From contig NC_011529.1 of the NCBI RefSeq assembly GCF_000018365.1, positions 1,612,001 through 1,676,000 of the forward strand: DNA of 64,000 nucleotides, in the 5' to 3' direction. Made by a program: the position numbers and the translations under genes. Numbering within the stretch: the first letter of the stretch is position 1; each line of letters starts with the position of its first letter. Below the pieces are notes generated by a model that worked only from the letters and a program-made list of their open reading frames with translations, made no database searches and was not told the DNA's origin. Source of the DNA: Thermococcus onnurineus NA1 (lineage in GTDB: Archaea; Methanobacteriota_B; Thermococci; Thermococcales; Thermococcaceae). This document shows, one piece after another, positions 1 to 64,000 of the stretch.

Positions 1-1980
1 ATGTTCAGGCCCGAAGAGATGGTCAAAATAGAGGTAATCACGCTCAACCGTTACAAAGATGCCTTACTGACTTACCTTCATGAGCAGGGTGTTGTGGAAA
101 TCAGGGAGCTGGAAGTCAAGGTTGCCCAGAAGGATTCCCCCAACGAGTACCACAGAAAGGCTGCCTCGTACAGCATAACTATTTCCAGGCTGGTTGATTT
201 TCTTAAAACCTACAGAAAGGCAAATGGCGGAGGAATAAGGGAGTTCTTCTTCCCACCCGAGAGGGCGAAGAAGACTTACAAATATGAAGGAATCGAGAGG
301 CTCATAAAAGACGTTGAGGACTTTTTAAGCGTCGTCGAGCCCGAGATAAAGGCCGTCGAAAGTAAAATCACTGCGACTCAGACTGAGATCGAGAGGATAA
401 AGGCGGACATAACGATTCTGGAGCTTCTTTCGGCGCTTAACCTTGACGTTTCCTATCTCAGGCCCACAGATATGGTCGAAATAGTCGTCGGAACCGTCGA
501 CAGGAACAAGTTCACTCCTCTCATTGAGGAGGTAAAGAAGGCCACTGAGGGCAGGGTTGTCTTTGTCTCCAAGGATTTCAAAGACAAAGTTCTGGTCGTG
601 TTCGCCTTCCTCAAGAGGGACTACGAGAAGGCCAATCCAGTCTTAGCCAAGTACTCCCTCGAGAGGGTTGAGGTTCCAGAGGGAGAGGGAACCCCACGGG
701 AGCTCATAAAGGTCTACGAGGAGAAGCTTAGGGCTAAGGAGAGGGAGCTTGAGAAGGCCAAGAAGGATGCAGAAACGCTTGCAGAGAAGTACTACGAGGA
801 CGTGGTGTTCTACCAGGAGCTCATGGAGAACGAGAGGGACAAAGCGACGGTTCTTCCAATGCTCGCTAGAACCAACATGACATTTGCCATGACCGGCTGG
901 CTCCCGAGGAGCGAGGTTCCGGAAGTTCTGGAGGGCATAAAGAGAGTCACCAACGGTAAGGCCTACATCAACATTATGGAACCGAGCAAGGAGGAGCTCG
1001 ATGAGATTCCAATCAAGCTCAAGAACCCCGGCTGGGCGAGACCTTTCGAGATGCTTACCGAGATGTACGGGGTCCCCAAGTACAACGAGATTGATCCGAC
1101 GCCGATAATAACCTTCACATATTCGTTCTTCTTTGGTTTCATGCTCACCGACTTTATGTACGGCCTTATAATAGCCATAGTCGCCGCACTGCTTGTCAAG
1201 GGTCACAAGAAGTTCAACGATGGTACCTACAAGTTTGCCTACACTCTGCTCATTAGCGCGGCCTTCACCATGATTATGGGTGTCCTCTTCGGCAGCTACT
1301 TCGGCAACGCCCTTGACTTGGCGGGCTTCAACGTCTGGCGCAAGTGGGACAGCATGACAGACGCGCTGGTAGTCCTCCAGCTGGCGCTGGCGATAGGCCT
1401 AGCTCACCTCTTCACTGGCTATACAATAGGCTTCATAGTCAAGGTGAAGAACGGCGAAGTCAAAGACGCAATCCTCGACCAGCTCTCATGGATGCTCATA
1501 ATACTCGGTGTTGTCTTCCTCGCGCTCGGAATGACCGGCAAGGAAGCCCTCACCCTTCCGGGCAAGGCTCTCTTCGGGGCTGGCCTAGTGCTCTTCACAA
1601 TCGGCGAGTTCAGGAACGGTGCATTGGCTGTGCTGTTGACCATCTCGGACTTCTTCGGCTTTGTCGGCAGCTGGCTCAGCTACGCAAGGCTGATGGCACT
1701 GGCCTTAGCTACCGCTGGAATAGCGATGGTCATCAACATCCTCGTCCAGATGGTCTGGGGTGTTAGCATAGGTCCAGTTCCGATAGGCATAGTCATTGGT
1801 CTCATCCTCTTCGTTGGCGGCCAGCTGTTTTCGGTCGCCATCAACGCCCTCGGAGCGTTCGTCCACTCGCTCCGTCTCCAGTACGTTGAATTTTTCGGGA
1901 CGTTCTACTCAGGTGAAGGCAAGCCTTTCGAGCCTTTCAAGGCCAAAAGGGAGATCTCAAAGTTAGAGTTTGAAGCTTAA
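1..1980 (+). CDS. atpI: A-type ATP synthase subunit I (stator a-subunit)
   Basis: Membrane stator subunit of the A1AO ATP synthase, which forms the ion half-channels against the rotor ring. The first ~350 residues are soluble, with two charged coiled-coil stretches (about 100-140 and 225-290), as in the peripheral-stalk arm of this family. From about residue 370 on there are seven or eight hydrophobic helices. The essential stator arginine is seen in the motif SWLSYARLMALALA, at Arg563 (bases 1687-1689). At 659 aa the length is normal. The window opens exactly on its ATG, so the ribosome-binding site and any upstream atpH are not visible. The stop is 15 bases before atpK, whose strong AAGGAGGTG site begins in this gene's tail. 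First gene of the co-directional I-K-E-C-F-A-B-D operon. Confidence 0.96.
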   Translation: MFRPEEMVKIEVITLNRYKDALLTYLHEQGVVEIRELEVKVAQKDSPNEYHRKAASYSITISRLVDFLKTYRKANGGGIREFFFPPERAKKTYKYEGIERLIKDVEDFLSVVEPEIKAVESKITATQTEIERIKADITILELLSALNLDVSYLRPTDMVEIVVGTVDRNKFTPLIEEVKKATEGRVVFVSKDFKDKVLVVFAFLKRDYEKANPVLAKYSLERVEVPEGEGTPRELIKVYEEKLRAKERELEKAKKDAETLAEKYYEDVVFYQELMENERDKATVLPMLARTNMTFAMTGWLPRSEVPEVLEGIKRVTNGKAYINIMEPSKEELDEIPIKLKNPGWARPFEMLTEMYGVPKYNEIDPTPIITFTYSFFFGFMLTDFMYGLIIAIVAALLVKGHKKFNDGTYKFAYTLLISAAFTMIMGVLFGSYFGNALDLAGFNVWRKWDSMTDALVVLQLALAIGLAHLFTGYTIGFIVKVKNGEVKDAILDQLSWMLIILGVVFLALGMTGKEALTLPGKALFGAGLVLFTIGEFRNGALAVLLTISDFFGFVGSWLSYARLMALALATAGIAMVINILVQMVWGVSIGPVPIGIVIGLILFVGGQLFSVAINALGAFVHSLRLQYVEFFGTFYSGEGKPFEPFKAKREISKLEFEA

Positions 1981-1992
1981 GGAGGTGTTTGA

Positions 1993-2484
<492 letters not shown>

Positions 2485-2521
2485 CTCCCAAACTTTCTTT
2501 ATAGCCTAAGGAGGAAGGAGG

Positions 2522-3133
2522 ATGGAAGGAGCAGAGCTGATCATTCAGGAGATAAACAGGGAGGCGGAGCAGAAGATACAGTATATACTCAGCGAGGCTC
2601 AAAAGGAAGCGGAGAAGATTAGGGAGGAAGCGAGAAAGAGGGCCCAGGCCAGAGCTGAGTGGATACTCAGGAAGGCCCAGACCCAGGCTGAAATAGAAAA
2701 GCAGCGCATAATAGCCAACGCCAAGCTTGAGATAAGAAAGAAGAGGCTCGAAGTTCAGGAGGCCCTCATCCAGGAGGTCATAACGGCCCTCCGCGAAAGG
2801 CTCGCTGAACTTCCTGAGGAAGAGTACTTCCCGATGCTCGTTGATTTAACTGGCAAGGCTGTCGAAGAGCTTGGAAGCGGCAGCGTCGTCGTGAAATCCA
2901 ACGAAAGGACATTGAAGCTCCTGGAGGGCAGGCTCGACGAGTTCAAGAAGGCTCTCACTGAAAAGCTCGGGAGGGACGTTGAAGTCACCCTCGGTGAACC
3001 GATCACCACAATCGGCGGCATCCTCGTCGAGACCCCCGACAGAACTGTTAGGGTAGATAACACCTTCGAGTCCAGGATAGAGAGGTTTGAGGGCGAGCTC
3101 AGGGCGGCAATAGCCAAGGCTCTCTTCGGGTGA
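2522..3133 (+). CDS. atpE: A-type ATP synthase subunit E (peripheral stalk)
   Basis: Peripheral-stalk subunit that pairs with subunit H and holds the A3B3 head against rotation. The first ~100 residues are a long uninterrupted charged helix rich in Glu, Lys, Arg and Ala, and the last ~100 form the compact domain that binds the top of subunit B. The 203-aa length is typical. The ATG has a GGAGGAAGGAGG ribosome-binding site ending directly before it. The 37-base gap after atpK contains CTTTATAG, which could be a weak internal promoter. The stop overlaps the region of the atpC start. Confidence 0.95.
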   Translation: MEGAELIIQEINREAEQKIQYILSEAQKEAEKIREEARKRAQARAEWILRKAQTQAEIEKQRIIANAKLEIRKKRLEVQEALIQEVITALRERLAELPEEEYFPMLVDLTGKAVEELGSGSVVVKSNERTLKLLEGRLDEFKKALTEKLGRDVEVTLGEPITTIGGILVETPDRTVRVDNTFESRIERFEGELRAAIAKALFG

Positions 3134-3138
3134 GGCTA

Positions 3139-4239
3139 ATGGAGACAGGAGCGGTAACTGGAATCCTCAACACTACTCTGGCGGTGGTGTTCACCTGGGT
3201 GGGCTACAAGACAGCGAGGATAGTCTGGAAGTATACCCCCTACTCCTATCCGAACGCGAGGATTAAGGCCATGGAAGCGAAGCTCCTCAGCGAGCAGAGG
3301 TTCAACGAATTGGCCGAGAGCAGAACCCTCAACAACTTCGTGGTCAGCCTGGAGGACACCGACTACAAGGACTACCTTGCGAGCGTTTCAAACTACACCG
3401 TTGAGGAGATTGAGAGGGCCTTGGAGAGGGCTTTGGCAGGCACCTACGAGTTAATGGTCACTATCCTCCCGAAGAGGGTTAACCCATTCTTTAGGCTCCT
3501 TCTGGAAGAGTGGGACGTCAGGAACATAACCAGCGTCATCAAGGCGAAGATGGTAAACGAACCGGCGAGCGACTACGTCGTCGAGATTGGCACAATGCTT
3601 CCCAAGGTTAAAGCTATGGCAGAAGCAAAGACCATGGAGGAGATACTCGTCATACTGGAGGGCACACCCTACGAGGAGCCATACCAGAAGCTCTTGCTCG
3701 GCGAGATTTCCCTTAAGGAGTTTGAAACTGAGCTCTACAGGATGTACTACGCTAAGCTCTTGAACTACGCTCTCTCGAAGAAAGAGGACGAGAGGGTTAT
3801 CCTAGAGGAGTTCGTCAGGCTCAAAATCGACAAAACCAACATACTCACACTGCTGAGAGCGAAGGCTGCGAAGATGGGTGCAGAAGAGATAAAGCCGCTT
3901 ATAATACCCGGTGGAACGATTAAGCTCGACTCAATACTCCACGTCGATGACCTAAGCATGGCCTTAGCCGAGCTTGACTCCACCAGGTACGGGGCGGTAA
4001 TCAGGGACGTCAGAGAGGAGGTCGAGAGGGACTTAAGTGTTCTCGAGAGGGCACTTGACAGGCACATAAGGGAGAGGATGAACGAGCTTACCCGCTTCTA
4101 CCCGCTCAGCGTGGCGACACCTCTAAGCTACATCCTTCAGAAGGAGCGGGAGGTCAGGAAGCTCAGGGCTATTGCGAAGCTCATAGATGACGGAGTTGAG
4201 CCAGAGAGGATAAAGGAACTCGTGGGTGATGCCGCATGA
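3139..4239 (+). CDS. atpC: A-type ATP synthase subunit C (central-stalk socket, d-type)
   Basis: Funnel-shaped subunit that couples the central stalk (D/F) to the proteolipid ring. The all-helical 366-aa sequence with [25 protein letters not shown] near the N-terminus (here split over residues 12-36) is characteristic of the Thermococcales protein. I place the start at ATG 3139 because GGTG lies six bases upstream. A GTG at 3130 overlapping the atpE stop is the other in-frame option and would add MRL. The stop overlaps the atpF start by four bases (ATGA), which implies translational coupling. Confidence 0.94.
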
Positions 4240-4544
4240 AGATAGCGGTGCTCGGAGACAAGGACACGGCTTTGGGCTTCAAGCTCGCCGGCGCTCACGA
4301 AGTTTACTCCTTTGAGGACACTCCGCTCGACATGGAGAGGCTGAAGAACAAGCTCAACGAACTTGTTGAGAGGGAAGATATCGGGATAATCCTGATAACC
4401 GAGAGATTCGTCCAGAAGATTGGGCTTCCCGACGTTACGTTTCCAATCATCCTTCAGGTGCCGGACAAATCCGGCTCCAAGTTCGGGGAAGAGGCAATTA
4501 AGGAGATAGTTAGAAGAGCCATTGGTGTTGAGCTGAAGAGGTGA
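4236..4544 (+). CDS. atpF: A-type ATP synthase subunit F (central stalk)
   Basis: Small Rossmann-like central-stalk subunit that binds subunit D and can modulate ATP hydrolysis. It has 102 residues, beginning [20 protein letters not shown], the typical start of archaeal and vacuolar subunit F. It overlaps both neighbours: ATGA with atpC upstream, and the GGTG ribosome-binding site of atpA lies across its stop codon. This packing supports coupled translation in the operon. Confidence 0.95.
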
Positions 4545-4549
4545 AGGAA

Positions 4550-6307
4550 ATGGGAAGGATAATTCGTGTTACGGGCCCACTCGTCGTGGCTGATGACATG
4601 AAGGGCGCTAAGATGTACGAGGTCGTCAGGGTCGGCGAAATGGGACTCATCGGAGAAATCATTCGTCTTGAGGGAGATAAGGCGGTCATCCAGGTCTACG
4701 AGGAAACGGCAGGCATAAGGCCGGGCGAGCCGGTCGAAGGAACCGGTGCTTCGCTCAGTGTTGAGCTTGGCCCCGGACTGCTCACCGCAATGTACGACGG
4801 TATTCAGAGGCCGCTTGAGGTTCTCAGGGAGCTCAGCGGCGACTTTATTGCGAGGGGTCTCACCGCTCCGGCCCTCCCGAGAGACAAGAAGTGGCACTTT
4901 ACCCCTAAGGTTAAGGTTGGCGACAAGGTCGTCGGTGGCGACATCCTTGGTGTCGTTCCGGAAACCGGCATCATTGAGCACAGGGTTCTCGTCCCACCGT
5001 GGGTTGAGGGTGAGATAGTTGAAATTGTCGAAGAGGGCGACTACACCATTGAAGAGGTCATAGCCAAGGTCAAGAAGCCCAACGGCGAGATAGAGGAGCT
5101 TAAGATGTACCACCGCTGGCCGGTCCGTGTCAAGAGGCCCTACAAGAGGAAGCTTCCGCCGGAGGTTCCACTCATCACTGGACAGAGGACGATAGACACC
5201 TTCTTCTCCCAGGCCAAGGGTGGAACCGCTGCCATCCCGGGTCCGTTCGGTTCAGGGAAGACCGTTACCCAGCACCAGCTTGCCAAGTGGAGTGACGCCC
5301 AGGTCGTCGTTTACATAGGCTGCGGTGAGCGCGGAAACGAGATGACCGACGTTCTTGAGGAGTTCCCGAAGCTCAAGGATCCGAAGACCGGAAAGCCGCT
5401 CATGGAGAGAACCGTTCTCATAGCAAACACCTCGAACATGCCCGTCGCTGCGCGTGAGGCTTCCATCTACACCGGAATCACCATCGCCGAATACTTCCGC
5501 GACATGGGCTATGACGTCGCTCTCATGGCCGACTCCACGAGCAGGTGGGCTGAAGCTTTGCGTGAGATTTCCGGCCGTCTTGAGGAGATGCCCGGTGAGG
5601 AAGGTTATCCGGCCTACCTTGCCAGTAAGATCGCCGAATTCTACGAGCGTGCCGGTCGTGTCATAACCCTCGGAAGCGATGAGAGGATTGGAAGTGTTTC
5701 CGTCATCGGTGCAGTCTCGCCGCCGGGTGGAGACTTCAGCGAGCCAGTCGTTCAGAACACCCTCCGTGTCGTCAAGGTCTTCTGGGCTCTCGATGCTGAC
5801 CTGGCCAGGAGGAGGCACTTCCCGGCAATCAACTGGCTGAGGAGTTACTCGCTCTACATCGACTCCATCCAGGACTGGTGGCACAAGAACGTTGACCCTG
5901 AGTGGAGGGCAATGAGGGATAGGGCTATGGAGCTTCTTCAGAAAGAGGCCGAGCTCCAGGAGATTGTCAGGATTGTCGGTCCGGATGCTCTGCCGGACAG
6001 GGAGAAGGCCGTCCTCATAGTCGCCAGGATGCTTCGTGAGGATTACCTCCAGCAGGATGCCTTCGACGAGGTCGACACCTACTGCCCGCCTAAGAAGCAG
6101 GTAACTATGATGAGGGTTATCCTCAACTTCTACGAGAGGACCATGGAGGCCGTTGACAGGGGCGTTCCAGTCGACGAGATAGCCAAGCTCCCGGTCAGGG
6201 AGAAGATAGGTCGTATGAAGTTCGAGCCAGAGATTGAGAAGGTTGCCGCACTGATAGACGAGACCAACGCTCAGTTTGAGGAGCTCTTTAAGAAGTATGG
6301 GGCGTGA
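4550..6307 (+). CDS. atpA: A-type ATP synthase catalytic subunit A
   Basis: Catalytic nucleotide-binding subunit of the A3B3 head. The P-loop is the archaeal GPFGSGKT form at residues 231-238 (bases 5240-5263), followed by the GERGNEM region and the family's characteristic non-homologous insert near residues 110-190. The 585-aa length shows an intein-free gene, whereas some Pyrococcus and Thermococcus atpA genes carry an intein at or near the P-loop. The start is ATG 4550, six bases after GGTG. A GTG at 4541 overlapping the atpF stop would add three residues. The atpB reading frame begins across the stop codon. Confidence 0.97.
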
Positions 6308-6312
6308 TGCTC

Positions 6313-7704
6313 ATGCCGGGAATGGAGTACTCAACCGTTAGCAAGATTTACGGGCCGCTCATGATAGTACAGGGCGTTAAGGGAGTCGCCTACGGTGAGG
6401 TCGTTGAGATAGAGACCGAGAGTGGCGAGAAAAGGAAGGGACAGGTTCTCGAGGCAAGGCAGGACATGGCTATCGTCCAGGTCTTCGAGGGAACTAGAGA
6501 CCTCGACATAAAGACAACCCGCGTAAGGTTCACCGGCGAGACGCTGAAGGTTCCGGTCAGCATGGACATGCTCGGAAGGGTGTTCAACGGTATCGGTAAG
6601 CCCATCGACGGCGGCCCTGAAATCATTCCTGAGGACAGGCGTGACGTCCACGGTGCTCCCCTTAACCCTGTCGCCCGTGCCTATCCGAGGGACTTCATCC
6701 AGACCGGTGTTTCGGCCATCGACGGAATGAACACGCTCGTCCGCGGCCAGAAGCTGCCCATCTTCAGTGGCTCAGGTCTTCCCCACAACATGCTGGCTGC
6801 ACAGATAGCCAGACAGGCAAAGGTTCTCGGCGAAGAGGAGCAGTTCGCCGTCGTCTTCGCTGCGATGGGTATTACCTACGAGGAGGCCAACTTCTTCAAG
6901 AAGAGCTTCGAAGAGACCGGAGCAATAGAGAGGGCAGTCCTGTTCCTCAATCTCGCCGACGACCCGGCAATCGAGCGTATCATCACCCCGCGTATGGCAC
7001 TCACCGTTGCCGAGTACCTCGCCTTCGACTACGACATGCAGGTTCTAGTTATCCTCACGGACATGACCAACTACGCTGAGGCCCTTCGTGAGATCTCCGC
7101 CGCCCGTGAGGAGGTTCCAGGTAGGCGTGGCTATCCAGGTTACATGTACACCGACTTAGCCACCATCTACGAGCGTGCCGGTCGTGTGAGGGGCAAGAAG
7201 GGAAGCATTACCCAGATGCCTATCCTCACCATGCCCGACGATGATATCACCCACCCGATTCCAGACCTCACCGGTTACATCACCGAGGGCCAGATAGTTC
7301 TCAGCAGAGAGCTCTACAGGAAAGGTATCTATCCACCAATCGATGTCCTTCCGAGCCTCAGCCGTCTGATGAAGGACGGTATCGGTAAGGGCAGGACCAG
7401 GGACGACCATCCGCAGCTCAGCCAGCAGCTCTACGCCGCCTATGCCGAAGGTAGATCCCTCAGGGATCTCGTCGCAGTCGTTGGTGAGGAAGCCCTTAGC
7501 GAGACCGACAGGAAGTACCTCAAGTTCGCCGACCGCTTTGAGAGAGAGTTTATCGCCCAGCGCTACGACGAAGACAGAAGCATCGAAGAGACCCTTGACC
7601 TCGGTTGGGAGCTCCTTGCTGAGCTTCCGGAGAGCGAGCTGAAGCGTGTCAGGAAGGAGTACATCCTCAAGTACCACCCCAAGTACAGAAAGAGGGAGGG
7701 CTGA
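6313..7704 (+). CDS. atpB: A-type ATP synthase regulatory subunit B
   Basis: Non-catalytic nucleotide-binding subunit alternating with A in the head. It is a RecA-fold homologue that lacks a Walker A lysine motif: [14 protein letters not shown] stands where the P-loop would be. It keeps conserved parts such as [20 protein letters not shown] and the helical C-terminal domain. Start codons cluster here (GTG 6304, ATG 6307, ATG 6313, ATG 6322). I prefer ATG 6313 ([14 protein letters not shown]), which matches the usual N-terminus and gives 463 aa. The coding frame begins right at the atpA stop. Confidence 0.96.
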
Positions 7705-7731
7705 CCTCCCTTCAACCTTTAGGTGGTCAAG

Positions 7732-8370
7732 ATGGCAGAGCTGCTCAACGTCAAGCCGACCCGTATGGAGCTCCTGAACCTCAAGAGGCGCATTAAGTTA
7801 GCCAAGAAGGGCCACAAGCTCCTCAAGGACAAGCAGGACGCCCTTATCATGGAGTTCTTTACCATCTACGACGAGGCCCTAAGCCTCAGGGAAGAGCTTG
7901 GCAGGAAGATGGAGGAGGCCTTCAAGGCACTCCAGATGGCGGAGATAGACGTCGGAATGCTTCGCCTTAAGGAGATAAGCCTGAGCGTTGAGCCCAACAA
8001 GGAAGTTGATATCAAAAAGAGGAACGTCATGGGAGTTTCAGTTCCCCTTATAGAGGCGGAATCCTTCAGAAGGAGCACCAGCGAGAGAGGGTACGCCTTT
8101 GTCTCCAGCTCGCCAAGGGTTGACTTGGCCGCGGAGAAGTTCGAGGAGGTGCTTGATCTAGCCGTCCGTCTAGCTGAAGTCGAGGAGACCCTTAAGAGGC
8201 TCGCCAGAGAGATTGAGGTCACTAAGAGGCGTGTCAATGCGCTTGAATACATCATTATTCCGAGAATGGAGGCTACCGTCAAGTTCATCAAGCAGCGTCT
8301 CGACGAGATGGAGCGCGAGAACTTCTTCAGACTTAAGCGCGTTAAGGCTCTCATCGAGGCTAGGAGCTAG
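7732..8370 (+). CDS. atpD: A-type ATP synthase subunit D (central shaft)
   Basis: Central rotor shaft, equivalent to F-type gamma. Residues ~5-75 and ~130-210 are long charged helices that would form the antiparallel coiled coil; the middle ~60 residues form the globular part. Start ATG 7732 ([20 protein letters not shown]) has AGGTGGTC just upstream. GTG 7723 would add MVK. The protein is 212 aa, normal for the family. It is the last gene of the operon and is followed by a T-run. Confidence 0.95.
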
Positions 8371-8390
8371 GAGGATTGATTTGCCGTTTG

Positions 8391-8408
8391 GACTTTTTCT
8401 TCTTTGAG
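8391..8408 (+). terminator. T-run terminator after the atp operon
   Basis: CTTTTTCTTCTTTGAG lies 20 bases after the atpD stop. Archaeal intrinsic termination needs only a T-rich non-template stretch, so this is a plausible operon end before the next promoter near 8437. Confidence 0.5.
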
Positions 8409-8434
8409 TTTATGTATGTGATTGTGTAGGCAAA

Positions 8435-8447
8435 TCGCTTAAATATG
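8435..8447 (+). promoter_or_regulatory. TATA box for the diiron protein / MCP / alaX run
   Basis: GCTTAAATATG fits the archaeal TATA consensus. A transcript starting ~25 bases downstream would begin just before the GGTGG ribosome-binding site at 8468-8472. That is part of the reason for choosing ATG 8478 as the start of the next gene instead of the ATG at 8445, which lies inside the TATA box. Confidence 0.55.
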
Positions 8448-8477
8448 CCTTCTCGTAATGCCTTTTTGGTGGCGAAG

Positions 8478-9245
8478 ATGGGTGAGTACCTTATAGAGCC
8501 AGGTCTCGACCCGAGGAAGGATCACGTCCTCTACAGGGACGACGAGCACCTTGTGGTTTATCTTGGAACCCAGGAAGGTGGTGATGACGTCGACGTCAAC
8601 AGCTATCTCATCGTCAGCAGGGGCAGGGGCATCCTCATAGATCCTGGAGGGTACAAGATATTTTCAAAGGTTCTCGCCAACGTCTCCAAGTACATCGACC
8701 CGAGGGACATAGAGTATGTATACATTTGCCATCAGGATCCTGATGTAGCGGGGAGCCTTCCTCTATGGAGGGAGGTCAGTAATTCTAAGATAATCGTCCA
8801 CTGGCTCTGGACAAGGTTCCTCCCGCATTTCGGTTTCGAAGACGCCGATTCAGTGACCTACCAGCTTCCAGATGAGGGAGAGGCTATCCACTTTGGGGCA
8901 ACTATCCTTGAGTTCATCCCTGCGCACTTCCTTCACAGTCCTGGCCACTTCACGATATACGACCACAGGAGCAAGTTCCTGTTCACGGGCGATATAGGTA
9001 TAGCCCTCCTGGATGAGCCTTACATAGTGGTTGAAAACATGGAAAGACACATTCAGGCGATGAGGCCGGTACACGAGCGGCTTATGCCCACTAGCGCTGC
9101 GATAAAGCTCTGGCTCGGCCGCGTTCGCTATTTAGATGTGGAAGCCATACTGCCTCAGCATGGGGCCATTATACCCAAACAGCACGTCAAGAGATTCTTT
9201 GATTTCCTTGAGAACCTTAAAGTGGGCATCGATGTAATGCGCTGA
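8478..9245 (+). CDS. ODP-like diiron metallo-beta-lactamase-fold protein
   Basis: 255-aa protein with the fold of the flavodiiron-protein metal domain but no flavodoxin domain. Candidate iron ligands follow the flavodiiron pattern: His85, Asp87 and Asp89 in CHQDPD, His153 in FLHSPGHF, Asp172 in FTGDIG and His228 in LPQHG. Stand-alone proteins of this kind (ODP, oxygen-binding diiron protein) have been characterised as Fe/O2 sensors of a bacterial chemoreceptor (Treponema denticola). Here too the next gene, 10 bases downstream, is a soluble chemoreceptor-like protein. The O2-sensing role is inferred from that parallel. Alternatives are a hydrolase or an oxygen/NO reductase needing a separate flavoprotein. 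Start ATG 8478 has GGTGG upstream. Confidence 0.8.
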
Positions 9246-9255
9246 GGTGGTTACC

Positions 9256-10029
9256 ATGAACATCAGGAGCATCGAGAAGGCATCGAGTGCACTGGCCCAG
9301 TCGGTCAGGATAAAGACTTCCAGCAGGGAGTCCAGCAAGATTATCGACGAGCTTGCGGATCAGATCAGCGGGCAGTTTCTTGAGAATAACATGGTAATTA
9401 TCGAGAATATTGAAAAGCTCTCTCAGGTGATGAAAGAGCTTGAGCGCTTTCAGACGGAGTTTTTACCATTTTTCCAGCGCTTTGAGGTGTTTGCCAAAGA
9501 GTTCAACACCCTCGTTGAAAATCTTGAGTACATATCTCGCATAAGCGACTCCATAGCAAGTGTTGCAAAGCAGACCAACTTGGTGGCCCTAAATGCTTCG
9601 ATTGAAGCCGCGAGGGCAGGGGAAGCTGGCAGGGGCTTCGCAGTTGTGGCGGATGAGATTCGGAAGATGGCCGTTCAGACTATGAACCTTGCTAAGGAGA
9701 TAAAGGACTTCAACGCCCGCGTCATGGGTCAGCTCGACACGCTTCGCGATGCCCTCGCTGTGATGGATCGGATCAAGGAGGGCACTGAGATACTCGGCAG
9801 GGACATTGAAACCATAGTGGAGATAAGTTCCGTCCTTGATGAGATTTCCCGCGAGCAGGAGGAGATTGTAAACGACATCAAGCGCCTTAACGGTATCGCC
9901 CTTGCGCTGAGGAAATTCTCGGACATGCAGGACAAGTACAGCAAGGAGCTCGCTTCCCTGCTCAGGATGATGGTTAGTGAGTACGCAAAGGAGCAGATGG
10001 AGCGCTCCAATGGGGGTCTAAGCGGGTGA
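9256..10029 (+). CDS. Soluble methyl-accepting chemotaxis-like signalling protein
   Basis: 257-aa all-helical protein with no signal peptide, transmembrane segment or HAMP domain. Residues ~100-150 hold the conserved chemoreceptor hairpin tip ([19 protein letters not shown], then [15 protein letters not shown]), the contact site for CheA and CheW. The helices on either side form a shortened signalling coiled coil, and no ligand-binding domain is visible. The input signal therefore probably comes from a partner, most simply the diiron protein encoded just upstream. No cheA, cheW or other che gene is in this window. Start ATG 9256 follows GAGGTGG. The stop overlaps the GTG/ATG cluster opening alaX, so the three genes look co-transcribed. 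Confidence 0.88.
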
Positions 10030-10034
10030 TGGTG

Positions 10035-11249
10035 ATGACAGAGCGCCTTTTTTACTTGTATCCCTACCTGAAAGGATCCGAGGCCGTTGTTCAGGCTGTC
10101 GAGCAGGGAAACGGTGTTATTAGGCTCGCCCTTGACAGGACTATCTTCTATCCTGAGGGCGGAGGCCAGCCCTCGGACAGAGGAGTTATAGAGGGGAACG
10201 GCTTCAGGGTCTTGGTGGACAGGGTCTACGAGAGGGACAGGATATGGCATGAGGGAAAGCTTGAAGGTCGCCTCCCTGAGGCTGGGGAAAGGGTCAGACT
10301 CGTCCTTGACTGGGATTGGCGCTACGAGAACATGAAGAACCACACCGGCCAGCACATTCTCTCGGCTGTTCTGAAGAATCTATACGGCCTTGACACTACT
10401 GGCTTTCAAATCTTTGATGACTACAACAAGATAGAGGTCAACGGCGAGCTTGACTGGGAGATGATAACAAGGGCCGAGATAGAGGCAAACAGTATCGTCT
10501 GGGAGGCTATTCCCGTAACGGTTGAGGAGTTCAAGGACCTTCCTGACGATATAGCCCGGACTCTCCGTAAGCACGTGAGCAAGGTTACCGACAGGGTAAG
10601 GATAGTGATGATTGGCGACATTGATAGAACCCCCTGTGGCGGAACTCACGTGAGGAACACCTCCGAGATAGGTCTCATTAAGGTGCTCCGTTTCTACAGA
10701 AAGAGCAAGAAACTCTGGCGCATAGAGTTTGTGGCTGGAAACCGGGCCCTCAAATACCTTAACAAGCTCCTAGCTGACTACTGGGAGAGTCTCGATGAGA
10801 TGCCCAACAAGAACCGCCCCCTCGTTGAGCGTGTGAAGGATCTCAAAGCGGAGCTTGATAAACTCGAGGAGGAAAAGGATAATCTAAGGAAAGAACTGTG
10901 GGAGTGGAAGGCAAAGGCTTTGCTCGATAGGGCCGAGGAGATTGGTGGAGTGAGGATTGTCTCCCACATTGAGAGTGCCGACATGAAGGACGCTCAGGCC
11001 TTCGTGGTTTACCTCGTCGATAAGAACCCTGGAACAATCGCTCTCGTTGTAGGAAAGAACTACGTAATCTTCGCCAAGAACAGGGACGTGGAAGGGATAT
11101 CGATGAACGAGCTCCTTAAGGAAGTCCTTGCCAAGGTTGGTGGTGGCGGAGGTGGGGGCGAGATGCTGGCAAGGGGAGGTGGATTTAAACTCCCACCAGA
11201 GGACGTTCTGAGAACAGCTCTGAACATTCTGAAAACTTACCTTTCGTGA
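10035..11249 (+). CDS. alaX: Alanyl-tRNA editing protein AlaX (long form)
   Basis: Free-standing editing hydrolase that removes serine or glycine mischarged onto tRNA-Ala. Zinc-binding motifs of the editing site are visible: HTGQH (near residue 100) and CGGTH (near residue 200). An N-terminal beta domain precedes them, and a C-terminal Gly-rich DHHA1-like region (a run of seven glycines, then EMLARGGGFKL) marks the long AlaX-L class. At 404 aa it fits that class. A coiled-coil linker (~250-290) separates the halves. Starts at 10026 (GTG), 10029 and 10035 (ATG) are all possible; GGTGATGGTG precedes 10035. Its link to the two sensor genes upstream is positional only. Confidence 0.93.
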   Translation: MTERLFYLYPYLKGSEAVVQAVEQGNGVIRLALDRTIFYPEGGGQPSDRGVIEGNGFRVLVDRVYERDRIWHEGKLEGRLPEAGERVRLVLDWDWRYENMKNHTGQHILSAVLKNLYGLDTTGFQIFDDYNKIEVNGELDWEMITRAEIEANSIVWEAIPVTVEEFKDLPDDIARTLRKHVSKVTDRVRIVMIGDIDRTPCGGTHVRNTSEIGLIKVLRFYRKSKKLWRIEFVAGNRALKYLNKLLADYWESLDEMPNKNRPLVERVKDLKAELDKLEEEKDNLRKELWEWKAKALLDRAEEIGGVRIVSHIESADMKDAQAFVVYLVDKNPGTIALVVGKNYVIFAKNRDVEGISMNELLKEVLAKVGGGGGGGEMLARGGGFKLPPEDVLRTALNILKTYLS

Positions 11250-11255
11250 TGCTAT

Positions 11256-11270
11256 CCCCTCTTTTTCTTC
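11256..11270 (+). terminator. T-rich terminator after alaX
   Basis: CCCCTCTTTTTCTTC lies just after the alaX stop and is a likely archaeal T-run terminator. The rest of the 145-base gap to the convergent gene is AT-rich. It contains TTTATAAA at 11312-11319, with no gene following it on the plus strand. Confidence 0.4.
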
Positions 11271-11394
11271 ACGACTTGTGGCTACTTTCACAGGCTTTAG
11301 TCCAATGTAACACTTTATAAACGTTTGCGACATAGGAGTAATTTGTTCCCCCATAAATTGAGGATAAAATAAAATCTTCACATGAATTAAAGCA

Positions 11395-12225
11395 TTACTC
11401 TAGTATTGGCATATCAAGTCCAAGCTTGGAGTACACGAGCTTCCTCTGCTTCTCAGGCACTTTGGGCTTCGCCACTTCCCTCTCGGCTTTCTCCTTATCC
11501 AGCAGGCCATAGCGGACAAGGGCAGCTATCCTTCTGTGCTCGAAGCTGTGGCCGTGCTTCTCCCAGTAGCGCTCCAGAGCTGGTCCTAAGACGAGGCAGT
11601 TGGTGGTGTATCCTGTAAGTTCGGGGAGCTTGAATGGGAGATTTTTGAGTATCTCAAGCCTCTCGCTCTCTGGCATCAGGCTTAGCAGTCTTATCTGCAT
11701 CACACCGCCGCTCATGAGCCTGTAGGGATGATGTCCGAAGGGAAGCTCGTGCCCAGTGATTATGTAGTGGTAGCCCTTTTTGAGGGCATATTTTCTGAGC
11801 CTCTCCATAGTCCTCTTGGAGCAGCGCCTGCAGGGTGACTCCGCCTTTAACAGAGCTTCCCTGAAGATGTCGGAATAGTCGTAGCGCAGAATTCTGAAAG
11901 GGACGTTGAGGTGCTCGGCTATCCTTTTAGCGTTTTCTATTGCCTCTTCCGCCATGAGTCCGTGATCTATCATGACAGCCTCAAGTTCTGGAACCTTGTA
12001 GACTTCTTTGGCAAGATAGAGAGCCACTGTGCTGTCTTTACCGCCTGAAAAGGCGAGAATGGCTTTATCGACCTTTTTCATTAAATCATCGAGCTCTTGC
12101 CTTATGGCCTCTCTGTTGAAGGGGTGCCTCAGGTGGACCTGACACTCCCTACATATCGGCTTTCCGTCGAGGATATCTATCTTTGCCGTTCTCTCGTCGT
12201 GGATGCAGAGTGAGCACTTGAGCAT
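11395..12225 (-). CDS. TtuA/TtcA-like PP-loop tRNA thiolase family protein
   Basis: 276-aa ATP-pyrophosphatase. The PP-loop is SGGKDST at residues 60-66. An N-terminal zinc ribbon is formed by Cys4-x2-Cys7 and Cys25-x2-Cys28. Cys132, Cys135 (PCRRC) and Cys210 (TTNC) match the spacing of the three cysteines that bind the [4Fe-4S] cluster in TtuA, which makes 2-thiouridine in tRNA. The C-terminal zinc finger of classical TtuA is missing, so this is a shorter relative and its substrate is uncertain. The gene has its own TATA box (12246-12257) placed for a nearly leaderless transcript. Confidence 0.8.
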   Translation of the reverse strand: MLKCSLCIHDERTAKIDILDGKPICRECQVHLRHPFNREAIRQELDDLMKKVDKAILAFSGGKDSTVALYLAKEVYKVPELEAVMIDHGLMAEEAIENAKRIAEHLNVPFRILRYDYSDIFREALLKAESPCRRCSKRTMERLRKYALKKGYHYIITGHELPFGHHPYRLMSGGVMQIRLLSLMPESERLEILKNLPFKLPELTGYTTNCLVLGPALERYWEKHGHSFEHRRIAALVRYGLLDKEKAEREVAKPKVPEKQRKLVYSKLGLDMPILE

Positions 12226-12245
12226 GATGGGGAGAAAGAAGGGCA

Positions 12246-12257
12246 GTTTAAAAAACT
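12246..12257 (-). promoter_or_regulatory. TATA box of the TtuA-like gene
   Basis: On the minus strand this reads GTTTTTTAAACT. It lies 21-32 bases upstream of ATG 12225, which predicts a leaderless or almost leaderless mRNA. It overlaps the last codons of the decayed membrane-protein reading frame. Confidence 0.5.
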
Positions 12258-12951
12258 ACCTCCTGAAGAATTTTCCCCTTTGAGGAGTTCCTTCCCGGGA
12301 AGCTTTGACCGGGCATTTCCCCAACCTTCTTGACTTTTTGCCTTCCTGTTCTGCCCGTGAAGAAGCCCACAGTTATCATTGCGTTTCTTAGGAGTATTCC
12401 TTGGTTGTTCCTAGTTATGAGCCGCCCGAAGAGTACTCCAAAAGCCAAGCCACTCAGCCAGAGGAGTATGATGAAGCTGTTGGCACTCATCCCGTTGGGG
12501 TTGAGCGTCACAGAAAGGGTCTTGTACACCAAAGCGAAAGCTACCACAAAAATAGTCTCAGTGAGAATGGACAGCCAGTAGTCTTTCCAACGAGGGCCAG
12601 AACTCTACTATCATCGGTGTACTGTTCTATGAGCCGGGGTATCGTGGAGGCCATAAACGAGAGTTCTCGTTATGTTTGCCTGTTTCTGAAGGCAATGAAG
12701 CCGAATATTGCTGCAATCCAGCTAGCGTTCTTCAGCTGCCAGAAGGCCCAAGTCCCAACTGTTATCCAGACAATGGTATAAAACTTTTCCAGGTTCTTCT
12801 TTTCGTTTTCGGGTATCTCAAGCCTGAGCAGCTTTCTCCACGTCATTCCGGCTATGCTATCAGAGAGCCTGATAAATATAACCATAACGTTAATCAGGAG
12901 AAATCCCAGCAGAAAAAACTACGCAAGAATCTCATGGAGCATGGCGCTCAC
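12248..12951 (-). pseudogene. Decayed membrane-protein gene
   Basis: Several open pieces on the minus strand look like one broken gene. A start near 12947 (MLHEILA) is stopped by TAG, but the same frame then continues with a hydrophobic segment (FFLLGFLLINVMVIFIRLSD) and a second one (VWITVGTWAFWQLKNASWIAA) until a stop near 12670. After a stretch with stops in all three frames, a shifted frame resumes (WKDYWLSILTETIFVVAFAL) and runs to 12248 with two more hydrophobic helices and a basic tail. Read together it would be a protein of roughly 230 residues with four or five transmembrane helices. I do not recognise the family. Two short intact proteins are the alternative. This explains the ~770-base interval between its neighbours. 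Confidence 0.6.
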
Positions 12952-12999
12952 CGAAGGGTGTCTTGGAAAATAAAAATACTTAAAACTTACGAGTGGTAA

Positions 13000-13902
13000 C
13001 TAAAGAAGCCGCTTCCGCTTCACAAGAGGGGCAACATCCCTTGCAATCCTTCTCGCGCTGAAAAGCGTCAGAGGATCCATTGTCCGATATATCGCCAGCT
13101 GACAGCCGCTTATGCGGACATCTATATATTCCTTCGCCTTCATTGCGGCCTTGAGGTACTCCCGGATACTTTCTGCCCTCTCAAAGTCAAGACCTGCTTT
13201 TCTCAGCCGCTCAACGTTCAGCTCGTGCACCGTTAGCGGCTGGAGCATCATCTCGTCCACGCCAAGTGAAGCTGCTAATTCGGCTATCTTCGGTATGTCC
13301 TCGTCGTTTATTCCCGGCATGAATATCGTCCTAACGATGGAGCGGACGGATTTATCTCTCCCAACTATTCTGAGCGCGTTGACGACGTTGTCGAAGGTGT
13401 CAGCGTTGGTTATGGCCAGGTGCTTCTCCCTGGTGGCCGCGTCGAGGCTTATCATAACGAGGTCAAAGTCCAGTTTCTGCCAGAGCTCTTCCGTTAAGAG
13501 GGAACCGTTGGTCTGTAGATCAAGTCTGGCCTCCGGAAACCTCTCGCGGAGCATTCTGTTGACTTCCACTATCCTAGGTGAAAACAGTGGCTCCCCGTAC
13601 TGTGAAACCGTTATTGCCTTTGGGTTTTCCCAGCCGTAATAGCCCGGCTTCGGTGCCTTTCCAAGCTTTACTGCCACGTTTGAATAGCAGAATATGCAGT
13701 CGTGGTTGCATGCTGGAGTAAGCTCGTAGCTTGGATGATGAACCGGATTGGGATTGCTCAGATCCAGTCCCTGACAGAACTGACAGTGGGACGGATAGAC
13801 CAGATCGTCAACGAACCTCTTTAACAGTCTCGCCTCTTCGTTCTCCAGAATCTGAGGCTCAACACCCATTTTTCTCGCGAATTCTTCCCACGAATATTTC
13901 AC
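13000..13902 (-). CDS. Radical SAM protein
   Basis: 300-aa radical S-adenosylmethionine enzyme. The cluster motif CNHDCIFCYS (CxxxCxxC) sits near residue 67, preceded by another cysteine pair (SHCQFCQG) that could bind metal. SQYGEPLFSP and DLQTNGSLL are typical barrel strands. It resembles MoaA/PFL-activase-like archaeal proteins of unknown substrate. Start GTG 13902 (MKYSWEEFARKMG) follows GGTGAG; a GTG at 13911 would add three residues. A TATA-like ATTTTTAAACT (13934-13944) lies upstream, so it is probably transcribed apart from pyrCK, although on the same strand. Confidence 0.85.
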   Translation of the reverse strand: MKYSWEEFARKMGVEPQILENEEARLLKRFVDDLVYPSHCQFCQGLDLSNPNPVHHPSYELTPACNHDCIFCYSNVAVKLGKAPKPGYYGWENPKAITVSQYGEPLFSPRIVEVNRMLRERFPEARLDLQTNGSLLTEELWQKLDFDLVMISLDAATREKHLAITNADTFDNVVNALRIVGRDKSVRSIVRTIFMPGINDEDIPKIAELAASLGVDEMMLQPLTVHELNVERLRKAGLDFERAESIREYLKAAMKAKEYIDVRISGCQLAIYRTMDPLTLFSARRIARDVAPLVKRKRLL

Positions 13903-13950
13903 GGTTCTCACCGAGGGTGGAGGAGAAAAGGAGTTTAAAAATATGATTGG

Positions 13951-14652
13951 TCAAAGAAGTTCCATGAGCTTTGAGCCGTCGAAGACAGGACCATCTTTAC
14001 AAACGAGATATGGTCCCAGTGCACAGTTGCCGCATACTCCTATGCCGCACTTCATGTACCTCTCCGCGGAAACTTGGACGTTTCTGTAGTCCATGATCCG
14101 TAATACGGCTTTTAGCATAGGCTCCGGGCCGCAGGCGTAGATTTGGTCGAATTCTTCCTTCCTCTCTGCGAGAACATCTGTCGGAAAGCCTTTTCTTCCA
14201 GCCGAGCCGTCGTCGGTGGTTACCATGATTTCATCGACGTATCTCTCGATGTCCATGAGTGCCAGATCTTCCTTTGTTTTGGCACCGTAGATGAGCGTGA
14301 TTTTTTCGAACTTCCCTGCGTTCTGCTTGGCGAATGCGTAGAGCGGTGGGAGGCCTATGCCGCCGCCGACGAGGGCTATTTTTTCCCCCTTTGGCTCGAA
14401 GCCGTTGCCATATGGGCCGCGGAGCCAGATGTAATCTCCTTCGTCCAGCTCAAAGAGCCTGCTCGTAAATGGCCCAACGCGCTTGACTACTATAAGGTCC
14501 CTATCCGCCAGGCTGAAGGGCTTTTCCCCAACCCCAGGAAGCCACGCCATGATGAACTGGCCCGCTTTGAAATCAAAGTCTCTCTCAAATCTAAATGCCT
14601 TCACGTCCCTAGCAACTTTCCAAACTTCTTTGAGCTTAACCCTTTCCAGCAT
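13951..14652 (-). CDS. pyrK: Dihydroorotate dehydrogenase electron-transfer subunit PyrK
   Basis: 233-aa ferredoxin-reductase-fold subunit that passes electrons from dihydroorotate dehydrogenase (PyrD) to an acceptor. Visible are a flavin-binding RLRGPYGNG-like segment (WLRGPYGNGF), the nucleotide-binding GGGIGLPPLYA, CGPEPMLKAV, and a C-terminal [2Fe-2S] site in KCGIGVCGNC with a further cysteine at LVCKDGP. Its start overlaps the end of pyrC by 17 bases, so the two are coupled. The PyrD partner is not in this window. Confidence 0.92.
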   Translation of the reverse strand: MLERVKLKEVWKVARDVKAFRFERDFDFKAGQFIMAWLPGVGEKPFSLADRDLIVVKRVGPFTSRLFELDEGDYIWLRGPYGNGFEPKGEKIALVGGGIGLPPLYAFAKQNAGKFEKITLIYGAKTKEDLALMDIERYVDEIMVTTDDGSAGRKGFPTDVLAERKEEFDQIYACGPEPMLKAVLRIMDYRNVQVSAERYMKCGIGVCGNCALGPYLVCKDGPVFDGSKLMELL

Positions 14653-15862
14653 TGATCTTAACCCCCCGCGGCTTTCCTATGATTTCATCTTCCTCCATAA
14701 CAACGCTACCACGGAGAACGGTCATCACGACCTTTCCTCTAAGCTTTTTACCCTCCCATGGACTCCATCTTGCTTTGGTGTAGAACTCCTCTGGCTTTAC
14801 GACCCATTCCTCTTTCATATCAATGATAGTGAAATCCGCGTCCTTCCCAATCTCCAGGCCTTTGTTTCTTATTCCAAATATTCTAATAGGATTAGTGTGC
14901 ATCTTCTCGACGATGTCCTTAAGACTGATCATCCCTCTGTTCGTAGCATCGAGAAGTAAGGCAACTTCGGTTTCAAGTCCTGGAATTCCAGCTGCCCCGT
15001 TTTCTTTATCCTCCTGGGTGTGGGGTGCATGGTCGCTTGCTATGAGTGGGATCTTGCTGAAGTTCTTCCACATGAACGCTCTGTCACTTTCCCTTCTCAG
15101 AGGAGGGTAAACTTTGAAAAGCGGGTTCCTCTCGTAGTCCTTTCTCGTGAGAAAGAGGTGATGAGGTGTCACCTCAAAACTTACCCACGGAAGGTTTTTC
15201 TTCGTGATTAGCTTCATGCCATCGGCTGTCGAGACGTGGCAGATATTGAGAGGCTTCTTCAGCCTTTCCGCTGCTTCGAGAGCTTCTTTTATTGCCCTGA
15301 CTTCAGCCTCCGGTGGTCTCTCTGGTTTTTCCCGAATTATTCTTGCGTCTTCGGCATGAACGCTGACTATACCGGGCGCACAGGCGTAGTCACTCTCAAA
15401 GTCCTCAGAATATATGCCCCCTGTAGAGGCGCCCATGAATATTTTGTAGAAGCCTGCCTGTACTTTTTTTGCCTCTTCGCAATTCCCGGCGATGAGGAAA
15501 CTTAGGAAATAGTCCGCGTAGGATTTTCCCCTGAGCGTAGCCTGGCGGAACTCAAAGGTCTCCGAGTTAGTTATCGGTGGGTCCGTGTTGGGCATGTCAA
15601 AAACTGTGGTTATCCCGCCGTGTAGGGCTGCCATTGTTCCTGTTCTGATGGTCTCCTTTGATTTCTGCCTGAAGTCCCTGAGGTGGACGTGAACATCTAT
15701 CAATCCGGGAAGGACAATCCTCCCCCGGTCAATCTGTAACACCTCTTCTCCCCTCAAGTCACTGCGGGAAATTCGGGAGATTCTACCATCGAGAATCCCT
15801 ATGTTTCCTTCTATCAGTTTTCCATCTTTCAGAAGCTTTCCTTTTAGAACTAGGTCATACAT
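14636..15862 (-). CDS. pyrC: Dihydroorotase PyrC
   Basis: Catalyses the reversible cyclisation of carbamoyl-aspartate to dihydroorotate in pyrimidine synthesis. Amidohydrolase-barrel metal motifs are present: DVHVHLRDF near the N-terminus, further metal-ligand histidines in NICHVST and FEVTPHHLF, and ASDHAPHT. The start is ATG 15862 (MYDLVLKGKLL), giving 408 aa. Upstream in-frame ATGs at 15925 and 15919 would place the TATA box (AACTTAAAATCC, 15891-15902) inside the gene. From that TATA box the transcript would begin almost at the ATG. First gene of a pyrC-pyrK pair. Confidence 0.92.
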   Translation of the reverse strand: MYDLVLKGKLLKDGKLIEGNIGILDGRISRISRSDLRGEEVLQIDRGRIVLPGLIDVHVHLRDFRQKSKETIRTGTMAALHGGITTVFDMPNTDPPITNSETFEFRQATLRGKSYADYFLSFLIAGNCEEAKKVQAGFYKIFMGASTGGIYSEDFESDYACAPGIVSVHAEDARIIREKPERPPEAEVRAIKEALEAAERLKKPLNICHVSTADGMKLITKKNLPWVSFEVTPHHLFLTRKDYERNPLFKVYPPLRRESDRAFMWKNFSKIPLIASDHAPHTQEDKENGAAGIPGLETEVALLLDATNRGMISLKDIVEKMHTNPIRIFGIRNKGLEIGKDADFTIIDMKEEWVVKPEEFYTKARWSPWEGKKLRGKVVMTVLRGSVVMEEDEIIGKPRGVKINAGKG

Positions 15863-15890
15863 AGTGCCCGCACGGGGATGAAGACCTAAG

Positions 15891-15902
15891 GATTTTAAGT
15901 TT
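15891..15902 (-). promoter_or_regulatory. TATA box of pyrCK
   Basis: AACTTAAAATCC on the minus strand, ~30-40 bases upstream of the chosen pyrC ATG, consistent with a short or absent leader. Confidence 0.5.
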
Positions 15903-15925
15903 TTTGCCCTATCGCCCATTTCCAT

Positions 15926-16220
15926 GACTGTCTAAAAGGTAGCTAACGATTTTTTCGGGTTTCCCCATAATTGTGAAATCTTTTTTTTGTGATTTATCTT
16001 GTTTTAACTATTTGTTTTTAATAAAACTGTCTCCAGAAGACGCAAATAAAAAATAAAGTAACAAAAACTTTAAAACTGGTGATCTCAGCCAGGAATGCTT
16101 TTTTTCATCGGGAATACTTTTACAAGAACGTAACCCTTAAATAGGCTTTCAATGTATATTGTCATGCCATTGTACACCACATATGGCAACATTGCCAAAA
16201 AGTGAAGGAGGCAGTGGAAT
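15926..16220 (+). promoter_or_regulatory. AT-rich pyrC-oppA intergenic region with oppA promoter and leader
   Basis: No gene is seen here. The best TATA box for oppA is ACCCTTAAATAGG (about 16134-16146), which puts the transcript start near 16167 and leaves a ~54-base leader with a GAAGGAGG ribosome-binding site. A second TATA-like ACTTTAAAAC lies near 16067. The leader holds two overlapping inverted repeats: TGCCAT (16165-16170) with ATGGCA (16183-16188), and TGGCAA-CA-TTGCCA (16184-16197). They cannot both form at once. Confidence 0.5.
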
Positions 16221-18653
16221 ATGAAGAAGGCTTTGGGATTGTTTGTTATGGGCTTGATGCTGTTTAGTTTGTTTTTTGTGAATCCAGTGAGTGCCTATAC
16301 CGACGAGGAACTCATCAAGTACGGCCTTGAGGCTCTCGGAACCACCTACTACACCACTCCCGACAAGCTGGGAGACATACTCCAGTGGACAGAGGACGAT
16401 CTTACGCACCTTACTGCAGAATTCTCCTATGAGAAAGATGGCAAGACTTACACTGTTGAGTCCCCAGACCAGTTCTGGGATCTCGCTAAGATAGCCCTTG
16501 GTCTTGGTATCTTTGAGAGCCCAAGGGTATTCATAGTCGAGAACTGGGAGTTCTATCCGGCCAACAAGCAGAGGGTTACCAAGATACTCGCCGACCCGAA
16601 CGTTGGTATCGGAACCCGCTGGAACGTCATGACGGCTGAGACTCCGGACAAGAAGCTCAAGATCGCCCAGTTCGCCTCTACGGGTGCCCTCTTCATGGAT
16701 GCCATTAACCCGATTGGAGGTATAACCAGTGTCTACTCCAACAGGGTTATGAACCTCATAACTGACTATGGTGGTTCGACGAACTTTGATGGTGTTTACG
16801 CTCCGTACAGGTGTACGTGGACCCTTGAGAAGGGCGAGTTCACCGTTCCTGAGGATGCCGTTATTTACAACCAGACCCAGGGCTGGATTGCCGCTCACGC
16901 TGGTGAGTCTGTTCCTGTTAAGATTACCGTTAAGTGTGACGTTGGGGAGTGGCACAACGGCGTAAAGGGTGACATCAACGACATAAAGAACTATATTGCC
17001 TTCCTTTACACGTGGGCCTACCAGGACACTCCGGACGACAGGTACTATGACCCCGGTCTCTCTGGAACTGCCAGCAGGTTCACCCAGGTTTATGGATTCC
17101 AGTGGACTGATGATGGTTATGTGGTTTACGGTACTTACAAGCACCCACTTGCTGATGACATGACTGCTAGCTTCTATGTCTATTACCCGAGCATGCCGTG
17201 GGAGCTCTACTGGGCAATGGGTGAGCTTGTCGCTAGGAGCAAGGACTATGGCATTGACAAGACCTACTCCTTCAGCAGCAGTGGTGAGGGCGTCCTCTGG
17301 CTCGACCTCCTTACCAAGGAGCACGTTGACGACCTTGTTAAGGTTATTAACGACATAATTAACGGCAATGCTAAGGGCAACTTCCCAGGAATTGACTGGA
17401 ACGCCGCCAAGGACAGGCTTAACGCCGATGTCCAGTTCTACAACACCTACGGCCACATCTTCATAAGCAACGGTCCGTATGTCCTTACCAAATATGACCC
17501 AGGAGCACTTTACCTCGAGCTTAGGAAGTTCACCGGTGAGAGGACCGTCTTTGGTGACACCCTCCCGAAGGAGGGCTATGCTGAGGAGATAATCTACCAG
17601 GGTGTCCAGAACCAGGAGACTGTTATCCTCCAGATCGCCAAGGGTGAGTACGACCTTGGTATGTTCGCCTTCGCCGCTGGAAAATACCAGGGCCTTGGTT
17701 CGGACATTCTCTCCAACCTTAACCTGTACAAGAGTGCTAGCTCGTACAATGAGCTGACTTTCAACACTTGGCATGACCCGGACAAGGATGCTCCGATCGT
17801 TACCGTTGGTGACAAGGTTTACTTCAACCCGTTTGCCGTCAGGGAAGTTAGGTTTGCCATGAACTGGCTTATCAATAGGGACTACATCGTCCAGAACATC
17901 TACCAGGGTAGCGGTGCTCCAATGCTCGGCTGTATAAGACCCAGCCACCCAGCTGCTAAGTACATCAATGTCGTCTACGAGGCTCTCGGTCTCACTTCAA
18001 CTGGAAACGAGAACTATGCTCTCCAGCTCTTTGAGGAGGGCATGAAGAAGGCTCAGGAGCAGGTTGCCAAGTACGGTCACACTCTTGAGAAGAAGGATGA
18101 TGGTTACTGGTACTTCGACGGTGAGCCAGTAACTGTCAAGTTCATTATCCGTATCGAGGACGAGAGGAAGGAGATTGGCCTTTACGTCGCTGACCTTATC
18201 GAGCAGAAGCTTGGCTTCAAGGTTGAGAAGCTCCTCTGGGACAGGCAGAAGGCAGGTGGAGTTGTCTTTGCAGAGCCCCCAAGCAACTACAACTGGAACA
18301 TCTACACTGGCGGATGGGGTGCTGGTGGACTGCCGAGCCAGTGGATTGACGGCTACAGTGCATTCTTCTACACCAACTGGGGAGGATACACTCCGAACGG
18401 TCAGGGCCCGGAGAACGGACACAAGAACACTGCTACCGTTGCTGAGTTCCTGACCTACATCGGCAAGTTCTACGCTCCGGCTGAGACTACCACTACGACC
18501 ACCACTACCACTACGACCACCATCGAAGAGACTACCACCACTACCACTACGACCACCACTCCGAGCGGAACCAGTACCACCACTTACGTCCTCGTCGGCC
18601 TCGTGATAATCATCATTGCCGGCGCAGCCTGGTACTTCACCAAGAAGAAGTGA
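16221..18653 (+). CDS. oppA: Oligopeptide ABC transporter substrate-binding protein (membrane-anchored)
   Basis: 810-aa extracellular solute-binding protein of the OppA/DppA family that captures peptides for the permease encoded downstream. An N-terminal signal peptide (MKKALGLFVMGLMLFSLFFVNPVSA) ends without a lipobox cysteine. After the ~740-residue binding domain come two runs of threonine (about residues 755-785), then a C-terminal hydrophobic helix (YVLVGLVIIIIAGAAWYF) with KKK. So it is held in the membrane by its C-terminus through a flexible, probably glycosylated stalk, and not as a lipoprotein. A T-run follows the stop, and the permease genes have their own promoter, so this abundant component can be expressed separately. 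Confidence 0.93.
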   Translation: MKKALGLFVMGLMLFSLFFVNPVSAYTDEELIKYGLEALGTTYYTTPDKLGDILQWTEDDLTHLTAEFSYEKDGKTYTVESPDQFWDLAKIALGLGIFESPRVFIVENWEFYPANKQRVTKILADPNVGIGTRWNVMTAETPDKKLKIAQFASTGALFMDAINPIGGITSVYSNRVMNLITDYGGSTNFDGVYAPYRCTWTLEKGEFTVPEDAVIYNQTQGWIAAHAGESVPVKITVKCDVGEWHNGVKGDINDIKNYIAFLYTWAYQDTPDDRYYDPGLSGTASRFTQVYGFQWTDDGYVVYGTYKHPLADDMTASFYVYYPSMPWELYWAMGELVARSKDYGIDKTYSFSSSGEGVLWLDLLTKEHVDDLVKVINDIINGNAKGNFPGIDWNAAKDRLNADVQFYNTYGHIFISNGPYVLTKYDPGALYLELRKFTGERTVFGDTLPKEGYAEEIIYQGVQNQETVILQIAKGEYDLGMFAFAAGKYQGLGSDILSNLNLYKSASSYNELTFNTWHDPDKDAPIVTVGDKVYFNPFAVREVRFAMNWLINRDYIVQNIYQGSGAPMLGCIRPSHPAAKYINVVYEALGLTSTGNENYALQLFEEGMKKAQEQVAKYGHTLEKKDDGYWYFDGEPVTVKFIIRIEDERKEIGLYVADLIEQKLGFKVEKLLWDRQKAGGVVFAEPPSNYNWNIYTGGWGAGGLPSQWIDGYSAFFYTNWGGYTPNGQGPENGHKNTATVAEFLTYIGKFYAPAETTTTTTTTTTTTIEETTTTTTTTTTPSGTSTTTYVLVGLVIIIIAGAAWYFTKKK
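18484..18570 (+). repeat. Thr-codon repeat encoding the OppA stalk
   Basis: Low-complexity ACC/ACT/ACG repeats that encode two poly-threonine blocks separated by IEE. This is an in-gene linker repeat, likely to vary in length between strains by slippage. Confidence 0.8.
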
Positions 18654-18659
18654 TTTCGT

Positions 18660-18685
18660 TCTTTCCCTCTTTTTTGTTTCTGTTT
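18660..18685 (+). terminator. T-rich terminator after oppA
   Basis: CTTTCCCTCTTTTTTGTTTC follows the oppA stop directly. With the separate TATA box at 18782-18793 it suggests that oppA mRNA mostly ends here. Confidence 0.5.
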
Positions 18686-18779
18686 TGTTGACTCTGTCTT
18701 AGCGTTCTTGTGATGCCGCTTTCTGATGAGGGAATTAACTTTTCTGTGCATTCTGTGAAAATGTGTACATCGATGCAGT

Positions 18780-18793
18780 AAGATATATAAAGT
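18780..18793 (+). promoter_or_regulatory. TATA box of the oppBCDF operon
   Basis: AAGATATATAAAGT is a near-perfect archaeal TATA box. Transcription would start near 18815, about 40 bases before the oppB ATG, whose ribosome-binding site is GGGGGTGAAAGG. Confidence 0.6.
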
Positions 18794-18853
18794 CAGTTTT
18801 ACAATGCTGAAAAAGATACATCAAACACGAGCAACCTACGTGGGGGTGAAAGG

Positions 18854-19897
18854 ATGGGGTATCTCAAGTACCTTGCGTTTAGAATTGTGAACGCAATTAT
18901 TGTTCTCTTGATAGTGACATTTATTATATCGGCGCTCTTCGTTAAGGTTGCCGAGGAAAGCAACAAGGCCGCGATGTTTGAGGAGCTTATGAACTGGGAT
19001 AAAACCGAAGGTAAAATCATTAAGCAAACTGCAGGTATAGAAGAATATGAAAAAGTGAAAGCCACTAAAATAGAAGAACTTAGAAGAAAGTATGAGCTTG
19101 ATGTCCCCTACTGGGAGAAGGTTATTAACAAAGCAATTCGTACTCTCGAGTTGGATTTTGGCACAACCAAAATGCCAATCTTCGGAACTAACAACGTTTC
19201 CAAAATAATTAGAGTTGCCCTTCCGAGAAGTGTGGTGCTCTTTACAACGGCAACAATAATCACGATTATACTGGGCCTTTTCCTTGGAGTTAGGGCAGCT
19301 AGGCACGCTGGGAGTGTTTTCGATAGAGCATTGTCAGTCTTTGCGTTGCTCACGTATAGTCTACCAATGTGGTGGACAGGAATGATGTTTATACTTATCT
19401 TTGCATACAAGTTTGGCTTGTTCCCAATGTCCTCAATGTTTGAACCAAATGATACACTTATAGATAGGATACACAAGCTAGCACTTCCAGTACTCACGTA
19501 TGTCTTTGTAGCTTTCGGTGGATGGGCATGGACTACCAGGAACATCATGATTGGTACCCTCCAGGAGGACTTCATCATGGCTGCTAGGGCTAAGGGTGTG
19601 CCAGAGCACAAGATTATCTATGGTCATGCCCTTCGTGCTGCTGCTCCGCCAATAGTGACTATGGTGATCTTCGCCCTCCTTGGTTCACTTGGTGGTGCAA
19701 TAATCAGTGAGCTTGTCTTCAACTACCCTGGAATGGGCAGACTTTACTGGGTTGCCCTCCAGCAGAATGAGACCAACCTCCTCATAGGACTGACGTACTT
19801 CTTCACAGTGCTCTACCTATCGGGAGTCGTCCTCGCTGACATGGTGTATGGATTCCTCGATCCGCGTGTTAAGGTCGGTGCTTCTGCCAAGATGTGA
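18854..19897 (+). CDS. oppB: Oligopeptide ABC transporter permease OppB/DppB
   Basis: 347-aa inner-membrane permease with six hydrophobic helices. The EAA loop that docks the ATPases reads ARAKGVPEHKIIYGHALRAA. Between helix 1 and helix 2 there is a ~90-residue external segment with a charged helical stretch (EEYEKVKATKIEELRRKYE). It forms a heterodimer with OppC. The next gene starts 11 bases after its stop. Confidence 0.93.
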   Translation: MGYLKYLAFRIVNAIIVLLIVTFIISALFVKVAEESNKAAMFEELMNWDKTEGKIIKQTAGIEEYEKVKATKIEELRRKYELDVPYWEKVINKAIRTLELDFGTTKMPIFGTNNVSKIIRVALPRSVVLFTTATIITIILGLFLGVRAARHAGSVFDRALSVFALLTYSLPMWWTGMMFILIFAYKFGLFPMSSMFEPNDTLIDRIHKLALPVLTYVFVAFGGWAWTTRNIMIGTLQEDFIMAARAKGVPEHKIIYGHALRAAAPPIVTMVIFALLGSLGGAIISELVFNYPGMGRLYWVALQQNETNLLIGLTYFFTVLYLSGVVLADMVYGFLDPRVKVGASAKM

Positions 19898-19908
19898 GGT
19901 GATTCACG

Positions 19909-21369
19909 ATGAGATGGGTTGACATCAAAGAGGGATTTAAGGAATTCCTTGATGAATTCAAGAGGGAGAAGACCGGCATAGCCGGTGTGGTCCTCCTCGT
20001 CATACTAGTGCTTGTTGCACTTACGGCTCCTCAAACTACTATCCCTGATCTCCCAACAAAGTGGAGAAACTCCCAGTACTGGGAAGAGAACCCGAAAAAT
20101 GTTCCGCCTACTTGGTATAATATGTTTACATCTCAGAAGCTGATGCCTCATTTGGTGTATACTTTGAACGATCCTGACGTTAATGTGGTTACTCAAGACA
20201 AAGATACCATAATAACAGTAAATTACAATGTTCCAGAGAATTACTATTATGGGCCCCAAGGTATCATCATAAACGGTTTCAATGTCACATTGAATAGCCC
20301 AATCGGTGTTCCCACAATATCAGTTTACCTTATTCGTCCAGATGGCGATAAAGTATTGCTTGTAAAAGACAAAGAACTGAGTAGTGACGTTACAATAGCT
20401 GTTGGAAGGGATAGCGAAATATCAAAAATGATCTATATGTGGCTCGTCTATAAAACCACTGGCCAAAATATCACTCCTCTTGATGTCCCGCTCCAGACAA
20501 TACTCATCAACGATATGATTGCTCCACTCTTTGCAGATCTCACTGGAGCCACTGGCCCAGATGAGGTCATAGAAAATCCAAAGCCCCTTTGGGGAACATA
20601 TAAACTTGAGATTGTTATACATCAGCCTAGGCCGGTTAATGAAGTTAACTATGATAACATCAAAATAACATTCCTCGGAAGAACCTATGGAACTATGGGA
20701 ACAGATTACCTTGGCAGGGATCTTTGGGCTGGCCTGATCTGGGGTAGCAGAGTCTCAATAACCATTGGTATACTAGTTTCCATCCTTCAGACTATTATAG
20801 GCCTTATCTATGGAGTTACCAGTGCCTACCTCGGTGGAAACGCCGACGAGTTCATGATGCGTATCAACGAGATATTCGCCTCCATTCCGAGTCTGCCTAT
20901 ACTTATCCTCATAGGTGCCACTGCCGGACACATTACCCTCTGGTTCATAGTGGCGCTGTTGGTAATCTTCGGATGGATGGGAATCGCAAGGATTTCGAGG
21001 AGTATGGCACTCCAGATCAAGGAGCAGACTTACATTGAGGCAGCTAAGGCCCTTGGTGCTGGCAATGGTAGGATAATCTTCAAGCACATCCTCCCACAGC
21101 TGCTCCCGTATGCGTTCGCCGTTATAGCCCTTAGCGTTCCAGGTGCGGTTATCGCTGAGGCCTCACTGAGCTTCCTTGGTATCGGTGATCCGACGGCCGT
21201 TACTTGGGGTCAGATACTTAACGCGGCGCAGAATCAGGCGGCAACGACTAAGGGTTACTGGTGGTGGGTCATTCCGCCGGGACTTGGAATCGCTGTGGTT
21301 GGCCTTACCTTCGTGCTTATAGGTACGGCCCTCGACAAGATACTCAACCCGAGGCTCAGGAGGCTGTGA
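19909..21369 (+). CDS. oppC: Oligopeptide ABC transporter permease OppC/DppC with large external insert
   Basis: 486-aa permease, much longer than the ~300 aa usual for DppC/OppC. Helix 1 (about 22-42) is followed by roughly 200 residues outside the membrane before the standard core resumes at GTMGTDYLGRDLWAGLIWGS. The insert is beta-rich and AT-richer than its surroundings. The core has the EAA loop IEAAKALGAGNGRIIFKHIL. The insert probably forms an extra domain facing the binding protein; its function is unknown. The ribosome-binding site is GAGGTGATTC. Confidence 0.93.
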   Translation: MRWVDIKEGFKEFLDEFKREKTGIAGVVLLVILVLVALTAPQTTIPDLPTKWRNSQYWEENPKNVPPTWYNMFTSQKLMPHLVYTLNDPDVNVVTQDKDTIITVNYNVPENYYYGPQGIIINGFNVTLNSPIGVPTISVYLIRPDGDKVLLVKDKELSSDVTIAVGRDSEISKMIYMWLVYKTTGQNITPLDVPLQTILINDMIAPLFADLTGATGPDEVIENPKPLWGTYKLEIVIHQPRPVNEVNYDNIKITFLGRTYGTMGTDYLGRDLWAGLIWGSRVSITIGILVSILQTIIGLIYGVTSAYLGGNADEFMMRINEIFASIPSLPILILIGATAGHITLWFIVALLVIFGWMGIARISRSMALQIKEQTYIEAAKALGAGNGRIIFKHILPQLLPYAFAVIALSVPGAVIAEASLSFLGIGDPTAVTWGQILNAAQNQAATTKGYWWWVIPPGLGIAVVGLTFVLIGTALDKILNPRLRRL

Positions 21370-21379
21370 GGTGATATAA

Positions 21380-22339
21380 ATGGCTAAGAACGTGCTCGAA
21401 GTTAAAGATCTCAAGATGTATTACTTCACCAGCAAAGGTGTCGTCAAGGCCGTGGACAACATCACCTTCAACCTCAAGAAGGGTGAAGTGCTGGGACTTG
21501 CCGGTGAAAGTGGATGCGGCAAGTCCTCCCTTGGTTTTACTTTAATGGGAATGCCCACTTCTCCAGGAAAGATAGTCAGCGGTAGCATCAAGATAGACGG
21601 GAGGGAGATAGTTGGTCTTCCGGAGGACGTGCTCAGGAAGGAGATACGCTGGCAGAAGATATCCATGATATTCCAGGGTGCAATGAACGCCCTCAACCCA
21701 GTTTACACCATTGGTTATCAGATGACTGAGCCCCTTATACTCCATAAGGGTATGGACAAGGACGATGCCCTCGACAGGGCCCAGAAGTATCTTGAGCTCG
21801 TTGGCCTCCCACCTGACATCGTCTATCGCTATCCGCACGAGCTTTCAGGCGGTATGAAGCAGCGTGTCATCATCGCCACCGCCCTGCTCCTCGAGCCTGA
21901 TGTGGTTATAGCCGACGAGCCGACAACGGCACTTGACGTCGTTGTGCAGGCACAGATCATAAACCTCATGAAGAAGCTCAAGAAGGAGCTCGGACTGTCG
22001 ATGATATTCATCACACATGACCTTAGCATTCTCGCTGAGATCAGCGACCGCGTTGCGATAATGTACGCCGGTAAGATCATCGAGATAGGTGACAGCGAGA
22101 AGATTTACTACGAGCCGGCTCACCCATACACCCAGAAGCTCCTCGCTGCTATACCGAGGCTTCACGAAGACGTTGAGAGACTTGAGTTCATTCCGGGACA
22201 GCCACCCAATCTCATCACACCACCAAAAGGATGCCGCTTCCACCCGAGGTGTCCGTACGCGATGCAGGTTTGTAAGGAGCAGGAGCCTGAGCTGAAGGAG
22301 ATTGATAAGGATCACTACGCCGCATGCTGGTTGCTGTGA
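21380..22339 (+). CDS. oppD: Oligopeptide ABC transporter ATPase OppD
   Basis: 319-aa ATPase of the importer. Walker A is GESGCGKSS, the signature is LSGGMKQR, and Walker B is VVIADEPTTALD. The C-terminal peptide-importer extension contains CRFHPRCPYAMQVC, a cysteine set which in related Dpp/Opp ATPases can bind a [4Fe-4S] cluster. Ten bases separate it from oppC. It works as a heterodimer with OppF. Confidence 0.95.
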   Translation: MAKNVLEVKDLKMYYFTSKGVVKAVDNITFNLKKGEVLGLAGESGCGKSSLGFTLMGMPTSPGKIVSGSIKIDGREIVGLPEDVLRKEIRWQKISMIFQGAMNALNPVYTIGYQMTEPLILHKGMDKDDALDRAQKYLELVGLPPDIVYRYPHELSGGMKQRVIIATALLLEPDVVIADEPTTALDVVVQAQIINLMKKLKKELGLSMIFITHDLSILAEISDRVAIMYAGKIIEIGDSEKIYYEPAHPYTQKLLAAIPRLHEDVERLEFIPGQPPNLITPPKGCRFHPRCPYAMQVCKEQEPELKEIDKDHYAACWLL

Positions 22340-22349
22340 GGTGTGAGAG

Positions 22350-23357
22350 ATGGCGGAGCCGGTACTCAAAGTTGAAAACCTTAAGAAGCACTTCCCAATC
22401 AAGAGAGGATTCATCAGCACCCTCAAAGGTGAGCCTCAGAGGTACGTGAGGGCTGTCGACGGCATAAGCTTCGAGATCGAAAAGCAGGAGGTCTTTGCTC
22501 TCGTTGGTGAGAGCGGCTGTGGTAAGTCAACCACTGGTAAGCTCATAGTCAAGCTCCTCGAGCCAACAGAGGGTAAGATATACCTTGAAGGCAAGGATGT
22601 TACCAACATTAAGACCAAAGAGGAAATCCTGGATTACAGGAGGCGTGTTCAGATAATCTTCCAGGACCCGTTCAGCTCGATGAATCCGCGTTTCAGGATA
22701 TTCGACATTCTCGAGGAGCCGCTCCTCATACACGGCATTGGCGAAACCAAGGCCGAACGTGAGGAACTCATCTACAAGGCTCTTGAGATGGTCAAGATAA
22801 CCCCGCCGGAGGACTACGTAGGAAGGTTCCCACACATGCTCTCTGGCGGTCAGAGACAGCGTGTCGCCATCGCTAGGGCGCTCATATTGAACCCGACGTT
22901 CATAGTTGCCGACGAGCCTGTTTCGATGCTTGACGTGTCCATTAGGGCAGAGATCCTCGAACTAATGAAGGAGCTCAAGGAGAAGATGGGCGTTACCTAC
23001 CTCTACATCACCCACGACCTCTCAACGGCCAGATACTTCGCCGACTACATTGCAGTCATGTACCTGGGAAGGATCGTGGAGATGGGTCCCGCTGAGAAAG
23101 TCATTGACAACCCGCTTCACCCGTACACTCGGGCACTCCTCGCTGCAGTCCCAGAGCCGAAGCCAGAGAGGAGGAACGTCATCAAGGAGCTTCCAATTAA
23201 GGGTGAAGTTCCAAACGCCGCCGAGATTCCACCGGGATGCAGATTCCACCCGAGGTGCATCTACGCTCAGAAGGGACTCTGTGATGTCAAGCATCCGCAG
23301 CTCGTCGAGTACGAACACAACCACTTCGCGGAGTGCCACCTCGTTGGCAAGTACTGA
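22350..23357 (+). CDS. oppF: Oligopeptide ABC transporter ATPase OppF
   Basis: 335-aa second ATPase. Walker A is GESGCGKST, the signature is LSGGQRQR, and Walker B is FIVADEPVSMLD. The C-terminus again carries a Cys-containing segment (CRFHPRCIYAQKGLC). It starts 10 bases after oppD with GAGGTGTGAGAG as ribosome-binding site and is the last gene of the transporter operon. Confidence 0.95.
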   Translation: MAEPVLKVENLKKHFPIKRGFISTLKGEPQRYVRAVDGISFEIEKQEVFALVGESGCGKSTTGKLIVKLLEPTEGKIYLEGKDVTNIKTKEEILDYRRRVQIIFQDPFSSMNPRFRIFDILEEPLLIHGIGETKAEREELIYKALEMVKITPPEDYVGRFPHMLSGGQRQRVAIARALILNPTFIVADEPVSMLDVSIRAEILELMKELKEKMGVTYLYITHDLSTARYFADYIAVMYLGRIVEMGPAEKVIDNPLHPYTRALLAAVPEPKPERRNVIKELPIKGEVPNAAEIPPGCRFHPRCIYAQKGLCDVKHPQLVEYEHNHFAECHLVGKY

Positions 23358-23390
23358 CTTCTCTTCAACATTTTCTTTTAGGTGAGATCC

Positions 23391-23867
23391 ATGGGAACAC
23401 TGAGAGAGGCGCTTGAGTATCCTTTTCTGAGGGCCGGCCTGATAATGCTCCTCTTGGCATTGATAATTTCTGCTATGGGGCTTTATGGGGTTGATAAGTC
23501 CTACTCATCCAATGGCACACTTGGTAAGGGCAGGCATTTTCTTGGAGATGAGGACTTTGAAAAGAGCTACGTCTATTACAACCGCACTCTTATCATCTCT
23601 TCGTCCAATTCGACTTTCTCCGTAATACAGGGAAACACTACAGAAAAATACACCCAGCTAAATGGGACCGTGAAGATAATACCCACGACCAGGCCAGTGA
23701 TAGATGTTTTTAATGGAACCGTCAACTATACCTACACCGTCAGTGCGAAAGACTATCCCTATGCTATATATTCTCTCATAGCCTTCGTGCTCATGCTCGT
23801 GGGGACGGTTATGGCTTTTATAGGTTACACCCACTTCCTAAGGGATGTGAAGGAGGGTAAGAGATGA
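23391..23867 (+). CDS. Small membrane protein, unknown function
   Basis: 158 residues. One hydrophobic helix near the N-terminus ([20 protein letters not shown]) and one near the C-terminus ([22 protein letters not shown]) flank a ~90-residue Asn/Thr/Ser-rich segment with several N-glycosylation-like NxT/NxS sites, so the middle is probably outside the cell. I do not recognise the family. The start is ATG 23391 with AGGTGAGATCC upstream. It overlaps nadE by four bases (ATGA), so the two are probably translated together, although a functional link is not evident. Confidence 0.75.
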
Positions 23868-24625
23868 GGAGTTTGGACTACGATGCTGTGATTGAGAGAA
23901 TCGTTTCTTTTATTCAAGGGAAAGTAGAAGAAGCAAGGGCAAATGGTGTCGTTGTAGGAGTAAGCGGAGGCATAGATAGTGCTACCACAGCTTATCTAGC
24001 TGTTAAAGCTCTTGGCAGGGAGAAGGTCCTCGGCTTAATAATGCCCTACTATGAGAACGGCGACGTTGAGGATGCAAAACTCGTCTGCGAGAACCTTGGA
24101 ATCGAGTATAAGCTCATAAACATAAGGCCCATCGTGGATGAGTTTGAAAAAGCCGTTGGAGAGCTCGATGTTAAAAGCAAGGGGAACATCATGGCCAGAA
24201 CAAGGATGATTCTCCTCTATGCTCACGCCAACTCTAGAAACTACCTCGTCCTTGGAACCAGCAATAGGAGTGAGCTTTTGACGGGTTATTTCACCAAGTG
24301 GGGTGATGGTGCAAGTGACTACGCACCGCTCATAAACATCTACAAGACTGAAGTTTGGGAGCTGGCCAAGAGCTTGGGTGTTCCAGAAAGAATTATCCAA
24401 AAGAAGCCAACTGCAGGTCTCTGGGAAGGCCAGACTGACGAGGACGAACTGGGAATAAGCTACAGACTGCTCGATGAAATTCTCTGGCGTCTCATCGACC
24501 TCAAGATGCCTAAAGGGGAGATTGCCGAGGAGCTTGGAATTCCGTTGGAGAAAGTTGAATACGTTGAACTGCTTGTCAAAAGGAGCGAGCACAAAAGACG
24601 CCTTCCATTGGGCCCTGAATTCTGA
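23864..24625 (+). CDS. nadE: NH3-dependent NAD+ synthetase NadE
   Basis: Last step of NAD+ synthesis: amidation of deamido-NAD+ with ammonia and ATP. The PP-loop SGGIDSATT is near residue 32, and [18 protein letters not shown] is the deamido-NAD binding segment. At 253 aa it is the short ammonia-dependent type without an N-terminal glutaminase domain. The start overlaps the preceding stop by ATGA, and the DMT transporter follows 9 bases later. Confidence 0.95.
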
Positions 24626-24634
24626 GGTGAGTCC

Positions 24635-25504
24635 ATGAAGAAAGGCTATCTTTTCGTTTTTCTTGCTGCCTCAATGTGGGGGACACTGGGCATCTTCGCC
24701 AAGTATCTTGATGGCTTTGGGCTCAGTCCGTTTACAATGGTTTTTTACCGCGTTCTCTTTGCACTTATTCTCCTGGCAGTCTATCTATCCTTTCGAGGTA
24801 GCTTCTCCATAGAGCGTTCTCGCCTAAAGTTCTACGCCTCTTACGGTTTTTTCAGCATCTTCCTGTTCTATACCCTCTACTTTTATACGGTCACGATTTC
24901 CTCGGTTTCTTTTGCAGTTCTGCTCCTCTATACTGCGCCAATCTATTCAATAATCTTGGGCAGTCTGATTTTTAGAGAGCCTCTCAAGAGAGAGAAGGTT
25001 ATCGCGCTGACAATGGTAATGACTGGGGTTCTCCTCGTTAACTGGGGCGATGTCCGGTTCTCTACGAAGGCCCTTATTTTCGGCCTTCTCACAGGCTTCA
25101 CCTACGCACTCTACGGCGTTCTCGCCAAGTTAGCCGTCAGAAAGGAAGAGCCTGAAAAGGCACTCTTCTACACTCTGCTTTTTGGTATGATTTACCTTTT
25201 ACCGTTCGCGGACTTCGGCGTTCCAGCGGGAGCAGTTCCCTACCTCTTCGCGCTCGCGTTCTTCCCGACTTTCCTTGGATACATACTATACAACCGTGCT
25301 CTAAAGGAGATAGAGGTCAGCAGGGCCTCAATAGTAGCTACGATAGAGCCAGTCGTTGCCATAATTTTGGCCTTTCTGCTATTTGAGGAAACCCTTACCA
25401 TAAAACAACTCGCAGGGGCAGCCCTTATCATAGGCGGCTCGATGCTCATTCACATGAAGGAGGAAGAAAAACCTGAAGAAGTTGTCCTCGAGGAAGTGCA
25501 TTAG
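24635..25504 (+). CDS. EamA-family (DMT) transporter
   Basis: 289-aa membrane protein with ten predicted hydrophobic helices in two EamA repeats (the second begins near KALIFGLLTGFTYALYGVLAK). Members export amino acids or metabolites; the substrate cannot be read from the sequence. It probably shares the nadE transcript. Its stop codon overlaps the stop codon of the convergent glnA gene by a few bases, so the two mRNAs have complementary 3' ends. Confidence 0.88.
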   Translation: MKKGYLFVFLAASMWGTLGIFAKYLDGFGLSPFTMVFYRVLFALILLAVYLSFRGSFSIERSRLKFYASYGFFSIFLFYTLYFYTVTISSVSFAVLLLYTAPIYSIILGSLIFREPLKREKVIALTMVMTGVLLVNWGDVRFSTKALIFGLLTGFTYALYGVLAKLAVRKEEPEKALFYTLLFGMIYLLPFADFGVPAGAVPYLFALAFFPTFLGYILYNRALKEIEVSRASIVATIEPVVAIILAFLLFEETLTIKQLAGAALIIGGSMLIHMKEEEKPEEVVLEEVH

Positions 25505-26832
25505 ATGTGGAAGTACCTCTCCAGTTCCCACTCCGTTACCTTTTTCGTCTCCAGTGGCAGCTCCTTTGATTCGAGGTATTCAACGTAGCGTTCCCACTCG
25601 AGCTCTTTGTAAGATATGAAGTTTTCGTAGGCCTTTCCGAGGGCCTCTTTGACAACTTTGTCCTTCCTGAGCTCTTCGAGGGCTTCACCCAGGCTTCCGG
25701 GTAGTGTATCGATGCCAAGTTCCTCTCTTCTGCTTTCACTCATCTTGTAGACGTTCTCTTCAACGTATGCATCAGGCTCGATCTTCCGCTTAATGCCATC
25801 AAGTCCCGCCATCAATATCGCTGCAAACGCGAAGTATGGGTTTGCGCTCGGGTCCGGGCAGCGGTATTCAATCCTTGCACCGTCACCCCAGAAGGCCGGA
25901 ACCCTTACCAGTGCGCTCCTGTTCCTGTAGCCCCAGCTTATGTAGACTGGAGCTTCATAACCCGGAACCAGACGCTTGTAGCTGTTCACTGTGGGGTTCG
26001 TGATTGCAGCTAGAGCCTTTGCGTGCTTGAGTATTCCCCCGAGGAAGTACAGGGCCGTTTCACTGAGCTCATCCTCACCTTTGAAAGCGTTCTCTCCGCC
26101 CTTCCAGAGGCTTATGTGAAGGTGCATTCCGTTGCCGGGCATGCCGTAGAGTGGTTTGGGCATGAAAGTCGCGTAGAGTCCGCGCATCTCGGCTATAGCT
26201 TTGACGATGTACTTAAAGCTCACGATGTTGTCTGCCGTCTTTAGTGCCTCGTCAAATCTGAAGTCTATCTCGTGCTGAGCCTTCCCAACCTCGTGGTGGA
26301 GCACCTCTGGAACGAGGCCGAACACTGGCATGTAAAGGGCTATCTCTCTCCTCAGACTCCTTGCCTTGTCGAGGGTTATCAAGTCGAAGTAGCCTCCGCT
26401 GTCTGGTATGTGGAGTTCCCACGAACCGTTCTTTTTGAATAAGTAGAACTCTGGTTCTGGGCCGATGTAGGCCGTGAACCCCTCCTTTTCGAGCCTTTCC
26501 AGGACTTTCCTGAGAACTCCCCTCGGGTCTGCGTGATAGGGCTTTTCATCCTTGTAGATGTAGCCGTAAACTCTGGCTATGCCCTCCCATGGAATTTCGG
26601 CGTAGGTGCTTGGGTCTGCCTTGAAGATGAGGTCGCTGTCCTCTATTCCCTGAAAGCCTGGGATTGAGGAACCATCAAAGGTTATTCCATCTGTTATTGC
26701 CTCCTCGTACCTGCTCGCCGGTATCTCCATCCCCTTTGGAACCCCATTGATGTCCACGAATATCAGCTGAATGAATCTTGGGGATTTGGTGTAGACTTCA
26801 TCTGTTCCCTCCGCCTTGACAATTTCGTTCAT
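25501..26832 (-). CDS. glnA: Glutamine synthetase type I
   Basis: Makes glutamine from glutamate, ammonia and ATP, the main ammonia-assimilation step. 443 aa from ATG 26832 (MNEIVKAEGTDEVY), with GGTGG placed just upstream; an ATG at 26844 would add MVVK. Motifs: FDGSSIPGF near the N-terminus, GPEPEFYLF, the ATP-binding segment GNGMHLHISLWK, and RYVEY-type ends. The C-terminal region reads NVYKMSESRREELG and has no obvious adenylylation tyrosine motif, as expected for the archaeal I-alpha class, which is regulated by feedback instead. Confidence 0.96.
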   Translation of the reverse strand: MNEIVKAEGTDEVYTKSPRFIQLIFVDINGVPKGMEIPASRYEEAITDGITFDGSSIPGFQGIEDSDLIFKADPSTYAEIPWEGIARVYGYIYKDEKPYHADPRGVLRKVLERLEKEGFTAYIGPEPEFYLFKKNGSWELHIPDSGGYFDLITLDKARSLRREIALYMPVFGLVPEVLHHEVGKAQHEIDFRFDEALKTADNIVSFKYIVKAIAEMRGLYATFMPKPLYGMPGNGMHLHISLWKGGENAFKGEDELSETALYFLGGILKHAKALAAITNPTVNSYKRLVPGYEAPVYISWGYRNRSALVRVPAFWGDGARIEYRCPDPSANPYFAFAAILMAGLDGIKRKIEPDAYVEENVYKMSESRREELGIDTLPGSLGEALEELRKDKVVKEALGKAYENFISYKELEWERYVEYLESKELPLETKKVTEWELERYFHI

Positions 26833-26844
26833 TTTTACCACCAT

Positions 26845-27051
26845 TTACTGTTCTAGTGTTCAGTTTTAATGACAACTTGATGAACAATTTATCCAATAAA
26901 AGCATTTTTGTTGATTTCTTGTCATTATGACGAGAATGCGGGGTGTAGAGGGTCGATTGACAGAATTTTGTAGATTTCGTTCGTAATACTTGAATTATTC
27001 TACAAATTTATGTTAAACAAAGGTTTTTGGGTGTCAAGTGTATGCAAAAAC
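26845..27051. promoter_or_regulatory. Divergent glnA / UPF0216 promoter region
   Basis: For glnA the likely TATA box is CATTAAAAC on the minus strand (about 26864-26872). For the plus-strand gene, ACAAATTTATG (27002-27012) is the best candidate. An 11-bp inverted repeat, GTCAT-T-ATGAC, lies at 26921-26931. The stretch TTGTCATTA occurs twice, once on each strand (around 26918-26926 plus, and 26867-26875 minus). These could be regulator sites for nitrogen control, but nothing identifies the regulator. Confidence 0.4.
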
Positions 27052-27459
27052 ATGCCCACAGCCGAAGATATTCTCAATAGGGAAATCGCCCGAGTGAACC
27101 TCCATCTGCCCTCTGCAAGACCTACACTCGGCCAGCTCATTAACGAGGATGAGCCAAAGGTTCGGCTTCGCGATGGCAGCTATCACTACTTCAAACGCTC
27201 TGAGCTCGAGTATCTTCGTTCCCTTATAGATGACGGTGAGGAGGATACCTTGAGAGTCCCAATAGTCTTGGAGATAAGCACGACTTACCGGGGATACTTC
27301 CGGGTTAGAGGAAGGGTAGAGGTCAAGGTTATAGACAAAATTCTCGGCACATACGATATACTAGAGGACAAAAGCGAAGGACTTTACCCAAGATACATTC
27401 TCCCGAAAATTAGAAAAGCTCTTCCTACGACAACGACATACGCATTCATAGCGGAGTGA
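27052..27459 (+). CDS. UPF0216 (DUF61) family protein
   Basis: 135-aa conserved archaeal protein, recognised from MPTAEDILNREIARVNLHLP and GSYHYFKRSELEYLRSL. No function is established. I choose ATG 27052; an upstream in-frame ATG at 27010 lies in the putative TATA box. The next gene begins six bases after its stop. Confidence 0.85.
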   Translation: MPTAEDILNREIARVNLHLPSARPTLGQLINEDEPKVRLRDGSYHYFKRSELEYLRSLIDDGEEDTLRVPIVLEISTTYRGYFRVRGRVEVKVIDKILGTYDILEDKSEGLYPRYILPKIRKALPTTTTYAFIAE

Positions 27460-27464
27460 TAGGT

Positions 27465-27740
27465 ATGAACGAGGACACAAAGGTTCTTCGGGACTATCTC
27501 CTCTTTACGGTTCCTCATGTGACGGTGTTAGCCGGGGCACTGCTGGGTGTTCTCCTTCTCCTCGGAGTTAAGCTTAACGTGGCCCTCGGAATCTTCACGA
27601 TCTTTTACGGGTTCATGCTCCTCATCCTCGCATTGGTAATCAGGGAACACTTTTCTAAGCTGCTCTGGTACAGGCTTGCGGTGACTTTTTTTGTTGGTCT
27701 GGTTCTTATGGGGCTACTGCTTCTTTTTTATGGGGAGTAG
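27465..27740 (+). CDS. Small membrane protein, unknown
   Basis: 91 residues with three hydrophobic helices (HVTVLAGALLGVLLLLG, VALGIFTIFYGFMLLILALVI, LAVTFFVGLVLMGLLLLFY). Start ATG 27465 follows GTGATAGGT. It sits directly after the UPF0216 gene and is likely co-transcribed with it. Family not recognised. Confidence 0.7.
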   Translation: MNEDTKVLRDYLLFTVPHVTVLAGALLGVLLLLGVKLNVALGIFTIFYGFMLLILALVIREHFSKLLWYRLAVTFFVGLVLMGLLLLFYGE

Positions 27741-27753
27741 CCTTTATATGGAC
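27741..27753 (+). promoter_or_regulatory. TATA box of the surface-protein gene
   Basis: CCTTTATATGGAC, ~30 bases before ATG 27782. The short leader carries GGTGGG as ribosome-binding site. Confidence 0.55.
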
Positions 27754-27781
27754 AAAGTACAACTACCAATGGTGGGAACGC

Positions 27782-29389
27782 ATGAGGAAGGCAATGGTCA
27801 CGTTGATTGCCTTACTGCTGGTTATCTCAACCCTACCCGGCTCCTCCGCTCAGTTCGTGAGCTTCACGACTAACGATACAATATCCGTTCTCAGGGGAGA
27901 CTACAGCACCGGGACAATTCAGCTTACCAACGTAGGTGGATTCAGCTTCAAGGTGGTCAGCTACCAGAGCTTCTGGGTTGAAGATTCGGAAGGAAACATT
28001 GTCCAGGGATTCAATCTTACAGTGAGCCCGAGGATATTCAGCGACTGGTCGCCCCAGAAGACATATTCCCTCTCTTACAACATTTCCTGCAACGGCAGCG
28101 TTGAGGGGGGAACTTACACCCTCTACCTCAAGTTCTGGGCATTCACTGCCGGTGGCTCCATGTACATAGTCCACGCCAAGGTTCCCCTCAACGTTATATC
28201 TGAACCGCTCCGTTTTGAAGTAGCTGAGGCCTACGTCAAGGAAAGACCCGGCTCCCCATACATCCTGAACGGTGAAAACCTTGTTGTTTTTTCCCACGTT
28301 ATCAACATTGGTCACTCTGCAGTTACGATTAATGCCTCCGTTTCGTTCACCGGAAACGGGATAGTCTACTTCTTCGAAAATAGAACGCTGGAGATGGCCC
28401 CGGGCGATAACCTCGTCAAGTTTGAAATCCCTGTGGGCTATGAAGTCCCAGAGGGCATCTACCGGCTTGAGTACTCCATTCAATACGATGGTGATAGTTA
28501 CAGGTATTCCCGGGAGTTCCAGGTTAAGTTTGGAGTTAGGCTCGTTGGCCTTTCCCTCCAGGCGGATGAAGTAAAGCTCGGGGAGGAGAACAGAGCTTAC
28601 CTCACCGTTCTTTCGGAAAGGGCGATAGGCGTGAATCTAACAGTGGAGACGTATCGGGATGAGACCCCCATATTGAAGGTGACAACTCCGGTAACCATTC
28701 AGGGAGGCACGGATGTTCTGGACGTACCTCTCCTCACGAACGTTTCGGGCTCCATAACTGCCTTCATAAAGCTGACCTTCAACGGCAGATTAATCGGCGA
28801 GGGCAACGTTTCTTATACAGTCCTAGCTCCGGCAGTGATCAGAAACGTAACCTATGAGCGCCTCTCGGATGAGGAAGTACTGTTCAAGGTCACGGTTCTC
28901 AATCCCGGTGAGGATGGTGTTGACGTTATCCTCACGTACAGGATAACAAGTGGGGGTAAGGTTCTCTACAAGGATTCTCTGCAGGAAACACTTAAGGCTG
29001 GTGTTAATGAAATAGCCCTCAAGTTCAAGCTCCCCCTTGGGGAGGTTGTTGAATACGAGTTTACGCTCGTTTCAATGGATGAAACCAGCACCTCAAAGGG
29101 TGAGCTCTACCTCCAGCCGCCGGCTCCCCCAACCACGACCACAGCAACGACAACTAGTCCGTCGAACACCACGACGACCTCTGGGGGCAACGGTTCCTCA
29201 ATCTGGTGGATAGTTCTCGTTATAATGGTCTTCCTGCTCTTCATAGCAGGTGCTTTCTACTACATGAGAGCTGGAGAAAAATCCAAGAAGCGTGTCAGGC
29301 CTAAACCCAAGAGGCGCTCGCCCCTTGGAAGGTTCAGAAGGCCAAAGGAGCCGAGATTCCCGGAAAACAGGGAGCTTCCGAAGAAGTGA
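27782..29389 (+). CDS. Thr-stalked surface protein with C-terminal membrane anchor
   Basis: 535-aa exported protein. Signal peptide at the N-terminus (MRKAMVTLIALLLVISTLPGSSA). The body is beta-rich, with repeated Ig-like or CARDB-like segments (for example GTIQLTNVGGF and VLNPGEDGVDV), and many NxS/NxT sites. Residues ~447-475 are a Thr/Ser/Pro stalk, followed by a transmembrane helix (WWIVLVIMVFLLFIAGAF) and an unusually long, very basic cytoplasmic tail of ~45 residues rich in Arg, Lys and Pro. No catalytic motif is seen; a cell-surface or envelope-assembly role is likely. It is a single-gene transcript, followed by RNase P RNA. Confidence 0.8.
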   Translation: MRKAMVTLIALLLVISTLPGSSAQFVSFTTNDTISVLRGDYSTGTIQLTNVGGFSFKVVSYQSFWVEDSEGNIVQGFNLTVSPRIFSDWSPQKTYSLSYNISCNGSVEGGTYTLYLKFWAFTAGGSMYIVHAKVPLNVISEPLRFEVAEAYVKERPGSPYILNGENLVVFSHVINIGHSAVTINASVSFTGNGIVYFFENRTLEMAPGDNLVKFEIPVGYEVPEGIYRLEYSIQYDGDSYRYSREFQVKFGVRLVGLSLQADEVKLGEENRAYLTVLSERAIGVNLTVETYRDETPILKVTTPVTIQGGTDVLDVPLLTNVSGSITAFIKLTFNGRLIGEGNVSYTVLAPAVIRNVTYERLSDEEVLFKVTVLNPGEDGVDVILTYRITSGGKVLYKDSLQETLKAGVNEIALKFKLPLGEVVEYEFTLVSMDETSTSKGELYLQPPAPPTTTTATTTSPSNTTTTSGGNGSSIWWIVLVIMVFLLFIAGAFYYMRAGEKSKKRVRPKPKRRSPLGRFRRPKEPRFPENRELPKK

Positions 29390-29402
29390 TCTGGGTGTAC
29401 CA

Positions 29403-29414
29403 AACCTTTTTATC
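29403..29414 (+). promoter_or_regulatory. TATA box of RNase P RNA
   Basis: AACCTTTTTATC lies ~25-30 bases before the 5' strand of RNase P helix P1, the expected place for its promoter. Confidence 0.55.
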
Positions 29415-29432
29415 CCTTTTTCATAACTCTTC

Positions 29433-29760
29433 TTGGCGAGGGGGTCGGGGGCTCTCGGGGCACTCCCGAGGAAGTTCCGCCCACCGCACCGGGGCCGCGG
29501 TGCCGTAAGGCACCTCCCGAGAGGGAGGGCAACGGCGCAGAAACGACACGTCCTGGCAGGGATGGGGATGAAAGCGGCGAAGGGGCCGGCGACGGCTCCC
29601 GAGCTAACCCGCAGACGACCTGTCAGGGAGCGGTGAAACGGCCGTCCCGCGGGGTGCAAGGCCGAAGAAGGGACGATGAATTCCCGGTGGGAGTCCCGTG
29701 GTAGGCCGCTCAGTCGAATGCCCCCTTGACACAGAAGGCGGGCTACGACCCCCTCGCCCA
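29433..29760 (+). ncRNA. rnpB: RNase P RNA (archaeal type A)
   Basis: Catalytic RNA of RNase P, which removes 5' leaders from pre-tRNAs. The very GC-rich block begins with GGCGAGGGGGTCG (29435-29447) and ends with its exact complement CGACCCCCTCGCC (29746-29758), forming helix P1. Conserved core elements are seen in order: GAGGAAGTTCCGCCCACC near the 5' end, AGAAACGACACG, GAAGAAGGGACGATGAAT, and ACAGAAGGCGGGCTA just before the 3' arm of P1. The ~325-nt length is right for Thermococcales. One of its protein partners, Rnp2, is encoded at 58535-58897. The 3' arm overlaps the last codons of the convergent DMT transporter gene. Confidence 0.95.
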
Positions 29761-30594
29761 AACGTCTAGCATCGATGCCAGAAGAATCAGCGCACCGCCT
29801 ATGACTGTTCTGAGCTCTGGAACTTCACCGAAAATTAGGAACGCGTAAACCACGGCGCTCATAGGGTCTAGATAGCTCAATATGGCCACTTCGTTGACCT
29901 CAACATCTTTCAGGCCATCCATGTATAAGAAGAGCGCGAGGGCAGTATGAATGACGACAAGAATTATGATAGCCCACCAGACCGGGTCTCCAATGCCTGA
30001 AACTACCATAAACGGCGCAAGAACCAGTGATGCTATCGCCAGCTGGAGGAAAGTTAGAACCGAGCCCTCAACATCCCTCAGGAACCTTCCGAGATTCGGG
30101 ATGAGGGCATAGAAAAACGCTGCCGTTAGTGCGAAGATTACTCCCAGAAAGTCTCTGTCGTTGAAGTTTAGCTTTTCCCCGCTCATTATGAGGAGCAAGC
30201 CGAGGAAGGCCAAACCTATGAGGGCCCACCTTTTTGGGGTTAACCTCTCTCCTAGGAAGCGCCATGATATTATGGTGGCGATGACCGGAGCGAGGTAGTA
30301 AACGAGCACGGCCTTCGCTATCGTGGTGTAGTTGAAGGCTGTGAAGAGAAATACCCAGTTGAGGGCCAAGGCAACTCCGAGTGCGATGAGGGGCTTCGTC
30401 TTCTCTTTCAGGGATCTCTTGACTTCTCTGAGCCATGCCATCTTCCCGGTTCCGAAGGTTAGAAAGAGTAGCAGCGCGCCTAATGAGACCCTGAAGAAGG
30501 CTACCCCTAGTCCTGAGAGGTTGGAAAAACGCGCGAAGATGCCCACGCTTCCCCATATGAGCATTGAGACAATTATTTTCAGTCTTCCGTTCAC
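29743..30594 (-). CDS. EamA-family (DMT) transporter
   Basis: 283-aa protein of about ten hydrophobic helices in two EamA repeats (the second near FLGVIFALTAAFFYALIPNLGRF). It is a second, divergent member of the family seen at 24635; substrate unknown. The final codons (DVWARGS and stop) lie within the RNase P RNA locus, so the C-terminal sequence is set by the RNA. Its start overlaps the stop of priS by four bases, placing it in the priL-priS transcript. Confidence 0.87.
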   Translation of the reverse strand: MNGRLKIIVSMLIWGSVGIFARFSNLSGLGVAFFRVSLGALLLFLTFGTGKMAWLREVKRSLKEKTKPLIALGVALALNWVFLFTAFNYTTIAKAVLVYYLAPVIATIISWRFLGERLTPKRWALIGLAFLGLLLIMSGEKLNFNDRDFLGVIFALTAAFFYALIPNLGRFLRDVEGSVLTFLQLAIASLVLAPFMVVSGIGDPVWWAIIILVVIHTALALFLYMDGLKDVEVNEVAILSYLDPMSAVVYAFLIFGEVPELRTVIGGALILLASMLDVWARGS

Positions 30595-31640
30595 AGCTCA
30601 TCCCCGTGAAGCTCGAGCCACTCTTCGTAGGCCTCTTTGACTTCTTCCTCCCTGAACTTTGGAACCGCATCGCGGAAGGGATTGAACTTCTCGAGCTTTC
30701 TCTCGTCTGAGCCGATGTATGTCGCTACCAGTCCAACTTTTGAGTGCAGGCTGGATGGAACGCGGAGGATTCTCTTGACGTCAACCGTGACTCTCCCGTC
30801 AAAGTAGGCCTTTGAGAAAGTGCTGGAGAGGGCGAACAGCCTCGCCAGTGTTTTATATCCTATCCCCTGTGGAAAGGCCGTTAAAAGACCCTTTCTGACG
30901 AAGCCCTCGTATATCTCATCGCGGCTCTCGAGTATCTTCTTCACCTGCCCTTTTCTCAGCCCGATGTTAAGCAGGTGATTCTCGTTGGCGCGGGCGATGA
31001 AGTAGCCGAAGCGAAGGCGAAAGACCCTGAAGTAGCCCGAGGAGAGCATTATCTTCCTGCTCTGGATGTCTTCGAAAGTTACCTCTTCGGCCGCCGAAAT
31101 ATAGGCTAAAATCTTCTCTCTTGATTTCGAGTCAAGCTGGATGGCCCAGTCATCGAGAACTCTTATGTGATAACCCCTCCCGGAATAGACCACGTGAACA
31201 TCCTCAAAACCGAAGTCCTCCTTTAAAATCACCAGGGTGTCTCTTGCGAGCTCCTTCGCGTCACCCAGACAAATTGGACACACCTTTCCGTGCTCGTGAA
31301 TGTGTCCGCACCTTCTCAGGGGCAAGTCCTTGGCGTCTATGTCGAACACCAGCTCCGCACCGAGCCAGCCGCTCATCCCTTTTGGATCCTCGTACAGTGC
31401 AACGCTCGAGTAAATCGCATAGGGGGCCGTGGCCTTGATGTAGTCCTCCAGATCTCTGACGTCCATGAAGACGTTTTTCCTATCGCTTGGCCCTTCCCCT
31501 GTGTGGTCAAAGCCGAACTCCCTGTTTTCCAGCTTCTCAACTAGGAACCTTGGTAGCTTCTTTGCGTTCCATTCGGCTTTGTAGTAGAGGACTCTCTCTT
31601 CTTTGGTGACCTCCCTAAATAGCTCAGCCACTTCCACCAC
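30591..31640 (-). CDS. priS: DNA primase small catalytic subunit PriS
   Basis: Polymerising subunit of the archaeal/eukaryotic-type primase. Catalytic aspartates are in ELVFDIDAKD (near residue 97). The zinc knuckle follows as CGHIHEHGKVCPIC, and VVYSGRGYHIRVLD is the nucleotide-binding SxH region. GTG starts occur at 31640, 31637 and 31631; the one at 31631 (VAELFREVTKEER) has GGTGGTGGAA upstream, so the true N-terminus may be three residues shorter than annotated. It overlaps the priL stop by 17 bases, an arrangement that keeps the heterodimer partners together. Confidence 0.96.
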   Translation of the reverse strand: MVEVAELFREVTKEERVLYYKAEWNAKKLPRFLVEKLENREFGFDHTGEGPSDRKNVFMDVRDLEDYIKATAPYAIYSSVALYEDPKGMSGWLGAELVFDIDAKDLPLRRCGHIHEHGKVCPICLGDAKELARDTLVILKEDFGFEDVHVVYSGRGYHIRVLDDWAIQLDSKSREKILAYISAAEEVTFEDIQSRKIMLSSGYFRVFRLRFGYFIARANENHLLNIGLRKGQVKKILESRDEIYEGFVRKGLLTAFPQGIGYKTLARLFALSSTFSKAYFDGRVTVDVKRILRVPSSLHSKVGLVATYIGSDERKLEKFNPFRDAVPKFREEEVKEAYEEWLELHGDEL

Positions 31641-32829
31641 CCTCTTCGCGCTCCCCTTTCTTTCTGTTCTCCAGGTAGAGCCGTCTCAGGTAGTACGTCA
31701 GTGGGTTCTTGATGTTCCTGCAGTGTCTGTCGGGCTTGCAGAGCTGGGGAGCATTGGCCCTTATTTTGGAGCAGTTGGGAGGGAAGTACCATGTAGAGTT
31801 CCCGCTGTCCTCGAGCGTTGGTTTGTCTGTTAAGCCGAAGCCGAGGTGGTACCAGATGTTTTTGATCTCGTGAGGCTGATCTTCGAATAGCGGTGGGCTG
31901 CACCTGTTTCCTGCCTCTATGATAATGGGAAATATCTCCTTCTCGATTACGCTTAAATCCTGAACGCAGTCCCTGACCCTGACGTCTCTCCGCGGTGGGT
32001 TGGGGCAGAGCCTCGCATAGCTCAGGAAGCTCGTCAGGAGGACGGTTATCGCGTAGTTCCTCAAACCAGCGGGGACGCCGCCAAGGGCGATTTTAACGCA
32101 TGGGGGGAACAGCTCAAAGCGAAGCGGTTGGGCCTCTGCAGAACCCATCCTCTCGAGTCTTTCCTTAAAGTACTCCCTGGCTATCTCGCTCAGCTTCTCA
32201 TAGAGCTGGAGGTAGTAGGTGGACAGCTCGTCTCTTATCTCGTAGAGCAGATTTACCGCTTTTTCGAAGTTCTTCTCAAAGGCCTCCTCCCACAGCTTCA
32301 GCGCCTGTTCCCCTGTCAGGTAAGCGTGGCCTTTTCTGATGTAGACTTCTTTGAGGCTCCCGTCCCAAAGCTCGAGGAACTTTTTGAGCCCGGTCTTGTA
32401 TCTCAGTCTCAGCTTTTCTCTCTCGCTTGGAGGAAGTTCGGTGTGGTGGGTTCTTTCGAGTATTGTTCTGTCCCTATTGGGAATCTCATCCCTTTCAACA
32501 ATCTTCAAAGGTATTGCCGTTCCTTCTATTTTGCTGGCTCTCCTTATCCGCTCGGAGTATATCTTAATATTGGCCTCTCTCACGAGCTCCATCTCGATTC
32601 CGTACGGCGAAAAGGCAAGAGCACCAAGAAGGGCATAGAATGTCAGTAAATCCTGGATGTCGCTTAGCTCAAGGATGTCTTCTGGAATCTCCCCGGATTT
32701 TATCCACGAGACCCTCTCCAGTGCATGCTCTATTCCAATGTATGAAGGAATTATTGAAAGCAATTCGTTTATTCCACCGAATTCTTCCTTGACAAGCCTC
32801 TTGGCTTCGCTTCCAAAGGGATCCAGCAT
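31624..32829 (-). CDS. priL: DNA primase large subunit PriL
   Basis: Regulatory subunit needed for primer initiation. It has an N-terminal all-helical domain and a C-terminal iron-sulfur domain in which cysteines recur as CPNPP.. / NRCSPPLF / CSKIRANAPQLC / DRHCRNI; four of these bind [4Fe-4S] in the family. The start is ATG 32829 (MLDPFGSEAKRLVKEE) with GAGGTGAGGTC upstream, giving 401 aa. An in-frame ATG at 32913 is less likely because the TATA-like CGTTTTATG lies at 32862-32872. Confidence 0.95.
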   Translation of the reverse strand: MLDPFGSEAKRLVKEEFGGINELLSIIPSYIGIEHALERVSWIKSGEIPEDILELSDIQDLLTFYALLGALAFSPYGIEMELVREANIKIYSERIRRASKIEGTAIPLKIVERDEIPNRDRTILERTHHTELPPSEREKLRLRYKTGLKKFLELWDGSLKEVYIRKGHAYLTGEQALKLWEEAFEKNFEKAVNLLYEIRDELSTYYLQLYEKLSEIAREYFKERLERMGSAEAQPLRFELFPPCVKIALGGVPAGLRNYAITVLLTSFLSYARLCPNPPRRDVRVRDCVQDLSVIEKEIFPIIIEAGNRCSPPLFEDQPHEIKNIWYHLGFGLTDKPTLEDSGNSTWYFPPNCSKIRANAPQLCKPDRHCRNIKNPLTYYLRRLYLENRKKGEREEGGGSG

Positions 32830-33142
32830 GACCTCACCTCTCATCAATGGGTGTTGGTTAGAACATAAAACGGTTTCCTTTCCCAAGAAAGTTTTGTCTG
32901 CTGACAAGAACATTGCATGTTTGCAATTAGATTTACTAATTCAAACTCTGTGAAGCATGCCCATGTCTTTATTACAGCCTTTGCAGCAGAGAAAGCTACA
33001 AACCTCAAAACACTTCTCGATTTTTCACCGTTTTGGGTGAAGTGGCTACTTGCATCCCAAAAGTTTTATATCTATTCGACTCTACATGTTATATTAGAAA
33101 TTAAAAACATGAGTTCGTAAAGAACTCTTAAAGGTGATTTGA
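32830..33142. promoter_or_regulatory. Divergent priL / KaiC-like promoter region
   Basis: This 313-base gap holds no convincing gene. For priL a TATA-like CGTTTTATGTT lies at about 32862-32873 on the minus strand. For the KaiC-like gene, AAGTTTTATATC (33061-33072) is a strong TATA box, and GTTATATTAG (33088-33097) is a second option. An inverted repeat, ATTGCA-TGTT-TGCAAT, lies at 32912-32927. Confidence 0.45.
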
Positions 33143-33892
33143 ATGGTCACGAAATACACCATCAAAAGAGTGAAAAGCGGGATTCCTGGTTTTGATGATT
33201 TAATTGAGGGGGGATTTCCTGTTGGAACTACCGTTCTAGTTACCGGTCCGACTGGAAGCGGTAAGACAACCTTTGGCGTTCAGTTCGTCTATAAAGGTGC
33301 TGAGTTGTACAACGAGCCAGGGGTCATAGTTACCCTTGAGGAGAGAGCACAGGATCTCAGGAGGGAAATGAGAGCTTTTGGGTGGGATCTCGAGAGGTAT
33401 GAACGGGAGAGAAAGATAGCTATAGTTGATGGCGTCAGTGCCGTCGTAGGGCTTCCTTCGGAGGAGCAGTACGTTCTTGAAGGCAACCTCAACGCTGAGG
33501 ACTTTCTCCGCTACATCTACCGCGTGGTTAAGTCCATAAACGCGAAGAGGCTCGTCATTGACTCTATCCCGTCGATAGCCTTCAGGCTCAAAGAGGAGTC
33601 CAGAATAAGGGAGGTTCTCCTGCAGCTCAACACAATACTCCTGGAGATGGGCGTTACTTCGATCTTAACCACTGAAGCTCCCGATCCAAGCAGGGGCAGG
33701 ATAAGCAGGTACGGTATGGAGGAGTACATTGCGAGGGGAGTTATCCTTCTCGACTTCGTTGAGAAGGAGGTCGAGCTCAAGCGCTACCTCCTGATCAGAA
33801 AGATGCGTGAAACCAAGCACTCTATGAAGAAGTATCCATTTGAAATAAACGAGGAAGGTATCGTTGTTTACCCGAGCGGTGAGGTTTACTAA
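33143..33892 (+). CDS. KaiC-like single-domain RecA-fold ATPase
   Basis: 249-aa KaiC/RadB-superfamily ATPase common in Thermococcales. Walker A is GPTGSGKTT (near residue 36), and Walker B-like hydrophobic strand RLVIDSIPSIAF is followed by LLQLNTILLEMGVTSILTTE. It begins with the typical SGIPGFDDLIEGGFPVG. There is only one KaiC domain, no autokinase second domain and no HTH. Such proteins are thought to act in signalling or chemosensory regulation, but a function for this one cannot be assigned. AAAGGTGATTTG is the ribosome-binding site. Confidence 0.88.
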   Translation: MVTKYTIKRVKSGIPGFDDLIEGGFPVGTTVLVTGPTGSGKTTFGVQFVYKGAELYNEPGVIVTLEERAQDLRREMRAFGWDLERYERERKIAIVDGVSAVVGLPSEEQYVLEGNLNAEDFLRYIYRVVKSINAKRLVIDSIPSIAFRLKEESRIREVLLQLNTILLEMGVTSILTTEAPDPSRGRISRYGMEEYIARGVILLDFVEKEVELKRYLLIRKMRETKHSMKKYPFEINEEGIVVYPSGEVY

Positions 33893-33973
33893 CCTCCTAC
33901 TCTTTTCTGTATCCCTCTGCATCGTTGCAGGTTTTGGGATAAATTTTTTAAACCTCAGTTATTACTAAAAATC

Positions 33974-35140
33974 ATGGTGAGAAACAAAATATTAGTGGTT
34001 GTTTTAATAATTGGATCAATCGTAGTTCTCGGTACCATGGCCCTACTTGGCGAGAGCACTCGGGAGTTCCAGGAGTTCACCGGATTGTGTGTCTACTCTT
34101 CGGGCTCCTTTTCCGTGTTGAGCGATGGGGAAACAGTTGTGGGAGTGTATACAGCTCTTGAGGAGGGTAAAGTTTACCGGATAAGGGGAAGGTTATTCAA
34201 TTCCACTTCTGGGTTAAGAATGCGTCTGGGAAGAGTAGAGTCCGCAGAGCCATCTTTCCATCTTGATGTAATTGAAGGGGCATACTGGCCATCAGACGGT
34301 CATTACCTGCTGGCTCCAGGCAAAATAAAACTGGGAATCCCAATTGATGTAAGAAAAGGTGAATTAGTTAGGGTTGAGGGCATCTGGTACGGGAAGAAGT
34401 TCTACCCTGTGAGGTACGAGACCCTTGGATTCTCAGAGAAGCCTGAGGATCGTATGCCTTGGAGCGTTGAGGGAATCATTATCTACGCCGGCTCAAAAAC
34501 AGTACTCTGGAACGGTAGTGAGGAAATAGTACTGTATCTCCCCTATAGAACGAAACTCGAGCTTGGCAAGAGGGTTCGCGTTGTTGGGATAGTGCGGTTT
34601 TACTCGAAGCTCTCCCTTATTGTAGATTCTCGGGAGGACATACAAGTTATTGGAGATGCAGGACGCAGGGACGTTTCACATGCTGAGATTGGTGAAGTGG
34701 CGGTTGGAAGTTGCACTGTCATTGGGAGTGGGAGCTCTCTCAAGCTGAACTGTACTGATTTGAGGCTCTACGGCTTCTCTGCCCGGGTAGGAGATAGGGT
34801 TTACCTCGAGGCCATCAGGAGGAAATCCTCCCTCTACTGCATGAATTGCAAGATTGTTACGCCAAGGGAGGAGCTTCCCAATGAAATCTGCTCGTTTGAG
34901 GTGGGGGAATTCGCAAAAGTGAGCGGCTGGGTCGAATGGGTTAAAGTATACAAAAACGGCTTTGGGCTTGCGAACATTACTAATGGAAACTGCTGGGTTC
35001 TCCTAAAGCTCAGGAAATCCCTTGAAGTCTCACTGGAGGAGAATCAGACGGTCACGGCCTATGGGATCTTCACGACCTACCGCGGCATGCCGGCCTTTGA
35101 AATAGCCTCGGGTGATGACCTTTGCTCCGGGAGATGCTAG
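33974..35140 (+). CDS. Exported or membrane-anchored protein of unknown function
   Basis: 388 residues. An N-terminal hydrophobic helix (ILVVVLIIGSIVVLGTMALL) would be a signal anchor. The rest is beta-rich, with several segments of the form KVYRIRGRLF, LVRVEGIWYGKK, RVRVVGIVRFY and VYLEAIRRK, about 60-80 residues apart, reminiscent of repeated OB-fold barrels. Six cysteines are in the second half (including CMNC). No family recognised. A TATA-like AAATTTTTTAAAC (33941-33953) precedes it. It overlaps the next gene by about 19 bases, so the two are a transcriptional and probably translational pair. Confidence 0.72.
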   Translation: MVRNKILVVVLIIGSIVVLGTMALLGESTREFQEFTGLCVYSSGSFSVLSDGETVVGVYTALEEGKVYRIRGRLFNSTSGLRMRLGRVESAEPSFHLDVIEGAYWPSDGHYLLAPGKIKLGIPIDVRKGELVRVEGIWYGKKFYPVRYETLGFSEKPEDRMPWSVEGIIIYAGSKTVLWNGSEEIVLYLPYRTKLELGKRVRVVGIVRFYSKLSLIVDSREDIQVIGDAGRRDVSHAEIGEVAVGSCTVIGSGSSLKLNCTDLRLYGFSARVGDRVYLEAIRRKSSLYCMNCKIVTPREELPNEICSFEVGEFAKVSGWVEWVKVYKNGFGLANITNGNCWVLLKLRKSLEVSLEENQTVTAYGIFTTYRGMPAFEIASGDDLCSGRC

Positions 35141-36249
35141 CCGGGATCCTCGGCGGAACGCTGAGCGGTATCTCCCCCGGAATCCACGTGAATACGCTGG
35201 CTGCTTTTCTCTCAAGTGTGGGAGTAGACGGTAACCTGCTCCTCTTTTCCATGGGATTGACCCACACTTTTCTTGACGTCATTCCATCGGCATTCTTCGG
35301 CGTTCCAGATGAGGGAACTTCCCTCAGTGTTCTTCCTGCACATAGACTCGTTCTCGAGGGCAGAGCGATGGAAGTAGTTAGGATAGCTCTCTGGGCCAGT
35401 TTTCTTTCCGTACTAATGGCTGCTCCCCTGATGACCCTGTATCTCTTTCTGGCTCCTCTATACCGCCCAGATTTTGGCAGGCTCCTCGTTCTGCTCCTTG
35501 CTTTGACCCTGATACTCACGGAACGCGGCTGGAGAAAGCTCTTCGCACTCTTTGTCTTTCTCCTTTCGGGAATCTTGGGTATCTTTGCCTTTAGGCTCTC
35601 ACTCAGCCAGCCTTACTACCACCTCTTCGCGGGTCTCTTTGGCCTTCCTGTGCTTATTGTGGCGCTTGGCTCAAAGAATCCTCGCCTGAACCCTGGAGAT
35701 GGGGGCATTAAAATGAGCATAAAAAGCTTCATCGGCTTTTCCTTCCTTGGGACACTTCTCGGCATGGTTGCTTCACTCGTTCCAGCTTTCACGGCCTCTC
35801 AAGCGGCCTTGCTGGGCTCTTTCTTTTCACAGGATGAGCGCTCTTTCCTTACAATCGTTTTCTCCGTCAACACTGCAAACTTCCTTTTCTCCTTTGCGAA
35901 TTTCTTGGCAACGGGCAGGATAAGAAACGGCATCGTCGCCCTGATGACGCCCATTGGAGAAGAAGCCCTTCGATTTTATCTTCTTGCAGCCTTTTTTGTC
36001 TCGATGGTAGTTCTGGCCTATGGAGAGGCCCTTGCGGATATTATTTTGAGTATCGTCTCTCAAATGCCCTACAGGACACTCAACATAGCTGTGGTTCTCT
36101 TTCTCCTTGTCCTTTCCTACTTTTTTGACGGCTTTTTTGGTCTCCTTGTCTTAACTGGGGCGACCCTAATCGGTCTTCTAGCCGTAAACCTTGGCGTCAA
36201 GAGAACGAGTTGCATGGGAGTGCTGATGCTTTCGATAATAATCGAATAA
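35122..36249 (+). CDS. TctA-like membrane protein (COG1784 type)
   Basis: 375-aa protein with about ten hydrophobic helices in two halves. The N-terminal GGTLSGISPGIHVNTLAAF is the hallmark segment of the TctA/DUF112 family, and the second half repeats it loosely (LLGMVASLVPAFTASQAALLG). TctA proteins are the large membrane subunit of tripartite carboxylate transporters, but no TctB or TctC partner is present. The archaeal COG1784 branch has no established substrate. Start: TTG 35122 has GGTGAT six bases upstream, whereas ATG 35134 has no properly spaced site; I give the TTG. Confidence 0.78.
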   Translation: MLREMLAGILGGTLSGISPGIHVNTLAAFLSSVGVDGNLLLFSMGLTHTFLDVIPSAFFGVPDEGTSLSVLPAHRLVLEGRAMEVVRIALWASFLSVLMAAPLMTLYLFLAPLYRPDFGRLLVLLLALTLILTERGWRKLFALFVFLLSGILGIFAFRLSLSQPYYHLFAGLFGLPVLIVALGSKNPRLNPGDGGIKMSIKSFIGFSFLGTLLGMVASLVPAFTASQAALLGSFFSQDERSFLTIVFSVNTANFLFSFANFLATGRIRNGIVALMTPIGEEALRFYLLAAFFVSMVVLAYGEALADIILSIVSQMPYRTLNIAVVLFLLVLSYFFDGFFGLLVLTGATLIGLLAVNLGVKRTSCMGVLMLSIIIE

Positions 36250-36260
36250 GAAGAGAAGGA

Positions 36261-36569
36261 TCAGATGAACTTCTCTTTTAGAATCTTCTGAAGTTCCACA
36301 TAGTCTGTGACTATCCTCTTGCCGTCAAGGGTAGTAAAGTAGGCTTTTTTGATTTTAACGGTCTTAGCGCTGACGTACTTCTTCTCGGGCGGATTGTACG
36401 AACCGGGCTCTACGACCTCATACTCTATAACGTACGTCTCGAGGTCAGGCTCTCCCATATATTTCCAGACTTCGTAGAAAATTTTGGGATCGAGGTGGAT
36501 TTCGCCATCTATCTCTGTCCAATCCGCCCCGATTTCTTCCAGAAACTCTTTCACCACATCGAAGTTCAT
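36261..36569 (-). CDS. Conserved hypothetical protein
   Basis: 102-aa soluble acidic protein (MNFDVVKEFLEEIGADWTEI at the start), alpha then beta by eye. No motif recognised. Start ATG 36569 has GGTGG upstream. It is convergent with the TctA-like gene and divergent from the methyltransferase gene, with which it seems to share a symmetric TATA box. Confidence 0.75.
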   Translation of the reverse strand: MNFDVVKEFLEEIGADWTEIDGEIHLDPKIFYEVWKYMGEPDLETYVIEYEVVEPGSYNPPEKKYVSAKTVKIKKAYFTTLDGKRIVTDYVELQKILKEKFI

Positions 36570-36599
36570 AGAACCACCATTAAATATTAAGGACGCTAA

Positions 36600-36612
36600 G
36601 GGTTATATACCT
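36600..36612. promoter_or_regulatory. Shared, nearly symmetric TATA box
   Basis: GGGTTATATACC reads almost the same on both strands (GGTATATAACCC). It is ~30-40 bases from the starts of both divergent genes (36569 minus and 36641 plus). One element could serve both directions. Confidence 0.4.
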
Positions 36613-36640
36613 ATCGCCGAACTTCCCACGGTGGTGAGGG

Positions 36641-37831
36641 ATGGCGAAGGTTTACGTTGACGCTCAGGCCGCGAGAGCTATAGGTAAAGGCGCGATGATA
36701 GTCTTTAAAAAGGGCGTGATCCGCGTTGAGGGCGAGGTTAAGCCGGGAGACATCGTTGAGGTTTACACGCGCGGAAAGAAATTCCTTGGGAAGGGCTTCG
36801 TTAATCCCAACTCAAATATCATGGTTCGCCTCGTCACGAAGGACAAAGATACTGAGATAAACAAGGAACTCTTTCGGGAGAGAATCAAAAAGGCCAATGA
36901 GTACAGGAAGAAGGTTCTCGGCTACGATAAGGCCTACAGAATGGTCTATGGTGAGGCTGACTACCTGCCGGGTCTCATCGTGGACCGTTTCAATGAGATA
37001 GCCTCTCTCCAGATTTCAAGTGTTGGAATGGAGCGCTTCAAGCTTGATCTGGCCGAGGCTATAATGGAAGCCGAGCCCGAAATTGAGACCGTCTTCGAAA
37101 AGAACACCGGTCGCTCGCGCAGGAGGGAAGGCCTGCCCGAGATAGAGCGCGTCCTCCTTGGCAAGGAGAAGTATCGCACGATAATAGAGGAAGGAAGGGC
37201 AAAGTTTATCGTGGACATGCGCGGACAGAAGACAGGCTTCTTCCTCGACCAGAGGGAGAACAGGATAGCTCTGGAAAAGTATGTCAAGCCTGGGATGAAG
37301 GTTCTGGATGTGTTTACTTATACTGGCGGCTTCGCTATCCATGCGGCCGTCGCCGGTGCCGAAAAAGTAGTTGCCGTTGACAAGTCACCGAGGGCCATCG
37401 AGATGGCCAAAGAAAATGCAAAGCTCAACGGCGTTGCGGACAGGATGGAGTTCATAGTTGGCTCTGCCTTTCCTGTCATGGAGGAAATGATAAAGCGCGG
37501 TGAGAAGTTCGACATAGTGATCCTCGATCCACCCGCCTTCGTCCAGCATGAAAAGGACCTAAAGCGCGGTCTCAGGGCTTACTTCAACGTGAACTACGCA
37601 GGTCTACAGCTCGTCAAGGAAGGTGGAATACTCGTTACTGCCTCGTGCTCCCAGCATGTGGACATGCAGACCTTCAAAGATATGGTCATAGCCGCGGCAG
37701 CAAAGGCTGGCAAATTCCTCAGAATGCTCGAACCTTACAGAACTCAGGCGCCAGACCATCCGATACTTATGGCCTCCAAAGATACGGAATACCTCAAGGC
37801 GCTCTTCCTCTATGTGGAGGACATGAAGTGA
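36641..37831 (+). CDS. RlmI-like rRNA cytosine-5 methyltransferase (PUA + SAM domain)
   Basis: 396-aa class I SAM methyltransferase of COG1092. The N-terminal ~75 residues form a PUA RNA-binding domain (KVYVDAQAARAIGKGAMIVFKKG). VLDVFTYTGGFAIHAAVAGA is the SAM-binding motif I, ILDPPAFVQH is motif IV, and TASCSQH (Cys nearby) is motif VI carrying the candidate catalytic cysteine of m5C enzymes. Homologous to E. coli RlmI, which modifies 23S rRNA; the exact target here is inferred. ATG 36641 follows GGTGGTGAGGG. Confidence 0.9.
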   Translation: MAKVYVDAQAARAIGKGAMIVFKKGVIRVEGEVKPGDIVEVYTRGKKFLGKGFVNPNSNIMVRLVTKDKDTEINKELFRERIKKANEYRKKVLGYDKAYRMVYGEADYLPGLIVDRFNEIASLQISSVGMERFKLDLAEAIMEAEPEIETVFEKNTGRSRRREGLPEIERVLLGKEKYRTIIEEGRAKFIVDMRGQKTGFFLDQRENRIALEKYVKPGMKVLDVFTYTGGFAIHAAVAGAEKVVAVDKSPRAIEMAKENAKLNGVADRMEFIVGSAFPVMEEMIKRGEKFDIVILDPPAFVQHEKDLKRGLRAYFNVNYAGLQLVKEGGILVTASCSQHVDMQTFKDMVIAAAAKAGKFLRMLEPYRTQAPDHPILMASKDTEYLKALFLYVEDMK

Positions 37832-37852
37832 AACTCCGCCCAGCGGAGCATC

Positions 37853-37926
37853 GAGGGACGATGAGGAGAAAGCACCTCCTCTGATTCCGGCGTGAGTGAT
37901 GAGACGCCCACGGGCCCGAGTCCCTC
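37853..37926 (+). ncRNA. Candidate C/D box guide sRNA
   Basis: Compact GC-rich element between two convergent genes. A terminal stem is formed by GAGGGAC (37853-37859) and GTCCCTC (37920-37926). Box C-like ACGATGA is at 37858-37864, box D' CTGA at 37881-37884, box C' GTGATGA at 37896-37902, and a D-like CCGA at 37916-37919. C and D each differ from consensus at one base. The two spacers (about 16 and 13 nt before D' and D) are long enough to be 2'-O-methylation guides. A separate hairpin, CTCCGC-CCA-GCGGAG, lies just upstream (37834-37848). Target not determined. The 3' end overlaps the stop codon of the next gene. Confidence 0.5.
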
Positions 37927-38668
37927 AGAGCGTTAAAATCAGACTGTGCCTCCAGCGTGTTCCGGCTTTGAATCTCACATCTCTGGTTTTATAACCTAGC
38001 TCTTCCCCCTTCTCCGTTATTGCCTCGATAAGTGGCTTTTTATCTGGCAGGAAGAGGGCGACCTTTCCGCGGGAGATGAGGTAATCGCGCGCCTCTTCTA
38101 TAAGCCTCACTGAGAAGCCCTCTCCATATTTCCCTCCACCGACGCCTTCTCTCTCCGTCAGAACTCCCCTCGTAGGCCTATCGTAGTAGGGTGGGGCAGA
38201 GAAGATAACGTCGAACTTTTCCCCTTCTGGGATTACACCCAGGATTATCCCGCCGTCGCTTTTGATTAGCCTGACTCTGGCATTGTTCCTCCCGATGTTA
38301 GCCTTGGCGTAGGTGAAAAACTCCTCATCAATCTCAGTTGCAGTAACGTCGCAGTTGAAAAGCTTCGCCGCCATGAGCGCCATCATAGCAGTATGCCCGG
38401 TTCCTATCTCCAGAACTCTCTCGCCGCCGCGGAGGAAGGTTTTCAGAAAGATGTATCGTGAAATGGGGGTGGTAACAAGTCCGCGCGGGTGGTATTCTAT
38501 GTCGAGACCGAAAACGGCCTTCGCGATAGCCCGGTTGTAGAGTATCCTTGCCTCCCTGTTCGAGAAGTCCAGCCTGCCTTTCTTGTCGAGGTATTTTCCG
38601 AGCTCCGGGAATATCTTAACGGCCTCGCTGATCGGAAGACCGAGCTTTCCGTCCTTCCAAGTGGGCAT
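37925..38668 (-). CDS. SAM-dependent methyltransferase, RlmF/METTL-like
   Basis: 247-aa class I methyltransferase. Motif I is VLEIGTGHTAMMALMAA, and motif IV is FSAPPYYD, an (N/S/D)PPY/F signature typical of enzymes that methylate exocyclic amino groups, as in m6A rRNA enzymes such as RlmF. The specific substrate is uncertain. It lies 36 bases after the M20 peptidase gene on the same strand and may be the last gene of that run. Confidence 0.8.
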   Translation of the reverse strand: MPTWKDGKLGLPISEAVKIFPELGKYLDKKGRLDFSNREARILYNRAIAKAVFGLDIEYHPRGLVTTPISRYIFLKTFLRGGERVLEIGTGHTAMMALMAAKLFNCDVTATEIDEEFFTYAKANIGRNNARVRLIKSDGGIILGVIPEGEKFDVIFSAPPYYDRPTRGVLTEREGVGGGKYGEGFSVRLIEEARDYLISRGKVALFLPDKKPLIEAITEKGEELGYKTRDVRFKAGTRWRHSLILTL

Positions 38669-38704
38669 AGAGAAAAGTAAGCGTGGAAAAGAAAAGAGTT
38701 TCGC

Positions 38705-39973
38705 TCAGAGCAGCGCCAAGGCTGCCATAACCTTGGCGTCTTCAACCATGTTGTCTATCTTCGCGTACTCGTTGGGCTGGTGGGCCATCTCATCAAGTGT
38801 TGCCCACACAACTGCTGGAATGCCGAGCTTTCTGAAGTAGGCTGCGAAGGTTCCACCACCGATTCCACCGACCTTTGCCTCCTTCCCGCGGAACTCCTTA
38901 AGGGCCGCCTGGAGGAGCTTTACTATCTCGCTGTTCGGGTCGGTTGGCTCTGGAGCATCGAGGCGCTGGATGACCTCTACCTTTATCTCTGGGAGAACTT
39001 CCCCGTCAATTTCCTTCCTGTATTTTGCCTTTACTTCTTCCGCGAGCTTCTCTGCATCGCTCAGTATCTCATCCGGGCTGTACTTCGGCAGAATTCTGCA
39101 GTCGAAGACTATCTCGTGTTCTCCTGGTGCGATGTTCGGTGAATCGGCCGGACCGTTCACCATCGTCGGCTCGAAGGTGCTCTCCGGTGGATCAAAGAGC
39201 TCATCCTTCTCGAAATACTTCTCGTGGAGGAGCTTATCCAGGTGATAGGCGTAATCAAGGGCAACGCGGTGGGCGTTCAACCCCTTATCGGGCATGCTCG
39301 CGTGAACCTGCTTGCCCCTGACCTTAACCCTGAACCAGAGGATGCTCTTCTCTGCAACCTCGATGAAGGTTCCATCCTCATTTCCGCCGTCCGGGACGAG
39401 AACGAGGTCATCCTTCCTGAAAAGCTCTGGGTGCTCCTTCATAAGCCACTCGATGCCGTACTTGCTTCCGGTCTCCTCATCGCTGACAAAGGCTAGGATT
39501 ATCGTTCTCTTCGGCCTTATTCCGAGGTTCATCATGGCCCTAACTGCATAGAGTGAAGCGACCAGGCTCTGTCCGTTGTCCTCGCTTCCCCTGCCGTAGA
39601 CTTTTCCGTCCCTGACGAGTGGTTTAAACGGTTCGGTTATTGTCCACTTGCTCAGGTCTCCCGGTGGGACGACATCAATGTGTGTTAGAATCCAGAGCCT
39701 TGGTGAGTCCTCTCCTTTCTCGCCGTAATAATAGGCGAGAATGTTCGGCCTCACGCCGTTCTTGGCCCTCTCATCAGGGGCGTTGTAGACCTCAACCTTA
39801 TCGAAGGGCCAGTCCTTGATTATCTCGAGAAGCTTTTGGGCCTTATCGTATTCGCCCTCGTAGCCGTAGTTCGGGCTTATTGCCGGGATTTTGATGAGCT
39901 CCACCAGGGTTTTCACCATATCGTCACGTAGGTTTTCAATCTCCTGAGTGACTTTTTTGAGGGCTTCACTCAT
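38705..39973 (-). CDS. M20-family metallopeptidase (ArgE/DapE-like)
   Basis: 422-aa zinc-dependent exopeptidase or deacylase. Metal and catalytic motifs: LWILTHIDVVPPGD (His, Asp), YGRGSEDNGQS (Asp), SDEETGSKYG (Glu-Glu pair) and a late metal-binding segment near DEMAHQPNEY (His). A dimerisation domain occupies about 195-310. Related Thermococcales proteins are carboxypeptidases or aminoacylases, so a peptide- or acyl-amino-acid-cleaving role is likely, but the substrate is not fixed. Start ATG 39973 has GGTGGTGAT upstream, 13 bases after the PqqD-like gene. Confidence 0.88.
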   Translation of the reverse strand: MSEALKKVTQEIENLRDDMVKTLVELIKIPAISPNYGYEGEYDKAQKLLEIIKDWPFDKVEVYNAPDERAKNGVRPNILAYYYGEKGEDSPRLWILTHIDVVPPGDLSKWTITEPFKPLVRDGKVYGRGSEDNGQSLVASLYAVRAMMNLGIRPKRTIILAFVSDEETGSKYGIEWLMKEHPELFRKDDLVLVPDGGNEDGTFIEVAEKSILWFRVKVRGKQVHASMPDKGLNAHRVALDYAYHLDKLLHEKYFEKDELFDPPESTFEPTMVNGPADSPNIAPGEHEIVFDCRILPKYSPDEILSDAEKLAEEVKAKYRKEIDGEVLPEIKVEVIQRLDAPEPTDPNSEIVKLLQAALKEFRGKEAKVGGIGGGTFAAYFRKLGIPAVVWATLDEMAHQPNEYAKIDNMVEDAKVMAALALL

Positions 39974-39986
39974 GGGGTATCACCAC

Positions 39987-40322
39987 CTACTCTAACTCAC
40001 CGACTCTTTTAAACCCAACCAGGTTCCTTTTGTGAAGTTCAAAAAGAAACGTTATCAGACGTTCGTAAAGTGGCTCTACTTCATCTCCAAACCTTCTTTT
40101 AAGCAGCTTTCCAATCTCTTCGACCGTTCTCCTACCGTCACATAACTCCCAGATGAAGGCCCCAGCTTCGTCGAGTTCTATTCGCCTGTAGTCCCCGTGG
40201 AGTTTTCTTGCCAGAAAATCGAGGGGCGAATCCATCGGGATTAAAAGGTAGTATTTTCCTTCGATTTTTCTCAGTTCGATGTTTTCATTGCGCTCTGGGA
40301 TTAGGTGTAGATATTCTTCCAT
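39987..40322 (-). CDS. PqqD-like peptide-binding protein
   Basis: 111 residues. The segment RIELDEAGAFIWELCDGRRTVEEIGKLL matches the PqqD fold (RiPP recognition element), with the usual LDxxGxxIWxLxDG pattern. PqqD proteins bind leader peptides for a radical SAM partner, but none is adjacent here. Instead it sits between an OPT oligopeptide transporter gene (39 bases upstream) and an M20 peptidase gene (13 bases downstream), all on the minus strand. GGGAGGTTTATGA precedes the ATG. Confidence 0.82.
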   Translation of the reverse strand: MEEYLHLIPERNENIELRKIEGKYYLLIPMDSPLDFLARKLHGDYRRIELDEAGAFIWELCDGRRTVEEIGKLLKRRFGDEVEPLYERLITFLFELHKRNLVGFKRVGELE

Positions 40323-40361
40323 TCATAAACCTCCCTAAGGGTTAAAAAAGAGGGAAGAAAA

Positions 40362-42239
40362 TCACTCCTTCTTTCCGGTCATGTAGAGCCATGCCAATAT
40401 GCCGAGGAGGAACACTATTCCGAGGATGTTGCTGCTGAAGCCTATGGACGGGGCAACGTCCGCCACTATGAGAGCGGCGAAGATTATTCCCATTATTGCC
40501 TCTCCGGCAATGAGTCCTGCTGCTCCGAGCACTCCCGGGTCGGTTGGGCTCCCCTCGTCGCTGCCCCTGGCCTTTGAGACAATGTGCCTGGTGATTCCAC
40601 CGATAAGGATTGGCACGCCAAGGCTAAGCGGCAGATAGATGCCGACGGCGACGGGCATGACTGGAGTCCTGAACTTGGAGCCCTTCATTGCGAGTATTTC
40701 GTCGAGGATTATGAGTACAATGGCTATACCAGCGCCGATGTAGACCATGGTCCACTCAAGGGTTCCGGTGAAGACACCCTCGGTGACCTTGGCCATAAGG
40801 AATGCCTGTGGAGCGGGGAGGGCATTTTCCTTGGCTGTTGGGGTTCCCGCTATTCCGTAAGCCTGGATCAGGAGGTTGAGCACCGGCGCCATGACAAGGG
40901 CCGCGAAGAACGTACCGATTATCTCGAATACCTGCTGCCTCTTGGGGGTTGCACCAACGATGTAACCCGTGGCGAGGTCCTGCATGGTGTCACCGGCTAT
41001 TGCTGCGGCGGTACATATGACGGCCGCGACGAGTATGGTTGCGGCCATGCCCTCCATACCGCTGAGACCAAATGCCTTGAGGACAAAGGCCGTGAAGAGC
41101 AGGCTCATGATGGTGATTCCCGAAACCGGGTTGTTGGATGAACCGACAACACCCGCCAGGTAGCCGGCGATGGAACTTCCGAGGAATCCAACGATGAGCA
41201 GTATTATTGCCATAACCGCCGCTATTCCTATCGAGCCGATGATGTGGAAGTACAGCAGGAACAGTGGGATGACGAAGGCTGTTATGAGCATCATGACGTA
41301 GTTGAGCGGCAGGTCCTCTTCGGTTCTGAGTATTGCCTCTCCAGACTGCTTCCTCTTTGCGACCTCAAGGCCAGCCTTGATGCCCCTCATTATCGGGTTC
41401 CTAAGCTTTATGAGGCTCCAGAGACCACCGACGACCATCGCTCCAACTCCCATGTATCTGATCTTGGTGCTCCAGAGGGTCCAGGCGAGGTCAATGGCAC
41501 TGAGGCCGTCTGGATTGCCAGTTTTAGCGGCATATATTGGAATGGCTATGAACCACGCGATTGCACCACCGAGGAACACGAGGAATGCAATATTCAGGCC
41601 AACGATATAGCCGACACTGATGAGGGCTGCAGAGAGATCACTTCCAATGTAGAGAACCCTTGAACCCACCATTTTAGCAGTCTCAACGGTTCCTGACCAC
41701 AGGCCTGCACTTCCGAAGAGCTTGTAGAGTCCACCGAAGATACCACCATAGAATATCGGCTTGGCGCGGCTTCCGCCCCTATCTCCCGCTATGAGGACCT
41801 CAGCACAGGCGGTACCCTCTGGATACGGGAGCTTTTCTTCGACTATAAAAGCTCTCCTCAGAACCACTGTGAAAAGGGCACCGAGGGAACCACCGAGGGC
41901 TGCTATGAGTGTCACTATGTAGTATGGGAACTCGGTGTAATAACCGAGAACCACTAGGGCGGGCAGAGTGAATATTATGCCCGCCGCCAGGGACTCTCCG
42001 GCTGATGCTGCAGTCTGAACCATGTTGTTCTCCAAAATGTTTCTGTCCTTAAACGCGAAGAGAATTGCTATCGATATAACAGCTGCCGGAATGCTGGCGC
42101 TAACGGTCATTCCTGCGTACATGCCGAGGTAGGCGTTTGCTGCACCCATTATAATTGCCAGAACAACACCCAAAACAAAAGCCTTGATGGTATATTCTGG
42201 CAGCGATTTCTCGGGTGGGATGTACGGGGTTGGTCCCAT
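40362..42239 (-). CDS. OPT-family oligopeptide transporter
   Basis: 625-aa membrane protein with about 15-16 hydrophobic helices. The N-terminal YIPPEKSLPEYTIKAF and LGVVLAIIMGAANAYLGMYAG are typical of prokaryotic OPT carriers, which move di- to oligopeptides or metal chelates with protons. Start ATG 42239 (MGPTPYIPPEKS) has a strong GGAGGTGCA site; an ATG at 42266 would add a His-rich leader. A TATA-like ATACTTTTAACAT (42284-42296) fits that start. Confidence 0.93.
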   Translation of the reverse strand: MGPTPYIPPEKSLPEYTIKAFVLGVVLAIIMGAANAYLGMYAGMTVSASIPAAVISIAILFAFKDRNILENNMVQTAASAGESLAAGIIFTLPALVVLGYYTEFPYYIVTLIAALGGSLGALFTVVLRRAFIVEEKLPYPEGTACAEVLIAGDRGGSRAKPIFYGGIFGGLYKLFGSAGLWSGTVETAKMVGSRVLYIGSDLSAALISVGYIVGLNIAFLVFLGGAIAWFIAIPIYAAKTGNPDGLSAIDLAWTLWSTKIRYMGVGAMVVGGLWSLIKLRNPIMRGIKAGLEVAKRKQSGEAILRTEEDLPLNYVMMLITAFVIPLFLLYFHIIGSIGIAAVMAIILLIVGFLGSSIAGYLAGVVGSSNNPVSGITIMSLLFTAFVLKAFGLSGMEGMAATILVAAVICTAAAIAGDTMQDLATGYIVGATPKRQQVFEIIGTFFAALVMAPVLNLLIQAYGIAGTPTAKENALPAPQAFLMAKVTEGVFTGTLEWTMVYIGAGIAIVLIILDEILAMKGSKFRTPVMPVAVGIYLPLSLGVPILIGGITRHIVSKARGSDEGSPTDPGVLGAAGLIAGEAIMGIIFAALIVADVAPSIGFSSNILGIVFLLGILAWLYMTGKKE

Positions 42240-42604
42240 ATTTGCACCTCCAGAATGTGTGTGCATATTAATTACGTTGGTTTTATGTTAAAAGTATTTT
42301 CCCTGATTTTGGATTTACATCAAACCATCTAATATTGTCTAAATATTATAACATTATGTTATGCCAATGTCTGCACGTATTCGAACAATTTTGATAATAA
42401 TTATGCATTGATGTTATGAAGTTGGATGTTCTCTTCAATGAATTGTTCCACTGACCATAAAATGTCATGATGTTGCAGTAATGCCCCACAAGTCCCCTGA
42501 ATTAGCTTGATCATAACCTAGTGTGGCTGGCTGGGGATAGGCAATGTCTTATATACCCCCATGGCGATACCCATATGTCTGCAAAAGAACGCGGGGGTGG
42601 AGAT
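42240..42604. promoter_or_regulatory. AT-rich divergent promoter region, OPT transporter / MBL hydrolase
   Basis: No gene is seen in these ~365 bases. It contains the OPT promoter (TATA near 42284-42296, minus strand) and the MBL promoter (CTTATATACC, 42548-42557, plus strand). A 15-bp palindrome, ATAACAT-T-ATGTTAT, lies at 42348-42362, and a spaced inverted repeat, GAACAATT (42383-42390) / AATTGTTC (42441-42448), lies further on. The palindrome is ~55 bases upstream of the OPT TATA box and may be an operator. Confidence 0.45.
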
Positions 42605-43420
42605 TTGATAGAGATAACTTTCCTCGGCAGTGGCGGCGGCAGATTCATAACCATAACACAGTTTCGCTCCACGGGAGGCTTCCACATCAGGGCCAGCAGG
42701 AACATCTACGTTGACCCTGGGCCGGGGGCTCTTGTTCGTTCGTGGCGCTACAAGCTCGATCCCAGGAAGCTCGATGCTGTCTTCGTTTCACATAGGCACG
42801 TTGATCACTGCAACGACACCGAAGTCATGATTGAAGCCATGACAGGAGGGGCGCTGAAGAAAAGGGGCATGCTTATAGCCTCGAAAAGCGTTGTCTACGG
42901 CGACGAGACGCACACCCCAGCGGTCAGCAAATATCACATGGACGTCCTTGAGAGCATACATACCCCTGAACCTGGCAACAAAATCTCGGTAGGGGAGGAG
43001 GAGCTCATAATAACCCCTACGAGACACTCAGATCCGACAACCATAGGCTTTCGAATGAGAACCAGATATGGTGACATCTCGTATATACCGGATACCGCGT
43101 ACTTCGATGAGCTCATTGAGTGGCATGAGGGTTCGAGGCTCATTATAGCTGCCGTAACCCGGCCGAGGGATATGGGGATTCCCTACCACCTGAGCACCGA
43201 TGATGTCGTTACGATGCTTAAGAAGATGGAGGGAAAACCCGAGGTCTTCATAATGAGCCACATCGGAATGAAGATGCACTTCGCCAACCCGTACAAGGAG
43301 GCAAAATACATAGAGACGGTAACGGGCGTGAAGACCTATGTCGCCAAAGAGGGCTTCAAAGTAATGGTGGATAAAAACGAAATAGCGGTGCGGACGCTCA
43401 GACCTGCTAGATTCGTTTAG
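42605..43420 (+). CDS. MBL-fold metallo-hydrolase
   Basis: 271-aa metallo-beta-lactamase-fold protein. Metal-binding motif SHRHVDHCND (HxHxDH type), then TPTRHSD, YIPDTAY and MSHIGMKMH supply further ligands. ITFLGSGGGRFITI is the typical first strand. Start: TTG 42605 has GGGGGTGG directly upstream and gives the usual N-terminus. ATG 42575 is the alternative (10 residues longer) and lies about where a transcript from the TATA box at 42548 would begin, so it would have to be leaderless. Substrate unknown; RNase-Z-like and UlaG-like relatives are possible. Confidence 0.82.
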   Translation: MIEITFLGSGGGRFITITQFRSTGGFHIRASRNIYVDPGPGALVRSWRYKLDPRKLDAVFVSHRHVDHCNDTEVMIEAMTGGALKKRGMLIASKSVVYGDETHTPAVSKYHMDVLESIHTPEPGNKISVGEEELIITPTRHSDPTTIGFRMRTRYGDISYIPDTAYFDELIEWHEGSRLIIAAVTRPRDMGIPYHLSTDDVVTMLKKMEGKPEVFIMSHIGMKMHFANPYKEAKYIETVTGVKTYVAKEGFKVMVDKNEIAVRTLRPARFV

Positions 43421-43422
43421 CT

Positions 43423-44790
43423 TCACTCTTTCTTTTTCATTGCCTCTTCCACTGCCCTTCTGACAGTGTTGTAAGCCAGCTCGAAGAGTTCGTCGCGCTT
43501 CTTTTCCGTCGGGCCTTCCACGACTACTCTTATCTTCGGTTCAGTTCCGCTCGGTCTTACGAGAACCCAAGAGCCATCTTTGAGGTTAAAGCGGAAGCCA
43601 GAGATGGTTAGTATTTCCTTTATCTCGCTCCTGAGCTTTTCCTCAAGAACGTGCCTTGCGACTTCGAGGACGGTCTTTTTGTACCTGTCCGGACACTTCA
43701 CGTTCTTCTTGGTGAGGTAGTAGGTGGGTATCTCCTCGCGGATTATTTCGGATAGGGGTTTTCCGCGTTCGTCGATGAGCTTGATGAGCAGGCCCATCGT
43801 GACGAAGCTGTCTATCCATAGGCCGAATCTTGGGTGGATGAACTTCCACGGCTCGGCGGCAAAAATCGCGTTGTACTTCTTTATGCCGTCGTGCGGCTGA
43901 CCGAGGGGAACGCGGTAGACCCTTCCACCACCGTTTTCGACGACTTCATCGATACGCGAGCCGGTGTTTATCGATGTAACGATGACTCCGCCCCCGTGCT
44001 CCTCGACATAGAGCTTAGCGAAGAGCGCTATCAGTGTGTCTTCGTCGATGTAGTTGCCTTTTTCATCGAAGACCGCTATTCTGTCGGCGTCGCCGTCCTG
44101 GGCTATAGCTAAGTCAACACCAAGCTCCCTCACAAGATTTCCGAGGTATGCTATGTTATCGTACCTCGGCTCGGGCTTTCTGCCCGGGAAGTGGCCGTCA
44201 ATGTGGGCGTTGATGCTTATCACTTTCGCCCCCATCTCGCGAAGCAGATAGGGAGCAACGACGCTTCCGGCGCCGTTCGCACCGTCGTAGAGGACTTTCA
44301 GACTAGTCTCATGGTCGACGAAGTCCAAGACTGTGCCGATGTACTCGTCGACGATGTCCCTCTGACGAACCTTCCTTATCCCGTCCCAGTCCACTTTCTT
44401 ATACTCCCCCGAGAAGATTATCCTTTCCAGCTCTGCCTCTTGCTCGAGGTAGAACTCGGTTCCGTCACCGTTGAAGACCTTTATTCCGTTGTCCGTGGGC
44501 GGGTTGTGGCTGGCTGTTATCATGACTCCAGCGTCGCCATAGCGGTTGGTGCCCCATGCCAATGTTGGCGTTGGTATCAGCCCAAACTGGATTACCTCCA
44601 TGCCTGAACTTAAAAGTCCAGAAACGAGCGCGTTCTCGAGCATTATGCTTGAAGTCCTTCCGTCTCTTGCGACGGCCACTTTTCCCTTCCTGATGTACGT
44701 TCCGAGGGCTCTCCCAACGTTCAGCGCTAGGTCTGGTGTGACCTTTTCCCATAAAGTGCCTCTAATTCCAGCCGTTCCGAAGAGCTTCAT
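43423..44790 (-). CDS. Alpha-D-phosphohexomutase family enzyme, probable phosphopentomutase
   Basis: 455-aa phosphosugar mutase. The phosphoserine loop is TASHNPPTDNGIK, the metal loop is DGDADRIA, the sugar-specificity loop is near AAEPWKFIHP, and the phosphate-binding C-terminal loop is RPSGTEPKIR. By sequence alone it could be called GlmM or phosphomannomutase. However, its position after malK and the UPF0146 gene is that of T. kodakarensis TK1777, for which I recall phosphopentomutase activity. I give the family as certain and the substrate as probable. Confidence 0.9.
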   Translation of the reverse strand: MKLFGTAGIRGTLWEKVTPDLALNVGRALGTYIRKGKVAVARDGRTSSIMLENALVSGLLSSGMEVIQFGLIPTPTLAWGTNRYGDAGVMITASHNPPTDNGIKVFNGDGTEFYLEQEAELERIIFSGEYKKVDWDGIRKVRQRDIVDEYIGTVLDFVDHETSLKVLYDGANGAGSVVAPYLLREMGAKVISINAHIDGHFPGRKPEPRYDNIAYLGNLVRELGVDLAIAQDGDADRIAVFDEKGNYIDEDTLIALFAKLYVEEHGGGVIVTSINTGSRIDEVVENGGGRVYRVPLGQPHDGIKKYNAIFAAEPWKFIHPRFGLWIDSFVTMGLLIKLIDERGKPLSEIIREEIPTYYLTKKNVKCPDRYKKTVLEVARHVLEEKLRSEIKEILTISGFRFNLKDGSWVLVRPSGTEPKIRVVVEGPTEKKRDELFELAYNTVRRAVEEAMKKKE

Positions 44791-44819
44791 AACACCACCA
44801 TGACTACTTGGGAGCGACT

Positions 44820-45224
44820 TTAAATAGTTTTAGCCATGTATATGGCCAATCCCTTGTGGTTGATAAGCTTCAGGTTACCGGGCATTGTGTCACCACTGAG
44901 GGGAAGGATGTAAACTGGGAGTCCAAGCTTCTTCCCGAGCTCGAGAATCGGCTGGACTATTTCGGGCGTTGGTCTTACGGAGTACAAGGCTTTGGCATCC
45001 CTGTACAGTTCCGGCCTTGGGTTGAAGATGTCATCCCTGATAGCGTTTATCCCAAGCTCCCTTGCTTTTTCAACGGAGGCTGGATTCCAGTCAATTGCAA
45101 GAACATCGTAGCCCATCTCTTTCAGCTTTAAGGCCACTTTGAACTGGAAACCTATACCGAGTTCGACTATTTTCCCTCTCGGAACCCTTCCCGCCAAGAA
45201 ATCTGCGAAGTCTTCAATTGGCAT
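44820..45224 (-). CDS. UPF0146 family protein
   Basis: 134-aa Rossmann-like protein (KIVELGIGFQFKVALKLKEMGYDVLAIDWN resembles a SAM-binding motif I, split here by nature of the fold). It is known across archaea as UPF0146 with no proven activity. ATG 45224 is almost leaderless relative to the TATA box GTTTTTTAAATCC (45244-45256, minus strand), so it is probably transcribed apart from malK. Confidence 0.85.
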   Translation of the reverse strand: MPIEDFADFLAGRVPRGKIVELGIGFQFKVALKLKEMGYDVLAIDWNPASVEKARELGINAIRDDIFNPRPELYRDAKALYSVRPTPEIVQPILELGKKLGLPVYILPLSGDTMPGNLKLINHKGLAIYMAKTI

Positions 45225-45256
45225 GGGAGAAAATAGAAATAAGGATTTAAAAAACT

Positions 45257-46384
45257 TCAGAAGACGGCTTTTCCGCTTCCTTTGTCGAAGACGTGAGCCT
45301 TTCTCATGTCAAAGACAACGTCAACTTCCTGGCCTTCCTTAACCTTGGATTCGGAGCGGAAGGCGCCCAGGAAGGTTATATCTCCGACGCGGAGGTGGAC
45401 TATCTTCTCGCTTCCGAGGTTTTCGATAATCTCCACCATGGCCCTAGTCATGTTCTCTCCGGGTATTTTGATCTGTGCGAACATTGCGTCGTAGATGTCC
45501 TCCGGGCGGATTCCAAAGATGGCTTCCTTTCCTATCAGGTTCTTCTCCCTGAGAACCTCTCCCTGGTCGTCGAGGAGTTTGAGCCTGAACTCTCCGAAGT
45601 CGGCCCAGACGCCTCTCTCATCTTCCACTATTGATGCGTCTATGAAGTTCATCGGCGGACTGCCTATGAAGCTGCCGACGAAGGTGTTTGCTGGCCTGTC
45701 ATATACCTCGTCTGGCGTGCCAATCTGCTGGAGAACGCCTTGGTTTATGACCGCAATCCTATCTCCCATGGTCATTGCTTCGACCTGGTCGTGGGTGACG
45801 TATATTGTTGTGACTCCAAGCTGTCTCTGGAGCCTTTTGAGCTCGGCGCGCATTTTCACCCTAAGCTTCGCGTCGAGGTTGCTGAGCGGCTCGTCCATGA
45901 GGAAGACCTGCGGCTTTCTTACGATGGCCCTTCCGAGGGCTACCCTCTGCCTCTGGCCGCCGCTTAACTCCCTCGGCTTCCTCTTGAGGAGTTCCGTAAG
46001 GCCAAGCATCTCGGCGACTTCCCTTACATGCCGATCTATCTCCTGCTTGGGGACTTTCCTGAGCTTGAGGGGGAAGGCTATGTTGTCGTAGACCGTCATA
46101 TGCGGGTAGAGAGCGTAGCTCTGGAAGACCATGGCTATATCACGGTCTTTTGGTGGAGCGAGGATTCCCTTTTCCGGGTCGGCGACGAGTTTGTCGCCGA
46201 TGTAGATTTGTCCCTTTGTGGGCTCCTCAAGGCCGGCTATCATTCTGAGAGTCGTCGTCTTTCCACAGCCGCTCGGCCCGAGGAGTATCATAAACTCGCC
46301 GTGTTTGATCTCCAGGTTCATGTCCTTGACGGCTGTGAAGTTCCCGAACTGCTTCCAAACCCCAATGAGCTTTACTTCGGCCAT
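45257..46384 (-). CDS. malK: Maltodextrin ABC transporter ATPase MalK
   Basis: 375-aa ATPase energising maltodextrin import. Walker A GPSGCGKTT, signature LSGGQRQR and Walker B VFLMDEPLSNLD are followed by a C-terminal MalK-type OB/TOBE regulatory domain (~240-375). The ribosome-binding site GAGGTGAT precedes ATG 46384. Last gene of malE-malF-malG-apu-malK, 30 bases after the amylopullulanase gene. Confidence 0.95.
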   Translation of the reverse strand: MAEVKLIGVWKQFGNFTAVKDMNLEIKHGEFMILLGPSGCGKTTTLRMIAGLEEPTKGQIYIGDKLVADPEKGILAPPKDRDIAMVFQSYALYPHMTVYDNIAFPLKLRKVPKQEIDRHVREVAEMLGLTELLKRKPRELSGGQRQRVALGRAIVRKPQVFLMDEPLSNLDAKLRVKMRAELKRLQRQLGVTTIYVTHDQVEAMTMGDRIAVINQGVLQQIGTPDEVYDRPANTFVGSFIGSPPMNFIDASIVEDERGVWADFGEFRLKLLDDQGEVLREKNLIGKEAIFGIRPEDIYDAMFAQIKIPGENMTRAMVEIIENLGSEKIVHLRVGDITFLGAFRSESKVKEGQEVDVVFDMRKAHVFDKGSGKAVF

Positions 46385-46414
46385 GGTATCACCTCAAAAA
46401 ATTTGGAAGGAGGG

Positions 46415-49400
46415 TTACCTTCTCCTCCTAAGCAGGAGCGGGGTTAAAGCCAGTCCAAGCAAAACCGCCGGACCGCAGATTCCTCCCTCTTCACCTGGAG
46501 TGGTTGTGCTAGTGGTGGTCTCGGCTGGAGTTGTTGTGGTCTCCTGCGGCGTTGTTGTGGTCTCGCTTGGAGTGGTCGTTGTTTCGCTCGGAGTCTCAGT
46601 GGGTGTCTCAGTAGGAGTCACTTCCTCGCCACCAGTTCCCTCGACGAGCGGTATCATGAGAACCGTCGCGAGGGTCTTCTTTTCTAGGTCGTAGGAACTC
46701 AGCTGCTCCTCCTGTGTTGGTTTGAGCCCTTCTGGGACGAGCATGTCAACCACTCTCGGGGCGAGGTTGTCTATGACAGCGTTTGGATCAGCTCCTCCGA
46801 GTTTCCACTGTTCCGCCTCAACTGCAACTGGTCTCCACTTGTCCGGACCGTAGCCGTCCTGAGAGCCTACGAGCACCGCAGTGTAGAGCCCGTAGTCAGT
46901 GACGCTCAGGTACTTCTTGGGAACCTTGACTATTATGGCGTTCTTTACTGGGTCGGCTGAAATCTGCATTTCACCCTGGTAAACGGTTCCGTCCGGGAGC
47001 ACTATCAGGTTTCCGTAGTCCCAGCCCGCTATTCTAAGCGCCAGATCCCATGGATGTCCCGGATCGAGCTGGACGTTGCTTCCTGGACCGTCGGGGAACA
47101 TCTTGATGGCGCTGGTGTTTCCTCCGTCTGTGAAGTCGAAGTAGACCTCGATTATCTGCAGGCTGAAGCCGTTCGGCCCGTTCCACGGGTTGCCACCGAG
47201 GTCCTTAAAGTAGAACTCCAGCGTCCAGGCGTCGTCGCCTTCAATCATCTTAAACTTGAGCAGGTCGAGGTGACCTGGCACGAAGACCTTGTCGGTCGGA
47301 TAGGTGTAGGTTCCCGGACCGTGGTCGTCACCCTCCGGGTCGAGCATGGTTATGCCCTGCTTGAGGAGTGGAATAGCCTTAACGGTGGCGAGTTTTATCT
47401 CGTTGGCATCATAGGAGCTGAGCTGTTCTTCCTGGGTTGGCTTAAAGCCCTCTGGGACGAGCTCATCAACGACCCTTGGTGCGACGTTGTTGATTACCGC
47501 CTGTGGGTCAGCTCCTCCGAGTTTCCACTGTTCCGCCTCAACTGCAACTGGTCTCCACTTGTCCGGACCGTAGCCGTCCTGTGAACCAACGAGAACGTCT
47601 CCCCAGAATCCGTAGTCCTCGTTTATCTGGATGTACTTCTTCGGGATCTTTACGATTATCGCGCTCTTAACTGGGTCGGCGCTTATCTGCATCTCGCCTT
47701 GGTAGACGGTTCCGTTCGGCAGGACTATGAGGTTTCCATAATCCCAGCCGGCTATTCTCAACGCCACATCCCACGGGTGCTCTGGGTCGAGGTTGACGTT
47801 TGCTCCCGGTCCGTCCGGGAACATCTTTATTGCCGAGCTGTTTCCTCCCTCTTTGAAGTCAAGATAAACCTCGATTATCTGCAGGCTGAAGCCGTTCGGT
47901 CCATTCCATGGGTTGCCGCCGAGATCCTTGAAGTAGAACTCCATCACGTAAGCATCGGTCTGCTCGAGCATTCTGAACCTGAGCAGGTCAAAGGCACCCT
48001 CCACGAAGACCTTGTCGGTTGGGTAGGTGTAGGTTCCTGGACCGTAGTCATCGCCCTCAGGGTCGGCGATGTCCACGAGGGTTACTCCTTTAACCTCCGT
48101 GGGGAGCTTCAGCTCAATCGGAGTGGTTATAACCTCAAGCTCTCCGTCCTTGACTGTGGAGACCGCGAAGTAGAAGTCCTCGGGGGTCTTGATGTATTCG
48201 AAGGGGACGATGATCTCCACTCTACCATTTACCGTCTTAACCACAGCATCGCCGATCTTCTCGCTATCCTCGTAGTTGGTAGCCTGGTAAACCTCCGCCT
48301 TGTTGTCCTTGTAAACTATATGCTTGGTTATCATCAGCCCGACGCTGTCCTTTGAGAACGGGAACATCGAGTACCTGAGCTCAGTCGGCTTGTCCTGGAG
48401 GATTGTGAAGGTGTTGCCAACGCGCTCGCCCTTCTCGTATATGCTTATCTCAAACTCGTTGAGCTCTCCTTTAACTATGAAGTGAATTCCGTCGCCGTCG
48501 AAGTATACGCTTACACCTTCAGCGAGGGAGGACATGCTCGAGTAGTTCTTGACCTGGCCCTCTCCGAGGCCGTCGAGGGCTCTAACTGTGTAAGGTTCTC
48601 CATCGGGGAAGAAGTTTCCATAGAGGTAGCCCGGTGGTTCGAGGCCAGCTAACCTGTACATCTCGTAGAGGTAGGTCTTGAGGTAGCGGTCAAAGGTGTA
48701 GTCCTGCCCGCTGCTCTGGTCGCTTCCGTACCACCAGAACCAGTCACTGGCCTCAGCACGGAGGAGATACTCATAAGCTTTCTCCCAGTAGGTCTGGCTC
48801 ATTTCATCCTTGTGCTCCATAAGGGCCTTTCTCGCTAAGTAGAGCCAGTACCAGCCGTAGTTCTCCTGGGGCTCGCCTATCCACGTTGAGAGGGTCCCAT
48901 CAATCCAGCTCGACTCGGGCCACTGCATTTCTTCCTTAACGCCCACCATGTCGTAGAGATCCCCGAGGCTCTGGGCCTTCTTGAGGGCCTCAACTTTGTC
49001 GCCGGTCAGGTCAAGGCGCTCCATCATCTGGGGTGTGAGCTTGTTTGCCTGGTCTCCGTAGAGCTGGATGTACTCGCTCGGGGTGAGGGTTCTTATGAGC
49101 CCCTGCTCCTGGAGCTCGGTGAGCCTCTTATAGAGCGTCTCAAGGAAGAGCTTTCCGTCGTAGGGGTAGTGCTCCCACGGGTTCTCTCCGTCGAGGGTTA
49201 TGACGTAAACGAGAGAACCATCGTAGTTCTGCTTCTGGAGCTTGAGAAGCTCGTTTATGAAGTCCTCAACGGCATCGTACTGGTTCATTCCACCGTAGGT
49301 AAATCCAACGCGGTCGCTCAGCGCGTGGTCCCTCGGGAAGAGGTATATCTTCTTTTCGTCGAACTCAGCTACCCAGGGCTTGTGGTAGTTCTCAACAGTT

Positions 49401-50449
49401 CCCTCTATGCCGAGCTTCTGGAGCACGAGCTGGTCGGTCATGACCCAGGTCCAGCCGTTGCCGGCAAGTATCTCGAGGGTCTTGTCGTTGAGAGCGCTCT
49501 CAGCGGCCCATCCTCCAACCGGCTCAACCTGGCCGCCGCCAAGGTACTCCTTGTAGAGCTCGTCGGCCTTCTTCACCTGGTCGTTGAAGTCGCTCTCCCA
49601 GCCGAAGTCATTGAGGATTGGGCCTATCGGGTGGGCATAGGGAACGACGGTAACTTCCACGTTGCCGTTGCCGAGGAGGAGGTTAATAGCCTCGTGCTCC
49701 TCGAAGGTGTGGTTGAGGAGCCACATCTGGGCGTCCAGAACTGTCTTAACGTCTTCCCTCGTGTAGCCGCCTTCATCAACCTTGTCGTAGAGGGCCTTCA
49801 GCTCTGGATGGCTCATTATGTAGCCGTAGTCTATCCAAGCGAGGTTGAACAGAACGGCGAGGTCGATGTAGTCCTGCTCTGTGAACTCGTTGGTAACGGC
49901 TATTTTCTGCTCCTCGAGCGGCAGGTTGGCATACTTGGCCTTGGCCTGCATCATCTTGTTCTTCAGCTCGGTGTAGCGGTTCCAGAAGTCCCTTATGGGG
50001 TTGCCGTTCGGGTCGGTTATCGGCTCACCGTTCCACGGAATCGTGTGGTCGAAGAATCCACCCGGGGCCTGGAGCATGAACCACTTCTCGTCAACGGTGA
50101 GCGGCTCGCCGTTGGCTATCTTCTCAGTGATTATCTGGTAGTTGTCCTTGGCGCCGTTCATATAGTCAGCCAGCTGGGCTATGAGCGAGCCCGAGAGGTC
50201 TATGGTAGCGTGAACCTCAGGATACTGACTCAGGTAATAGGCCATCTTCCAGTAGTTGTTGGCCGCGTGGAGCCTGACCCACGGCCTCGTGTAGATGTCC
50301 TGTATTGGGTCGTAGTAGTAGGGCTGGTGCTGGTGCCAGACTATTATCACGTTCAGGGGCTTGGGCTCTTCAGCCGTCACGCTCGGCTGAACTGCCAGGA
50401 GGCTTCCGAGCATTAAAAAGGCCACAAATAGGGAAAGGACCTTTCTCAT
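46415..50449 (-). CDS. apu: Surface-anchored GH57 amylopullulanase
   Basis: 1344-aa secreted enzyme that hydrolyses alpha-1,6 and alpha-1,4 bonds in pullulan and starch. Signal peptide 1-26. The GH57 motifs are HQHQP (39-43), GGWAAES with the probable nucleophile Glu317, and VITLDGENPW with the probable acid/base Asp420; subtracting the signal gives 291 and 394, the numbers known for T. hydrothermalis. About residues 790-1270 are two tandem ~240-aa beta-rich repeats (DPEGDDYGPGTYTYPTDKVF opens each). Then come a Thr/Glu/Pro stalk and a CGP-CTERM sorting tail (GICGPAVLLG, hydrophobic, RRRR end). Its start is 10 bases after malG. Confidence 0.96.
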   Translation of the reverse strand: MRKVLSLFVAFLMLGSLLAVQPSVTAEEPKPLNVIIVWHQHQPYYYDPIQDIYTRPWVRLHAANNYWKMAYYLSQYPEVHATIDLSGSLIAQLADYMNGAKDNYQIITEKIANGEPLTVDEKWFMLQAPGGFFDHTIPWNGEPITDPNGNPIRDFWNRYTELKNKMMQAKAKYANLPLEEQKIAVTNEFTEQDYIDLAVLFNLAWIDYGYIMSHPELKALYDKVDEGGYTREDVKTVLDAQMWLLNHTFEEHEAINLLLGNGNVEVTVVPYAHPIGPILNDFGWESDFNDQVKKADELYKEYLGGGQVEPVGGWAAESALNDKTLEILAGNGWTWVMTDQLVLQKLGIEGTVENYHKPWVAEFDEKKIYLFPRDHALSDRVGFTYGGMNQYDAVEDFINELLKLQKQNYDGSLVYVITLDGENPWEHYPYDGKLFLETLYKRLTELQEQGLIRTLTPSEYIQLYGDQANKLTPQMMERLDLTGDKVEALKKAQSLGDLYDMVGVKEEMQWPESSWIDGTLSTWIGEPQENYGWYWLYLARKALMEHKDEMSQTYWEKAYEYLLRAEASDWFWWYGSDQSSGQDYTFDRYLKTYLYEMYRLAGLEPPGYLYGNFFPDGEPYTVRALDGLGEGQVKNYSSMSSLAEGVSVYFDGDGIHFIVKGELNEFEISIYEKGERVGNTFTILQDKPTELRYSMFPFSKDSVGLMITKHIVYKDNKAEVYQATNYEDSEKIGDAVVKTVNGRVEIIVPFEYIKTPEDFYFAVSTVKDGELEVITTPIELKLPTEVKGVTLVDIADPEGDDYGPGTYTYPTDKVFVEGAFDLLRFRMLEQTDAYVMEFYFKDLGGNPWNGPNGFSLQIIEVYLDFKEGGNSSAIKMFPDGPGANVNLDPEHPWDVALRIAGWDYGNLIVLPNGTVYQGEMQISADPVKSAIIVKIPKKYIQINEDYGFWGDVLVGSQDGYGPDKWRPVAVEAEQWKLGGADPQAVINNVAPRVVDELVPEGFKPTQEEQLSSYDANEIKLATVKAIPLLKQGITMLDPEGDDHGPGTYTYPTDKVFVPGHLDLLKFKMIEGDDAWTLEFYFKDLGGNPWNGPNGFSLQIIEVYFDFTDGGNTSAIKMFPDGPGSNVQLDPGHPWDLALRIAGWDYGNLIVLPDGTVYQGEMQISADPVKNAIIVKVPKKYLSVTDYGLYTAVLVGSQDGYGPDKWRPVAVEAEQWKLGGADPNAVIDNLAPRVVDMLVPEGLKPTQEEQLSSYDLEKKTLATVLMIPLVEGTGGEEVTPTETPTETPSETTTTPSETTTTPQETTTTPAETTTSTTTPGEEGGICGPAVLLGLALTPLLLRRRR
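46495..46620 (-). repeat. Thr-rich stalk repeat of amylopullulanase
   Basis: Repeating units of the form (S/P/Q/A)ETTTTP, encoded by near-identical DNA segments, link the catalytic and binding domains to the CGP-CTERM anchor. A likely site of length variation. Confidence 0.75.
46645..48090 (-). repeat. Two tandem 720-bp repeats within the amylopullulanase gene
   Basis: The two C-terminal modules are offset by exactly 720 bases. The core 46788-46861 is identical, base for base, to 47508-47581 (74 bases), and much of the rest is close. Each copy encodes a beta-sandwich of the glucodextranase C-terminal/DOMON-like kind, probably for binding carbohydrate. Confidence 0.85.
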
Positions 50450-50458
50450 ATTATCACC

Positions 50459-51709
50459 TCACTCCTTTAAACCTCCAACGGTTAGACCGCTCCTTATGTA
50501 GTTCTGAGCGAGCATGAACATCACGAACACTGGCAGCGCGAAGAGCAGCGCCGCTGCCGCGAAGTAGCTCCAATCTATTCCCCTGCCGATACCGCCCATG
50601 AGGAGGTATATCCACACCGAGAGTGGCTGGTTTTTCTCCGTCAGTAGCAGGCTCGCGAGGATGAACTCCGTCCAGCCGCCGATGAAGGCGAATATGGCTA
50701 CCGTGGCTATTCCTGGCAGGGCCATTGGCAGGAGGACGTACCTTATAATCTGCAGGTAGCTTGCACCATCTACCAGTGCCGCCTCGTCGAAGTCGGGACT
50801 TATGGAGTCGATGTATCCCTTGAGGAGCCAGGTGTTGAAGGGAACGCTTCCGGCAGCATAGATGAAGGACAGCACCGGCAGCTTGTCGTATAGGCCGAGC
50901 TTGACTATCATACCATAGAGGGCTATCAACCCGGCTATGCCAAGACCCCCTGCAACCTGCGTGAACATCAGGTAGAAGTAAAGAATGTGATCTCTGCTGA
51001 AGAACTGCATCCTTGAGAATGCGTAGGCCGCTGGAACGACGAAGATCATTGACAAGAGGACTGTTAGCGTGGCCAGCAGGAGGCTGTTCTTCAGGTAGCC
51101 GAAGAACACCGAGTTGAGGAACTTTCCGACCGCTGTGAACTCGGCCTTACCTGTGTTTCTGATCACGACGTACTTCTCCATCGGGCCGGAAACTGAAACG
51201 CCGTTGACATCACCACTCGTCAGCTCAACCTCCCTGACTATTCCGAATCCTATGCTGCCATCATCGTTCATCCTGGTGAGGACAAACAGTCCCTCTATCT
51301 CTCCCTTGAGCGTCCCCTGAAAGTTCTCTGTCGTGGAAACGTCGAAGATGATGCCAGAGACAGGTATTTCAAACTTCAGTCCTGTGAACGGTCCATACTT
51401 GATGGCTCCTGTTATCTTTCCATCAGTGAGATAGAGCTTGCCGTCCTCGATTTTGGCCTGTCCTTCAATGGTTCCAGTGAAGTTTTTGCTTATCTTGCTT
51501 CCTTTGAATCCAAAGAGCACTTCCCTGTAGGCATCGAGCGTAACGTTCCTTGGTATGAGCTCGATTTTTGTTGTTGCGAGCGTTGCGGCTGGTTTTATCG
51601 ACACGGTGAATATATAGTACACTGGGAAGAGGATGATAAACATTATGAAAATGGCCGCGAGGGTGAGGAGGAAGCTCTTGATTATCTCCTTTTTCTTTTG
51701 GCCCATCAT
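50459..51709 (-). CDS. malG: Maltodextrin ABC transporter permease MalG with external insert
   Basis: 416-aa permease, longer than the ~280 aa usual for MalG. After helix 1 (FIMFIILFPVYYIFTV region) there are ~150 extra residues, beta-rich with many Gly and Thr (residues ~55-200), before the standard core. The EAA loop is DEAALVDGASYLQIIRYVLLPMA. The start (MMGQKKK) overlaps the malF stop by four bases. It pairs with MalF. Confidence 0.93.
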   Translation of the reverse strand: MMGQKKKEIIKSFLLTLAAIFIMFIILFPVYYIFTVSIKPAATLATTKIELIPRNVTLDAYREVLFGFKGSKISKNFTGTIEGQAKIEDGKLYLTDGKITGAIKYGPFTGLKFEIPVSGIIFDVSTTENFQGTLKGEIEGLFVLTRMNDDGSIGFGIVREVELTSGDVNGVSVSGPMEKYVVIRNTGKAEFTAVGKFLNSVFFGYLKNSLLLATLTVLLSMIFVVPAAYAFSRMQFFSRDHILYFYLMFTQVAGGLGIAGLIALYGMIVKLGLYDKLPVLSFIYAAGSVPFNTWLLKGYIDSISPDFDEAALVDGASYLQIIRYVLLPMALPGIATVAIFAFIGGWTEFILASLLLTEKNQPLSVWIYLLMGGIGRGIDWSYFAAAALLFALPVFVMFMLAQNYIRSGLTVGGLKE

Positions 51710-52605
51710 CCCTTGGCACCCTCCTGGAGCTTGGTTATCCTAACGTTGACGTACATGTAAACCGCCAGCACGAGGGTCGCTATTATCATCACCGCCGCTG
51801 CCCTTCCGTAGTGGGGACTCGCCCCAAAGGCCTTCCTGAAGCCGTAGAGCAGTATGAACTTGTCCTCGAATAGGCCAGCGTTGTAAATGTATGGCACCAT
51901 GAAGTACTGGAAGCTGGCTGCACTGGTGAGTATTGTGGCGAAGGCTATTGGCTTGCCGACTATCGGGAGAACGACGTGCCTGAGTCTCTGCCAGTAGTTG
52001 GCACCGTCTATTATTGCCGCTTCCACGAGCGTGTCCGGAACGGACTGAAGCGCCGCCGTGATGACGGTTATCATAAACGGATAGGCCAGCCAGACCTCGA
52101 TTATGTTGAGAGCTACAAGGCCCCAGAAAGGATCGTTCGTCCAGTTGGGAAGGGTACTCACGCCGATCGATTTGAGAATCTGATTAATCGGACCAAAAAC
52201 CGGATCAAACATAAACCTCCAAACGGTGACCGAGAAGAGGAGCGGTAGGGCCCATGGGATTATCAGGAGCGACCTGTAGACCATCTTGCCCTTGACGTAT
52301 TTGCTGTTGTAGAGCAGGCTGAGGAAAGTTCCTACAAGAACCTTGAGGGTAACGCTCGTTGCGACGAATATCCAGGTCCACATAAAGGCGCTTCTGAACT
52401 TTTCGTCGCTCAGTATCCACCTGAAGTTCTCTAAACCAACGAACTTGAAGGGCTCTGCATCCGGCGCCTGGATTGGAAAGTTGCCGAGCTGGGCGTTGGT
52501 GAAGGCAAGGTAAATCGAGTAGATTATCGGCCACAGGTTGAAGAGCAGAAACGCCGCCATCCCTGGAAGAATGAGGAACAGAGCAATTGTGGTGATCTTC
52601 TTCAT
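51706..52605 (-). CDS. malF: Maltodextrin ABC transporter permease MalF
   Basis: 299-aa permease with six hydrophobic helices; the EAA loop reads VEAAIIDGANYWQRLRHVVLPIV. It lacks the large P2 loop of the E. coli protein. GGAGGGATTGGG precedes ATG 52605. It lies 38 bases after malE. Confidence 0.94.
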   Translation of the reverse strand: MKKITTIALFLILPGMAAFLLFNLWPIIYSIYLAFTNAQLGNFPIQAPDAEPFKFVGLENFRWILSDEKFRSAFMWTWIFVATSVTLKVLVGTFLSLLYNSKYVKGKMVYRSLLIIPWALPLLFSVTVWRFMFDPVFGPINQILKSIGVSTLPNWTNDPFWGLVALNIIEVWLAYPFMITVITAALQSVPDTLVEAAIIDGANYWQRLRHVVLPIVGKPIAFATILTSAASFQYFMVPYIYNAGLFEDKFILLYGFRKAFGASPHYGRAAAVMIIATLVLAVYMYVNVRITKLQEGAKG

Positions 52606-52643
52606 CCCAATCCCTCCAAAAAGGTAGGAAAAGGGAAAGGGCT

Positions 52644-56047
<3,404 letters not shown>

Positions 56048-56117
56048 CTTTCCCACCAGGTATCACTAGTGATGATTAAACTAATGCTAGTGAACTTAAA
56101 AAGTTGGAGGTCTGAAA
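56048..56117. promoter_or_regulatory. Divergent cyclomaltodextrinase / trmBL1 promoter with palindromic operator
   Basis: A perfect 12-bp palindrome ATCACTAGTGAT lies at 56062-56073, inside TATCACTAGTGATGA, which resembles the TrmBL1 motif but with a 2-base instead of a 5-base centre. A direct repeat of CTAGTGA recurs 21 bases on (56066 and 56087). The AT-rich GATTAAAC/GTTTAATC block (56074-56081) can serve as TATA box in both directions. GGAGGT at 56106-56111 is the trmBL1 ribosome-binding site. Confidence 0.55.
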
Positions 56118-57140
56118 ATGAAGGAAGAGGAAATTATCGAAAAGCTCCAGAAGCTCGGCTTGACTAAATACGAGAGCTTAGCTTACATAACCCTCCTCAA
56201 GCTTGGCCCCAGCAAGGCCACGGACATAACAAAGGAGAGTGGAATCCCCCACACGAGGGTTTATGACGTTCTGAGCTCCCTTCACAGAAAGGGGTTCGTT
56301 GACGTGATGCACGGCGCCCCGAGACTCTACAAACCGGTCAATCCTGAAGTTGTCCTTGAGAAGATAAAGGAGGAGTTCATAGAGGACTTGGAGAACCTGA
56401 AGGCAGCCTTCCTTGAGCTCTACCGCCAGGTTCACGGAGAGGAACTGCCTGAGATATGGACGATTCAAGGCTTTGAGAACACTGTTGAGAGAGCGGAGTA
56501 CGTCATCAGGACAGCCAAACACGAGGTTCTGATAAACGCTCCGTTTGAGTTCCTTCGCCTTTTGAAGGATGAGATAAAGCGCCGGAAAGACATAATATTC
56601 GTCATAATTAGCAACTTCGAGGAGATTCCGGAGTGGCTTAACGCCGACAACATCATCCTGGCGAAAACCGGCGGCGCCCCCTGGCTCATGGCCAGCTGGA
56701 TAATCGGGGACATCGACTATGCGCTCTTCTTCGGTGCTCTGCCGAGAGACAAGAGGCGCGAGAAGTTCTACTCCTTCTGGGCCAAGAGTCCAAAGATCAT
56801 CCAGAACTACATGCACTGGTTCTACACCATATACCTCGACAACAGTGAGATCATAAAGCCCCTTAACTACGGTAAGCTGCCCAAGCCACTATCGTTTGTG
56901 AACATCAGAACTCTCATAACTGTCTTGAAGTTTACAGAGCTTCCCAGGAGGGCTGAAGTCATCGGCAGGCTCGTCGAGACGAAGGAGCCCGTGACCCTTG
57001 ACGGGGAAATAGTTGAGTACGAGTACACGCCGCTTATGGCCAACGTTACGGTCAAGGCTAGTGGCAAGGAATGGAAGGTTGGCGGAATCGGGAGCTACTT
57101 CGAGGACGTTGAGGGCGAGAAGTTCATCCTTCTGGAGTGA
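56118..57140 (+). CDS. trmBL1: TrmBL1 (Tgr) sugar-responsive transcription regulator
   Basis: 340-aa TrmB-family regulator. The N-terminal ~80 residues are a winged helix (LTKYESLAYITLLKLGPSKATDI, then HTRVYDVLSSLHRKGFV). A short dimerisation helix and a C-terminal sugar-binding domain follow (~110-340). The length, and the location next to the cyclomaltodextrinase and mal operon, match Tgr of T. kodakarensis, which represses glycolytic and maltodextrin genes and activates gluconeogenic ones in the absence of maltodextrin. Its own promoter region carries a related palindrome, so autoregulation is plausible. The glycogen synthase gene follows 39 bases later. Confidence 0.93.
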   Translation: MKEEEIIEKLQKLGLTKYESLAYITLLKLGPSKATDITKESGIPHTRVYDVLSSLHRKGFVDVMHGAPRLYKPVNPEVVLEKIKEEFIEDLENLKAAFLELYRQVHGEELPEIWTIQGFENTVERAEYVIRTAKHEVLINAPFEFLRLLKDEIKRRKDIIFVIISNFEEIPEWLNADNIILAKTGGAPWLMASWIIGDIDYALFFGALPRDKRREKFYSFWAKSPKIIQNYMHWFYTIYLDNSEIIKPLNYGKLPKPLSFVNIRTLITVLKFTELPRRAEVIGRLVETKEPVTLDGEIVEYEYTPLMANVTVKASGKEWKVGGIGSYFEDVEGEKFILLE

Positions 57141-57179
57141 TTTTTCGCTCTTTCCCTATTTTAAAAGGAGATGGCCGCA

Positions 57180-58532
57180 ATGCGGATTCTGATATTGGGA
57201 TTTGAGTACCTGCCCGTGAAAGTTGGGGGCTTGGCCGAAGCCGTAACCAGCATAGCCGAGGGCCTCTCGAATCTGGGCCATGAAGTGGCTGTTTTTACCC
57301 CGAGCCACGGAAAAGACCTTGGCGAGCCTTTCACAGCCTTTAGGGTTTCAGCCTTTGGGGAGAGAGTGGAGGTAACTGTAAAAAAGAGAGAGCAGAATGG
57401 TGTCGTGGTTTATTCTCTTGGCGGTGGTGTTCTTGACAGCTCTGACGTTTATGGCCCGGGTTGGAACGGCCTGCTCAAAAAATCCGTTCTTTTCGGCAAG
57501 GCCAGCGTTGGGCTCTTGAACGAGCTTATCGGCGAATTCAAGCCTGACGTTGTCCACGCCCACGACTGGCACACGGTCTTCGCTCTTGGCCTCCTTAGGA
57601 AGTACTTTGGCCTGAGGAGTGTCTTCACCGTCCACAGGCTCAACAAGGCCAAGGTTCCCGCCCACTATTTCCACGAAGCCCACCTCAGTGAGCTCGTCCC
57701 CTACCCGGACATCGACCCCGAACATACCGCGGCTTACATAGCCGACGCAGTAACGACCGTCAGCAGGAGCTACCTATGGGAGGAATGGGACTTCTTCGGG
57801 CTCTTCGAGGGCAAAGTTACGCACATCTTCAACGGTATAGACTGCTCCTTCTGGAACGAGGAGCTGATAGAGACGGGAGATCTTCCTAGGGAAGAGCGCA
57901 GGAGGAGGATTCTTGAGGACCTTGGATTAAGCGACGGAAAGACCTTTATGTTCATAGGGCGTTTTGATAAGGCACAGAAGGGTGTGGACACCCTGCTGTA
58001 TGCGATAGAGCTCCTCTCTACTGACCCCTCTTTCAGTGAAATGAGGTTCATCATCATCGGCAAGGGGGATCCGGAGCTGGGAGCGTGGGCAAGGGCCATG
58101 GAAAACCGTTTCCCTGAGAACGTGAGGACAATTACCAAACTTCTCAGCAGAGAGGTCGTTAGGGAGCTCTACGGTTCCGTGGACTTTGTTGTAATCCCGT
58201 CGTACTTCGAGCCTTTCGGTCTGGTTCAGCTCGAGGCAATGTGCCTTGGTGCCGTTCCAATAGCTTCCGCTGTTGGGGGATTAAAGGACACGATAATAGG
58301 CCTCAGCAGTGATCCAGAGCGTGCGACAGGGATGCTCGTTTCTCCAAGGGATGCTTTTGCCCTAGCGAGGGCGATGATATGGGCCAAGGAGCTCGACGAT
58401 GAGACTCTGGAGAGACTCAGAGAGAACGGGAAAAAGCGGGCCAGGGAGGACTTCAGCTGGGAGAAAGCGTGCGAGCGATATGTGAGGGTTTACGAGGGGA
58501 GGGTTGACAAGGCGGTTTCATTCCTTCGCTGA
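57180..58532 (+). CDS. glgA: Glycogen synthase (GT5)
   Basis: 450-aa glycosyltransferase that extends alpha-1,4-glucan from a nucleotide sugar. The N-terminal KVGGLAEAV loop binds the nucleotide sugar, and the C-terminal domain has FIGRFDKAQKGVD and the E-x7-E motif EPFGLVQLE. Start ATG 57180 (MRILILGFEYLPV) has GGAGATGG at proper distance; ATG 57171 would have the GGAG site touching it. It probably shares the trmBL1 transcript, linking storage-polymer synthesis to the maltodextrin regulator. It ends two bases before the convergent rnp2 stop. Confidence 0.93.
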   Translation: MRILILGFEYLPVKVGGLAEAVTSIAEGLSNLGHEVAVFTPSHGKDLGEPFTAFRVSAFGERVEVTVKKREQNGVVVYSLGGGVLDSSDVYGPGWNGLLKKSVLFGKASVGLLNELIGEFKPDVVHAHDWHTVFALGLLRKYFGLRSVFTVHRLNKAKVPAHYFHEAHLSELVPYPDIDPEHTAAYIADAVTTVSRSYLWEEWDFFGLFEGKVTHIFNGIDCSFWNEELIETGDLPREERRRRILEDLGLSDGKTFMFIGRFDKAQKGVDTLLYAIELLSTDPSFSEMRFIIIGKGDPELGAWARAMENRFPENVRTITKLLSREVVRELYGSVDFVVIPSYFEPFGLVQLEAMCLGAVPIASAVGGLKDTIIGLSSDPERATGMLVSPRDAFALARAMIWAKELDDETLERLRENGKKRAREDFSWEKACERYVRVYEGRVDKAVSFLR

Positions 58533-58534
58533 TT

Positions 58535-58897
58535 TTATTTCCATCCGAATTCACTCAGAAACTTTCTCTTCAGTCTCTTTATCGTCCCAGAAACGCCGAG
58601 AGTCCTGAAAATTGCCTTAGAACCGTTTATGTGGGTGACGAGCGCCAGGGCGAAGCGGAGCTCCTCCACGTGCTTTCTATCAACACGGACTATACCGGTC
58701 TGACTCTTCTCGTTGAACTTTATGAACCAGGGCTTGGCCCGAGCGGAGCCGAGCGTCCCAAGGGTCGAGAGGCTTGCCTCCCAGATGGCCCTCTTTATCT
58801 CGTCCTTTGTGAAGGTTCTCTCACCGATGACCTGAAAGGCAATATAGCGGTGCTTATCCCTTAGTGTCGGCGGCAGTGTCTTGGGTCTTTCCTTCAT
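58535..58897 (-). CDS. rnp2: RNase P protein component 2 (Rnp2/Pop5)
   Basis: 120-aa protein subunit of archaeal RNase P, recognised from [20 protein letters not shown] (split in the text), [22 protein letters not shown] and the basic C-terminus [13 protein letters not shown]. Together with component 3 it supports catalysis by the RNA, which is encoded at 29433-29760 in this window. Start ATG 58897 has GGTG six bases upstream; a GTG at 58903 is less likely. Confidence 0.94.
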
Positions 58898-58925
58898 TTT
58901 CACACCTTCCCATTTTTGGCTACCA

Positions 58926-58937
58926 ACCTTTTTAAGG
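58926..58937 (+). promoter_or_regulatory. TATA box of the 58980 radical SAM gene
   Basis: ACCTTTTTAAGG, about 45-55 bases upstream of ATG 58980. It shows that the open frame upstream of that ATG is promoter sequence and not coding. Confidence 0.5.
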
Positions 58938-58979
58938 CCTGCTCCTCTGGTTGTGTTAGCGAGAGCTGGAGGGATTTGG

Positions 58980-60062
58980 ATGTGGGAGACCCCTTACTTT
59001 TCATACGCCGTGAGAGAACTGCCGAAGGGCTGTCAGATGTGCGTTAGGGGAGAGAAGCTCGTCCTCTTCACCACGGGTGCATGCCCGAGGGACTGCTTCT
59101 ACTGCCCGCTGAGCCCTTGGAGGAGGGAGGATGTCGTTTACGCCAACGAGAGGCCGGTTAAGAGGATAGATGACATTATTGAAGAGGCCAAAATTCAGGA
59201 GGCGAGGGGAGCAGGGGTCACCGGCGGAGATCCGCTGGCAAGATTAGACAGAACAGCCGAATATATTCGAGCCCTGAAGGAGCAGTTCGGGGAAAAGTTC
59301 CATGTCCACCTCTACACGACCGGAGCACTCACAACGAAAAAGGCCCTCGAAAAGCTCTACGACGCTGGTTTAGATGAAATCCGCTTCCATCCGGATCTCT
59401 TCAACCCGAACTCAAGGCTCTTCAGGGTGGAGATTGAGAACATAAAGAACGCATTCGACTTCGACTGGGACGTTGGAGGAGAGGTTCCCGCCGTTCCGGG
59501 TCAGGGCGAGAGGATTAAGTGGTTCGCGGAGTTTTTGGACGGACTTGGAGCGAAGTTCCTCAACATCAACGAGCTGGAGTTCAGCGAGACCAACCTGAGG
59601 AACCTCCTGGATAAGGGGTACCGGCCCATCAGCGACGAGAGTTCGGCGATTAAGGGAAGCTTAGAACTTGGCCTCGAAATCCTCCGCTGGGGCGAGGAGA
59701 ACACCTCACTGAGCTACCATCTCTGCACCTCCAAGCTCAAGGATGCCGTCCAGCTCAGGAACAGGCTGAGAAGAATGGCTAAAAACGTGGCTAAGCCGTA
59801 TATGGAGATAACGGAGGACGGAACACTCCGCTTTGGAATAGCTGAGTACGAGGATTTAGACGAGCTCTACACCCTCCTCGTGGAGGAGGCAGAGGTTCCC
59901 GGGGAGTGGCTTTACGTAAACCGCGAGAAGGGCAGGATAGAGATGCCTGAGGAGGTCGCCGTCGAGCTGGCCGAGGCGATTGAAGGAGACGTGAGGTTCT
60001 TCATCGTCGAGGAGTACCCCACGTGGGACAGGATTGAGGTGGAGAGGATTCCGTTGCCCTGA
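58980..60062 (+). CDS. Radical SAM protein (COG2108-like)
   Basis: 360-aa radical SAM enzyme. The cluster motif is [10 protein letters not shown] (near residue 37), preceded by GCQMC, two further cysteines that could hold metal. [20 protein letters not shown] and [10 protein letters not shown] are barrel elements. It is a conserved archaeal family without a known reaction. Start ATG 58980 ([14 protein letters not shown]) has GGAGGG upstream. Divergent from rnp2. Confidence 0.85.
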
Positions 60063-60181
60063 GCTTTCCCTTTCTCCTTGTACTATCCGATGTTGCTGGT
60101 TCTGGGGACGTAAGTAACTTACGGGGGCATAAGTTGTAAGGGTTCCGAAAAAGTTATTTACCCTGCTGGATATTAACGGCC

Positions 60182-60958
60182 ATGCGGGTCTTCATCAAGG
60201 ACTACCTCCTCCCGTGGCTGTTCGTTATCGTCTTCTGGGTTGCCATCTGGGGCCTCGTTCCCGGGAAGGAGAAAAACCTCTCGCTTCCGAACGTCCTTTC
60301 GGTTTTCGTTCTCCTGCCCATATTTCTCCTCGGGGCCCTGTGTTTCGTTGGAAAGACCCTCGAACGCTACGGCTATTCGCGAGGGGACATCAGAAGGCTC
60401 CCCGAAATAATCGAGAAAACCCACGGGAAGCTCTACCCTGCCAAGGAAATCTTTGATACCATCGCAAGTGCCCTCGTTTTCTGGGGACTGTTTTCCACGG
60501 CCGTGTTGCTGACAGAGAACCCCCTGTGGGGAGTGATTAATGCCCTGGCAATGTTTGCGTTGATCTTTTCGTTCTTCGTCCTGCTTATCTCGATGGTCAT
60601 CTGGGTGGTGGTATTTCCACTCTCCCTCTACCGGATTTTCACAGATAAAGAACCGCACAGGGGCCTCATAGATTTTGTCGTCGAGTACAACCTCGTTCTC
60701 ACCGGGATTCTCCTGGCGGTCAGGCTCATCGCACTTCACGCTGGCGATATCTCTGCTCCCCACTACATCATGAAGCTAATCGCCTTCGGAAGAAACGGCC
60801 AGGTTGTGAATGCTCTCTTCGAGCTTTCGGCGCTGAACTTCCTCTTTGGGCTGGTCGGCTTCTACGGGCCAAGGAGAATCGGAAAGGGGACGGCATTAAT
60901 CCTGACACTCATCGTCCTCGGCCAGCTGTGGGTTGCTTGGGGACTGCTGTTTGGTTGA
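60182..60958 (+). CDS. Multi-pass membrane protein, unknown
   Basis: 258 residues with six or seven hydrophobic helices (for example LPWLFVIVFWVAIWGLV, VFVLLPIFLLGALCFV, FFVLLISMVIWVVVFPL, ALILTLIVLGQLWVAWGLL). No motif recognised. A TATA-like AGTTATTTACC (60151-60161) lies ~20-30 bases upstream of the ATG, so the mRNA may be nearly leaderless. The 119-base gap before it holds nothing else obvious. Confidence 0.72.
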   Translation: MRVFIKDYLLPWLFVIVFWVAIWGLVPGKEKNLSLPNVLSVFVLLPIFLLGALCFVGKTLERYGYSRGDIRRLPEIIEKTHGKLYPAKEIFDTIASALVFWGLFSTAVLLTENPLWGVINALAMFALIFSFFVLLISMVIWVVVFPLSLYRIFTDKEPHRGLIDFVVEYNLVLTGILLAVRLIALHAGDISAPHYIMKLIAFGRNGQVVNALFELSALNFLFGLVGFYGPRRIGKGTALILTLIVLGQLWVAWGLLFG

Positions 60959-60995
60959 GGGAAAGCGTTAATTACGCCAAGCACTATTCACGGAC

Positions 60996-61178
60996 ATGGA
61001 TGAAGGTAGAAAACATGCTCCAAAGAGAGCTGGCAATCTTCACGTGCTTATGATAGCATTTGGAACAATGAGTGAAGAGGAAGTCGAGAGGCTCAAGAAG
61101 GAGCTCAAGGAAGTTGAAGACTGGATAAACTCTTGGATACTCACTCAGTTGGGGAATTCAAGAGAAGACGAAGAATGA
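60996..61178 (+). CDS. Possible small acidic protein
   Basis: 60 codons; the second half ([30 protein letters not shown]) is a convincing amphipathic helix with coding-like codon use. A TATA-like GTTAATTACG lies at 60965-60975, which would make ATG 60996 leaderless. ATG 61068 (MSEEEVERL) is the alternative start, giving 36 aa. Expression is uncertain. Confidence 0.4.
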
Positions 61179-61200
61179 AATTTTGGAAAAGTGAGAAGGC

Positions 61201-64000
61201 TCAAACCTCTTCAATCCCTATCTTCGCCTGAACTTCGGGCCACTCAACCACGTAGCCCTTGGCCTCGCCGAAGATGACCTCAGTTGCCCTCGTCTCCCTC
61301 TCTATGTAGTCAAGGTTCTCCTGGAGCAGTTCGCGATTCTCGTCGGTGGTCTCTATGGTGACAACTATCCTGTCGTTGACGTCGAGGTCGAGCCTCTTCC
61401 TCATCTCCTGTATTCTCCTGACGAACTCCCTCGCGAGGCCCTCAGCGAGGAGCTCCCTGGTGAGGGTCTTGTCCACGAAGACCCTTCCGCCGTCGAAGTC
61501 CTCAGCAACGAAGAAGTCCGGGAGCTTCTCCTCTATGGTCAGGTGCTCCTTTGTGAGGTGGAAGGTCTTGCCCTCTATCTCGACGTCCATCTCGCCGGCC
61601 TGGTAGAGCTCCCTGCCGTGCTCGGCTATCCACTGGGAGACGAGTCTGGCGTCGCCCTTGAACTCCGGCCCGACCTTCGCGAAGTTCGGCTTTATTATCA
61701 GCTCACGCTCGACCCTTCCAACGACGACCTCCTTAGCGTTGAGCTGATCCCTGAGCAGTCTGTTAAGCCTCTCGACAGCCCTCTTTACGGTCTCGTCCTC
61801 GGTCTCTATGATTATTCTCCTAACAGGGTAGCGGAGCTTTATCTTGGCCTTCTGCCTTGCCGCTGAGCCGGCCTCGACTATCTTCCTTACGGCTTCCATC
61901 TCCTTCTCGAGCTCTTCATCAATGGTCTTCTCATCTGCCTTCGGCCAGTCGAGCATGTGGACGCTCTCAACGCCAAGGAACGGCTTGAGGAGGTTCTGGT
62001 ATATCTCTTCAGCTATGTATGGCGTGAAGGGTGCCATAAGCCTCAGGAGGACGTTGAAGACCTTCCAGACGGTGTAGTAGGCAGCTAACTTGTCCGGGTC
62101 GTCGCCTTCAACCCACATGCGCTTCCTGATCAGCCTGATGTACCACCTGCTCAGGTCCTCGACGACGAAGTTGTATATCGCCCTCGTTGCCTTGGTAAGC
62201 CTGAAGGTCTCTATGCCCTCCGTGACTTCTCCTATGAGGCTGTTGACCCTGCTTAGTATCCACCTGTCCTCCTCGCGGAAAGGCAGCTCCTCGGGATTGA
62301 CTCTAGTCGGGTCAAAGTTATCCAGGCTCATGTAGGTGGCGCTCAAAACGTAGACGTTCCATAGTATGTTGAGCATCCTCTTGACCTGAGCCAGGCCCTT
62401 CCAGCTGAACTTGAGGTTTTCCCAGGGGTTGGTGGCCCAGAGCATGTAGAACCTGAAGGGGTCCCTTCCTTCCTTCTGGACGACCTCTTCCGGCCTTATG
62501 ATGTTGCCGAGGCTCTTGCTCATCTTGTCGCCCTTTTCGTCGAGGACGTAGCCGTGCATGGCGACCTTCCTGTAGGGGACTGTGTCGAAGGCTATAACGC
62601 TGGCCGCCTGCTGGGAGTAGAACCACTTGGTTACTTGGTCTTCACCCTCGACTATGAAGTCTGCCGGCCAGAGCTCCTTGAAGAGCTCCTCGTTTCTCGG
62701 GTAGTCGAGGGAAGCCCAGCTGGCTATTCCGCTGTCAAACCAGACGTCAACGACGTCCTTAACGCGGCGCATCTCCTTGCCGTTGACCTTTATGATGAAT
62801 GCATCCACGTAGGGCCTGTGGAGGTCCTCCGGGCCGAGCTTCTCTTCGATGACCCTGAGCTTCTCGCTGTAGTCCTCCGGGAGGTCTATCCTCTCGCCGT
62901 TCACTTCTATGGCCACGGAAAGCTTGACAAGCTCCTCAAAGCTTCCAACGACGTATATTTCGCCGTCCTCACTCTGCCATATCGGCAGGGGTATTCCCCA
63001 GTAGCGCTGTCTGCTTATGACCCAATCTCCGGAGTTCATGACGCCGTTGTCGTACCTGACCTTCACCCAGTCGGGGTACCAGGTCACCTTCTCGTCGTTC
63101 TCCTTGATTATCTGGTCTTTGACCTTGCTGACCTTGAGGAACCACTGGTCGGTGGCGCGGAATATAAGCGGCGTCTTACAGCGCCAGCAGTGCGGATATT
63201 TGTGCTCTATCGTTCCGGCCTTGACGAGGTAGCCCTTCTCCTTGAGGTGTTCTATGATCTCGGGGTCGGCGTCTTTGACGTAGACTCCATTCCATCTGCC
63301 CTCCACGTATCTGCCCTGGTCATCAACTGGTGAATACGCCGGAAGGCCGTACTCCCTTCCGACTTCGAAGTCTTCCTCACCGTGGCCCGGTGCGGTGTGA
63401 ACCAGTCCGGTACCGTCCTCAAGCGTCACGTGCTCGCCGAGGATAACGCGGTGGGCCCACTCGTACCTCTCGCGGAACTCCTTCTGAGTTGGGTACTCCT
63501 CCATGAGTATGTGCATGTAGCGGAGTCCCTCGAGGTCTTCACCCTTGAACTCCTCGACTATCTCGCCCTTAACGCCGACCTCGTTGAGAACTCTCTCAGC
63601 CAAGGCCTTGGCCACTATCCAGTACTCCTCGCCGTTCTCGGTCTCGACCCTGACCTTGACGTAGTCGTATTCGGGATGAACTGCAACCGCGAGGTTGGCC
63701 GGAAGAGTCCACGGCGTGGTTGTCCAGATGAGAAGGTACTCGTTGTCTTTGCCCTCAACCGGGAACTTGACGTATATGCTCGGGTCCTTCCTTATCTTGT
63801 ACTCACCGCGAACCTCGTGTTCAGCGAGAGCCGTCTCACAGCGCGGACACCAGTGCAGAACCCTCTTGTCCTTCTCGAGGAGGCCCTTCTCCCAGGCGCG
63901 CTTGAGCGTGAACCAGCCCGATTCTATGTACTCGTTCTTTATGGTCATGTAGGGGTTGTCCCAGTCCATCCATATGCCGAGCATCTTGAACTGCTCGGTC
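61201..64000 (-). CDS. ileS: Isoleucyl-tRNA synthetase, N-terminus beyond the window
   Basis: Class Ia aminoacyl-tRNA synthetase charging tRNA-Ile. The visible ~930 residues run from just before TEQFKMLGIWMDWDNPYM to the C-terminus. The editing domain (CP1) contains GTGLVHTAPGHGEEDF, the second catalytic motif is KGDKMSKSLGN, and zinc-type cysteine pairs occur in HWCPRCE and HCWRCK. The HIGH motif lies upstream of position 64000 and is not visible. The reading frame is open to the window edge, so the ATG at 63984 is internal. The anticodon-binding and C-terminal domains are complete. Confidence 0.96.
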   Translation of the reverse strand, partial: TEQFKMLGIWMDWDNPYMTIKNEYIESGWFTLKRAWEKGLLEKDKRVLHWCPRCETALAEHEVRGEYKIRKDPSIYVKFPVEGKDNEYLLIWTTTPWTLPANLAVAVHPEYDYVKVRVETENGEEYWIVAKALAERVLNEVGVKGEIVEEFKGEDLEGLRYMHILMEEYPTQKEFRERYEWAHRVILGEHVTLEDGTGLVHTAPGHGEEDFEVGREYGLPAYSPVDDQGRYVEGRWNGVYVKDADPEIIEHLKEKGYLVKAGTIEHKYPHCWRCKTPLIFRATDQWFLKVSKVKDQIIKENDEKVTWYPDWVKVRYDNGVMNSGDWVISRQRYWGIPLPIWQSEDGEIYVVGSFEELVKLSVAIEVNGERIDLPEDYSEKLRVIEEKLGPEDLHRPYVDAFIIKVNGKEMRRVKDVVDVWFDSGIASWASLDYPRNEELFKELWPADFIVEGEDQVTKWFYSQQAASVIAFDTVPYRKVAMHGYVLDEKGDKMSKSLGNIIRPEEVVQKEGRDPFRFYMLWATNPWENLKFSWKGLAQVKRMLNILWNVYVLSATYMSLDNFDPTRVNPEELPFREEDRWILSRVNSLIGEVTEGIETFRLTKATRAIYNFVVEDLSRWYIRLIRKRMWVEGDDPDKLAAYYTVWKVFNVLLRLMAPFTPYIAEEIYQNLLKPFLGVESVHMLDWPKADEKTIDEELEKEMEAVRKIVEAGSAARQKAKIKLRYPVRRIIIETEDETVKRAVERLNRLLRDQLNAKEVVVGRVERELIIKPNFAKVGPEFKGDARLVSQWIAEHGRELYQAGEMDVEIEGKTFHLTKEHLTIEEKLPDFFVAEDFDGGRVFVDKTLTRELLAEGLAREFVRRIQEMRKRLDLDVNDRIVVTIETTDENRELLQENLDYIERETRATEVIFGEAKGYVVEWPEVQAKIGIEEV

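Follow-up and report, generated by a model that had tools for sequence, protein, structure and literature searches.

The closest described system is the chemotaxis oxygen sensor ODP of Treponema denticola, which is coupled to a stripped receptor, TDE2496, that modulates CheA; deletion of ODP changed the ordering of CheA (PMC7666581). A review (PMC6978683) describes the ODP-receptor interaction as dependent on conformation. ODPs have also been placed in bacterial and archaeal signaling operons, MCP operons included, by Muok 2019 as summarized in PMC7319448, so an archaeal ODP-MCP pair is not in itself a new kind of system. A first-pass annotation of the DNA analyzed here had pointed to the same two-gene logic in a bacterium; the logic had indeed been described, but PMC7319448, citing Muok 2019, spreads it over many bacterial and archaeal lineages rather than one bacterium.

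We analyzed a 64,000-nt stretch of the Thermococcus onnurineus NA1 genome (the window), in which an ODP gene is followed by a chemoreceptor gene. The Thermococcus pair resembles T. denticola ODP (TDE2498) and TDE2496 in protein family, metal ligands, the presence of a single CheA, and a soluble receptor that lacks both sensor and membrane parts, and its gene order matches that of close Treponema relatives of T. denticola. Unlike that system, it is archaeal and serves a cell with an archaellum in place of a flagellum, its ODP is only about 40% identical, its receptor is shorter and falls in a deep clade of its own, and its promoter carries a box common to archaellum genes.

The ODP and its partner receptor

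The first gene (8478-9245, + strand; ATG at 8478, stop at 9245) encodes a stand-alone, 255-aa diiron protein of the metallo-beta-lactamase fold, ODP-1, which sequence profiles and a predicted structure identify as a genuine ODP (oxygen-binding diiron protein). It matched the Pfam ODP family (PF19583) at 233 bits against a cut-off of 27, and its closest solved relatives were the T. maritima and T. denticola ODPs (PDB 6qrq/6qnm, E about 1e-58). The AlphaFold model (pLDDT 92) superposed on the "chemotaxis sensor ODP" crystals of these two species with TM scores of 0.83-0.91; for T. maritima ODP (6qrq/6qwo), which has the same ligands and about 39% identity, the scores were 0.88-0.91. The ten best structural matches were all ODP chains, the peroxy-diiron form 6r9n included, and flavodiiron proteins all ranked below them.

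With the start codon at 8478, the ligand set proposed in that annotation proved exact: H85, D87 and D89 in the HxDxD motif (8730-8744), H153 (8934-8936), the bridging ligand D172 (8991-8993), and H228 (9159-9161), all on the + strand and matching the HxDxD...H...D...H pattern of the ODP family. The same annotation had set HxDxD apart from the HxExD of flavodiiron enzymes as an oddity. This was mistaken, and we rejected the idea of an unusual active site: HQDPDV is invariant in 141 aligned ODPs (30 ODP-1, 31 of a second class described below, and 80 bacterial proteins, the last to be read with caution since their loci were retrieved partly by an HQDPDV-containing pattern) and in both solved ODPs, so HxDxD is the family norm.

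Flavodiiron proteins (flavorubredoxin, ROO, FprA) share the metallo-beta-lactamase diiron fold with ODPs but carry HxExDH, whereas ODPs carry HxDxDV and lack a flavodoxin domain. On the strength of this homology to flavodiiron oxygen reductases, ODP-1 could be mainly an oxygen-scavenging enzyme that is co-transcribed with a receptor by chance. However, ODP-1 has HQDPDV rather than HxExDH, is 255 aa long with no flavodoxin match at its C terminus, and has no reductase partner adjoining it, while another locus of the genome has a 425-aa frame for a distinct flavodiiron-like protein.

Ten nucleotides downstream lies a 257-aa, HAMP-less chemoreceptor gene (9256-10029, + strand; ATG at 9256, stop at 10029). 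Its only Pfam match was the MCP signaling domain (PF00015 MCPsignal, 102 bits), and no membrane segment was found (best 19-residue hydropathy mean 0.73). Coordinates, Pfam and hydropathy thus agree with the earlier picture of a signaling hairpin, 10 bases after the ODP gene, that lacks membrane and ligand domains. In the PDB it came closest to 3g67/3g6b, a soluble receptor, and to 2ch7, a cytoplasmic one. The CheA/CheW-binding tip (9577-9699, + strand, an approximate extent) is near-identical across Thermococcales orthologues. The arms of the hairpin differ in length from those of the organism's other MCPs, so its entry into the same array is not assured. Although the window genome has a CheR gene, a methylation consensus was absent from all 30 orthologues (the window receptor and 29 others). 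A close kinship of this receptor with bacterial ODP receptors was rejected, as the Thermococcales ODP receptors formed their own deep clade in a signaling-domain tree that is not resolved.

The module extends beyond these two genes, with a promoter box upstream (8413-8445, see below) and a gene for an AlaX-like alanyl-tRNA editing protein (10026-11249, + strand; PF07973/DHHA1) that overlaps the MCP stop and is probably co-transcribed with the pair. A functional tie of this gene to the sensor is not evident, and we assume no role for it. Rfam contained no match to an RNA element in the region.

Conservation of the pair and its link to chemotaxis genes

Our survey covered 94 Thermococcales genomes, from which 60 loci with strong ODP matches were fetched; with the window, the resulting 61 loci split into two clades, ODP-1 (n=30) and ODP-2 (n=31). 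ODP-1 orthologues were 71-91% identical to the window protein. The receptor stood directly behind ODP-1 in every one of the 30 loci, with one MCP truncated, and the AlaX-like gene came next in 29. Among the bacterial ODP loci, 76 of 80 had an MCP directly downstream (Spirochaetota, Aquificota, Nitrospirota, Thermotogota and Thermodesulfobacteriota), so the adjacency is not confined to one genome. No ODP was found in the same phylum outside the Thermococcales at E 1e-40. Two bacterial-survey loci stood out: a long-branch ODP in Brucepastera (L168) lacked an adjacent MCP, and the ODP at L131 is part of an open frame of 1124 aa that may be a fusion.

Since a V-ATPase D gene preceded 27 of the 30 ODP-1 loci, the two genes might have been inserted behind the V-ATPase operon by accident and simply co-inherited. 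The pair nevertheless remains intact, receptor included, at the three loci outside this context (L063, L072 and L084), occurs in the same order in the five bacterial phyla, and has its own conserved promoter. We therefore rejected a neighborhood accident, whose probability we regard as negligible.

Two loci carry an extra soluble MCP of ~410 aa between the V-ATPase D and ODP-1 genes (L078:6701-7942 and L092:6701-7930, both on the - strand). The N-terminal ~115 residues of this protein had no match in Pfam or PDB sequences, and a globin-like N-terminal domain considered for the versions in G027 and G069 was rejected for want of Pfam or PDB support.

ODP-2 belongs to the same Pfam family, keeps the ligands and is about 42% identical to ODP-1, but its operon partner is a START-like protein rather than an MCP, which was never its neighbor in 31 loci. 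The tight operon (L055:5905-7842, - strand, and 28 similar Thermococcales loci; absent from the window genome) encodes a ~110-aa protein with no Pfam match, a ~265-aa protein with a predicted START/CoxG-like fold and, last, ODP-2. ODP-2 may represent an ODP module whose output differs.

The first-pass reading depended on the presence of CheA and CheW, and both were found in the window genome along with CheR. CheW (G000:C1:1089331) and CheA (1095477) adjoin the archaellum genes. Across the 74 good genomes, ODP-1 was present in 27 of the 30 with canonical CheA and CheW versus 2 of the 44 without (Fisher p about 1e-14, a value that ignores shared ancestry and is inflated by non-independence), while ODP-2 showed no association with CheA/CheW (p 0.62) and is independent of chemotaxis genes. 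Three chemotaxis-positive genomes lacked ODP-1. Conversely, ODP-1 was intact in G049, a good but chemotaxis-negative draft of 90 contigs, which may simply be missing the che cluster.

The other of the two exceptions, the genome G069, lacks CheA and CheW, its partner MCP is missing residues 1-96, and its ODP-1 carries H153R, the only altered metal ligand among the 30 ODP-1 proteins. The extra MCP in this genome (409 aa) lies upstream in the same cluster (L092:5457-7930, - strand). Because CheA/CheW, MCP residues 1-96 and His153 have all been lost in this one genome, the ODP-MCP module, judged from these sequences, appears to break down after loss of the kinase. The loss of a ligand in a CheA-less genome also argues against ODP-1 being mainly an oxygen scavenger, as does the fact that its gene goes with CheA/CheW and with promoters of the motility type, not with general oxygen defense; we consider scavenging with a receptor alongside by chance very improbable.

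Separately, a divergent CheA-like kinase (Hpt, P2, HATPase and a weak CheW domain) is encoded at L223:5286-7571 (+ strand) by an archaellum promoter with a CheC-like neighbor, and G019, G021, G032, G050, G055 and G067 also carry one. Similar frames with weak CheW domains occur in genomes without canonical CheA, several of which are also without any MCP.

A promoter box shared with motility genes

The operon is preceded by a tandem box with a 12-nt period, TGTATG-N6-TGTAGG (8413-8430, + strand), which is conserved ahead of the operon across Thermococcales and is followed by an alignment-supported BRE/TATA-like core, CAAATCG-CTTAAATA (8431-8445, + strand), roughly 33 nt upstream of the ODP-1 ATG. 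The box at 8413 is the single exact match with a BRE/TATA inside the window. Across genera, the non-coding stretch ahead of ODP-1 is conserved as TGTAGG-N6-TGTAGG and then CAAATCG-CTTAAATA, and the core CAAATCGCTTAAA likewise occurs in some MCP promoters. Allowing up to 1 mismatch, the box lay directly before 26 of the 30 ODP-1 genes and, in 2 more cases, before the extra receptor gene that heads the cluster (28/30 in all; 0.005 expected), while none of 29 ODP-2 operons had it.

The same element stands before the archaellum (arl) operon, where the window genome has three perfect overlapping copies, and before many MCP genes, so the sensor would be made together with the motility machinery; on this evidence, the ODP-MCP module appears to be switched on with the swimming genes. 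The EarA motif A(C/G)(C/G)TACA(T/C), in up to three repeats, is known at the archaellum operon (PMC10665913), and reverse-complement repeats of it are present in 28 of the 30 ODP-1 operons. The placement differs, however: a typical EarA site would be expected about nine nt upstream of the BRE in arl orientation, whereas the ODP-1 box abuts the BRE/TATA, is nearer to the TATA than its arl counterpart, and has the opposite orientation to it. Given these differences in position and orientation, the same regulator need not act at both promoters, or may act differently, although a common regulator is plausible from the shared motif.

In 21 chemotaxis-positive genomes we located 94 perfect-box loci. 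ODP-1 accounted for 17 of them, and 31 had an MCP domain no more than 2.7 kb away, counts far above the random expectation per site (0.07% and 1.4%, respectively); box positions beyond the fetched regions were judged from coordinates only. Other perfect-box sites include archaellum promoters (e.g., G000:C1:1086463 and G029:C1:806150), and a recurrent site lies about 7.4 kb upstream of ODP-1 within the V-ATPase genes (1226-1243 in the window). In the receptor regions of four genomes, most free-standing MCP genes had the box at the promoter, and TGTAGG/CCTACA boxes were seen at MCP promoters in L207, L208, L209, L210, L213, L215, L216, L218, L222 and others. The box-bearing MCP genes are thus a candidate motility/chemotaxis regulon. 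We found the box described at neither receptor nor odp genes in the literature; PMC10665913 covers archaellum genes only.

We lean toward a broader model in which the tandem TGTAGG/CCTACA box would put the archaellum, chemoreceptor and ODP-MCP operons under one regulator, probably EarA. In this model the oxygen/iron sensor is built only alongside the swimming machinery, and loss of CheA/CheW would lead to stepwise decay of the module, as in G069.

Proposed function and implications

The first-pass interpretation of an ODP working with a chemoreceptor is supported by these comparisons. Since the archaeal pair has the parts and gene order of the T. denticola system, the T. denticola mechanism is the best explanation for it, and we consider it likely that ODP-1 and the MCP form an intracellular Fe/O2 sensor unit that feeds the single CheA and is co-regulated with motility. 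ODP-1 would hold two irons at H85/D87/D89/H153/D172/H228, and O2 would bind this diiron site as in the T. denticola homologue. The iron or oxygen state of ODP-1 would then be passed to the partner MCP hairpin through protein contact, and the hairpin tip, by binding CheW and the one canonical CheA encoded in the genome, would alter kinase output. CheA/CheY output could in turn have the archaellum move the cell off oxygen or toward suitable Fe(II). Because the receptor is without methylation sites, its input would not be adapted by CheR/CheB. The operon would be transcribed from its own promoter with the EarA-type tandem box. We know of no biochemistry for any archaeal ODP.

The Thermococcales are strictly anaerobic, sulfur-reducing organisms, and this lifestyle would suit an ODP-1 that serves as sensor for the paired receptor but reads a signal other than O2 or Fe(II), such as NO, sulfide/polysulfide, another metal (e.g., Zn) or general redox state. 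The fold is common to NO/O2-reducing flavodiiron proteins, and a Zn-loaded ODP crystal (6qwo) exists. Nonetheless, all ODP-1 metal ligands and the invariant residues surrounding them match T. denticola ODP, and the peroxy-diiron crystal 6r9n is among the best structural matches, which makes such a signal rather unlikely in our estimation compared with sensing of iron or oxygen.

Relative to the literature, the co-loss with CheA, the decay case in which a ligand is lost, the second ODP class with its START-like partner, and the motility-type promoter seem to be new. The proposed sensor would place an iron/oxygen-sensing input to chemotaxis in strictly anaerobic, hyperthermophilic archaea, and comparative genomics ties the ODP-MCP input to the chemotaxis kinase. 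The contrast between ODP-1 and ODP-2 offers a route to the residues that let an ODP address a receptor, and the shared box yields a direct prediction of which genes EarA may govern beyond the archaellum operon.
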